NCBI GenBank assembly: GCA_018969845.1
Contig: JAGWXP010000002.1
Coordinates: 1-52,910 of the forward strand
DNA from: Lysobacteraceae bacterium
GTDB taxonomy: Bacteria > Pseudomonadota > Gammaproteobacteria > Xanthomonadales > Rhodanobacteraceae
Direction: 5' to 3'
Length of the DNA: 52,910 bases
Shown here: positions 1-52,910 of the stretch, one piece after another
Layout: the number at the start of each line of letters is the position of its first letter
Numbering within the stretch: position 1 is the stretch's first letter
Translations under genes and position numbers: made by a program
Notes under the pieces: generated by a model
Told to the model about the DNA's origin: nothing
Seen by the model: the letters and a program-made list of their open reading frames with translations, nothing else
Databases searched by the model: none

Positions 1-980
<980 letters not shown>

Positions 981-982
981 TC

Positions 983-1127
983 GGGAACCTCTGATTAATC
1001 GTCGCGAGCGATGAGAATTTGCGGGTCGCCGGAGCGCAGGAACCGGAGTTTACTCGCATGTAAATGAGGATTCCGAGCACCGCCGGCACGCAAATTATCG
1101 AGCGCAGCAGATTAATCAGAGGGTTCC
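983..1127 (+). repeat. Structured repeat element copy E1 (imperfect palindrome, variable-arm family)
   Basis: Ends GGGAACCTCTGATTAATC / GATTAATCAGAGGGTTCC are inverted; inner AATTTGCG (1016-1023) / CGCAAATT (1089-1096); 109-nt core aligns gap-free to reverse complement of the 16012-16120 core. Confidence 0.85.
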
Positions 1128-1129
1128 AA

Positions 1130-1648
1130 GTGCATTGCCCGTTCTGCCAGCATGTAGACACGCGCGTCATCGATTCGCGCGAATCCGAAGACGGCGCGAC
1201 GATCCGCCGCCGCCGTGAATGCACGCATTGCGGCGAACGTTTCAACACCTTCGAGACGATCGAAATCAAGCTGCCACTGATCGCCAAGAGCGATGGCCGG
1301 CGCGAGGCGTTCGACGAACGCAAATTGCGCGTCGGTGTGGAGCGTGCGCTGCAGAAGCGTCCGGTTGCCGGCGACGCGGTCGACACCGTGGTGCGCGAAG
1401 TCGTGCGCCAGTTGCGCGGTGTCAACGAGCGCGAGGTGCCGTCGCGCCTCGTCGGCGAATGGGTGATGACGGAATTGAAGCGCCTGGATCAGGTCGCCTA
1501 CGTGCGCTTCGCCTCGGTCTACCGGCGCTTCGAGGACGTGCAGGCGTTCCGCGAAGAAATCGAGAGGCTCGAGAAGGACCTGCCGGAACTCGAAGGCCTG
1601 CAATTGCCGCTGCTCGGCGAACTGCGCCAGCGCAAGAAAGCGCCATGA
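1130..1648 (+). CDS. nrdR: Transcriptional repressor NrdR (GTG start)
   Basis: [42 protein letters not shown] zinc ribbon plus ATP-cone; GTG lies 3 nt after repeat E1. Confidence 0.96.
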
Positions 1649-2772
1649 GCGCGTTTTCCGCCGCCGACCACGCGCACATGGCACGCGCGCTGCGTCTGGC
1701 CGAGAGAGGGGCGTACACGACGCAACCGAATCCGCGCGTGGGCTGCGTGATCGCGCATGGCGCGGAAACCGTCGGCGAGGGATTCCACGCGCGCGCCGGC
1801 GAGCCGCATGCGGAAGTCTTCGCCTTGCGCGAAGCGGGTGAACGCGCACGCGGCGCGAGCGCGTACGTCACGCTGGAACCTTGCGCGCATTTCGGCAGGA
1901 CGCCGCCCTGCGCCGACGCGCTGATCGCGGCGGGCGTGGCGCGCGTCGTCTCCGCCAGTGAGGACCCGAATCCGAAAGTCGCCGGCGGCGGCTTCGCCAA
2001 GTTGCGCGCGGCCGGCGTTGTCGTCGAAACCGGACTGATGCGCGACGCGGCGCGCGAACTCAATCGCGGATTCTTCGCCCGCATCGAACGCGGCCGGCCG
2101 TGGGTCCGCGTGAAACTGGCCATGAGCCTGGACGGACGCACCGCGCTGGCCAATGGCAAATCGCAATGGATCACCGGCGCGGCCGCGCGCGCGGACGTGC
2201 AGCGCTGGCGCGCGCGCAGCAGCGCGATCCTGACCGGGGCCGACACGGCACGCGCGGACGATCCGCGGTTGACGGTGCGCATGGAAAAAACGGGATCGGA
2301 GTCCTTTTTGCAGAAAAAGGAATTCGACCCGGTTTTTCAGCCGCTGCGCGTGGTGCTCGATGCGCGGCTGGATGCGCTCAAGGCGAATGCGCACCTGCTC
2401 GATGGCAGCGCTCCGACGCTGGTTGTGCACGCCGAGCATGCGCAACCGCGCGGTGCGGGCTACGCAAACGCCGAACTGGCCGGCGCGCCCGTGCGCGATG
2501 GACGCCTCGATCTCGCCGCCGTGCTGGAATTGCTCGCCGCGCGCGGCATCAACGAACTGCAGGTCGAAGCCGGCCCGACGCTGTGCGGCGCGCTGTTCGC
2601 ACAAGGCCTCGTCGACGAACTGTTGTTGTACATTGCGCCGCTGCTGCTCGGCGATATGGCGCGGCCGCTGTTGAACCTGCCGTCCATCGCGGAAATCTCC
2701 GCCGGTCGGCAGTTGCGCGTCGTCGACCAGCGCCGGATCGGCGAGGATTGGCGTGTGTTGTTGAGGGCATGA
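1645..2772 (+). CDS. ribD: Bifunctional diaminohydroxyphosphoribosylaminopyrimidine deaminase / 5-amino-6-(5-phosphoribosylamino)uracil reductase
   Basis: ATGA overlap with nrdR; HAEVFAL and [14 protein letters not shown] deaminase motifs, reductase domain. Confidence 0.96.
2285..2337 (+). repeat. REP/RAYT-like palindrome inserted in frame within ribD
   Basis: AAAAAACGGGATCGGAGTCCTTTTT-GCAG-AAAAAGGAATTCGACCCGGTTTTT: long near-perfect inverted repeat with 4-nt loop. Confidence 0.8.
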
Positions 2773-2776
2773 CTCT

Positions 2777-3373
2777 ATGTTCACCGGGATCGTCCAGGCC
2801 GTCGGCATGGTCGCGCGCATCGAGACGCGCGGCGGCGACTTGCGCCTGTTCGTGGACGCGTCCGCGCTCGAAACCGAACTCGCGAGTGGCGAAAGCCTTT
2901 GCGTGTCCGGCGTGTGCCTGACGGTTGCCGCGCACGAAGACGCGATTCACGCATTCGATGTTTCCGGCGAGACGCTGGCGCTGACCACGCTCGGCGCGTT
3001 GCGTGAAGGCGATGCCGTGAACCTGGAGCCCGCGCTGCGGCTTGCGGATCGTCTCGGCGGGCATCTGGTGTCCGGTCATGTCGATGGCGTTGGCACGATC
3101 GCCGCGATCGAGCCGGATGCGCGCTCGCAACGCTGGTCATTCGCCGTTCCCGCGGCGCTCGCGCGCTACATCGCGATAAAGGGATCGGTGTGCGTGGATG
3201 GCGTCAGCCTGACCGTGAACGAGGTGCGCGAGAATCGTTTCGGCGTGAACCTGATTCCGCACACGGTCGAGGCCACGACGTTTCGCGGCAAGCGCGTTGG
3301 CGATGCGGTGAACATCGAAATCGATCTGATCGCGCGTTACCTCGAACGGTTGCGTGCCGGAGAAGCCGCGTGA
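2777..3373 (+). CDS. ribE: Riboflavin synthase alpha chain
   Basis: MFTGIVQAVG..., duplicated lumazine-binding domains (GHLVSGHVDGVG, SVCVDGVSLTVN). Confidence 0.96.
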   Translation: MFTGIVQAVGMVARIETRGGDLRLFVDASALETELASGESLCVSGVCLTVAAHEDAIHAFDVSGETLALTTLGALREGDAVNLEPALRLADRLGGHLVSGHVDGVGTIAAIEPDARSQRWSFAVPAALARYIAIKGSVCVDGVSLTVNEVRENRFGVNLIPHTVEATTFRGKRVGDAVNIEIDLIARYLERLRAGEAA

Positions 3374-4461
3374 GCTTCGCCAGCATTGCCGAATTGATCG
3401 CCGACATCCGTACCGGGCGCATGGTCGTGATCGTCGACGACGAGGACCGCGAGAACGAAGGCGACCTGATCATGGCTGCGGAAAAGGTGCGGCCCGAAGA
3501 CGTCAATTTCATGGTCACCCACGCGCGCGGCCTGGTATGCCTGTCGCTGTCGCGCGAGCGCTGTGCACGCTTGCGCCTGCCGCCGATGGTCAGCGCCAAC
3601 GCTTCGCGCCACCACACCAATTTCACCGTCTCGATCGAGGCGGCGCAGGGCGTCACCACCGGCATCTCCGCGCACGACCGCGCACATACGATTCGTGCCG
3701 CGGTCGCGAGCGAGGCCAAACCTTCCGACCTGGTCCAGCCCGGACACATCTTCCCGCTTGCCGCGCAGCCGGGCGGGGTACTCACGCGCGCCGGCCACAC
3801 CGAGGCGGCAAGCGACCTGGCCGCGCTGGCCGGACTCGAACCCGCCGGCGTGCTCGTCGAGATCCTGGCCGAGGACGGACACATGGCGCGGCGTCCGCAA
3901 CTGGAAAAATTCGCCGCCACGCATGGCCTGAAAATCGGCAGCATCGCCGATCTGATCCGGCATCGGCTGGCGACCGAACGCACCGTCGCGCGCGTCGCCG
4001 AGCGCGAGGTCGAAACCGCGTTCGGATCGTTCCGCTTGATCGGTTACAAGGATGCGCTCACGCAGTTGCCGCACTTCGCCCTGGTGCGCGGCCGCATCGA
4101 CGACGGCGCGCCGGTGCTGGCGCGCGTGCACGTGCGCGATGCGCTCGCCGATGCGCTGCAATTGGCGCGCGCCGATCACGGCGTGACGCTCGCCGCCGCG
4201 CTGCGCCGCATCGCCCGGACCGGACGCGGCGTGGTCGTGCTGCTGACCGATCCGGATGAAGCGGCTACGGCGCTGGATCGGATCGTGCAAACGGCGCTGC
4301 CGCCGCCCGATCCGGCGCAGGAATGGCGCCGCCACGGCGCCGGCGCGCAAATTCTCGCCGATCTCGGCGCGCGCCGCCTGATCGTGCTCGGCACGCCCCG
4401 GCGCTTCTCGGGCCTGTCCGGCTTCGGTCTCGAGGTAACCGGCTACGAGGCGGCGGACTGA
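3370..4461 (+). CDS. ribBA: 3,4-dihydroxy-2-butanone-4-phosphate synthase with degenerate C-terminal GTP cyclohydrolase II-like domain
   Basis: GTGA overlap with ribE; DDEDRENEGDLIMAAE and HTNFTVSIEA motifs; C-terminal domain lacks the zinc cysteines of RibA. Confidence 0.92.
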   Translation: MSFASIAELIADIRTGRMVVIVDDEDRENEGDLIMAAEKVRPEDVNFMVTHARGLVCLSLSRERCARLRLPPMVSANASRHHTNFTVSIEAAQGVTTGISAHDRAHTIRAAVASEAKPSDLVQPGHIFPLAAQPGGVLTRAGHTEAASDLAALAGLEPAGVLVEILAEDGHMARRPQLEKFAATHGLKIGSIADLIRHRLATERTVARVAEREVETAFGSFRLIGYKDALTQLPHFALVRGRIDDGAPVLARVHVRDALADALQLARADHGVTLAAALRRIARTGRGVVVLLTDPDEAATALDRIVQTALPPPDPAQEWRRHGAGAQILADLGARRLIVLGTPRRFSGLSGFGLEVTGYEAAD

Positions 4462-4463
4462 CG

Positions 4464-5678
4464 ATGGCATCGGCGCCGCGCGGCGTTCGTTACTACGGCG
4501 GTGGCGACGTGACCGGCTATGGCCTGGCCGCGGTCGATTATGTGCGCGCGCTGGTCAATGCCGGCGTGCCGGTGCAATGGATTCCGCTGCGCTGGACGCC
4601 GGAACGTGCAGTCCCGAGTGCATGGAAACTGCCTGACGGCAGCCGCCGGCGCGTGCTGGGTCAGTGCGGGACGCTGGGCCATCTGGCGGATTTGCCCGCG
4701 CTGGTCGAGAGAACCGCGGCACCGGTTGCGCACGATGTCGTCGTCGTGCACGCGCCGCCGGAATCCTGGATGCCGCTAATCGAGCGCGGCAAGCGCAATA
4801 TCGGCATGACGGTCTGGGAAACCGACCGTGCGCCGGCGCACTGGCTGCCGCTGATGCGTGCCGTCGACCGCGTGATCGTGCCATGCGGATTCAACCGCGA
4901 TGTCTTCGTGCGCTGCGGTCTCGACACGCCGATCCATGTCGTGCCACACATCCGCCGCCATTGCTGGCGCGAGTATTCGCCGCGCGAGCTCGCCGCCGCG
5001 CGCGCGCGCCTGCGCGTCGCCGACGGCAGTTGCGTGTTCTACTCGATCAATGCCTGGGATCCGCGCAAGAACCTGCCCGCGCTGATCCGCGCGTTCGCGC
5101 ATGCCTTCGCGGCGGACGACCGCGTCTGCCTGCTGATCAAGACCGGTCCGACAGGCCATGGCGAGGCGCCGTTTTATCCCAACATTCCCACGCCCGAACT
5201 CGTCCGGCGCGCAATGCGCGCCGCCACCAACGCCACCGGGCGACAGATGGCGCCCGTCGTTCTGGTCGACACGGAACTCGATGGCGACGAGATCGATCTG
5301 ATCCATGCACTGGGCGACGTCTATGTTTCGCTCACGCACGGCGAGGGCTGGGGCCTTGGCGCGTTCGAGGCCGCCACGCTGGGCAAGCCCGTGCTGATGA
5401 CGGGCTGGGGCGGGCACCGTGACTACCTCGGCGCAGATTGGCAGGGTGCTATTCCGTGTGCGCTGAGAGCCGTGCCGCTTTGGCCTCCCCATCGGCCCAC
5501 CTATTTTCCCAGCCAACGCTGGGCGGAGCCCGACACGAAGACCGCTGCCACAGCGCTGCGCGTCGCCGCAGACGCCGCGCCAAGCCTTCTAGCAGGCGCG
5601 CACGCGATCCGCGAACGTATCGTGCGCGACTACGCCGAACCCGTCGTCGTCGAGACTTTGCTCGAGGCCATCGCATGA
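4464..5678 (+). CDS. Glycosyltransferase, GT4-like
   Basis: YYGGGDVTGYGLAAVDYVRAL N-terminus and SLTHGEGWGLGAFEAATLGKPVLMTGWGG donor-binding motif. Confidence 0.85.
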   Translation: MASAPRGVRYYGGGDVTGYGLAAVDYVRALVNAGVPVQWIPLRWTPERAVPSAWKLPDGSRRRVLGQCGTLGHLADLPALVERTAAPVAHDVVVVHAPPESWMPLIERGKRNIGMTVWETDRAPAHWLPLMRAVDRVIVPCGFNRDVFVRCGLDTPIHVVPHIRRHCWREYSPRELAAARARLRVADGSCVFYSINAWDPRKNLPALIRAFAHAFAADDRVCLLIKTGPTGHGEAPFYPNIPTPELVRRAMRAATNATGRQMAPVVLVDTELDGDEIDLIHALGDVYVSLTHGEGWGLGAFEAATLGKPVLMTGWGGHRDYLGADWQGAIPCALRAVPLWPPHRPTYFPSQRWAEPDTKTAATALRVAADAAPSLLAGAHAIRERIVRDYAEPVVVETLLEAIA

Positions 5679-6517
5679 GTGCGCGGCGCGACTTCCATTT
5701 CATTTTCGGCTTGCGCGGGCAGCACGCGCCGTTTCATGTCCTGCATTATCTGTGTCTGGCGTCCTGTCGTGCGGTGAACCGGCCCGATGCGATTCATTTC
5801 CACTGCCGTCACGAGCCGTTCGGGCCATGGTGGGAAAAGATCAAGCCGCATCTGCGCCTGGTGCATGCGCCCGCCACCGTGGCCGGGTTCGCGCCAGCGC
5901 GCTATGCCGAGAGCGAGGAAGGACGCTTCATCGAGCAGTTAGGGTTGAGCTATGCGCACGAGGCGGATTTCTTGCGCCTCGACATCCTGATCGAACACGG
6001 CGGCGTCTACGCCGACATGGACACGTTGTTCGTGCGGCCGTATCCGGACGCCTGGTTCGCCGAGGATTTCGCCATCGGCGACGAAAACGCGCCGCGAACC
6101 CCGGGGCAGGCGATTCAGCCGACGCTGTGCAATGCGGTCATGTTCGCGCGGCCGCAGTCGCATTTCGCCGGCGTCTGGCGCGAGCGCATGACCACGGCGT
6201 TCGACGGCAGCTGGAGCAGGCATTCCTGTCACGAAGCCGCACGCTTGTGGCGGGCGATGCCCGCTGCGCTGCGCGTGCTGCCGCGCGAGTACTTCTATCG
6301 TTACGGCAGCACGATCGCCGGCTTGCGCAGTCTGCTCGAGGAATCCGACCGCGATCACGCCGACCTGTACAGCGTGCACCTGTGGGCGCACTTGTGGTGG
6401 GAAGCGGCGCGTCAGGATTTTTCCACGGTGCATGCCGGGCAGATCGACGAGAAGTGGATCCGCACGCGCGACTGCACATTGGCAAAATTGGCGCGCCGGT
6501 TTCTCGATCAGGAATGA
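5675..6517 (+). CDS. DXD-type sugar transferase (GT32-like)
   Basis: DFLRLDILIEHGGVYADMDTLFVRPY; ATGA overlap with upstream gene. Confidence 0.85.
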   Translation: MSARRDFHFIFGLRGQHAPFHVLHYLCLASCRAVNRPDAIHFHCRHEPFGPWWEKIKPHLRLVHAPATVAGFAPARYAESEEGRFIEQLGLSYAHEADFLRLDILIEHGGVYADMDTLFVRPYPDAWFAEDFAIGDENAPRTPGQAIQPTLCNAVMFARPQSHFAGVWRERMTTAFDGSWSRHSCHEAARLWRAMPAALRVLPREYFYRYGSTIAGLRSLLEESDRDHADLYSVHLWAHLWWEAARQDFSTVHAGQIDEKWIRTRDCTLAKLARRFLDQE

Positions 6518-7272
6518 ATTTCCAGCGCGCCGGCTTCGTGCGGCATGCGCAGCGATCCGAGCGTCGGCGCATATTCGGCGAGATGCCGGCGCAAGGCCTG
6601 TTCACGTTGCAGCAGGCGTGCCTGACCGTAACGCTTGGCGCGCGAGATCGCGACGTGGTGGCCGGCGTCCCAGGTGTTGGCACCGTGGTAGGTGTAGACG
6701 TAACACCAACCGGCATCGCGCACGCGTGCGACACGGTCGCCGCGGCGCAGGATATGCAAAAGCGCGTCGGTGTCCTCGCCGCGCGCGAGTTCCGCATAGC
6801 GCGGCATGCGCTCGCGCCTGCCGAGCAGCGTGCCCGGGACAAGATTCAGCGGCCAGGTTTCGCGGTTCCAGTCGTCCCAGTACAGTTCGCCGCGCGCCGG
6901 AAACCAGTGCAACTGGTCGCACAGGAAACAGAAGTCCGCCGTTTCCCGCAGCATGGCCTGCCACTGCAAGGCCAGCCGCTGCGGATGGTAGCGGTCGTCG
7001 TCGTCCCATTGGCACACGAATTCGCCGTGTGCGGCATCGATCGCCGCGTTGCGCAAGCGGCCGAGACTTGCGCCGGGCGGCTGACGCTGCACGCGCACCG
7101 GCGCCGCAGGCGTCGCTGCGGCGAGCGCGCAAAGTTCGGCGTGAAACGCCGCATCGCCATCGTGCACAATCAGCAATTCGCGCGCCGCATGTGTCTGTGC
7201 CGCAAAATCGCCGATCGCCAGCCGCGCCAGTGCCAGGCGCGAGGCTTGGGTTATCATCAGGCAACTGATCAT
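6508..7272 (-). CDS. Glycosyltransferase family 2 (start MISCLMITQASRL)
   Basis: MISCLMITQASRLALARLAIGDFAAQTHAARELLIVHDGD...CQWDDDDRYHPQRL. Confidence 0.85.
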   Translation of the reverse strand: MISCLMITQASRLALARLAIGDFAAQTHAARELLIVHDGDAAFHAELCALAAATPAAPVRVQRQPPGASLGRLRNAAIDAAHGEFVCQWDDDDRYHPQRLALQWQAMLRETADFCFLCDQLHWFPARGELYWDDWNRETWPLNLVPGTLLGRRERMPRYAELARGEDTDALLHILRRGDRVARVRDAGWCYVYTYHGANTWDAGHHVAISRAKRYGQARLLQREQALRRHLAEYAPTLGSLRMPHEAGALEIHS

Positions 7273-7308
7273 GGCGCGCGATTGTAACGGACGTGCAGTA
7301 GTGGACAG

Positions 7309-8103
7309 ATGCAAAAGATCGGCTACATCCTGACCTGGCGCGACGGCGAGGATGCGAGCCGCCGCGCCAACCTGTTCGCGGTGCTGGCGTGGCTGGCGCG
7401 CCAGCCGCAATTCGAGCCCATTCTAGTCGAGCAGGATACGGCGCCGCATCTGGATAGCGGCCTGCCGCATCCGGATTGCAGGCACGTGTTCGCCTACAAC
7501 CCGGGACCCTTCAACAAGAGCTGGGGCCTGAATGTCGGCTTCCGCCACAGCGCGCACGCCTGGCTGGCCTTCGCCGACGCCGACCTCGTGCTCGGCGCGT
7601 CCCTGGCCGGCGCGCTGGAGCACGTGGACAAGGGATATTGGGCGATCAAGCCGTATCGGCGCCTGATCGATCTCGACGAATCCGAAAGCGTGCGCGTGCG
7701 CGGCGGCGAATTCGACTTTGTACCGGATCGCCATGGCGCCGCGCCGAATCGCGACGGCGTGGGCGAGCGCATCGTCTTCGCCGGTGGCGTGTTCCTGATC
7801 GCACGCACCGCGTTCGTTCGCCTGGGCGGTTGGGACGAACGCTTTCGCGGCTGGGGCGGCGAGGACGATGCCTTCAGCTACCGTCTGGAACGCGCGCGTG
7901 CGCCCGCACTCGAACTCGATATCCGTCCCGCGGTTCACCTCGCCCATCCGCGGCCGCGCGCGGCGACGTTCGAGCAGCCCCACTACGCGGCCAACTGCTC
8001 GCTGCTTGAAGCCTATCGACATCTGGAAGACGCGCAACTGGAGCGCTTTTCCGAGATCCAGGCGCAGGTGATCGGCAATCGCGACAAGTACCGACCCGAA
8101 TGA
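7309..8103 (+). CDS. Glycosyltransferase family 2 with galactosyltransferase-like C-terminal region
   Basis: ILVEQDTAP...FNKSWGLNVGFRHS...FADADLVL...FVRLGGWDERFRGWGGEDDAFSYRL. Confidence 0.85.
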   Translation: MQKIGYILTWRDGEDASRRANLFAVLAWLARQPQFEPILVEQDTAPHLDSGLPHPDCRHVFAYNPGPFNKSWGLNVGFRHSAHAWLAFADADLVLGASLAGALEHVDKGYWAIKPYRRLIDLDESESVRVRGGEFDFVPDRHGAAPNRDGVGERIVFAGGVFLIARTAFVRLGGWDERFRGWGGEDDAFSYRLERARAPALELDIRPAVHLAHPRPRAATFEQPHYAANCSLLEAYRHLEDAQLERFSEIQAQVIGNRDKYRPE

Positions 8104-8753
8104 ATGCGCCCGCGCCACGCCTTTTGATCGGTACGCCGGCGTATGGCGGCATGATCCACAGCGACTGCGTGAGCGCGTTGCTGCAATACCAGCGCGCCGG
8201 CATCGACTTCGCGCTGATGAGCATCGGCAACGAAAGCCTGATCACGCGCGCGCGCAATACGATTCTTTCCGAATTCCACGCGCGCACCGAGTATAGCCAC
8301 CTGTTGTTCCTGGATGCCGACGTGCTGCTGCCGCCAGCCGGGTTGCGCCGCCTGCTCGGCAGCGGACGCGATGTCATCGGCGCGGCGGTTGCACTCAAGG
8401 GCCGCAATGCCGCCGGCGGACGCATCTTCAATATCGGCGCGCTGCGTGGCGAGGACGGCGCGTTGTACGAAGTCGAACGCGTCGGCACGGCCGCGTTGCT
8501 ATTGTCGCGCGCCGCCGTCGATGCGCTGGTCAACGATGCGCGCACGCACGGCCGCGTCTACTCCAGCGGTTATAACGTGCGCGGCGTCGAGCTTCAGTCC
8601 AGCGTGCAGTACGACGTGTTCCGTACCGGCGTGGTCGGCGACGAATACCTGTCCGAGGATTACTGGGTCTGCCGCGAATTGCGCCGGCTGGGATTCCCGG
8701 TCTATCTGGATCCCACCATCGTTACCCGCCATTCCGGGATGATGCAGGCATGA
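8100..8753 (+). CDS. Glycosyltransferase family 2-like
   Basis: LLIGTPAYGGMIHSDCVSALL...NESLITRARNTILSEF...HLLFLDADVLLPP; ATGA coupling. Confidence 0.8.
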   Translation: MNAPAPRLLIGTPAYGGMIHSDCVSALLQYQRAGIDFALMSIGNESLITRARNTILSEFHARTEYSHLLFLDADVLLPPAGLRRLLGSGRDVIGAAVALKGRNAAGGRIFNIGALRGEDGALYEVERVGTAALLLSRAAVDALVNDARTHGRVYSSGYNVRGVELQSSVQYDVFRTGVVGDEYLSEDYWVCRELRRLGFPVYLDPTIVTRHSGMMQA

Positions 8754-9625
8754 GCGAACCCGGTGCAGTGCGTCGCATCGAGCTATTGCAGGTTCGTGCG
8801 CCGGACGTGCCGCCGTTCGTGCTCGCGCTGGAAACGCAATCCGACCGCATCATCGCCCCGCACATCCGGGCCAACGCGATTTGGGAGGCTCCCGAAACCG
8901 CGTTGTGTCGGCGCCTGCTGCGCGCCGGCATGTGCGCGGTCGATGCGGGTGCGCATGCCGGCTACTACAGCGTCCTGTTCTCGCATCTGGTCGGCGCTTC
9001 GGGCAGCGTGTTGGCGTTCGAGCCACACCCGGCGAATTTTCGCCTGCTGCTCGCCAATTTGCTGCTCAACGATTGTGGCAATGTACAGGCACGGCCGCTG
9101 GCGCTGGCCGAGCGTGACGGCAGTGCATGGTTGCACCTGAGCGGTGACAACGCCGGCGATCATCGCCTCGCCGCGACGCCGGGACGCGCTCGCGTCGCGG
9201 TCGAAACCATCGATCTGGACACGGCACTGGACGGGACTGCAGTCGATTTCATCAAGATCGACACGCAAGGGTCGGAGCCGCGGATTCTCGCCGGCATGTC
9301 GGCCCTGCTGCGCGCCAACCAGGACAGGTTGGGCTGCTTGCTCGAATTCGCCCCGGGATTGCAGCAACTGGCCGGGACGTCGGTGGCGCAATTCGCCGCC
9401 CAACTGGACGCGCTAAATGCGCGCATTTTTGCCATCGCCTTGCATGACGGCGTCCTGGAACTGCGCCGCATGAATGTCTTGCACGATGGGTTGGCGAAAT
9501 TGGCCGCCGAACTGATGCGGACCTGGAATGGCCAGGTCGACGCATCGTGCGATGTGTTTGCGGTCTTTGGCGAAGCGGCTGAAATGTCCTGGCTGACGCG
9601 GTTCCGGGAAGGCGCGCTCGGGTAA
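8750..9625 (+). CDS. FkbM family methyltransferase
   Basis: [35 protein letters not shown]...[23 protein letters not shown] coupling. Confidence 0.9.
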
Positions 9626-9663
9626 ACTACGCATGCGGCGTCCGCCGCAGCGAGGACACACCC

Positions 9664-10128
9664 GTGCCCGAATTTTCCGGCGAGATTCGTGTGGCTGCGG
9701 ACGCGCGCTTCGCCATCGTCGCCAGCCGCTGGAATCCCTCCATCGTCGATGCGTTGATCGACGGCGCACGGCGCGCGCTGGCCGCCCACGGCGTGGCCGA
9801 GCAGGCGATCGACCTGGTGCGCGTGCCCGGCGCCTGGGAAATTCCGCAGGCCGCCGCGAAACTCGCGCGCGGCGCAAAGTACCGTGCGATACTCGCGCTC
9901 GGCTGCGTGGTACGCGGCGACACGCGGCATTACGAACACGTGGCCGACGGTTGCGCGCAGGGTTTGATGCGCGTGGCGTTGCACACACACGTGCCGGTGC
10001 TCAACGGCGTGCTGGCGGTCGAACGCATGGCCGATGCGCAGGCGCGTGCCGGCGGCGCCTGCGGCAACAAGGGCGAGGATGTTGCGCTGGCCGCATTGGA
10101 AATTGCAAATTTGTATACCAAGCTATGA
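9664..10128 (+). CDS. ribH: 6,7-dimethyl-8-ribityllumazine synthase (GTG start)
   Basis: [20 protein letters not shown]...[11 protein letters not shown]...[17 protein letters not shown]. Confidence 0.95.
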
Positions 10129-10589
10129 CACAACCGCATCGTTCCGACGGAATCGACCCGGCCGCGCGCTCGCGCGCACGCCGGCGCGCGGCGCAGGCGA
10201 TCTACGCCTGGCAGATCGGCGGCAATCCGATCGCCAGCGTCATCGAGGAATTCCGCCACGAACAGGACATGGAGATCGCGGACATGGCCTACTTCGAGGA
10301 TCTGCTGCGCGGTGTCGAAAAACACTGCGCCGAACTGGACGCGAATCTCGCGCCCTGGCTCGACCGCGACATCGCACAGGTCGACCCACTCGAGCGCGCC
10401 GTATTGCGTCTGGCCGCCTACGAACTGCGCCACCGTCCCGACGTGCCGTACCGCGTCGTTCTCAATGAAGCCGTCGAAGTCGCCAAGCGCTTCGGCGCCG
10501 AGCATGGCCACACCTATGTCAACGGTGTGCTCGACAAGGCCGCGCGCGCCTGGCGTGGGGCGGAACCCGAAGGCCCGCTACGCGGCTGA
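10125..10589 (+). CDS. nusB: Transcription antitermination factor NusB
   Basis: [13 protein letters not shown]...[13 protein letters not shown]...[30 protein letters not shown]. Confidence 0.95.
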
Positions 10590-10590
10590 C

Positions 10591-11541
10591 GTGGCGGAGT
10601 TCGAACTCATCGAATCGATCCGTGCGCGTTGCACGCAAACGCGCGACGACGTCGTGCTCGGTATCGGCGACGACGCCGCACTGCTTGCGGTTCCGGCCGG
10701 AACGCTGCTTGCGGTCAGTACCGATACGCTGGTCGCCGGCGTGCATTTCATGCAGGACGCGGCAGCGCGCGACATCGGTTGGAAATCGCTTGCGGTGAAT
10801 CTTTCCGATCTGGCGGCCATGGGCGCGGAACCCGCGTGGGCCACGCTGGCATTGACCTTGCCCGTGGCCGATGCGCGCTGGGTGAACGCGTTCGCGGAAG
10901 GGTTCGCCGCGCTCGCGATACAGCACCGCGTCGCGCTGGTCGGCGGTGACACCACTCAGGGGCCGTTGAGCATCACGGTAACGGTTCACGGTCTGTTGCC
11001 GGAACGATTCGCGCTCACGCGCAGCGGCGCACGGGCGGGCGATGGCGTGTACGTCACCGGCACGCTCGGCGATGCGGCGGCGGGACTGCGACAAATGCAA
11101 TCCCAGCCGCCGGGCGACTCGCGTTTGCTCGAACGGCTGCAGCGTCCGACGCCGCGTGTCGCGCAAGGATTGCTGCTGCGTGGACGCGCCACGGCATGCA
11201 TCGACATTTCCGACGGACTCGCCGCCGACCTGGATCACGTCTGCGCGGCGAGCAGTGTAAGTGCGGAAATCGACGCAGACGCGCTGCCGGCCTCGCCGGC
11301 GCTTCTGGCCGCATGCGCTGCCGGCACGCGGCGCGCTTTCCAGCTTGCCGGCGGCGACGATTACGAGTTGTGCTTCACCGCGTCGGATGCGGGTAGCGGC
11401 GATTTGCTCGATGCGCTCGCCCGCAGCGGCTGCGCCGCCACGCGTATCGGCAGGATCGGCACCGGTGGCGGCGTGCGCCTACGCGATGCGGCAGGAAACC
11501 CGGTGTCGCTGCCGCGCCGGGGCTGGGAGCATTTCGCGTGA
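10591..11541 (+). CDS. thiL: Thiamine-monophosphate kinase (GTG start)
   Basis: MAEFELIESIRARC...VVLGIGDDAALL...VSTDTLVAGVHF...VNLSDLAAMGAEP...DISDGLAADLDH. Confidence 0.95.
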   Translation: MAEFELIESIRARCTQTRDDVVLGIGDDAALLAVPAGTLLAVSTDTLVAGVHFMQDAAARDIGWKSLAVNLSDLAAMGAEPAWATLALTLPVADARWVNAFAEGFAALAIQHRVALVGGDTTQGPLSITVTVHGLLPERFALTRSGARAGDGVYVTGTLGDAAAGLRQMQSQPPGDSRLLERLQRPTPRVAQGLLLRGRATACIDISDGLAADLDHVCAASSVSAEIDADALPASPALLAACAAGTRRAFQLAGGDDYELCFTASDAGSGDLLDALARSGCAATRIGRIGTGGGVRLRDAAGNPVSLPRRGWEHFA

Positions 11542-12029
11542 GCCATGATGCGTCGTCTCGCCGCGCGCTGTTGGGTCATCCGCTCGGCTGGATCGCCAGC
11601 GGTTTCGGTTCGGGATTGAGTCCCGTCGCCCCCGGTACGGCCGGTTCGCTCGCGGCGTTGTTGCCATGGTTGGTGCTGCGCGCATTGCCGTGGCCGTGGT
11701 TCGCCGTCGCGCTCGTGCTCGCGTTCGCGCTCGGCGTGGGTGTCTGCGCCTGGGCCGTGCGCCGGTTACGCAGCGCCGACCCCAGCGCCGTGGTCTGGGA
11801 CGAATTCGTCGGTCAGTGGATCGCGCTGACGCCGCTCCTGATCCGGCCACATGACTATTTGTGGATTTTCGCCGGTTTTATACTTTTTCGTCTCTTCGAC
11901 ATCGTCAAGCCCTGGCCGGTATCGTGGGCGGATCGCCGGATCGGCGGCGGCCTGGGGGTGATGCTCGACGACGCCATTGCCGGAATCTACGCGGCGGCCG
12001 CACTCGCCCTTGCGTTGCGGTTTATCTGA
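11538..12029 (+). CDS. pgpA: Phosphatidylglycerophosphatase A (GTG start)
   Basis: GWIASGFGSGLSPVAPGTAGSLAALLPW...VVWDEFVGQWIAL...GGLGVMLDDAIAGIYA. Confidence 0.94.
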   Translation: MSHDASSRRALLGHPLGWIASGFGSGLSPVAPGTAGSLAALLPWLVLRALPWPWFAVALVLAFALGVGVCAWAVRRLRSADPSAVVWDEFVGQWIALTPLLIRPHDYLWIFAGFILFRLFDIVKPWPVSWADRRIGGGLGVMLDDAIAGIYAAAALALALRFI

Positions 12030-12078
12030 GCCGTCGCATTGATGCGAGTACGCGCGCGCAGCGCATCGCGCAGGCGGG

Positions 12079-13443
12079 TCAAGCCGGCGGCAGCAGCTTG
12101 CCCGGATTGAGAATGCCGTCCGGATCGAACTGCGTCTTGATCCGGCGCATCAAAGCGAGCGCCGCCGGATCGAGGGCGTCGGCGAGGAAGTCGCGCTTGG
12201 CGAGGCCGATACCGTGCTCGCCCGAGAGCGTGCCGCCAAGCGCGATCACGCCGCGGAAAACTTCGGGCAGCGCGGTCTGCGCGCGCGCGAGTTCGGCCGC
12301 GTCGCGCGGCAGCAGGTTGACGTGGATATTGCCATTGCCAGCATGACCGAAATTGACGATGGGAATGGCGTGCTTTTTTACGATGCCGCGCAGCGCATCG
12401 ATCAATTCCGGCAGGCGTGACACCGGCACGACCACGTCCTCGTTGATCTTGTCATTCGAAATGGTGCGCAGTGCCGGCGACAGGGCGCGGCGCGCGGCCC
12501 ACAGGGTCTCGGCTTCGTGCGCATCGGCGGCGGTGTGCAGTTCGATCAGCCCCGCGCCGCGCGCGGCAATGGCGAGTGCGGCGATCGCGTGCGGCAGGTC
12601 GGAGGGTTCGCCATCGGTTTCCACGATCAATAGCGCGCCAGCATTCGGGATCACCGCGCCGGCATGTGCGCGCGCCAGACGCAGGGCTTCGCCATCCATG
12701 AATTCCAGTGCACAGGGCACGACCGGCTGCGCCATGATGCGCGTGACCGCGGCAGTCGCGGCGGCAACGTCGGTGTAGCTGGCGCTGAGGGTGGTCTTCG
12801 CTGCGGGTTTCGGCGTGAGCTTGAGCGTGGCTTCGGTGATGATCGCGAGCGTGCCTTCCGCGCCGATCAGCAGTCGCGTCAGGTCGTAGCCGACCGCGCC
12901 CTTGGTGGTGTTGACGCCGCAGCGAAATTCCTCGCCGGTACCGGCCACGGCCCGCAGGCCCAGCGTGTTCTCGCGGCAACTGCCGTATTTCACCGCGCGC
13001 GGTCCCGCGGCGTTGCAGGCGAGATTTCCGCCGACGGTGCAATAGGGGCTGGAGGTCGGATCGGGCGGCCAGAAGAATCCATGCGCGGCGAGTGCGGTCT
13101 GCAGGTCGCCGTTGAGCACGCCGGGCTCGACGACGGCCAAGCGGTCGTCCACGTCGATACGGACGATGCGATTCATGCGTTCGAAAGAGGCGATAACGCC
13201 GCCAGCTTCCGGCACCGTCGCGCCGGTGGTATTGGTGCCGCGGCCGCGCGCGACGAGCGGGGTGTGCGTCGCGCGGCAGGCGCGCACGAGTTCGACGACT
13301 TGTTCGTGCGCAGTCGGAAAAACTACGGCATCCGGCTGCGCCTGCCGGCGCGAATTATCGTAGCCGTAGGCCAGGCACTCGGCGGGATCGGTCGTGAACG
13401 CGGCGCCGAAGATGTCGCGCAGCGCGGAAGCGGAGACGGGCAT
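12079..13443 (-). CDS. FAD-binding oxidoreductase / D-lactate (glycolate) dehydrogenase GlcD family
   Basis: LVARGRGTNTTGATVPEAGGVIASFERMNRI...PYCTVGGNLACNAAGPRAVKYG...GEHGIGLAKRDFL. Confidence 0.92.
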   Translation of the reverse strand: MPVSASALRDIFGAAFTTDPAECLAYGYDNSRRQAQPDAVVFPTAHEQVVELVRACRATHTPLVARGRGTNTTGATVPEAGGVIASFERMNRIVRIDVDDRLAVVEPGVLNGDLQTALAAHGFFWPPDPTSSPYCTVGGNLACNAAGPRAVKYGSCRENTLGLRAVAGTGEEFRCGVNTTKGAVGYDLTRLLIGAEGTLAIITEATLKLTPKPAAKTTLSASYTDVAAATAAVTRIMAQPVVPCALEFMDGEALRLARAHAGAVIPNAGALLIVETDGEPSDLPHAIAALAIAARGAGLIELHTAADAHEAETLWAARRALSPALRTISNDKINEDVVVPVSRLPELIDALRGIVKKHAIPIVNFGHAGNGNIHVNLLPRDAAELARAQTALPEVFRGVIALGGTLSGEHGIGLAKRDFLADALDPAALALMRRIKTQFDPDGILNPGKLLPPA

Positions 13444-13474
13444 GCCGCCAGTTTACGCCGGCGACACCCGCGAA

Positions 13475-14959
13475 TCAGCCGCTGCGCCTGCGCTTGCGCA
13501 ATCCGAACAGGCCGAGCAATCCGCCGAGCGCCAGCATGGCCCAGTGCGACAGTGCCGGAACCGCCTGCGCAGCCGGGCCTGCCGGTGCGGCGGCGGCTTC
13601 CACCGATCCCAGGTCGAGCGAACCATTGACCACGCGTGCGTAGCCCGCACCACGCTGATCAGTGGTGACGCCGCCGGGAATCAGGGCGATATTGCCCGCG
13701 CCCAGCGTTGGGCTGCCGGGTAGGGGCTTCATGGTCAGGGTTGGGCCGCCGTTGTTGGCCAGAGTGGCCAGGCCGGGCACGTCGCTGAACACATTGCCGT
13801 TGCCGGTGAAGCGACCGGAGAGCGCGCTGCCCATCAGATTGGACTGGGCGATAACGTTGGAACCGTTGGCAACGAACAGGTCCGGTTGGCCCACGGCGAC
13901 GATCGTCGGTGCGGTGAGGCGCGCGATTTGATTGGCAGAGAGAATCGTGTTGTACAGGCCGAGGTTGGCATACCCGGTGCCCACCAGAATGCCTCCGGTC
14001 ACAACATTGGCATTCGAGTTCACGGTATTGCCGGTAATGGTGCTGTTGTTCACGACGGCCGCCGCCCCGTAGTAGCGAACCGACAAACCTCCCGCAAGCT
14101 CCGTGTTCCCGCTGGCACTGTTGCCGGCGATGGTGGAGTTGGTCACACTCAGGCTGCTTCCGTAGACGTACACGCCGCCGGTCTCGTAGCTGCGGCTACC
14201 GGAAACGCTGTTGCCGGATATGGTCGAATCGGTAACTGTCACTGCAGAGCCATAGCCGTAGTAATAGGTACTCGTAATGAAAACGCCGCCCGCGCCTTGA
14301 TTTTGCGATGGCGTCAATGAATTTCCCGAGATCGTGGACTGATTGACCGTGACGGTGGCGGCATCGATGAACAAACCGCCGGCCGTGACATTCGAGGTGT
14401 TGTTGCTGATCGTCACCTGGTCCAGACTCACGATCGGAGCGTAGGACGGCGGTGGAGCAGGCGCTTTGCGCTGCGACGCATGCCTGTGCTGCCGCGTCAC
14501 CGGGCGCAGGGGCGCGGTGGAATAGCTGATCGCCAAGCCTGCGCCGGGACCGCTGTAATTGCCGCCGGTCAGGGTCAGATCAGTCAGATTTACCGTCGGC
14601 GCGGTGTTGCCAGAGTGGTTGATGGACATCACACGGCTGTTGCGAGCAGCCTGAATCGTCTGACCGCTGCCGCTGATGGTCACGCTGCTGTACACCAGCA
14701 GTTGGCCGTACTGCAAGGCAATCGTCGAATTGGCCAGCGCAGGCGCGAAGGTGATGGTGTCGGCGCCGCTGCCGGCCGTGCAGGCGCTGCCGGAGGCCGA
14801 ATCGGTATTGGCCGATTGAATGGCCTGACGCAATGTGCAGGTCGTGGTGGTGCCGGCATCGCCGCCGTCGGTGACGGTGATGCTGGCGGCATGCGCACCG
14901 CCAGCGGCCAGCGCCAGTGCGACGGCCTGGGACAAAGGACGCAACAGTTTGGATTCCAC
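13475..14959 (-). CDS. Secreted beta-helix surface protein with CSLREA-like N-terminus and IPTL-CTERM-like sorting tail
   Basis: Signal peptide; TCTLRQAIQSAN; repeated NSTISGNS units; C-terminus VPALSHWAMLALGGLLGLFGLRKRRRSG (motif-TM-Arg cluster). Confidence 0.8.
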   Translation of the reverse strand: MESKLLRPLSQAVALALAAGGAHAASITVTDGGDAGTTTTCTLRQAIQSANTDSASGSACTAGSGADTITFAPALANSTIALQYGQLLVYSSVTISGSGQTIQAARNSRVMSINHSGNTAPTVNLTDLTLTGGNYSGPGAGLAISYSTAPLRPVTRQHRHASQRKAPAPPPSYAPIVSLDQVTISNNTSNVTAGGLFIDAATVTVNQSTISGNSLTPSQNQGAGGVFITSTYYYGYGSAVTVTDSTISGNSVSGSRSYETGGVYVYGSSLSVTNSTIAGNSASGNTELAGGLSVRYYGAAAVVNNSTITGNTVNSNANVVTGGILVGTGYANLGLYNTILSANQIARLTAPTIVAVGQPDLFVANGSNVIAQSNLMGSALSGRFTGNGNVFSDVPGLATLANNGGPTLTMKPLPGSPTLGAGNIALIPGGVTTDQRGAGYARVVNGSLDLGSVEAAAAPAGPAAQAVPALSHWAMLALGGLLGLFGLRKRRRSG

Positions 14960-15045
14960 GACACACCCCCGTTCGGAAAAGCCTCGGCGAGTCTACTCCT
15001 CAGCGTGGGGAAATGTGAAGCGCGTCACAGGTTTCGGGCGGTGCG

Positions 15046-15633
15046 TCAATCCGTATATTCGAACAGCTTGACCACCTTTACGACGCCGTCGGTGTTGCGA
15101 GCCACTTCGGTCGCAGCCTCGGCCTCGTCGTGTTTGACCAGCCCCATCAGGTAAACGACGTGATGGGACGTGGTGACATTGATCCGGGTCGGATCGAAAC
15201 CGGGCAGGCTGGTGATATCGAGCAGGCCGGTCTTGATGCGCGCGGTTGTCGCATTGTCCGCGCGCCGGCGCCAGAAGCCTTCCGGTTCGTCCGTCACCTC
15301 GATCTGGTTGACCAGGCGCACCACGCCGTCGAAGCCCGCGGCCGAGGATTGCGCAAGTTGCTTGAGTTCTTCGCTGCGCACCTGTCCGCACAGCAGCATC
15401 ACGCCGTTGTACACGACCACCTTGACGTTGTTGTCGTCTTGGGTGAGTTCGCGGTGCTTGTTGATCGCGTCGATCGCGCTCAGCTGGATGTTGCGGTCGC
15501 TGAGCACGGTGCCGAGCGCGCGGCGGTCGTGCACCGCGTGTGCGCCGGCGATCGCGCCGCCGGCGACTACGGCGATGCAACCGTGCAGCAGCGGAGCGAG
15601 CGCAAGCAAAAAGACTGTTCTATACATTTTCAT
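15046..15633 (-). CDS. dolP: BON-domain outer-membrane lipoprotein (DolP/YraP-like)
   Basis: Lipobox LLHGC; two BON domains; position next to yraN/lpoA/rsmI. Confidence 0.85.
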   Translation of the reverse strand: MKMYRTVFLLALAPLLHGCIAVVAGGAIAGAHAVHDRRALGTVLSDRNIQLSAIDAINKHRELTQDDNNVKVVVYNGVMLLCGQVRSEELKQLAQSSAAGFDGVVRLVNQIEVTDEPEGFWRRRADNATTARIKTGLLDITSLPGFDPTRINVTTSHHVVYLMGLVKHDEAEAATEVARNTDGVVKVVKLFEYTD

Positions 15634-15636
15634 TTT

Positions 15637-16026
15637 TCAGCAGGTCTCGAACGCGTTGCGGATCCAGTCGAACTGCGGTTGTTGCGGCGTGCCGCTGCAA
15701 CCGACCACGTCGAACCGGCATGCCCGGGAGGCGCGGCGCGGATGCGCCAGAAGCCAGACCTGCGCGGCGCGCAGAAGTTTCGCGCGCTTGCCCGCGCCGA
15801 CCGACGCCACGCCGCCGCCGTGCGCGGCAGCGTGGCGGAAGCGCACTTCCACGAACACGGTGCAATCGCGGTCGGCCATGACCAGATCGATCTCGCCGAG
15901 GCGGCAAACGAAATTGCGTGCCAGCGTGCGCAGCCCCGATTGTTGCAAATGCGCCTCGGCCACGCTTTCCCAGGCGGCGCCGGTGCCGCGTGCCGATCCC
16001 ATCTCAAAATCTGCTGCGCTTGGCAT
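15637..16026 (-). CDS. yraN: YraN family (UPF0102) protein; start may instead be 16002
   Basis: GEIDLVMADRDCTVFVEVRFRHA nuclease-like motif; both candidate start codons lie in repeat E2. Confidence 0.9.
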   Translation of the reverse strand: MPSAADFEMGSARGTGAAWESVAEAHLQQSGLRTLARNFVCRLGEIDLVMADRDCTVFVEVRFRHAAAHGGGVASVGAGKRAKLLRAAQVWLLAHPRRASRACRFDVVGCSGTPQQPQFDWIRNAFETC

Positions 16027-16134
16027 CTTGCACGCCGGCTGTGCTCGGAATGCTCATGTACGCAAAAGTACACTCCGCTTCCTGCGCGCAGGCGACGTGC
16101 AATCTGCCATCGCTCGCGACGATTTTGAAATGGG
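15998..16134 (-). repeat. Structured repeat element copy E2 (same family as 983-1127)
   Basis: Arms CCCATCTCAAAATC / GATTTTGAAATGGG (13/14 complementary); 109-nt core 16012-16120 aligns gap-free to E1. Confidence 0.85.
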
Positions 16135-16140
16135 CTCTTG

Positions 16141-17976
16141 TCACTGCGGCGCAGCGCTGGTCTGCAGGCCGCCGGCGACGGGGTGCGCTGCCCCGTTGTC
16201 GAACTGCGCCCAGGTGAGCAGGCGTTGCACGCGGCCGAGCCGATCTTCGGCGAGTTGACCGGTCGCGCCCGGCAGGTAGCTGTCCGGATGCTGCGCCAGC
16301 CAGTCCATGTACGGCAGCAGCCGGTACGCATCCATTCCCATCGCGAACAGACGGCCGCCGGCGCCGCGCGCGCTGTCGAGTGCGCGCACGATGTCGTCGT
16401 GCCTGGGCAGACCGAGTGTCGCATCGAACAGCCAGGGCGCGTCGCAGAATTGCACGCCGTCCAGATCGCGATCCAGGCCCGGGTTGTAATTGCCAGCATA
16501 GATGTGCGATGTCGCGAACACCGGCAGGTTCGCATAACCGGCTAGCTTGAGCTGCGGCAGCAGCAGACGTGCCTGTTGCGGGCGCATGCTGATGAAGATG
16601 CCGGTGTCCATCGGCGCGGCGGGCGTAGTCGTTGCGGCCGGCGCTGCGCCGGGCAGGGCGGGTGCAGAAGCCGAGGTCGGCACGCTCGCCAGCGTTTGCC
16701 GGATCATGGTCGAATAATTCACTTCGCCGTCCGTGACGCGTGCCTCGCCCAGGATCTGACCGTTACGGCTCTCGAATTGTGCGCGAAATGCCAGCGCGGC
16801 GCGTTCGGCCCAGTCCTCCGTGGCGGTGATCACGACCGCATGCGTGATGCCTTGTTGGAGCATGCGTTCCGCGGCCTGTGCGGCTTCGACGTCCGGGCTC
16901 AAGCCGAAGGCGGCGCTGCCCGGCGGCGGCGTCTGCGCGCCGTCGGGCTGGTTGAGCGCGAGCACCGGCACCGGGAGATTGCCTTGCGCGAACACGGCCG
17001 ATACGGCGTCACGGGCGAGCGGGCCGACGATACGGTCCGCTCCGTCGGCGACGGCTTTGCGGTAGGCGGCGACCGCGTCCGCGGGCGTGCTGCCGGTATC
17101 GTAAACCGTGATGGGCGCGCGTTGTCCCGTGTCGTCGGCAAAATAGGCGGCAAAGAATCCGTCGCGCACCGGTTGCGCCACGGCCATGAGCGGCCCGCTT
17201 TCGGGCAGCAACAAGGCGATGCGTCGGGCCGGTGCGTAACCCTCGCGCTGTGGCGGTTGCGCGCCTTGCGGGATCAGCGTACCGACTGGCTGGTTCGGAT
17301 GCAGAACGACGACCGGCAAAGCGCCGCCATTGGCATGCAGTGCCTGATCGATCCAGGGCCGCAACGGATCGCCCGGCTGCAGGGCGGCGGCTTCGTTGCG
17401 CAGTGCCTCCGGGTTCATGGATTTGAGCGTGGCGACGATCTGCACCTCGTTCTGCGCGCGGTCGTTGCCGCCTAGCAGGCGGTCGAGATCGGCGCGCGTA
17501 CGCGCGCTGTCGAGCGCGTCGCCTTGTGCGGCTTGCGCGCGGGCGCGCAGTTCGAGCGCGCGCATGCGCAAGGGCGCGGCCAGACCGGCATCGGCAAAAT
17601 GCAGCCTCGTCAGTGCGCCGGCTGCGTCGTGCCGGGACAGCGCGACTTCCGCTGCGAGCAGGTCGTAGCGGACGGGTTCGTCGCCCTGCAGGCCGCGGCG
17701 GCGGATATCCGGCAGCATACGCGCGACCGCGTCGATTTCGCCGTTCTGCAGATACGCTTCCGCGGCACGCAGGCGATAGAAGGCGCCGTCGCGCGGGTGG
17801 GCGTCGGCCAGTGCCAGGAAATCGCGTGCGGCCGCGTCGAAATTTCCCTGACGGTAGGCGTGGTCGGCGGCGACGGCATCGGGCGCCTCCGGCCGCGGCG
17901 CGCCGACCTGCGCGCAGCCGGCCATGAGGACCGCTGCGCAGCAGAACAAGACAGGCAACCCGCGTCGCACGATCAT
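16141..17976 (-). CDS. lpoA: Penicillin-binding protein activator LpoA-like lipoprotein
   Basis: Lipobox VLMAGC; TPR-like N-terminal half, periplasmic-binding fold IALLLPESGPLMAVAQPVRDGFFAAYF... Confidence 0.88.
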   Translation of the reverse strand: MIVRRGLPVLFCCAAVLMAGCAQVGAPRPEAPDAVAADHAYRQGNFDAAARDFLALADAHPRDGAFYRLRAAEAYLQNGEIDAVARMLPDIRRRGLQGDEPVRYDLLAAEVALSRHDAAGALTRLHFADAGLAAPLRMRALELRARAQAAQGDALDSARTRADLDRLLGGNDRAQNEVQIVATLKSMNPEALRNEAAALQPGDPLRPWIDQALHANGGALPVVVLHPNQPVGTLIPQGAQPPQREGYAPARRIALLLPESGPLMAVAQPVRDGFFAAYFADDTGQRAPITVYDTGSTPADAVAAYRKAVADGADRIVGPLARDAVSAVFAQGNLPVPVLALNQPDGAQTPPPGSAAFGLSPDVEAAQAAERMLQQGITHAVVITATEDWAERAALAFRAQFESRNGQILGEARVTDGEVNYSTMIRQTLASVPTSASAPALPGAAPAATTTPAAPMDTGIFISMRPQQARLLLPQLKLAGYANLPVFATSHIYAGNYNPGLDRDLDGVQFCDAPWLFDATLGLPRHDDIVRALDSARGAGGRLFAMGMDAYRLLPYMDWLAQHPDSYLPGATGQLAEDRLGRVQRLLTWAQFDNGAAHPVAGGLQTSAAPQ

Positions 17977-18062
17977 GGCCGCATTCCTGGCGTCATTGCT
18001 CGCATGATACTGGATTGCGCGCAATCGGCGGCAGTTGGAATAAGCTTCGCCCGGCGAGGAAG

Positions 18063-18908
18063 ATGACAATGAATGCGCCGGCAAACGGAAAACTCTGGAT
18101 CGTGGCCACGCCGATCGGCAATCTGTCCGATCTGTCGCCGCGCGCGCAACAGACGTTGCGCGATGCGGATCTGATCGCCGCCGAGGATACGCGCCACAGT
18201 GCGGCGCTGCTTGCCCAATTCGGCATTGCCACGCGCACGCTGGCGCTGCACGAACACAACGAGCGCGAAAAGACCGACGAACTCGTGCGGCGCCTGCGCG
18301 AGGGCGCGCAGATCGCGCTGATCAGCGATGCCGGCACACCGCTGGTCAGCGATCCGGGTTTCCGTCTCGTACGTGCGGCGCGCGCGGCAGGCGTCGTGGT
18401 AAGTCCCGTGCCCGGTCCCTGCGCGGCGATTGCGGCGCTGTCGGCGGCGGGATTGGCGAGCGACCGCTTCGTGTTCGAGGGATTCCTGCCGGCCAAATCG
18501 GCGGCGCGGCGCGCGCATCTGCAAACATTCTCGAACGAGACGCGCACGCTGATTTTCTACGAATCCAGCCATCGCATCGCCGAGTGCCTGCACGATTGCG
18601 CCCGTGTCTTGGGCGCTGATCGCCGCGCCGTGCTGGCGCGCGAGCTGACCAAGATTTACGAGACGATTCTCGACGGCACGCTCGCGGATTTATCCACGCG
18701 CGTGAGCGCCGACGCCGATCAACGGCGCGGCGAATTCGTGCTGCTGGTGGCCGGTGCCGATGCCGAATCCAAAGCGGCAAAACTCGCCGAAGGGCGGCGC
18801 GTATTCGAGATCCTGCGCCGTGAGCTGCCGCCCAGCCGCGCGGCAAAGATCGCGGCGGAGATCAGCGGTGCGCCGCGCAAGACATTGTACGACGGGGTAG
18901 AATCGTAG
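18063..18908 (+). CDS. rsmI: 16S rRNA (cytidine(1402)-2'-O)-methyltransferase
   Basis: GKLWIVATPIGNLSDLSPRA...AAEDTRHSA...LISDAGTPLVSDPG...VPGPCA. Confidence 0.95.
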   Translation: MTMNAPANGKLWIVATPIGNLSDLSPRAQQTLRDADLIAAEDTRHSAALLAQFGIATRTLALHEHNEREKTDELVRRLREGAQIALISDAGTPLVSDPGFRLVRAARAAGVVVSPVPGPCAAIAALSAAGLASDRFVFEGFLPAKSAARRAHLQTFSNETRTLIFYESSHRIAECLHDCARVLGADRRAVLARELTKIYETILDGTLADLSTRVSADADQRRGEFVLLVAGADAESKAAKLAEGRRVFEILRRELPPSRAAKIAAEISGAPRKTLYDGVES

Positions 18909-19270
18909 ACGGAGTCGGCCAGACAGCCGCGTCATCCGCGAGGATGCCGAGGAAAGTCCGGGCTCCACAGGGCAGGGTGCCAGGTAACGCCTGGGCGGCG
19001 CGAGCCGACGGAAAGTGCAACAGAAAGATACCGCCGATGGCCGGGCATTTTTCGGAATGTCGGGATCAGGCAAGGGTGAAATGGTGCGGTAAGAGCGCAC
19101 CGCGAGTCCGGCAACGGACCGGCACGGCAAACCCCACCCGGAGCAAGACCGAATAGGGGAGCAATGGCGCGGCCCGCGTCGCTCCCGGGTTGGTTGCTAG
19201 AACGCCGCGGCGACGCGACGTCCAGAGGAATGGCTGTCCACGACAGAACCCGGCTTACCGGCCGACTCCA
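18909..19270 (+). ncRNA. rnpB: RNase P RNA, bacterial type A
   Basis: GGAGTCGGCCAGACAGCCGC 5' end, GAGGAAAGTCCGGGCTCCACAGGGCAGGGTGCCAGGTAACGCCTGG core, ACAGAACCCGGCTTACCGGCCGACTCC 3' end pairing with the 5' end. Confidence 0.96.
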
Positions 19271-19387
19271 CTTTTCCATTTATTTATTTATGTATAAATA
19301 TACAATGCGTACACGGCGCATTCGCTTGGTCCGGTTTTGTTGCATAGCAACATAAATTATCACCGGGTGTTGCCAAGACCGGCTTCG

Positions 19388-19418
19388 AAAAGTCGAATGA
19401 ATTCAATCGGCTTTTTTT
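19388..19418 (+). terminator. Candidate intrinsic terminator downstream of rnpB / upstream of mraZ
   Basis: AAAAGTCGAATGAATTCAATCGGCTTTTTTT: stem with one mismatch and wobble followed by seven T. Confidence 0.5.
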
Positions 19419-19488
19419 GATTTCTGAGAAGTCACTCGAAATTCTGCAAAACCTGCGCTTTCCCCTTGATCCGCAAGCAAATTTTTCC

Positions 19489-19517
19489 TTGACAGACCTG
19501 CTTGCCCGGACTACTGT
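19489..19517 (+). promoter_or_regulatory. Sigma70-like promoter of the dcw cluster
   Basis: TTGACA (19489-19494) - 17 nt - TACTGT (19512-19517). Confidence 0.7.
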
Positions 19518-19526
19518 TCGCCCTGT

Positions 19527-19552
19527 GTGGGATTTCGTGGGTTTTGGTGGGA
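19527..19552 (+). promoter_or_regulatory. MraZ operator: three direct repeats at 10-bp period
   Basis: GTGGGA-TTTC-GTGGGT-TTTG-GTGGGA directly upstream of mraZ ATG. Confidence 0.85.
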
Positions 19553-19553
19553 A

Positions 19554-20000
19554 ATGTTCCAGGGTGAAACCGCTATCACGCTCGACGACAAGGGCCGCCT
19601 GGCCCTGCCGACCGCCTATCGCGAGGCGGTAATGCGCGCCTGCGCGAACCGTTTGGTGTTCACCTACAACCCGTTCGAGCCGGGTTGTCTGTGGTTGTTC
19701 CCGCATCCGGAATGGGAGGCGGTGCGCGATCAAGTCAATGCGCTGTCGAGCGTCAAGCGCGTGCATCGCGACTTGCAGCTCAAGCTGATCGGCGCGGCGG
19801 CGACAGTGGAACTGGACGGCAATGCGCGCGTGCTGGTGCCGGCGAGTCAGCGCAACGCGGCGGGAATCGAGAAGAAGGCGGTGCTGCTCGGCATGAACAC
19901 AAAATTCGAGTTGTGGAGCGAGCAGGCGCATCTGAACAAGATTCGCCAGAGCATCGGCGAGCACGAGTTGTCGGACGAGATGCTGGATCTGAAGTTGTGA
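19554..20000 (+). CDS. mraZ: Division/cell wall cluster transcriptional regulator MraZ
   Basis: [26 protein letters not shown]...; first gene of dcw cluster. Confidence 0.95.
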
Positions 20001-20023
20001 CTGCGTGCCGCGCCGTCAGGACG

Positions 20024-20950
20024 ATGCCCATGCCCGATAACGCGCACGCCGCGGTGATGCTGGACGAGACGCTGGAAGGACTGCGTGTGCGCGCCGACGG
20101 CGTTTATCTGGACGGCACCTTCGGCCGCGGCGGGCATGCGCAGGGGGTGCTGGAACGGCTGGGTGCGCATGGTCGCTTGCTGCTGATGGATCGCGATCCG
20201 GAGGCGGTGGCGGCGGCGCGGCGCAACTTCGCAAGCGATGCGCGCGTAGCGATTCGCCATGGCAATTTCGCGGAAATTGCAGATTGGGATGCGACGCTGG
20301 CCGGACTCGATGGCGTGTTGCTGGATCTGGGCGTGTCCTCGCCGCAACTGGATGACGCGGCGCGCGGTTTCAGCTTTCGCGTCGATGCGCCGTTGGACAT
20401 GCGCATGGATCCGACGCACGGGATGAGTGCGGCGGAATTTCTGGCGCGTGCGGACGAGCGGGAGATTGCGGACGTGTTGTGGAACTATGGCGAGGAACGC
20501 ATGAGTCGTCGGATTGCACGCGCGATCGTCGCGCAGCGGCGCAGCGCACCCATCGCGCGCACCGGCGAGCTGGCGGATCTGATCGCCGGCATCGTCGGCC
20601 GGCCGCCGTCGGGCAAGCATCCGGCGACACGCAGTTTTCAGGCGTTGCGCATCGCGGTGAACGGCGAGATGGATGCGCTCGAAAAGGGCTTGCGCGGCGC
20701 AGTGGCGCGCCTGCGCGCGGGCGGACGCCTGTGCGTGATCAGCTTCCATTCGCTCGAAGATCGTGTGGTCAAGCAATTCCTGCGCGACCAATCGCAAGCA
20801 CCGGCTGCGCGCCGCGGCTTGCCGCCCGTCCAAGCCGCTGCGCTGTCACTGCGCCTGATCGGTCATGCGCAGATGCCGGGCGAAGCCGAGCTCGCGCGCA
20901 ATCCGCGTGCGCGCAGCGCGGTGCTGCGCGTGGCGGAGAAACTTGCATGA
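20024..20950 (+). CDS. rsmH: 16S rRNA (cytosine(1402)-N4)-methyltransferase
   Basis: [13 protein letters not shown]...[19 protein letters not shown]...[22 protein letters not shown]. Confidence 0.96.
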
Positions 20951-21219
20951 AAGTCATCGGCGCGATCATTGTTCTCATGCTGCTGGCGGCGGTGCTGGTC
21001 AGTGCCATCGGCGTGGTCTACGCGCGCCAGGAAAATCGTCTGCTGTTCGGCGAACTCACGCGCCTGACCCACGAGCAGGACGATCTCAACACCGAGTTCG
21101 GCCGTCTCGAACTCGAGCAGGCGACCTGGGCCGAGCCCAATCGCATCGAGCAGATTGCGCGCGGTCAGCTCGGCATGGTCAATCCCGGCGCAGCCGACAC
21201 GGTGGTGGTCAAGCCATGA
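20947..21219 (+). CDS. ftsL: Cell division protein FtsL
   Basis: Small bitopic protein with coiled-coil between rsmH and ftsI; ATGA overlap. Confidence 0.9.
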
Positions 21220-21235
21220 GCGCGCAGAGGCCGTC

Positions 21236-23053
21236 ATGCTGCTGACTTCGCATCCGGCGCCGCCGCGCACGCGCAGCGACGGCGCGCGGGTCAAGCCGCG
21301 TACGCCGCCGGTCAATACGCGCGGGCGGTTGTACGTCGTGTTCATGATCCTGGCGCTCGCATCCACGGCGCTGATCGTGCGCGCGATCGACCTGCAGGTC
21401 GTGCGCAAGAATTTCTATCAGCAGCAGGGCGACGCGCGCTTTCTGCGCGAGGTGCCGATTCCGGTATCGCGCGGCACGATCTTCGACCGGAACGGCGAAC
21501 CGTTGGCGGTGTCGACGCCGGTGGAATCGGTATGGGCGGATCCGGGTACGGTGCTGGACCAGCCCGAGCGCATTCCGGAACTGGCCAAGGCGCTTGGCGT
21601 CGACGCGGCCGCGCTCAAGCAGAAACTCGAGCAGCACCAGGATCGGGAATTCCTGTATTTGAAACGCCAGCTCAATCCCGATGACGCGCAGGCGATCCTG
21701 GCGCTCGGCATCGCCGGCGTATCCAGCCAGCGCGAGTACAAGCGTTTTTATCCCGGCGGCGAAGTCACCGCGCACGTGCTCGGCGTGACCAATGTCGACG
21801 ACCGCGGCCAGGAAGGACTCGAACTGTCCTTCGACGACTGGCTCGCCGGCAAGCCCGGCGCCAAGCGCGTGATCCGCGACAACAAGGGCCACACCGTCGA
21901 AGACGTGGAACTGGTGCGCGAACCCAGACCCGGGCGCGACCTGACCTTGTCCATCGACCGCCGCATCCAATATCTGGCCTATCGCGATCTGAAGGCCGCG
22001 ATCATCGATCACCACGCCAAGTCCGGTTCGATGGTGGTGCTGGATGCGACCAGCGGCGAAATCCTGGCGATGGTGAACCAGCCCTCGTACAACCCGAACG
22101 CGCCGGCGGCCGATCCCGCCTACCGCCGCAACCGCGCAGTGACCGATGTGGTCGAACCGGGCTCGACGATGAAGCCGTTCACCATCGCCACCGCCTTGCA
22201 GAGCGGCAAGTGGACGCCGGAAACGCCGATTGACACCAACCCGGGCACCTTCCTGCTGGCCGGCCACCTGATCCGCGACGTCGCCAATCACGGCCTGCTC
22301 ACCGTGACTGGCGTGCTCACGCACTCGAGCAACGTCGGCGCGGCCAAGATCGCACTGACCCTGCCGAACGAGGACATGTACGACATGGATCATCGTTTCG
22401 GCTTCGGCGAATCCACGGGCAGCGGGTTCCCCGGCGAATCGCCGGGGTTGCTGCCGGCCGCACGCACCTGGGGCGTGCTCGAGAAGGCCACCATCGCCTA
22501 CGGCTATGGCCTGAACGTGACCACGCTGCAGTTGGCCCAGGCCTATGCCGCCCTCGCCGACGGCGGACGCCTGCGCCAGCCCACCTTCGTCAAGGGGGTG
22601 CTCAATCCGGCGGTGGCGGTGATCGATCCGCAACTCGCGCACACCATCGTGAAGATGCTCGAAACCGTGGTCGCACCCGGCGGCACGGCACTGCGCGCGG
22701 CGGTACCGAACTACCTCGTCGCCGGCAAGACCGGCACCTCGCGCCAGGCCGTGGCCGGCGGTTATGAAAGCAAGTACATCTCGCTGTTCGCGGGCATCGT
22801 GCCGGCAAGCAATCCGCGCCTGGTCGCGGTCGTGGTGATCCACGATCCGCAGGGTGGCTACTTCGGCGGCACGGTTTCGGCGCCGGTGTTCAGCCAGGTG
22901 ATGACCGGCGCGTTGCGTCTGCTCGACGTGCCGCCAGACAACGTGCAGCACTGGTACGCGGGTGGGCCGGATACCGGCGCGCCGATCCAGCCCGGCAGCA
23001 AGGCGCCGGATTACGCGCCGGGCGACACCAGCTACGAGGAGGCGGTGCCGTGA
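21236..23053 (+). CDS. ftsI: Peptidoglycan D,D-transpeptidase FtsI (PBP3)
   Basis: RGTIFDRNGEPLAVSTPVESVWADP; SxxK at GSTMKPF; SSN; KTGTS. Confidence 0.96.
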   Translation: MLLTSHPAPPRTRSDGARVKPRTPPVNTRGRLYVVFMILALASTALIVRAIDLQVVRKNFYQQQGDARFLREVPIPVSRGTIFDRNGEPLAVSTPVESVWADPGTVLDQPERIPELAKALGVDAAALKQKLEQHQDREFLYLKRQLNPDDAQAILALGIAGVSSQREYKRFYPGGEVTAHVLGVTNVDDRGQEGLELSFDDWLAGKPGAKRVIRDNKGHTVEDVELVREPRPGRDLTLSIDRRIQYLAYRDLKAAIIDHHAKSGSMVVLDATSGEILAMVNQPSYNPNAPAADPAYRRNRAVTDVVEPGSTMKPFTIATALQSGKWTPETPIDTNPGTFLLAGHLIRDVANHGLLTVTGVLTHSSNVGAAKIALTLPNEDMYDMDHRFGFGESTGSGFPGESPGLLPAARTWGVLEKATIAYGYGLNVTTLQLAQAYAALADGGRLRQPTFVKGVLNPAVAVIDPQLAHTIVKMLETVVAPGGTALRAAVPNYLVAGKTGTSRQAVAGGYESKYISLFAGIVPASNPRLVAVVVIHDPQGGYFGGTVSAPVFSQVMTGALRLLDVPPDNVQHWYAGGPDTGAPIQPGSKAPDYAPGDTSYEEAVP

Positions 23054-24516
23054 GCGTCGCGTCCAAATCCCTGCGCGATCTGCTCCAAGGATTCGCTCAG
23101 ACAGGCGACATTCGTGTGTCTGGATTGACGTTGGACTCGCGCCGCGTGCGCGCTGGCGATGCCTTCATCGCGCTCGAGGGCAAGCGCGTGCACGGCATCA
23201 CGTTTGCCCCGGCGGCGCTGGCGCAGGGCGCTTCGGCAGTGATCGCTGAAGGCCCTGCGTCCGCCGTTTCGCTGCCACCGGCTGCGCCGGTAGTCTGGAT
23301 CGACAACCTGCGCGATCGCGTCGGCGAAATCGCCGCGCGCTTTTTCCAGCGGCCATCCGCGGCATTGCACGTGATCGGCGTCACCGGAACGAACGGCAAG
23401 ACCTCGATCGTGCAACTGCTCGCAGCGGCGTTGGAAACGCTCGGCGCGCGCGCTGCGACCATCGGCACGCTCGGCGCGGGCTTGCACGGCGCGCTCGAAG
23501 CGGGCGAACGCACCACGCCGGATGCGGTGAACGTGCACGGTCTGCTCGCGCAATTCCGCGACAGCGGCGCGAGCCACGTTGCGATGGAGGTTTCTTCGCA
23601 CGCGCTCGACCAGGGCCGCGTCAATGCGGTCGATTTCGAGGTCGCGGTGTTCACCAACCTGACCCGCGATCACCTGGATTACCACGGCACGATGCACGCG
23701 TATGGCGCGGCCAAGGCGAAGCTGTTCGCGTGGCCTGGACTGCGCAGCGCCGTGATCAATGCCGACGATGCGTTCGGGCGTGACTTGGCCGCGCGATTGC
23801 CGGAAACGGTGCAGGGCTTGGGTTATGCCATCGACACCGATGCGGAAATCCGCGCGCGCAACGTGCGCACGCATGGCGGTGGCTTGAGTTTCGATCTGGC
23901 CACGCCCTGGGGCGATGGCGAAATCCATAGTCCACTGCTCGGCCGCTTCAACGTATACAACTTGCTCGCGGTCGCCGGTTGTCTGGGTGCGCTCGGCTAT
24001 GGCTTGGCGCAAATCCAGAAAACATTGCCGCACCTGCAACCCGTCGCGGGACGCATGAACCGGCTCGGTGGCGGAGCGCTGCCGTTGATCGTGGTCGATT
24101 ACGCGCATACACCGGACGCGCTGCAGCAGGCATTGACCAGCCTGCGCGCACATTGCACCGGCCGGCTGATCTGCGTGTTCGGCTGCGGTGGCGAGCGCGA
24201 CGTGGGCAAGCGTCCGCAGATGGGCGCGATCGCCGAGCAGCTGGCCGACACAATCGTCGTCACCGATGACAATCCGCGCGGCGAGGATGGCGATGCCATC
24301 GTCGCCCAGATCCTGACCGGGCTGGGCGATCGGCAACGCGCGCGCGTGTTGCGTGATCGCGCCGCCGCCATCGCCTCGGCACTGCGCGAGGCGCGCTCAG
24401 GCGATGTTGTGCTGATCGCCGGCAAGGGCCACGAACCGTATCAGGAAACCGGCGGCGTCAAGCGGCCTTTCGACGACGCGGATGTCGCGCGCCGCATGCT
24501 GGAGGCGCAGGCATGA
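23050..24516 (+). CDS. murE: UDP-MurNAc-tripeptide synthetase (meso-DAP type)
   Basis: VTGTNGKTSIVQLL; DNPRGED specificity motif; GTG start overlapping ftsI stop. Confidence 0.95.
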   Translation: MSVASKSLRDLLQGFAQTGDIRVSGLTLDSRRVRAGDAFIALEGKRVHGITFAPAALAQGASAVIAEGPASAVSLPPAAPVVWIDNLRDRVGEIAARFFQRPSAALHVIGVTGTNGKTSIVQLLAAALETLGARAATIGTLGAGLHGALEAGERTTPDAVNVHGLLAQFRDSGASHVAMEVSSHALDQGRVNAVDFEVAVFTNLTRDHLDYHGTMHAYGAAKAKLFAWPGLRSAVINADDAFGRDLAARLPETVQGLGYAIDTDAEIRARNVRTHGGGLSFDLATPWGDGEIHSPLLGRFNVYNLLAVAGCLGALGYGLAQIQKTLPHLQPVAGRMNRLGGGALPLIVVDYAHTPDALQQALTSLRAHCTGRLICVFGCGGERDVGKRPQMGAIAEQLADTIVVTDDNPRGEDGDAIVAQILTGLGDRQRARVLRDRAAAIASALREARSGDVVLIAGKGHEPYQETGGVKRPFDDADVARRMLEAQA

Positions 24517-25883
24517 ACGTGCGTCTGGCCGATGTCGCGGTATGGACGAAAGGCGCCTTACGCGGCGCGGACACGGCCGTGCACGGCGTCTTCACCGACT
24601 CGCGCAAGCCGGTGGCAGGCGCCTTGTTCGTCGCACTCAAGGGCGAGAACTTCGACGCCCACGATTATCTGGCGCAAGCCAAGGCCGGCGGTGCGACGGC
24701 GGCGCTGCTGGCGCGCCCGGTCGAGGTGGATCTGCCCCAGGTGGTCGTCGCCGATACCTTGCTCGCGCTGGGCGATCTGGCCAGCGCGATCCGCGCGCAG
24801 CGCCACGCGCGTGTGGCCGGCATCACCGGCTCCAATGGCAAGACCACGGTCAAGACGCAATTGGCATCGATCCTGGCGCTGTGCGGCAAGACCCACGTCA
24901 ATAGCGGCAATCTCAACAACGAGGTTGGCCTGCCGTTGTCGATTCTGGCCACGCCCGAGGATGCGCGCTACGCGGTGCTGGAAATGGGTGCGGGCAAACC
25001 CGGCGACATCGCCTATCTTGCCGCCATCGCGCGCCCGGAAATCGCCGTGGTCAACAATGTCGCACCGGCCCACCTGGAGCGCATGGGTTCGCTCGAGGGC
25101 ATCGCGCAAACCAAGGCGGCGATCTACGCGGCCCTGCCGGCGCACGGCATCGCCGTGATCAATGCAGACGATTCCTTCGCCGATTATTTTGCCGGCGTGG
25201 CCGGAACGCGGCGCGTGCTGCGCTTTGGCATCGAGCGCGCCGCCGACGTGCGTGCGCAGATCCGCGCCATCGGCGCGCATTCCGAATTCGCTCTGATCAC
25301 GCCGAGCGGGCGCGTCGACGTGAATCTGCCGCTGCCGGGTCGGCACAACGTGATGAACGCGCTCGCCGCCGCCGCGCTGGCGTTGGCATTCGAGGCGCCG
25401 CTGGCGGCAATCAAACAAGGGCTGGAGACGGCGGCGCCGGTTGCTGGCCGCCTGATCCGTCACGCCATGCCGGGCGGCTGGAGCCTGATCGACGACAGCT
25501 ACAACGCCAACCCGGGATCCGCCGCGGCCGCCATCGCGACACTCGGTGCGGAACCGGGCGAAACCTGGCTGGTGCTGGGTGACATGCGCGAACTCGGCGC
25601 CGATGCGGACAAGCTGCACGCGCAGATCGGCGCACTGGCCAGGCAAAGCGGCATTGCGCATTTGTATACGGTGGGCGAACGGTCGGCTCGCGCGAGCGCG
25701 GCTTTCGGCGCCAACGCGAGACATTTCGCCAGCCAGAAAGAACTGGGCGCGGCGCTCGCCGCCGCCGTTCATCCCGGCGCCGTCGTACTGGTGAAGGGCT
25801 CGCGCGGTTCGGCGATGGAGCGCGTGGTGCAAGCGCTGCTCGGCAACGGCACGGATCAGGGAGGCGCGCGTCATGCTGCTTGA
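24513..25883 (+). CDS. murF: UDP-MurNAc-tripeptide--D-Ala-D-Ala ligase
   Basis: [28 protein letters not shown]. Confidence 0.95.
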
Positions 25884-26961
25884 ACTGGCCGACCTGCTGC
25901 GTGGGCACCTGAGCGCGTTCCATCTGTTCCAGTACGTCTCGTTCCGCACGATCATGAGCGCACTGACCGCGCTGGTGGTCGCCTTGCTGCTCGGTCCGGA
26001 CCTGATCCGCAAACTCGCCGCAGTCAAGGCCGGACAGGTGATCCGCAGCGACGGTCCGCAGTCGCATCTGGCCAAGGCCGGCACGCCGACCATGGGCGGC
26101 GCCCTGATCCTGCTCGCGGTGGCGGTGGCAACCTTGCTCTGGGGCGATCTGCGCAATCGGTATTTGTGGATCGCGCTCGGCAGCCTGCTCGCGTTCGGCA
26201 CGATCGGTTTCTACGACGATTACCGCAAGCTCGTGCTGCGCGACAGCCGCGGCCTGCCGGCGCGCTGGAAGTATTTCTGGCAATCGGTGTGCGGGCTGGC
26301 CGCCGCGCTCGGCCTGTATTTCGTATTGCGCCAGGATTCGCCCGCCGCGCTGGCGCTGTACGTGCCGCTGTTCAAGCAGGTGGCAATTCCGCTGGGGCCG
26401 GGGTTCGTCGCGATCGGCTATTTCATCATCGTCGGTTTTTCCAACGCCGTGAATCTGACCGACGGCCTCGACGGTCTCGCCATCATGCCCACCGTGCTGG
26501 TTGCCGCCGCGCTCGGCGTGTTCGCCTACGCGGCGGGGCACAGCGTGTTTTCGCAATACCTGCAGATTCCCGCCGTGCCGGGCGCGGGCGAGTTGTGCAT
26601 CTTCTGCGGCGCGCTGGCCGGTGCGGGCCTGGGATTCCTGTGGTTCAACGCCTATCCCGCGCAGGTATTCATGGGCGATGTCGGCGCGCTCGCGGTCGGC
26701 GCCGCGCTCGGTACCGTTGCCGTCATCGTGCGTCAGGAAATCGTGCTGCTGATCATGGGCGGTGTGTTCGTGATGGAAACCGCATCCGTGATCCTGCAGG
26801 TGGCGAGCTTCAAACTCACCGGCAAGCGCATCTTCCGCATGGCGCCGATCCATCACCACTTCGAATTGAAAGGCTGGCCCGAGCCGCGCGTGATCGTGCG
26901 TTTCTGGATCATCTCGGTGGTGCTGGTGCTGATCGGTCTGGCGACATTGAAGGTCAGATAA
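25873..26961 (+). CDS. mraY: Phospho-MurNAc-pentapeptide-transferase
   Basis: [37 protein letters not shown]. Confidence 0.96.
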
Positions 26962-26964
26962 CCC

Positions 26965-28164
26965 ATGTTCGGATTCGACCAACAGGCCACCCGCCGCGAC
27001 GAGAGCAAGGGCCGCTACGACCCGGTCCTGATCGTCGTCGCCATCGCGCTGGCGAGCCTGGGTGTGGTCATGGTGACGTCGAGTTCGATCGCCGTCGCCG
27101 ACGGCCAGCACGTCGGGCCGTTCCACTATCTGTTCCGGCACCTGGTCTTTCTCGCCCTCGGCATCGGCTTGTGCGCGCTGACGATGCAGATCGAATTGGA
27201 GTGGTTCGAGCGCAATGCCTTCAGCCTGCTGCTGTTCGCGGTGATCCTGCTGTTGCTGGTGTTCGCGCCGGGTGTCGGCATGCGCATCAATGGCGCGCGG
27301 CGCTGGATCCGTCTGGGAGTCGCGGGTTTCCAGTCTGTCGAGGCGGTCAAGCTGCTGTTCGTGTTTTATCTGGCGAGTTATCTCGTGCGCCAGCACAACG
27401 CCGTGCGCGCGCGCTTTTTCGGCGTGATCAAGCCGGTCGGCGTGGCCGTGGTGCTGGTCGGATTGCTACTGATGCAACCGGATTTCGGCAGCGCGGCGCT
27501 GATCATCGCGGTCTGCGTGGGCATGCTCTGGCTGGGTGGGGCGCGCATGCGCAACCTGCTCTACCTCGCCATTCCGGCGATGCCCGCAATCGCCTGGGCG
27601 GCGCTGACCAGCGACTATCGCGTCAAGCGCCTGACCTCGTTCCTCAATCCCTGGGCCGATCCGTTCAACGACGGCTTCCAGCTCACCCAGGCGCTGATTG
27701 CCGTGGGCCGCGGCGAATGGTTCGGCGTGGGCCTCGGCGCGAGCGTGCAAAAACTCTTTTACCTGCCCGAGGCGCATACCGACTTCATCCTTGCCGTGAT
27801 CGCCGAGGAACTCGGCTTCGCCGGCATCCTGCTCGTGATCGCCCTGTTTGCGGTTCTGGTCGGCCGCGCCCTGTCGCTCGGCCTGCGTGCGGTCGAGCGC
27901 GGCCAGCGTTACGCCGGTTATTGCGCCTTCGGTATCGGCCTGATGCTCGGCCTGCAGGCGCTGGTGTCGATCGGGGTGAACCTCGGCGTCTTGCCGACCA
28001 AAGGGTTGACATTGCCGCTGATCAGTTCCGGCGGATCGAGTGTGCTCATGACGTGCGTGGCAATCGGCGTGCTGCTGCGGGTGAGTTACGAAGTCACGCG
28101 CACGCTGCCGTCCGATGCGCAGATCGTGAAACCCGAGACGTTGCTGCGGGAGGCGCGCGCATGA
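26965..28164 (+). CDS. ftsW: Lipid II polymerase / cell division protein FtsW
   Basis: SEDS protein: AEELGFAGILLVI, LPTKGLTLPLISSGGSS. Confidence 0.95.
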   Translation: MFGFDQQATRRDESKGRYDPVLIVVAIALASLGVVMVTSSSIAVADGQHVGPFHYLFRHLVFLALGIGLCALTMQIELEWFERNAFSLLLFAVILLLLVFAPGVGMRINGARRWIRLGVAGFQSVEAVKLLFVFYLASYLVRQHNAVRARFFGVIKPVGVAVVLVGLLLMQPDFGSAALIIAVCVGMLWLGGARMRNLLYLAIPAMPAIAWAALTSDYRVKRLTSFLNPWADPFNDGFQLTQALIAVGRGEWFGVGLGASVQKLFYLPEAHTDFILAVIAEELGFAGILLVIALFAVLVGRALSLGLRAVERGQRYAGYCAFGIGLMLGLQALVSIGVNLGVLPTKGLTLPLISSGGSSVLMTCVAIGVLLRVSYEVTRTLPSDAQIVKPETLLREARA

Positions 28165-29246
28165 ACACGGATGCGCCCGTGCTGATCATGGCCGGCGGCA
28201 CCGGCGGCCACATCTTTCCCGGCATCGCCGTGGCGCATGAGCTGGAGCGTCGCCGCGTGCCGGTGATCTGGCTCGGTGGCAAGACCGGACTGGAAACGCG
28301 GCTCGTGCCGCAACACGGCATCGCGCTGGAGAAAATCGACATCACCGGTGTGCGCGGCAAGGGCCTCGGCGCGCTGCTGGCCTTGCCGATGCGGCTCGGC
28401 GGTGCGGTGCTGGCGGCGCGCAGGATATTGAACAGGCACGCGCCACGCAGCGCGCTGGCGCTCGGCGGCTATGCGGCCGCACCGGGCGGCATCGCCGCGC
28501 GGCTGATGAAGATTCCGCTCGTCGTGCACGAGCAAAACCGCGTCCCCGGCAAGACCAACCGCATGCTGGCGAAGAAGGCCGCGCGCGTGCTCACCGGCTT
28601 CGATGGTGTGATTTTTGATGGTATGCACCCGGGCGCCGAGTGGGTCGGCAATCCGGTACGCGATACCATCGCCGCGATCGCACCGCCCGAACAACGCTAT
28701 GCGGGCCGTCATGGCGCCCTCAAATTGCTCGTGCTCGGCGGCAGCCAGGGCGCGCAGAGCCTCAACACGACGCTTCCGCAAGTGCTGCGCGGACGCGGCG
28801 CGAAATTGCCGGTCGACGTGCGTCACCAATGCGGCGAGGCGCATTTGGATACGGCGCGCAACGCCTATCGTGCAGCGGGCATCGATGCGGATGTGGTCGC
28901 GTTCGAACAGGACATGGCCGCTGCCTACGCCTGGGCGGATCTGGTCATCTGCCGCTCCGGCGCGCTCACGCTCGCCGAACTCGCCGCCGCCGGCTCGCCG
29001 GCGATCCTGGTGCCGTTCCCGCACGCGGTGGACGACCATCAGACCCGGAACGCCGAGGCGATGGTCGCCGCGGGCGGCGCGCGGCTCGTCGCCGAAGGCG
29101 CGGACTTCGCTGCACGTCTGGGCAGGGCCTTCGAGCAGATCGGCGAACGCGACCGTCTGCTCGCGATGGCCAAGTCCGCACGCACGCTGGCCAAGCCGCA
29201 GGCAGCCGCGCGCATCGCCGACGTGTGCCTGGAGGTGGCAGCGTGA
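28161..29246 (+). CDS. murG: UDP-GlcNAc:lipid I GlcNAc transferase
   Basis: [46 protein letters not shown]. Confidence 0.96.
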
Positions 29247-30697
29247 CTCCGCGCCGCCCAATCACGCCTGCCGACGCCAAACTCGATAGGATCGGGTCCG
29301 ACTTCCGGCGCGTGCATTTCGTCGGCATCGGCGGCGCCGGCATGAGCGGCATCGCCGAGGTGCTGCACAACCTGGGCTACGCGGTTTCGGGTTCAGACCG
29401 CAGCGAGTCTGCGGTGACCCGCCGTCTCGCCGGATTTGGTATACAAATCCACAAAGAACACGCCGCGGTGAACGTGGCCGATGCCGACGTGCTGGTCGTC
29501 TCCGGTGCGATCGCGGCGGACAATCCGGAGCTCGTCGCCGCTCACGCACGGCGCGTGCCGGTGGTGCCGCGCGCAGAGATGCTCGGCGAATTGATGCGCT
29601 TCCGCCGCGGCATCGCGGTCGCCGGCACCCACGGCAAGACCACGACCACGAGCCTGGTTGCGAGCGTGCTTGCCGAAGCGGGCCTGGACCCCACCTTCGT
29701 CATCGGCGGCCAGCTCATCGCCGCCGGCGCGAATGCGCGCCTGGGCAGCGGCGAATTCCTGGTCGCCGAGGCGGACGAGTCGGACGGCTCATTCCTGCTG
29801 CTCAATCCCGTCGTCGCCATCGTCACCAACATCGATGCCGATCACCTGGAAAACTACGGCGGTGATTTCGAGCGCGTGAAGAAGGCGTTTGCCGATTTCC
29901 TGCACCGGCTGCCGTTCTACGGTGTCGCCGTGCTGTGCGTGGACGATGCGAACGTGGCGGAGCTCGCCAGCGACACCGTTCGGCGTACGCTCACCTACGC
30001 GATCGATGCGGCCGCGGACGTACGCGCGAGCAACGTGCGCCAACTGCATGCGCGCATGCGCTTCGATCTGCATCTGCCGAACGCCCCCGCGTTGCCGGTG
30101 GAATTGAATCTGCCCGGCCTGCACAACGTCCGCAATGCGCTCGCGGCGGCGGCGGTCGGCTGGCAACTGGGCGTCGCTGCGCCGACGATTGCGCAGGCGC
30201 TGGAAAACTTCCAGGGCGTCGGTCGGCGCTTTCAGAATCGCGGCGAGATCGCCGTCGACGGTGGCAAGGCGTTGCTGGTCGACGATTACGGCCACCATCC
30301 GCGCGAACTGGCCGCGGTGTTCGCCGCCGCGCGCGGCGGCTGGCCGCAAAGCCGTCTCGTGGTCGCGTTCCAGCCGCACCGCTACACGCGCACGCGTGAC
30401 CTGCTCGACGACTTCGCCGCGGTGCTCGCGCAGGCCGACGTGCTGGTGTTGACCGACGTGTATCCGGCCGGCGAGGCGCCGATCGCCGGTGCCGACGGCC
30501 GTGCGCTGGCGCGCGCGGTGCGCGCACGCGGCAAGGCCGACCCGGTGTTTGTCGACCATCCGCGCGAATTGAAGAACATGCTGCCGGCGCTGCTGCGCGA
30601 TGGCGACCTGCTGCTGATCATGGGCGCGGGCGACATCGGCGCGGCGGCGAACGAAATCGCCGCGGCGGGGACGCTGCAAACGGAGCAGACAAGCTGA
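29243..30697 (+). CDS. murC: UDP-MurNAc--L-alanine ligase (GTG start)
   Basis: [42 protein letters not shown]. Confidence 0.96.
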
Positions 30698-31632
30698 TGC
30701 GCATCACCGATGCCAGGCAATTCGGTCGCGTCGCCGTGGTCATGGGCGGCAATTCCGCCGAGCGCGAGGTGTCGCTGGATTCCGGCCGCAATGTGCTCGC
30801 CGCGCTCAAGGCGCGCGGCGTGGACGCGCACGGCATCGACGGCATTCCGGCCCTGCTCGATGCGTTGCGCGCCGGGCATTTCGCGCGCGTGTTCAACATC
30901 CTGCACGGCCGCGGCGGCGAGGACGGAGTGTTGCAGGGCGCACTGGCCTCGCTTGGCGTGCCGGTCACTGGCTCGGGCGTGCTCGGTTCGGCGCTATCGA
31001 TGGACAAGATCCGCACCAAGCAAGTGTGGCAATCGCTTGGCCTGCCGACACCGCGCTACGCGCGCCTGGGTGCGGGCGAGGATATCGTCGCCGCGGTGGC
31101 AAAGGTTGAACTGCCGGTCGTGGTGAAACCTTCGCACGAAGGCTCCAGCGTCGGCATTACGCGCGTGCGCAAACATGCGGACATTGCCGCGGCGGTGGAA
31201 CTGGCTGCGCGCTACGACGGCGAACTGCTGATTGAACAATTGATCGACGGCAGCGAATACACCGTTGGCGTGTTGCAAGGCGCGGCGCTGCCCTCGATTC
31301 ACATCGTGCCCAAGGGCGAGTTCTACGACTATCACGCCAAGTACGTCGCCGAGGACACGCAATACATATGCCCGGGGTTGGACGACGCCGGCGAGCGTGA
31401 AATCCGAGTTCTTGCCCTGGCTGCGTTTGACGCCGCCGGCTGCGCCGGCTGGGGGCGCGTGGATTTCATGCGCGATCGTGCGGGCGCCTTCTTCCTGCTC
31501 GAAGTGAACACCACGCCCGGCATGACCAGCCATTCGCTGGTGCCCAAGGCCGCGGGCGCGGTAGGCATCGATTTCGAGGAACTGTGCTGGCGCATTCTGG
31601 AGACAAGCTTCGGTGATGGAGCCGCGCCATGA
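30697..31632 (+). CDS. ddlB: D-alanine--D-alanine ligase
   Basis: [45 protein letters not shown]. Confidence 0.96.
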
Positions 31633-32408
31633 GCAATCGAATCCTGCTCAAGACTGTGTCGTGGCTGATCGCGCTGACCCTGGTCGCGCTGCCGGTGATC
31701 GGCGTGCTCGAAGGCTGGTTCGCGGCGAATCGCTGGCCGGTGCGCTATCTGCAGGTCGAAGCCGAATACAACCACGTCAGCGCCGAACAGATCCGCGCCG
31801 CCGCGACCACGCAACTGGGCAAAGGCTTCTTTGCGCTGGATCTGGACGACGTGCGCGTCGCGGTCGCGCGTCTGCCCTGGGTCGCCAGCGTGGAAGCGCG
31901 CAAGCGCTGGCCGGACACGCTGATCCTGCGGGTGCGCGAGCGTCAGCCGTTTGCGCGCTGGGGTGCGGGGCGCCTGATCGATCGCGACGGCTCGCTGTTT
32001 GCGGTGCCGGGCGGCGATGTGCTGCAGGGCCTGCCGCAACTCGATGGGCCCGACGACGCACAGGTGCTGGTGGTGGATTTTTATTCGAGCTTGGTGCGCC
32101 GGTTTTCCGGCAGCGGACTGATCCTGTCCGGCGTGAGCCTGAGTCCGCGCGGCAGCTGGACGCTCACGCTCGCCAACGGCGCGCAGATCCTGCTTGGCCA
32201 CAAGCTGACGGATCTGCGTCTGTCGCGTTTCCTCGCCGTGCTGCCGCAATTGACCGCTGCGCATCCGGGTGGTTTCCAGCATGCCGATCTGCGCTACAGC
32301 AATGGCTTCGCGGTGTTGTGGGCGGCCAGCCCCGCACCGGCGGCGCCGGCTTCCGATTCCTCCAAGACGGGCGCGCCGCCGGCCGCCAAGCCCGAGGCTC
32401 ATACATGA
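31629..32408 (+). CDS. ftsQ: Cell division protein FtsQ
   Basis: POTRA-containing bitopic protein ([31 protein letters not shown]). Confidence 0.94.
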
Positions 32409-33643
32409 CGAAAGCCAAAAGCGACAAGTCCCTGATCGTGGGCCTGGACATCGGCACCTCCAAGGTGGTGGCCATCGTCGGCGAATACGCGCCAGGCGAA
32501 ACCGTCGAGGTGATCGGCATCGGCTCGCACGCCTCGCACGGGCTCAAGCGCGGCGTGGTCGTGGACATCGAATCGACCGTGCAATCGATCCAGCGCGCCG
32601 TCGAGGAAGCCGAACTGATGGCCGGTTGTGAGATCCGCTCGGTTTACGCCGGCATCTCCGGTAGCCACATCAGCGGCCGCAATTCGCACGGCACCGCGCC
32701 GATCCGCGATCGTGAAGTGACGGCGGCCGATGTCGAGCACGTGCTCGACGCGGCTTGCGCCGTGGCCATCCCCGCCGACCAGCGCGTGCTTTACAAGGAG
32801 CCGCAGGAATACATCGTCGACGGTCAGGAGGACATCCGCCATCCGATCGGCATGAGCGGCGTGCGTCTGGAAGCGAATGTGCACATCGTCACCGGCGCGG
32901 TGAGCACGGCGCAGAACATTACCAAATGCGTTAACCGTTGCGGTCTGCAGGTGGACGACCTGATCCCGGCGGCGATCGCCTCAAGCAAAGCGATTCTGGT
33001 GCCCGACGAGCGCGAACTGGGCGTGTGCATGGTCGACGTCGGCGCCGGCACCACCGACATCGCGATCTATATCCAGGGTGCGATCCGGCACACGGCGAGT
33101 CTGCCGATCGGCGGCGATCAAGTTACCAACGACATCGCCCACGGCTTTCGCACGCCGACTGCGCACGCCGAAGACATCAAGGTCAAGTACGCCTGCGCAC
33201 TGGCCCAGCTAGCGCATGCAGAGGAAACCATCCAGGTGCCCAGCGTCGGCGACCGACCGCCGCGGCGTCTGGCAAGGCAGACGCTCGCCGAGTGGGTGCA
33301 GCCGCGCTACGAGGAACTGTTCGGCATGGTGCAGGCGGAACTGCGCCGCTCCGGATTCGAAAGCATGGTCGCCGCCGGCGTCGTGCTCTCTGGCGGCTCG
33401 GCCAAGATGGAAGGTGTCGTCGAACTGGCCGAAGAAGTGTTCCACCTGCCAGTGCGCGTGGGTCTGCCGCAGCACGTGACCGGGCTGACCGATGTGGTCG
33501 GCAATCCGATTCACGCCACCGGCGTGGGCCTGCTGCTGTACGGCAGCCGACAGGACAACGTGCGCACGCCGATCGCCGTGCCAGGCAGTGGTGCGGGCGG
33601 CGTGATCGAACGGGTGATGCAGTGGATCAAAGGAGAGTTTTAG
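32405..33643 (+). CDS. ftsA: Cell division protein FtsA
   Basis: LIVGLDIGTSKVVAIVGE; VDVGAGTTDIAIY; LSGGSAKMEGV. Confidence 0.97.
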   Translation: MTKAKSDKSLIVGLDIGTSKVVAIVGEYAPGETVEVIGIGSHASHGLKRGVVVDIESTVQSIQRAVEEAELMAGCEIRSVYAGISGSHISGRNSHGTAPIRDREVTAADVEHVLDAACAVAIPADQRVLYKEPQEYIVDGQEDIRHPIGMSGVRLEANVHIVTGAVSTAQNITKCVNRCGLQVDDLIPAAIASSKAILVPDERELGVCMVDVGAGTTDIAIYIQGAIRHTASLPIGGDQVTNDIAHGFRTPTAHAEDIKVKYACALAQLAHAEETIQVPSVGDRPPRRLARQTLAEWVQPRYEELFGMVQAELRRSGFESMVAAGVVLSGGSAKMEGVVELAEEVFHLPVRVGLPQHVTGLTDVVGNPIHATGVGLLLYGSRQDNVRTPIAVPGSGAGGVIERVMQWIKGEF

Positions 33644-33689
33644 TTCATGGCCGTAGATGGGACATCCTGTCGCCAATCCGGCACGGCGA

Positions 33690-33850
33690 GTTCGGTACAC
33701 GCCCGAACCCGCCTTCGCCGATCCGGTGGATCGGCGGGCGAGTCAACCCGACTCGCGTGGGTTCATTTTGTCGTGCAGGGAAGCGCGGCAGGGTCCGAAA
33801 CGGACCCGCCCGGCAACGGGCAACGTGCGGGGCATACGCCTGTCCCGTGC
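33690..33850 (+). promoter_or_regulatory. Tandem hairpin array in ftsA-ftsZ intergenic leader
   Basis: H1 GTTCGG/CCGAAC 33690-33708; H2 CGCCGATCC-GGT-GGATCGGCG 33716-33736; H3 GCGAGTC-AACCC-GACTCGC 33738-33756; H4 GGGTCCG-AAA-CGGACCC 33791-33807; H5 GCCCG-GCAA-CGGGC 33808-33821; H6 GTGCGGGGCA/TGTCCCGTGC with wobbles 33825-33850. Confidence 0.75.
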
Positions 33851-33932
33851 GGCTGGCGGCGTTAAGGAGATGCCGGCGGCGAATCACAACTACTTCAATG
33901 CGTTTAACCCTGGCTAGCGGAGGTTGGGAATC

Positions 33933-35105
33933 ATGTTCGAACTGGTCGAAAAACTCGCACCGAATGCGGTGATCAAGGTCCTGGGCGTGGGTGGTGGCGG
34001 CGGCAACGCGGTCGCGCACATGGTCGGCTCGCACGTCGATGGCGTGGACTTCGTCTGCGCCAACACCGACGCGCAGGCGCTAAAGATGAGCGGCGCCAAA
34101 TTCACGCTGCAGCTCGGCAGCAATGTCACCAAGGGCCTGGGCGCCGGCGCCAATCCGGAAGTCGGACGTCAGGCCGCGCTCGAAGATCGCGAGCGCATCG
34201 TCGAGACTCTGCACGGCACCGACATGGTCTTCATCACCGCCGGCATGGGCGGCGGCACTGGCACCGGCGCCGCACCCGTGGTCGCGCAGCTCGCCAAGGA
34301 AATGGGGGTCCTCACGGTGGCCATCGTCACCAAGCCGTTCCCCTTCGAAGGCCGCCGCCGCATGCAGGTGGCGCTGAAGGGCATCGAGGATCTGTCCCAG
34401 CACGTGGATTCGCTGATTACGGTGCCGAACGAGAAGTTGCTGACCGTGCTCGGCCGCGACGTCACCCTGCTCAGCGCGTTCAAGGCTGCCAACGACGTGC
34501 TGCTCGGCGCCGTGCAGGGCATCGCCGACCTGATTACCCGTCCGGGTCTGATCAACGTCGATTTCGCCGATGTGCGCACGGTCATGTCGGAGATGGGCAT
34601 GGCGATGATGGGTACGGGTTCGGCGCGCGGCGACGACCGCGCGGTAGCTGCGGCCGAGGCGGCGGTGAACAATCCGCTGCTTGAGGACGTGAACCTGTCC
34701 GGCGCGTGCGGGATTCTCGTGAATGTCACCGCTGGCGCCAACCTGACCATGCGCGAATTCAACGAGATTGGCGACGTGGTGCACCAGTTCGCCTCCGAGG
34801 ACGCGACCGTGGTCATCGGCACGGCGCTCGATTCCGAACTTCAGGACGAGGTGCGCGTGACCGTGGTCGCGACCGGGCTGAATCGCAACGCGGCCCGCCA
34901 GGTCGTGCGCCGCGAACAGCCCGCGGTCGTGGAGCGCCCGCGCATCATCACGCGCACCGGAACGGACGATCTGCCGGTGGACTACCTCAAACCGCCGGCG
35001 ACGACACCGGCCACCCGCGCCGTATCCGAGTCTCCGAAAGCCAGGGCCGAGACCCAGAGCGACTGGCTGGATATTCCGGCCTTCCTCCGCAAGCAGGCCG
35101 ACTGA
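33933..35105 (+). CDS. ftsZ: Cell division protein FtsZ
   Basis: GVGGGGGNAVAHM; GMGGGTGTGAAPV; C-terminal peptide DWLDIPAFLRKQAD; SD GGAGG. Confidence 0.98.
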   Translation: MFELVEKLAPNAVIKVLGVGGGGGNAVAHMVGSHVDGVDFVCANTDAQALKMSGAKFTLQLGSNVTKGLGAGANPEVGRQAALEDRERIVETLHGTDMVFITAGMGGGTGTGAAPVVAQLAKEMGVLTVAIVTKPFPFEGRRRMQVALKGIEDLSQHVDSLITVPNEKLLTVLGRDVTLLSAFKAANDVLLGAVQGIADLITRPGLINVDFADVRTVMSEMGMAMMGTGSARGDDRAVAAAEAAVNNPLLEDVNLSGACGILVNVTAGANLTMREFNEIGDVVHQFASEDATVVIGTALDSELQDEVRVTVVATGLNRNAARQVVRREQPAVVERPRIITRTGTDDLPVDYLKPPATTPATRAVSESPKARAETQSDWLDIPAFLRKQAD

Positions 35106-35170
35106 CGGGCACGAATTCTTTCCGCGGCCTCATTTACCCGGCATGGCGGCGTAGCCGTGCCATCCTCCGC

Positions 35171-35206
35171 CAACGGCGGCGATCTTGGGTCGCCGCCGTT
35201 TTCTTG
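35171..35206 (+). terminator. Intrinsic terminator after ftsZ
   Basis: AACGGCGGCGA-TCTTGGG-TCGCCGCCGTT followed by TTCTT; perfect 11-bp stem. Confidence 0.85.
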
Positions 35207-35249
35207 TGACGGGATACCGCAATCGCCAACGGCCGACAGTTGGAACGCA

Positions 35250-35267
35250 TGTTGCATTTGTGCAACA
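35250..35267. promoter_or_regulatory. Operator-like palindrome upstream of lpxC
   Basis: TGTTGCA-TTTG-TGCAACA, perfect 7-bp dyad. Confidence 0.5.
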
Positions 35268-35317
35268 CATTGTGGGAATTTTGCATCGATTTACTTTTCC
35301 CGCCGATTTGCCTGTGT

Positions 35318-35323
35318 TACGAT
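35318..35323 (+). promoter_or_regulatory. Candidate extended -10 promoter element of lpxC
   Basis: TGT-TACGAT (TGn extended -10), ~45 nt upstream of ATG; -35 weak. Confidence 0.4.
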
Positions 35324-35365
35324 TCCGCGCGTTTTGCCGCTCCTGCCCAGGGGACAAATAAAAAG

Positions 35366-36277
35366 ATGATCAGACAGCGCACACTCAAAAACGTGATTCG
35401 CGCGACGGGTGTCGGCCTTCACACCGGTGAAAAGGTGTACATGACGCTGCGGCCCGCCGCGGTCGACACCGGCATAGTCTTCCGCCGCGTCGACTTGGAT
35501 AAGCCGGTCGAAATCCGCTCCTGCTGCGAAAACGTCGGCGATACCCGGCTTTCTACCACCCTGGTCAAGGGCGATGTGCGCATCGCCACGATCGAACATC
35601 TGCTGTCGGCCATAGCAGGCCTTGGCATCGACAATGCCTATGTGGACCTGTCGGCGCCGGAAGTGCCGATCATGGACGGTAGCGCCGGCCCGTTTGTGTT
35701 CCTGCTGCAATCGGCTGGCATCGAGGAACAGTCCGCGCCCAAGCGTTTCGTGCGCATCAAGAAACCGATCATCGTTCGCGACGGCGACAAATGGGCACGT
35801 TTCGAGCCATTCGACGGGTTCAAGGTCGGTTTTTCCATCGATTTCGACCACCCGATTTTCACCCGCCGCACGTCGAGTGCGGAGATCGACTTCTCCACCA
35901 CGTCCTTCGTCAAGGAAGTTTCGCGCGCGCGCACCTTCGGCTTCATGCGCGACATCGAAATGCTGCGCGAAAAGAACCTTGCCCTCGGCGGTTCGATGGA
36001 CAACGCCATTGTCCTGGACGACTACCGTGTGCTCAACGAGGATGGCCTGCGCTACGAGGACGAATTCGTCAAGCACAAGATCCTCGACGCCATCGGCGAC
36101 CTGTACCTGCTGGGTCACAGCCTGATCGGCGCGTTTTACGGTCACAAGTCCGGCCACGAGTTGAACAACAAGCTGCTGCGCGCGCTGATCGCCGAAAAGA
36201 AGGCCTGGGAAGAGGTTGTCTTCGATGATCCGGCCAAGGCGCCGATTTCCTACGCCCACCCGGCACAGGCCATGTGA
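35366..36277 (+). CDS. lpxC: UDP-3-O-acyl-N-acetylglucosamine deacetylase
   Basis: [47 protein letters not shown]. Confidence 0.97.
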
Positions 36278-36286
36278 TTTAACATC

Positions 36287-36328
36287 GTCATCGCGGATCG
36301 CGAAAAAGCGATCCGCCATGATGACGAA
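36287..36328. terminator. Hairpin between convergent lpxC and DUF721 gene (possible bidirectional terminator)
   Basis: CGTCATC-GCGGATCGC-GAAAAA-GCGATCCGC-CATGATGACG; 9-bp perfect inner stem plus outer stem; no strong T-run. Confidence 0.5.
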
Positions 36329-36408
36329 GATCGGAAAGCGGTGATCAGCGATCGCACTTTTCAACCAAGAGCTTGGCTAGATCGGGCTCATCGGATGCTC
36401 GGGAAGAA

Positions 36409-36849
36409 CTATTCGGCAAGGGATGCCAGACGGAGGTACGCGGCCCGGAGTTCCGGGTCGGCGACGGAATGCGCCGCTGCCTTGAGATGGTCCGCAGCGG
36501 CATGCGAAAGCGGTCTACGCCTGATCTGCTCCGGGGGAACGGGGGGCAGGGGTGCCACTTTCACGGCGAATTTCCCGATCGGGACGCCCGCGATCTTGCG
36601 GGCCTCGGCGAGCAGCGCGGTTTGGTGAAACCGCAGCTTCGCCGCCCAGACCGGGGACGACGCCAGAAAGACGAGCCGCCCGGCCCGCAGATCCGCCAGA
36701 CAACACTGGCGGCGCAGCGGATCGGGCAGGCACTGGCGCAACGTGCGGTCCATCGCGTCCAACGCCTTCGCATGCGCGGCCAGCGCGGCGACGGCGGGAA
36801 CCTCGCCGATAGTTTTGGCGGGAGGACGTTTTCTGGACGCGCTTTGCAT
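36409..36849 (-). CDS. DUF721 / DciA-like protein
   Basis: CCLADLRAGRLVFLASSPVWAAKLRFHQTALLAEAR DUF721 core; start at MQSASRKR. Confidence 0.75.
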   Translation of the reverse strand: MQSASRKRPPAKTIGEVPAVAALAAHAKALDAMDRTLRQCLPDPLRRQCCLADLRAGRLVFLASSPVWAAKLRFHQTALLAEARKIAGVPIGKFAVKVAPLPPVPPEQIRRRPLSHAAADHLKAAAHSVADPELRAAYLRLASLAE

Positions 36850-36879
36850 GGTGGAACCCGGATGAAAGAACCGATCGGC

Positions 36880-37821
36880 ATGAACATCATAATCGTCGCG
36901 AAGCCGCACGCCACACCCAGGGCGCTGGATCTCAAATGCTGGCGCATGCGCGCCAAGCTCGCCGGGTTGGCATCATTGTGCATCCTATGCTTCGGCGGCG
37001 CCGGTTTCGTGGCGGCTTTGCTCATTGCCAATCCGCAAAACCGCGCTCTGCATGAGCTTTACGCCCTGCAAGCGCAAATCCATGCGCAGCGCCAAAGCGT
37101 GAGTCAGCTCGAATCGTCGTCTCAGCGCAATCTGAACGCATTGGCGGTCCAATTGGGTTCGCTGCAGGCGCGCGCGTTGCGTCTGGATGCGCTAGGCCAG
37201 CGCCTGGCCCAGGTCGGCAAACTCGACGCCGACGAATTCGATTTCAACTCCACTCCGGGCCTGGGCGGCCCGGAAGATCCGAATGCCAAGCCGCAGCCGC
37301 TGAATGCGGATTTGGCCGCGAACATCGCCAGCCTGCGCGGCCAGTTCCAGGATGAGGAAACGCGCCTGAACGTGCTCGAGCAACTGCTGCTCGACCGGCG
37401 CGTGGACAACGAACTGCTGCCCAAGGGCTATCCGGTGGCCAACGGCTACATCGGATCCGGATTCGGTACGCGCACCGATCCGATCAGCGGCGGTATCGAA
37501 CATCATTTGGGTATCGACTTCGACGCGCCGTCCGGTAGCGCCATTCATGCGGTCGCCGACGGCGTGGTCACCTTCGTCGGCCAGCGCAGTGGTTACGGCA
37601 ACGTCGTCGAAATCGACCACGGCAACGGTTACATGACCCGCTACGCGCACAACAGTAAGAATGTCGTGCGGGTGGGCGAGCGCGTGCGCGCCGGACAGAT
37701 CATCGCCCGTGTCGGTGAAACCGGCAGGGCGACCGGCCCTCATTGCCATTTCGAGGTCTGGCTGCATGGCCGCCCGGTCAACCCGATCGCCTACGTGAAT
37801 GCAGCGGTGAAAAAAGCCTGA
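36880..37821 (+). CDS. M23 family metallopeptidase (LytM) with coiled-coil N-terminus
   Basis: HHLGIDFDAPSGSAIHAVADGVVTFVG; GNGYMTRYAH; TGPHCHFEVW. Confidence 0.93.
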   Translation: MNIIIVAKPHATPRALDLKCWRMRAKLAGLASLCILCFGGAGFVAALLIANPQNRALHELYALQAQIHAQRQSVSQLESSSQRNLNALAVQLGSLQARALRLDALGQRLAQVGKLDADEFDFNSTPGLGGPEDPNAKPQPLNADLAANIASLRGQFQDEETRLNVLEQLLLDRRVDNELLPKGYPVANGYIGSGFGTRTDPISGGIEHHLGIDFDAPSGSAIHAVADGVVTFVGQRSGYGNVVEIDHGNGYMTRYAHNSKNVVRVGERVRAGQIIARVGETGRATGPHCHFEVWLHGRPVNPIAYVNAAVKKA

Positions 37822-37868
37822 CGTCGTCCGCTGTGGCCTTGAATCGGGCCGCGAACGGCTCAATTTTC

Positions 37869-37896
37869 TTGTAATCTGCGTGGGCTGCCGTATCAT
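37869..37896 (+). promoter_or_regulatory. Candidate sigma70 promoter of secA, followed at about +1 by a GC hairpin
   Basis: TTGTAA - 16 nt - TATCAT, then GCGGCGG-CCT-CCGCCGC (37897-37913). Confidence 0.5.
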
Positions 37897-37962
37897 GCGG
37901 CGGCCTCCGCCGCGGCTGTGCCTGCGGTCGCGCTCCTTATTCCTTCAAAGTCCCGTTGACTC

Positions 37963-40712
<2,750 letters not shown>

Positions 40713-40716
<4 letters not shown>

Positions 40717-41648
40717 TTCATGTCGTCGCGGGCATCCTCCGCGACGAGCAAGGACGCGTCCTGTTGGCGCGGCGCCCGCCCGGCAAGCATCTGGCCGGAT
40801 TGTGGGAATTCCCCGGCGGCAAATGCGAACCCGGCGAATCGTCCGAAACCGCGCTGCGCCGCGAACTGGCCGAGGAAATCGGCATCCGAGCCGACACCAT
40901 CGAACCGCTGATGGCGGTACCTTGGCATTACACCGAAAAATCCGTCGTGCTGGATGTGTACGATGTTCGCAGCTGGCGCGGCGAAGCGCACGGCCGCGAA
41001 GGTCAGGCCCTGCGCTGGGCGAGCGTTGCCGAATTGCCGGCGCTGCAGATGCCGCCGGCGGACAGACCCGTGGTCACTGCACTGCGCCTGCCGCGTCATT
41101 ATCCGATCACGCCCGAACCGGGCGCCGACGAAGCCCCATTCCTGCGCGCATTCGGTGCGCTGCTCGATGCGGGCGAAACCTGCATCCAGTTGCGCTGCAA
41201 GACGGTCGAGCCCGCACGCTTGCGCGCCCTGGCGCGATCGGTTTGCAAACTCGCTGACGGCGCCGGCGCGCATATCCTGATCAACGGCGACGCGACGCTG
41301 GCTGCAGAATTGGGCGCCGGCGTGCATCTGTCTGCATCGGCGTTGATGAGTCTTTCGCTGCGTGAGTTGCCGTCGGGTCGCTGGTTGGCGGCGTCCTGCC
41401 ACGATGCGCGCGAACTCGCGCACGCCGTCGCCATCGGCGTGGATTTCGCCGTGCTCGGACCGGTTCTGCCGACGCCGAGTCATCCGCAATCCGCGGCATT
41501 GGGTTGGAATCGGTTCGCCGAACTCGTCGCGAGCGCACCGCTGCCGGTCTATGCGCTGGGCGGTGTCGGTCCCGCTGACCTGGCGATAGCCAGACGCGCC
41601 GGCGCGCAGGGCGTAGCGGGAATTTCCGCGTTCTGGCCGACGGCCTGA
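40713..41648 (+). CDS. mutT: Nudix hydrolase (MutT-type) fused to thiamine-phosphate-synthase-like domain (GTG start)
   Basis: Nudix box [24 protein letters not shown] followed by ThiE-like TIM barrel; GTGA overlap with secA. Confidence 0.88.
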
Positions 41649-41656
41649 ACGCGGAC

Positions 41657-42277
41657 TCAGGTTTTTTTCCTTGCGGCCAATTCCAGATAGCGCCGATGCA
41701 GCCGTGCGACGGCAGCATCCAGCGCCGGCAGCGGTCCGGTGTTGTCGAGCGCATCGTCGGCCAGCGCCAATCGTTCCTCGCGTGACACCTGGGAATCCAG
41801 CATCCCTTGCGCCGTTGCCGGGTCGATGTCGACTCGGTGCAGCACACGCGCGAGCTGCACTGCGCGCGGCGCGTCCGTGCACAGCACGCGGTCGATCCAG
41901 GCGTAGTCCGCGCGGCATTCGGCGAACAGCGGGATAGCCAGCATGCAGTAGGGATCACGGCAGGTCCGGGCCTGCGCGGTCAGGACGCTGCGGATGCGCG
42001 GGTGCAGTATGGCTTCCAGTCGCCGGCGCGCGGATGCATCGGCAAACACGCTGCCGCGCAGACGCGCGCGATCGAGTTGCCCGGTCGGCGTCAGCATGCC
42101 GGCACCGAAGACAGCAGCGATCTGCGCCAATGCCGGTTGGCCTGATGCGACGAGTTCGTGCGCTGCCACGTCGGCATCGAATACAGATACGCCGCGTTGT
42201 GCAAAGCGCTGTGCGGTGGCGCTCTTGCCCGTGGCGATGCCGCCGGTGAGGGCGATGACAAACGCGCCTACTTGCAT
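41657..42277 (-). CDS. coaE: Dephospho-CoA kinase
   Basis: ALTGGIATGKSATAQRFAQRGVSVFDADVAAHELV. Confidence 0.96.
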   Translation of the reverse strand: MQVGAFVIALTGGIATGKSATAQRFAQRGVSVFDADVAAHELVASGQPALAQIAAVFGAGMLTPTGQLDRARLRGSVFADASARRRLEAILHPRIRSVLTAQARTCRDPYCMLAIPLFAECRADYAWIDRVLCTDAPRAVQLARVLHRVDIDPATAQGMLDSQVSREERLALADDALDNTGPLPALDAAVARLHRRYLELAARKKT

Positions 42278-42297
42278 GGAATGGGTGAGCCTGTGGC

Positions 42298-44034
42298 TTA
42301 CTGATTGATTGATGGGTCCACGTCAGGCGGTAGCACGATCTCACAGTTCTTGCCGAAAGCCGCCTTGTCGAAATCGACTTGCCAGATTGGGTTGACGATG
42401 CGTGGCCGGTAATGCCAGTGCGTGCTGAACAAGCTCCACGTCTCATCGTGGCTTGGGAATGTCACGCCAGCCATGTCGATCAGCGATTCGAATGTATTCG
42501 CACTCAAGGTGCGTCGAACCGCGTTGGCCCGCAGTGCGGCAAGACGGTGCGGAAACGCGTTCGCGTAACCGTCCGAATACCAGAAAAACGCTGGTATCTG
42601 GAAATCGTACTTCGTGCCGAAACCATGACCTGCTTTCGGACATGTAGGCGTCGGCAAGGTTTCGCCGTGATCGGATTCGTACCACAGCGTTGTTATCGCG
42701 GCGCTATTGCGCAGGATATCGACAGTTTGTGCCAAGACGTGATCGGTATACAGGATCGTGTTGTCATAACTGTTTCGTATGCGCTCGCTGCTGACTGCAC
42801 TGCTGGAGTGGTCCGAAAACGTGGGCCGGAACCTCTCGAACTCAGGCGGATAGCGCAAATCGTAGGCCAAATGGCTCCCCATCATGTGCAGGACGATGAA
42901 TTGATCTCGCTTGTCGAAGCCGATCGCTTTGCGTAATGGCATGAGCAGGTCTTGGTCATAATTACCGGATGATTCCACGTCGCCCTGATTCACATAGAGC
43001 ACATGTTCGGCTTCAAAGGAATAGGCGGAAATTGGGGAATCGAATTGACCGATCGGAAACTGGTTGGATATCCACCAGGTTTCGAATCCGGCTTCTTGCA
43101 TGGCACGCAATATCGATGCCTCCTTCCAGGTTGCATCCATGCTCGTTATTGGCTTGCGCGTCAGGATCAATGGCGCTGCCGTGATCGTCTCCGGCCATGA
43201 CGTGAGCATGTGAGGTATGAGGACGAGATTAGATTCTTCAGACAATTCCGGATTGGTGGGCCGTTCGTAGCCGAACATTTGCCAATGATTGCGTCTGCTG
43301 CTCTCGCCGATCACTAGGACATATATCTGCCGGGTCCGTGTGTGGCCAACTCTCGATGCGTGAAAACGGAATGAATTGAGTGCCTTCACCGTGGAATACA
43401 TGGCGCTCCATTGCACGCTGAATTGCACCACACGATCGATTACGCCAAACGGATAACCCTTCGGAAGCGGTGTTTCCAGAACCTGAAGCGCCGCGACACC
43501 TGATTGGTAGGCTGTCATTGTCGGAGTTGTTTGGGTGGTGGCGCCGAGCAGGAAAAAGCAAGCCGGCAGGGCAAACACCGCCATCACGATCCACTCACGG
43601 CCGCGCTGGTTCCATTGAAGGTGCGATTTGAAGCAGAGAGCGACAGCGATCGATGGCACGGCCAGGCAGACGACGGTCGCGAGCACGAGTGGCCATAAAC
43701 CATTCCCGAGAAACTGCAAGACCTCCTGCGTATTGGTTACGAAGACGGTTGCCAGCACCTCTGCCGTGCTTGGATGTCCGTAGCGGACGATGTAAAAAGC
43801 TTCGATGGGAGCCAAGACGCAGAATGGCAGCAGCGAGAGGCATCCTAGCCAGAGCCGGGTGCCGAACAGCGCAAACCAGCCAACAATCAGCGCGGCCGGC
43901 ACGGCAAGCGCATACAACCAGGTGGATAACGCATGATTCGACCATAACCAAGCCAAGTTTGGCAGCATCAGCACGACTGCCATTGCGCCGATAGCGAGCC
44001 AGGACAGGCGGTGCAGTCGAGAGAGTGCGCTCAT
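42298..44034 (-). CDS. Phosphoethanolamine-transferase-like inner-membrane sulfatase-fold protein (EptA/CptA family)
   Basis: N-terminal TM helices; YVLVIGESSRRNHWQMFGYERPTNP nucleophile motif; YESDHGETL metal-binding motif. Confidence 0.85.
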   Translation of the reverse strand: MSALSRLHRLSWLAIGAMAVVLMLPNLAWLWSNHALSTWLYALAVPAALIVGWFALFGTRLWLGCLSLLPFCVLAPIEAFYIVRYGHPSTAEVLATVFVTNTQEVLQFLGNGLWPLVLATVVCLAVPSIAVALCFKSHLQWNQRGREWIVMAVFALPACFFLLGATTQTTPTMTAYQSGVAALQVLETPLPKGYPFGVIDRVVQFSVQWSAMYSTVKALNSFRFHASRVGHTRTRQIYVLVIGESSRRNHWQMFGYERPTNPELSEESNLVLIPHMLTSWPETITAAPLILTRKPITSMDATWKEASILRAMQEAGFETWWISNQFPIGQFDSPISAYSFEAEHVLYVNQGDVESSGNYDQDLLMPLRKAIGFDKRDQFIVLHMMGSHLAYDLRYPPEFERFRPTFSDHSSSAVSSERIRNSYDNTILYTDHVLAQTVDILRNSAAITTLWYESDHGETLPTPTCPKAGHGFGTKYDFQIPAFFWYSDGYANAFPHRLAALRANAVRRTLSANTFESLIDMAGVTFPSHDETWSLFSTHWHYRPRIVNPIWQVDFDKAAFGKNCEIVLPPDVDPSINQ

Positions 44035-44897
44035 CGCAGACTGAATAAGGACAGATAAACAAGCGACAATTCCGTGCCGAATACGAACCAGGCCCATCCT
44101 GCTGCTGCTATGAACGGTCCGAACGGAATCGGTGTGGCACGGTCGTGGCCTCGCAGCGCGAGGAAGGCGCCACCGACGATGGCGCCAATCAACGACGACA
44201 GCAGCACAATCGGCAGCAGCGCGAACGGCCCCATCCATGCGCCGAGTGCGGCGAGCAGCTTGAAATCGCCGTAGCCCATGCCTTCTTTGCCGGTGGCGAG
44301 CTTGAACAGCCAGTACACGCTCCACAGGCTCAGATAGCCCACTACAGCGCCTACGATGCTGGCATGAGTGTCGACAAAGAGAGGAACCAGTGCCTGCGCC
44401 AGCCCGAGCCAGAGCAGGGGTAATGTCATCTGATCCGGCAGCAGCTGCGTGCGCATGTCGATTCCGGCCAGCGTGATCAGGGTCCAGGTCAGCACAAGAC
44501 CCGCGCCGGCCTGCCAGCCGAGGCCGAATTTCCACACGACGATGGCCGAGCACACACCGGTGAGCAATTCAACCAACGGATACTGGATCGAAATCGGTGC
44601 ATGGCAGTGCCGGCAGCGCCCGCGCAGGGCGAGCCAACTCAGCAGCGGAATGTTCTCGATTGCACCGAGCGGATGCTTGCAATGCGGGCAGTGCGAAGGT
44701 TCGCGCACGATGCCGGGTGGCGCGGCATCGTCCGTGGACGGTGCCAACTCCAGCATTTCGCGGCTTTGCGTGCGCCAGGCGTGCATCAGCCGCGCCGGCA
44801 GACGCAGGATGACGACGTTGAGAAAGCTGCCGACGATCAAGCCCAGAACTCCGGCGCAGGCGATGGCTGCGCCGGCACGGGCAAAAAGAAAATCCAC
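44031..44897 (-). CDS. pilD: Prepilin leader peptidase/N-methyltransferase (GTG start)
   Basis: GSFLNVVILRLP; zinc CPHC...CRHC; GIDMRTQLLPD; GMGYGDFKLLAALGAWMG. Confidence 0.95.
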   Translation of the reverse strand: MDFLFARAGAAIACAGVLGLIVGSFLNVVILRLPARLMHAWRTQSREMLELAPSTDDAAPPGIVREPSHCPHCKHPLGAIENIPLLSWLALRGRCRHCHAPISIQYPLVELLTGVCSAIVVWKFGLGWQAGAGLVLTWTLITLAGIDMRTQLLPDQMTLPLLWLGLAQALVPLFVDTHASIVGAVVGYLSLWSVYWLFKLATGKEGMGYGDFKLLAALGAWMGPFALLPIVLLSSLIGAIVGGAFLALRGHDRATPIPFGPFIAAAGWAWFVFGTELSLVYLSLFSLR

Positions 44898-44917
44898 GGT
44901 CGGAACAAGCCGCGCCG

Positions 44918-46195
44918 TCAGCCCACCACGGCGGCGAGTTTGAAGATCGGCAGGTACATGCCGACGACCAGGCCACCGACTATCACGCCGATGATCACCA
45001 TGATGAACGGCTCGAGCAGGCTGGACAGTGCATCGACCGCGTTGTTGACTTCCTGTTCGTAGAATTCGGCCACCTTGAACAGCATCTTGTCCAGCGCGCC
45101 GGATTCCTCGCCGATGGCAACCATCTGCACGACCATGTTCGGGAACAGGTTGGTTTGGCGCATCGCCAGCTGCAGTTGATGACCGACGGCGACGTCTTCG
45201 CGGACACGCCGAACCGCGTCGTTGTAGACCGGACTGCCTGTCGCGCCGCTCACGGAGTCCAGCGCTTCGACCAGGGGCACGCCAGCGGCGAAGGTGACGC
45301 CGAGCGTGCGCGAGAAACGCGCAATCGCCGATTGGTGCAGGATCTGGCCGACCACCGGCAACTTGAGCACGGCACGCGCCAGGAAATGCGCGAAGCGCGG
45401 CGAACGCTTGTAGGCAAAGATCAGTCCCACGACGATGCCGATGACCCACATCAGCACGAACCACCAATACGAGGTCAGGAAGCGCGAGGCATTGACGATC
45501 ATCTGCGTGAAAGCGGGCAATTGCGCACCGAAGTTCTTGAACACATCTTCAAATTGGGGTACCACGAAGATCAACAGGATCGCCGACACCAGGATCGCGA
45601 CGGCGAACACGATCGCCGGATAAAACATCGCCTTCTTGATCTTGCCCTTGATCGCCTCGATGTTTTCCTTGTACGTGGCCACCGTGTCGAGCACGGTATC
45701 GAGCACGCCGGCCGATTCGCCGGCCTTGACCAGGTTGCGGTACAACTCGTCAAACTGCACCGGATACTTGCCCATCGCTTCGTGCAGCGTCGAGCCGCCC
45801 TCGATGTTGGACTTGACATCCATCAGCATGTTTTTCATGCGCGGATTGGAGCTGCCGCCCGCCATGATCTCGATACCCTGCACCATGGGCACGCCCGCGG
45901 CCATCATCACAGCGATCTGGCGGCTGAAAACGGCGATGTCGCGCGCCTTGATCGTCTTGCCGGCCGATCCGAACAAGGGCTTGCCCTTGGGCTTGACTAC
46001 CAACGGGTTGATGCCCTGACGGCGCAACTCAGCCTTGACCATGCTCACGTTCTTGGCGGCATAGTCACCCTTCATCTTGACGCCGCGCTTGTCGGTGCCG
46101 GTCCATGCATAGGTCGTCAGCTCGCTGACCTGGGAACGCGCCTTGCCGCGGTCGGCGACGACGTTGGCCCGGGAGGTTGCGGTTGCGGTTGCCAT
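44918..46195 (-). CDS. pilC: Type IV pilus inner-membrane platform protein PilC
   Basis: FSRQIAVMMAAGVPMVQGIEIM...; duplicated T2SF domain; between pilB and pilD. Confidence 0.95.
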   Translation of the reverse strand: MATATATSRANVVADRGKARSQVSELTTYAWTGTDKRGVKMKGDYAAKNVSMVKAELRRQGINPLVVKPKGKPLFGSAGKTIKARDIAVFSRQIAVMMAAGVPMVQGIEIMAGGSSNPRMKNMLMDVKSNIEGGSTLHEAMGKYPVQFDELYRNLVKAGESAGVLDTVLDTVATYKENIEAIKGKIKKAMFYPAIVFAVAILVSAILLIFVVPQFEDVFKNFGAQLPAFTQMIVNASRFLTSYWWFVLMWVIGIVVGLIFAYKRSPRFAHFLARAVLKLPVVGQILHQSAIARFSRTLGVTFAAGVPLVEALDSVSGATGSPVYNDAVRRVREDVAVGHQLQLAMRQTNLFPNMVVQMVAIGEESGALDKMLFKVAEFYEQEVNNAVDALSSLLEPFIMVIIGVIVGGLVVGMYLPIFKLAAVVG

Positions 46196-46197
46196 GA

Positions 46198-47934
46198 TTA
46201 GTCCTTGGTCACGCGGTTGATTTCGGCAAGGCTGGTGACGCCATTCTTCGCCTTGAGCAGCGCCGACTGGCGCAGATCGCGGATGCCTGCAGCGCGCGCA
46301 ACCTCGGCGATCTGCAGGGCGTTGCCGCCGGTGAGGATGATTTTCTGGATATCCTCGCTCATCGGCATAACCTGATAGATGCCGGTGCGGCCCTTGTAGC
46401 CTTCGTTGCAGCCGGAGCAGCCGACCGCATCGAACAATTGCAGCTTGGCGTCGATGTCAGCCTGGGAAAAACCTTCGGCAAGCAACGCCGCGGCGGGCAT
46501 TGGCGCCATCGGTTTTTTGCAATCGTGCAGGCGACGCGCCAGGCGCTGGGCGATGACCAGGGTGAGTGAGGAGGTGATGTTGTACGGGGCGATGCCCATG
46601 TTCATGAGGCGCGCAACGGTTTGCGGCGCATCGTTCGTGTGCAGCGTGGACAGCACCATGTGGCCGGTCTGCGCCGCCTTGATCGCGATCTCCGCCGTTT
46701 CCAGGTCGCGGATTTCGCCGACCATGATCACGTCCGGATCCTGGCGCAGGAACGAGCGTAACGCCGCTGCGAAGGTCATGCCGCGCTTGACGTTCTGCTG
46801 TACCTGATTGATGCCGTCGACGCGGATTTCGACCGGATCCTCCACCGTGGAAATGTTGCGGCCTTCGGTGTTGAGGATATTGAGCGCGGTATACAGCGAT
46901 ACCGTCTTGCCGGAACCCGTCGGGCCGGTCACCACGACCATGCCGTAGGGTTTTTCGATGGCGCCGAGGAACAGGTCCCTCTGATCGTCCTCATAGCCGA
47001 GCTTGTCGATGCCGAGCTTGGCGGCCGAGCCGTCGAGAATGCGCAGTACCACCTTTTCGCCGAACAGGGTCGGACAGGTGCTGACACGAAAATCGATGGA
47101 CTTGCTCTTGGACAGGTTGAGTTTGATGCGACCGTCCTGCGGGACGCGGCGCTCGGCGATGTCCAACCCGCTCATCACTTTCAGGCGCGAGGAGATGCGC
47201 GGGGTCAACTTCACCGGCGGCGCGGCCACGCTGCGCAGCATGCCGTCCATGCGCAGACGCACGCGGTACTTGTTCTCGTAGGGCTCGAAATGGATGTCCG
47301 ATGCGCCACGCTTGATCGCGTCGACCAGCACCTTGTTCACGAACTTGACGATCGGCGCGTCGTCGTCGCCGCCGGTGGCATCGACACCGCTGGACGTATC
47401 CTCCAAGTCGCCGGCTTCCAGATCCAGGGTCTCCAGACCTTCGGAATCCTCGCCCAGGTCGGAAATCGTGCTGCCCGATTCGCTCAATGCGCGCTCGATG
47501 ATGCGGCCGAGCTGCTCCTCGCTGACCAGGATCGGTTCCACCGTGTGGTTGGTCTGGAACTTGATCTCGTCCAACGCGTGCAGGTTCGTGGGATCGGTCA
47601 CCCCCACGTACAGGCGATTGCCGCGCTTGAACAGGGGCAGGGCCTTGTGCTGCGTAATCAGCTTTTCGTTGACCAGGCGCACGACGTTCTGGTTGATGTC
47701 CAACGCCTCCACGTCGAACAACGGCACGCCGAATTCCTGCGAGGCGGCCATCGCCACCTGCTGGCCATTGGCCATGGCGTGTTCAATGAGGTAGGTGCCG
47801 AGCGGAATCTTCTGCTTGAGCGAGGCATCGACAGCGCGGCGCGCATCTTCGTCGCCCAAAGTACCCTCGACCACCAGGCGCCGAGCGACGCCGGTCAGCC
47901 CGGCGATCGCGGCAGGATTCATCTGCGTCGCCAT
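46198..47934 (-). CDS. pilB: Type IV pilus assembly ATPase PilB
   Basis: VVTGPTGSGKTVSLYTALNILN; DPDVIMVGEIRDLETAEIAIKAAQTGH; CSGCNEGYKGRTG. Confidence 0.96.
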   Translation of the reverse strand: MATQMNPAAIAGLTGVARRLVVEGTLGDEDARRAVDASLKQKIPLGTYLIEHAMANGQQVAMAASQEFGVPLFDVEALDINQNVVRLVNEKLITQHKALPLFKRGNRLYVGVTDPTNLHALDEIKFQTNHTVEPILVSEEQLGRIIERALSESGSTISDLGEDSEGLETLDLEAGDLEDTSSGVDATGGDDDAPIVKFVNKVLVDAIKRGASDIHFEPYENKYRVRLRMDGMLRSVAAPPVKLTPRISSRLKVMSGLDIAERRVPQDGRIKLNLSKSKSIDFRVSTCPTLFGEKVVLRILDGSAAKLGIDKLGYEDDQRDLFLGAIEKPYGMVVVTGPTGSGKTVSLYTALNILNTEGRNISTVEDPVEIRVDGINQVQQNVKRGMTFAAALRSFLRQDPDVIMVGEIRDLETAEIAIKAAQTGHMVLSTLHTNDAPQTVARLMNMGIAPYNITSSLTLVIAQRLARRLHDCKKPMAPMPAAALLAEGFSQADIDAKLQLFDAVGCSGCNEGYKGRTGIYQVMPMSEDIQKIILTGGNALQIAEVARAAGIRDLRQSALLKAKNGVTSLAEINRVTKD

Positions 47935-48097
47935 AAGAATCCTTCGTAAATCCTCGAAACTACGGCGGAATGTACCGCAAAAACGGCCCGGAATGAATCC
48001 CCGCCGCGCGCTGGCATCCGGCCGGGCCAGCCGCTACTCTTGGCCCCATCGGCCCGGTCGAGGGGCCAAGTCTACCCCTGAATCCCGGCGCCCGAGC

Positions 48098-48946
48098 GTG
48101 ATCAGCATCGTATTACCGGCAAAAAACGAAGCGGCCGCATTGGAAAACCTGCTGCCGCGCCTGCGCGCGGCCTGGCCCGAAGCGGAAATCCTGATCGTGG
48201 ACGACGGTTCCACCGACACCACCGCGCAGGTTTGCGCTGGCCAGTCCGTGACTGTCCTGCGCCAGCCGTATTCGATGGGCAATGGCGCGGCGATCAAACG
48301 CGGCGCCCGCGCTGCACGGGGCGATATCCTGGTGTTCATGGATGCCGATGGTCAGCACGACCCGGCCGATATCGCACGGCTTGTCGCGAAAATCGACGCC
48401 GGTTTCGACATGGTGGTCGGCGCGCGCGACTGGTCCGGGCAGGCCGGGGTGGGGCGTGGGCTCGCCAATTCGTTCTACAACCGGCTGGCCTCGCGCATGA
48501 CCGGGCACAAGGTGACGGATCTGACTTCCGGCTTCCGGGCCGCGCGGGCGGACAAGTTCCGCGAGTTCCTGCACCTTTTGCCGAACGGATTTTCGTATCC
48601 GACCACCAGCACGATGGCGTTTTTCCGCAGCGCCTACACGGTGGACTACGTGCCGATCAAGGCCTCCGCGCGCGTCGGCAAGAGCCACATCAAGCCCTTG
48701 CGCGACGGTCTGCGCTTCCTGCTCATCATTTTCAAGATCGCCACGCTGTATTCGCCGCTGAAGCTGTTCGTGCCCGCGAGCGCGCTGTTCTTCCTGCTGG
48801 GGCTGGGAAACTATTTGTATACCTTTCTCACTTCGCACCGGCTCACCAACATGAGTGTGCTGCTGTTCTCGGCCTCGGTGATCGTGTTTCTGATCGGGCT
48901 GATTTCCGAGCAGATCACGGCGCTGACGTACCGGCGCGATGGCTGA
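48098..48946 (+). CDS. Glycosyltransferase family 2 with C-terminal TM helices (DPM/ArnC-like), GTG start
   Basis: ISIVLPAKNEAAALENLLP...ILIVDDGSTD...VFMDADGQHDP. Confidence 0.9.
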   Translation: MISIVLPAKNEAAALENLLPRLRAAWPEAEILIVDDGSTDTTAQVCAGQSVTVLRQPYSMGNGAAIKRGARAARGDILVFMDADGQHDPADIARLVAKIDAGFDMVVGARDWSGQAGVGRGLANSFYNRLASRMTGHKVTDLTSGFRAARADKFREFLHLLPNGFSYPTTSTMAFFRSAYTVDYVPIKASARVGKSHIKPLRDGLRFLLIIFKIATLYSPLKLFVPASALFFLLGLGNYLYTFLTSHRLTNMSVLLFSASVIVFLIGLISEQITALTYRRDG

Positions 48947-50087
48947 ACGAGGCCGGCCGCGCCTACTGATCGTCACTCGCAACCTGCCGCCGATGGTCGG
49001 CGGGATGGAGAGGCTCAATTGGCACATGGCCGAAGAACTGGCCAAGGCGGCCGATGTGCGCATTGTCGGACCGGTGGGCTCCGCTGTGCTGGCACCCGAC
49101 GGCATTGCGGTGCGCGAGGCGCCACTGAAGCCATTGTGGAAGTTTCTGCTTGTCGCCGCCCATCGCGCTCGTCGCGAGGCCATGGAATGGAAGCCTGACA
49201 TCGTACTCGCTGGCAGCGGCCTGACCGCGCCGTTGGTCCTGCGAGCTGCCCGGGCCTGCGGCGCGCGCGCTGCCGTCTATGCGCACGGACTCGATGTCGC
49301 GGTAAAACATCCGGTGTATCGGGCATTATGGCTGCCGGCCATCCGCCGCATGCACCGCGTGATCGCCAACAGCCGCGCCACGGCCAAGCTGTGCCGCGGC
49401 ATCGGTGTCGATGCGGCGCGCGTCGGCATCGTGCATCCGGGCGTCGAGTTGCCGCAAATCCTGTCGGACGCGTCAACGATTGCCCAGTTCCGGACAAGAC
49501 ACGGTCTTGGTGATCGCCGGCTGCTGCTGTCTGTCGGCCGCTTGAGCGCTCGCAAGGGGCTGAGCGAATTCGTCATGCACGCCTTGCCCCGAATTGTTGC
49601 TGCACATCCAGGCATCATGCTGCTGATCGTCGGCGATACACCCAAGCACGCCTTGCACGCGCGGGCGCAATCGCCGGAGAGCATCCGCACGGTGGCGACG
49701 CAGGTTGGCGTTGCGGACAACCTGCGCTTTCTCGGCGAAATCCCCGATCACGAACTCAATTCGGCTTATCGTGCTGCCAGTGTTCATGTGTTCCCGGTTC
49801 GTCCGCTTCCCGGCGATCCTGAAGGGTTCGGCATGGTTGCGGTGGAAGCCGCCGCGCATGGGTTGCCTACCGTTGCCTTCGCCAGCGGCGGCGTGGAGGA
49901 TGCCGTCGCCCAAGGCCAATCCGGCTATCTGGTGCAGCCGGGCGACTACGCGGCTTTCGCGCAACGCGTGATCGAGTTGCTGGAGTCAGAAAACGCAATG
50001 ACGATGGGATCAAATTCACGCACCTTCGCGCAAGCATTCACCTGGGAGCGCTTTGGCAAGGACGTGCTGCGGCTTCTGTTACCGTAA
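48939..50087 (+). CDS. Glycosyltransferase family 4
   Basis: LLIVTRNLPPMVGGMERLNWHMAEEL...LLLSVGRLSARKGL...EGFGMVAVEAAAHGLPTVAF. Confidence 0.9.
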   Translation: MAERGRPRLLIVTRNLPPMVGGMERLNWHMAEELAKAADVRIVGPVGSAVLAPDGIAVREAPLKPLWKFLLVAAHRARREAMEWKPDIVLAGSGLTAPLVLRAARACGARAAVYAHGLDVAVKHPVYRALWLPAIRRMHRVIANSRATAKLCRGIGVDAARVGIVHPGVELPQILSDASTIAQFRTRHGLGDRRLLLSVGRLSARKGLSEFVMHALPRIVAAHPGIMLLIVGDTPKHALHARAQSPESIRTVATQVGVADNLRFLGEIPDHELNSAYRAASVHVFPVRPLPGDPEGFGMVAVEAAAHGLPTVAFASGGVEDAVAQGQSGYLVQPGDYAAFAQRVIELLESENAMTMGSNSRTFAQAFTWERFGKDVLRLLLP

Positions 50088-50091
50088 ACGC

Positions 50092-51318
50092 ATGACGACC
50101 GACCGCGCCAAGGCTGATGTGACCAAGCCGCGCTTGCTGGTGCTCACCTCGATGTTTCCGCGTTGGCGGGACGACACCGAACCCGGATTCGTCTTCGAAC
50201 TGTGCCGTCGCCTTGCCGCGCGATTCGATGTGCGTGTGCTTGCGCCGCATGCGCCAGGCGCGGCAATGGACGAGTTGATGGATGGTGTGGAGGTGGTTCG
50301 TTATCGATATGCGCCGCAGCGACTGGAGACATTGGCCTACGGCGGCGGCATCGTGCCGAAACTGCGCAAGCGACCTTTGAAATGGTTGCTGGTGCCGCTG
50401 TTGTTGGTGGCGCAGTATCGCGCGATACGCCGGGAACTGCGGCGCTGGCGGCCCGCCGTGGTGCATGCGCACTGGATCGTTCCGCAAGGGATATTGGCGG
50501 CGTTGTCCATTGGCAGGGGAAAGCGGGCTGCGCTCGCCATCACATCGCACGGCACGGATCTGTTCGCTTTCAATAGCGCACCGATGCGGCGCATCAAGCG
50601 TCGTGTGCTGAACAAGGCCGCCGTCGTCACGGTCGTGAGCGAGGCGCTGCGCGAAGCCGCCGCGGGCCTGGGCGTCGATACTGACAAGATTCATGTCGCG
50701 CCGATGGGCGTGGATTTGCAGTCGCGTTTCACACCCGACCGGCGCATCGAACGCTCGGCGAGCGAACTACTCTTCGTCGGCCGGATCGCACCCTCGAAAG
50801 GGCTGAACGTGCTTCTGGATGCCATGCCCGGCATTCTGGCGTCGCGTCCGGACGTTTCGCTCACCATTGCCGGCTTCGGCCCGGAGGAATCCGCCTTGCG
50901 CGCGCAGGCTACCCGCTTGGGCGTTGCCGAAAAAGTGGCATTCATCGGCGCGATCCAGCAATCCGCATTGCCGGATTTGTACCGCCGCGCGGCGGTATTT
51001 ATCGCCCCCTACGTGCGCACCGCATCCGGTGAGCAGGAGGGCTTCGGCCTGACGATCGTCGAAGCCATCGGCTGCGGTTGTCCCGTTGTCTCGACCGATA
51101 TGCCTGGATTGCGGGATATTTTCGGCGCGCACGCCGGGCACATGGTGGAACCTGGCAGCGCCAACGCGTTGGCCGCAGTTGTCATGCGTTTACTCGACGA
51201 TCCTGTAGTCGCCCGCCAGCGTGCCGAGGAACAACGGCGCCGAATTGTGGCGAAATTCGACTGGATTGTTGTGACAGAACGGTATGCGGACTGGATCGGG
51301 CATGTGATCAGCACATAA
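50092..51318 (+). CDS. Glycosyltransferase family 4
   Basis: LLVLTSMFPRWRDDTEPGFVFEL...LLFVGRIAPSKGLNVLLDA...EGFGLTIVEAIGCGCPVVSTD. Confidence 0.9.
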   Translation: MTTDRAKADVTKPRLLVLTSMFPRWRDDTEPGFVFELCRRLAARFDVRVLAPHAPGAAMDELMDGVEVVRYRYAPQRLETLAYGGGIVPKLRKRPLKWLLVPLLLVAQYRAIRRELRRWRPAVVHAHWIVPQGILAALSIGRGKRAALAITSHGTDLFAFNSAPMRRIKRRVLNKAAVVTVVSEALREAAAGLGVDTDKIHVAPMGVDLQSRFTPDRRIERSASELLFVGRIAPSKGLNVLLDAMPGILASRPDVSLTIAGFGPEESALRAQATRLGVAEKVAFIGAIQQSALPDLYRRAAVFIAPYVRTASGEQEGFGLTIVEAIGCGCPVVSTDMPGLRDIFGAHAGHMVEPGSANALAAVVMRLLDDPVVARQRAEEQRRRIVAKFDWIVVTERYADWIGHVIST

Positions 51319-51350
51319 AACAGGCGTTCTTGCTTTGACCGCCCTGCTGG

Positions 51351-52424
51351 TCATATCGGTTTGTTCAACAGGGATGCCAGTCGCGCGGCGTTTTCTTTCC
51401 AGGACGGAGGCAGGACATATCCCGGATTGCGTATCTGGCAATTGCTCAACATCAGACGTGCATGATCCTCGGCGTCACCAACCCGGGCAAGATATCGTGT
51501 GTCATTGCCTAGCATCCACGTCACAGCGTCGGTTGCGGAGGCCACGACGGGAATTCCACAGGCCATCGCTTCGCATAGTTTTGCCGGATAGCTGAAACGG
51601 CCGAAGGAAGTGTTCGCCAGGACGACGCAACATGCGTCGACCGCGTTCGTCACGCTGGGCATGAGCGCGTCATCCACATATCCCAGACTGATCACGGCCG
51701 GTGAAGATCGCGCATGTGCCGGCGGCTTTCCCGTAAGCACAAGACAAGAATCAGGAAATTGTTGCCGGACCAGGGCGAAGGCTTTCAAAATCAGATCCGA
51801 ACCGCGGCTTTTCGTCCACCCTCCGGAATAACCGAACAGCGGCACGTCAGCCGGCAATCCGAGCCGTCGCCTGCATTCACGCCGATCCATTGGCAGAAAG
51901 TTCGGATCGGCGCACATTGGCACGAGGTGTACATCGGCTCGGTTGCGTCGAGAGTAGGCGAGCTTGCGCGCTAGTTGCGGGCCAGTGGCCGTAACCAGGT
52001 CGGCGGCGCGCAGCGCGCGGCGCCACGCCCAGTGCAGCGGCAGGTTCGCCGGCATATAGGCTTCATAGTTGTCGTATGCGTCGATCGCAAGCTTGCAGCC
52101 GACGCGGCGCGACAAGCGGTGCGCCAACCAACCGGCCCATGAGTCCGAGCAACCGATGATCCAATCCGGCCGAAATTCGCGGACTTCGGACTCGACCGTG
52201 CGCAGCAGGCGCGAAATCCCGAGCTTGAGGAAATCATGACTCGACCAGACGAGCCCATCGCGCTCGAGCACCTGCGAATCCAGTCGACGATAGCTGCACA
52301 ACTGCACGCGCACGTCGTGGCCGAGAGCCGCAAGCTCGGTGGGCAAGTGATAGAAGCGTCCGTAGGGGCGGGCGATCAAGTCACGCTGCTGAGGGTGGCG
52401 TTTGGCTAGAACTGCGATACGCAC
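51351..52424 (-). CDS. Glycosyltransferase family 4-like
   Basis: MRIAVLAKRHPQQRDLIARPYGRFYHLPTELAALGHDV...FSYPAKLCEAMACGIPVVASA. Confidence 0.85.
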   Translation of the reverse strand: MRIAVLAKRHPQQRDLIARPYGRFYHLPTELAALGHDVRVQLCSYRRLDSQVLERDGLVWSSHDFLKLGISRLLRTVESEVREFRPDWIIGCSDSWAGWLAHRLSRRVGCKLAIDAYDNYEAYMPANLPLHWAWRRALRAADLVTATGPQLARKLAYSRRNRADVHLVPMCADPNFLPMDRRECRRRLGLPADVPLFGYSGGWTKSRGSDLILKAFALVRQQFPDSCLVLTGKPPAHARSSPAVISLGYVDDALMPSVTNAVDACCVVLANTSFGRFSYPAKLCEAMACGIPVVASATDAVTWMLGNDTRYLARVGDAEDHARLMLSNCQIRNPGYVLPPSWKENAARLASLLNKPI

Positions 52425-52640
52425 GAAACGCTTGTCTCCTTACCCGGAATGCACTAACAGTGCATCTCGTTTGATGATGCCAGAAACCAAAGGGAATGGA
52501 GGAGGGGCACCACGATGCGGCACGGTTGCGGGAAGTCGGTGTAGACCCTTATATTCGCGACGGTGCGCTTTTGGTCATTGACGTGGCCTTTCCGTAGGCT
52601 AATTTGCAGGTAACCGCTGGTGTCGCCCACACATGCGCTC

Positions 52641-52910
52641 ATGCAGTCCGGTTCGACCGATCTCACACGGGATCATCAAAATACTTTTCGGCCCACTGCC
52701 TTGACAAAGCTCTCCTTCTGCATAGCCACGCGCAATCGTGCGGATTTCATCGGCGAAACGTTAGCGTCGATCGCTACGCAGTGCGATGGACGTGGCGATG
52801 AAGTAGAAATCATCGTGCTGGATGGCGCATCTACCGACAACACTGCCGAGGTGATCGGCAAACTGCAATCTTCCTTCCCGTTCATTCACTATTTCCGTCA
52901 AGAAAGCAAC
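52641..52910 (+). CDS. Glycosyltransferase family 2, truncated by window end (absent from the ORF track because no stop is in the window)
   Basis: ATG 52641 opens MQSGSTDLTRDHQNTFRPTALTKLSFCIATRNRADFIGETLASIATQCDGRGDEVEIIVLDGASTDNTAEVI... to the last base. Confidence 0.75.
   Translation, partial: MQSGSTDLTRDHQNTFRPTALTKLSFCIATRNRADFIGETLASIATQCDGRGDEVEIIVLDGASTDNTAEVIGKLQSSFPFIHYFRQESN

Follow-up and report, generated by a model that had tools for sequence, protein, structure and literature searches.

Two palindromic hairpins beside nrdR and yraN belong to a dispersed family, probably a MITE moved in trans by IS5-family transposases

The window, i.e., the whole 52,910-nucleotide stretch of DNA analysed here, carries two copies (E1 and E2) of what is probably a non-autonomous palindromic MITE of about 143 bp, moved in trans by IS5-family transposases and built around a conserved structured core. 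In the mechanism we propose, the outer arms of about 16-17 nt would act as terminal inverted repeats (TIRs) and be bound in trans by IS5-family (DDE) transposases, whose genes lie elsewhere or were present in the past; insertion would occur at short T/A-containing targets, TNA in Xanthomonas and Dyella and CTAG/TA-like in Rudaea; the stop codons TAA and TGA would serve as targets, their duplication restoring the stop and letting the insertion survive; and, between the TIRs, a conserved asymmetric hairpin would be selected for the folding of its + strand. One half of the element is already catalogued, as sX9; the complete element, including its ends and its behaviour, appears not to have been described as far as we searched, and a text search of papers for its sequence found none.

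E1, E2 and their family

984..1127, + strand: E1, a complete hairpin element, assigned to the family by BLAST and covariance model
984..1000, + strand: left outer arm of E1, a putative TIR (GGAACCTCTGATTAATC), pairing with 1110-1127 and resembling the IS5-family TIR GGAACCTCTGAACAACG
1001..1011, + strand: 5' foot of E1 (GTCGCGAGCGA), nearly invariant in the family alignment; GTAGCGAGCG in many relatives
1034..1079, + strand: conserved tip of E1 (GCGCAGGAACCGGAGT-stem-loop-ATGAGGATTCCGAGCA), with two asymmetric internal loops
1102..1110, + strand: 3' foot of E1 (GCGCAGCAG), nearly invariant in the family alignment
1110..1127, + strand: right outer arm of E1, a putative TIR, with the SD-like AGAGG upstream of nrdR inside it
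992..1065, - strand: half of E1 matching Rfam RF02228 (sX9) at 28.3 bits, E=0.002, for a curated score of 44
15995..16137, - strand: E2, a complete hairpin element by BLAST and covariance model, with an empty site in the sister genome G007
16121..16137, - strand: left outer arm of E2 (GAGCCCATTTCAAAATC), complementary to 15995-16011
15995..16011, - strand: right outer arm of E2 (GATTTTGAGATGGGATC), with an ATG (16002-16000) inside it

E1 is flanked by glyA (stop TGA at 978-980) and nrdR (GTG at 1130), and E2 by a minus-strand lpoA-like gene (stop at 16141-16143) and yraN. Each of them is one long hairpin, both strands of which fold far better than shuffled sequences (z from -7.3 to -8.2). The first-pass annotation of this DNA had placed both copies correctly and had counted 84 identities over a gap-free core of 109 positions; this count is confirmed over the same span, the core as we align it being identical at 85/110 positions, also without gaps. 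It had also described outer arms that differ in sequence between E1 and E2 and yet are self-complementary within each copy, the inner stem behaving likewise, which is indeed what we see. Its coordinates needed small corrections: the arms are at 984-1000/1110-1127 in E1 and, on the minus strand, at 16137-16121/16011-15995 in E2; E1 ends 2 nt, and not 3 nt, before the nrdR GTG, while the SD-like AGAGG does lie in the right arm.

The existence of a family, proposed from these two copies, is borne out: a BLAST search of its own genome (a draft of 238 contigs) with E1 retrieved E2 (E=3.6e-22) and over 20 other copies, all dispersed, and the covariance-model search found about 26 full-length copies. 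Copies are present in every one of the 16 genomes of the genus, to which Rudaea cellulosilytica belongs, and the occurrence outside the genus is patchy. A pattern scan of public genomes with the tip, the most conserved block of the family (1034..1079 in E1), gave, among the matches listed, Xanthomonas, Dyella, Rhodanobacter, Rudaea, Stenotrophomonas, Pseudomonas oryzihabitans, Deefgea, Formivibrio, Gallionella relatives and others. Covariance-model matches reached 89 in R. cellulosilytica, 77 in Formivibrio citricus and 26 in X. hortorum, some of them being opposite-strand hits to the same copies. Searches of plasmid and phage records gave no match and viral contigs a single hit, so no vector was found. 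Elsewhere in the window, 18911-19273 (+ strand) matches the bacterial RNase P class A RNA at 308 bits.

Mobility, ends and candidate transposases

In sister genomes at about 90% identity, the same gene neighbourhoods are found without the element, as clean empty sites (e.g., for E2 and for the loci L002 and L017); such insertion polymorphism is a hallmark of MITEs. The outer arms are part of the inserted DNA in these comparisons and are thus not borrowed from the target, and the clean sites indicate that the whole hairpin is mobile, outer arms included. At yraN, the empty site in G007 reads GTGACCGCACG, in which a GTG start and the TGA stop overlap; the window has the element placed after the TGA, and the likely new yraN start is the ATG at 16002-16000, supplied by the 3' arm of the element.

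The 16-17-nt arms are conserved within subfamilies, as the TIRs of a MITE would be. Xanthomonas and Dyella copies have a 16-nt TIR, GAGCGGCTAACAAAAC, bordered by TNA on both sides; the left and right TNA are the same in 13 of 26 copies, for an expectation of 5.9 and a maximum of 11 in 200 shuffles, with T at 96% and A at 92% in the left flank positions. Duplications of the TNA/YTAR type, another MITE trait, are thus clear in Xanthomonas and Dyella; outside these genera, duplications are weakly enriched, above shuffles at several lengths. The first-pass annotation had remarked that no target duplication was visible, which holds at E1 and E2 but not for the family; its argument that a MITE should show conserved ends and target duplications consequently no longer counts against a MITE, since each subfamily keeps its own ends and TNA duplications do occur, in Xanthomonas and Dyella copies.

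A second MITE, about 445 bp long, and larger elements carry the same TIR, GAGCGGCTAACAAAAC, with perfect 3-bp duplications in 7/11. This 445-bp family occurs in X. hortorum and Xanthomonas sp. LMG 31884 (L318-L327), some copies being interrupted by IS5, IS110 or IS3; pairs of the Xanthomonas TIR 1.6-1.9 kb apart, considered as autonomous copies, were rejected, as they are MITEs interrupted in this way. We also searched for an IS bearing the Xanthomonas TIR GAGCGGCTAACAAAAC and found none.

A candidate partner comes from an X. hortorum IS of the IS5_4 family (NF033581, 342 bits), whose TIR, GGAACCTCTGAACAACG, is identical at 15/17 positions to the Rudaea arm consensus GGAACCTCTGAATAACC. Left arms match such IS TIRs at 12/17 positions or more in 31 of 67 copies (99.9th percentile of shuffled arms, 12; inner-stem control, 1/67), a similarity that concerns one arm subfamily only, that of Rudaea. 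Related ISs, whose ends are of the GGAAGGTCTGAACAAG type and whose flanks read CTAG/CTAA, occur in three members of the genus; in one of these, G004, an IS5_4-family IS abuts an element, its right end facing the left end of the element across a bare TAA (L334, G004:C405:450-730). We infer that an IS5-family transposase moves the element. No autonomous IS with the exact TIRs of the element was found, nor was an IS5_4 homologue in its own draft genome; IS copies are often missing from draft genomes. In all-against-all clustering of the proteins encoded around 115 loci, neither a transposase nor any other linked gene recurred. Several more arm types, AACCTATCTCAAAAC, GAAGCTGTTTTCAAATC and TACATAGCGACATAAATC (L145, L131, L179, L113 and others), occur without a matching IS.

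Position relative to genes

The first-pass annotation favoured a cis-acting structured leader RNA for the downstream gene, spread by copying, with a mobile element carrying a hairpin as its other option. The leader reading draws on the strong covariation described below and on the fact that E1 gives an SD-like AGAGG and E2 a start codon. Indeed, E1 and E2 sit at the start codons of nrdR and yraN (the E2 arm itself holding the likely yraN ATG), but the family as a whole does not lie at starts: among copies with called neighbours, an element end falls within 6 nt of the stop codon of a flanking gene in 62/142, while only 2/45 and 4/91 of the genes starting beside an element have their longest-ORF start within 6 nt of it, the genes having been called with a codon-usage script that may be wrong in single cases. 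Nor is the shared polarity towards the downstream gene, proposed from these two copies, a rule of the family, since 60 tandem gene pairs run against the + strand of the element and 20 with it; E1 and E2 have the minority orientation, and this misled the first reading. Position and orientation thus track stop codons and not starts, with a majority polarity opposite to that of E1 and E2; the conserved folding strand is antisense to most flanking genes, the neighbouring genes share no common function, and in sister species the same gene has no element beside it. We therefore consider a leader RNA very improbable; of the two options, it is the mobile element that stands.

For the MITE that we prefer, we propose that insertions just behind a stop codon are harmless and survive, TAA and TGA being TNA targets and the stop being restored by the duplication. 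The stop-restoring duplication, together with the loss of harmful insertions, may explain the stop-codon bias, which selection would then account for; cases adjacent to TAG fit a CTAG/TA target and not TNA. Insertions on stop codons can also give the next gene a new ribosome-binding site or start codon, as at E1 and E2.

Folding of one strand and likeness to known elements

One has to keep in mind, in reading the pairing statistics, that the copies are related, and that covariation and mispair numbers therefore overstate independence. With this in mind, 95.1% of the cells pair across 67 distinct copies, both sides change in 33/50 pairs, and double-change cells amount to 445, for 124 in shuffles and at most 78 with partners slid; the compensatory change noticed between E1 and E2 is thus confirmed at the scale of the family, as is the importance of folding, here that of one strand. 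The varying pairs belong to the outer arms but also to the inner stem and the tip (e.g., columns 31/116 and 67/81) and cannot be explained by the symmetry of the terminal repeats alone. On the + strand, G.T mispairs exceed A.C ones (304 vs. 67 overall, 140 vs. 64 without three fixed columns), and columns with a G.T excess outnumber those with an A.C excess (23 vs. 7, p=0.005), whatever the direction of the neighbouring genes. As this excess implies that folding of the + strand is conserved, the data point to selection on + strand folding of the asymmetric core hairpin; neither the inner-stem and tip covariation nor the G.T/A.C asymmetry is predicted by a model with TIRs only. The folding of the core would benefit the element and not the flanking gene, a host- or transposase-binding hairpin being one conceivable role. 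The family thereby offers a tractable transposable element whose inside, and not just its ends, is structurally constrained over a wide taxonomic range.

Covariation could also arise without selection if the palindrome corrected itself by intra-strand template switching at replication, one arm being rewritten from the other; this would match the arms in any sequence, and the whole element is a near-perfect palindrome. Template switching should, however, erase the mismatches and internal loops that are conserved and persist over a wide phylogenetic distance, and it does not account for G.T exceeding A.C on one strand; it could contribute, but we regard it as an unlikely source of the whole pattern.

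About as unlikely, in our opinion, is a REP/RAYT-like mobilisation, in which the + strand would move as folded single-stranded DNA by means of an HUH/Y1 transposase that recognises the unpaired GTAG/GTCG at the hairpin's foot. The tagged foot, the asymmetric internal loops and the selection for one-strand folding do resemble the GTAG/CGTC-tagged REPs (PMC3733652), and the element further shares with REP/BIME palindromes a dispersed distribution and a position after stop codons. It is, on the other hand, 140 bp and not 20-40 bp long, has TIRs and target duplications, and shows no link to a RAYT gene: Y1_Tnp is above the cut-off in 3/16 genomes of the genus and absent from the element's own genome and from copy-rich relatives, and of the five Y1 loci, four are without a significant element match and the fifth has a weak 68-nt hit. 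TNA target duplications are a DDE signature and not an HUH one, REP/RAYT movement leaving none, and we saw no replichore (lagging-strand) bias of insertion in G070, the one genome with a placeable origin (dnaA at position 1).

Like IS5-family MITEs, with which we prefer to class it, the element is short and dispersed, has no ORF, and shows TIRs, a 3-bp TNA duplication and empty sites; it differs from them in that its interior is a single hairpin, conserved and covarying in Beta- and Gammaproteobacteria alike, and in that its outer arms vary by subfamily. ERIC, YPAL, NEMIS and similar repeats are long imperfect palindromes, stem-loops of about 130-170 bp found near genes and thought to be non-autonomous. 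They have been cited as MITEs (PMC3733652). Their likeness to the element is one of general description, and the host range seen for the element is much wider. Finally, given the stop-codon geometry, we considered an identity with integron attC sites. These are long imperfect palindromes just past a stop codon, with variable stems and a bottom strand that folds, whereas the element occurs as dispersed single copies flanked by TNA duplications; the idea was dropped as inspection of the Rudaea arms found no RYYYAAC/GTTRRRY core sites.

The Rfam match bears on an existing catalogue. The full 76-nt sX9 model is found on the minus strand of Xanthomonas copies at 84-104 bits, with 38-54 matches per Xanthomonas genome, and copies from Gallionella relatives are also above the curated score. 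As sX9 is one arm on one strand, filed as a small RNA gene, and the element a 140-bp palindromic mobile repeat, this suggests that the sX9 "small RNA" family represents one half of a mobile hairpin with dispersed copies, with consequences for sRNA catalogues and target predictions; sX9 ranks among the 20 most prevalent bacterial sRNAs (PMC9029176).

As a tentative extension, which we hold possible but rather doubtful, the family could be a modular mobile hairpin, with one ancient constrained core and interchangeable terminal repeats, its lineages parasitising different IS5-family transposases (hence different TIRs and duplications); the conserved tip, also present in at least one unrelated scaffold (the G006 nrdR site and contig C128 of its own genome), would then be functional in its own right.

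Two further arrangements were also observed. A 226-bp composite, with an extra hairpin within the stem, is present in the element's own genome (C158:9312-9537, L055) and in many copies in R. cellulosilytica; as it occurs many times, it seems to be mobile itself. The same tip motif (GAACCGGAGT..ATGNGGATTC) stands on a different hairpin scaffold at L095 (G006:C24, about 1687-1720) and, in the element's own genome, at C128:13124-13179 (L026); the G006 scaffold occupies the glyA-nrdR junction, as E1 does.
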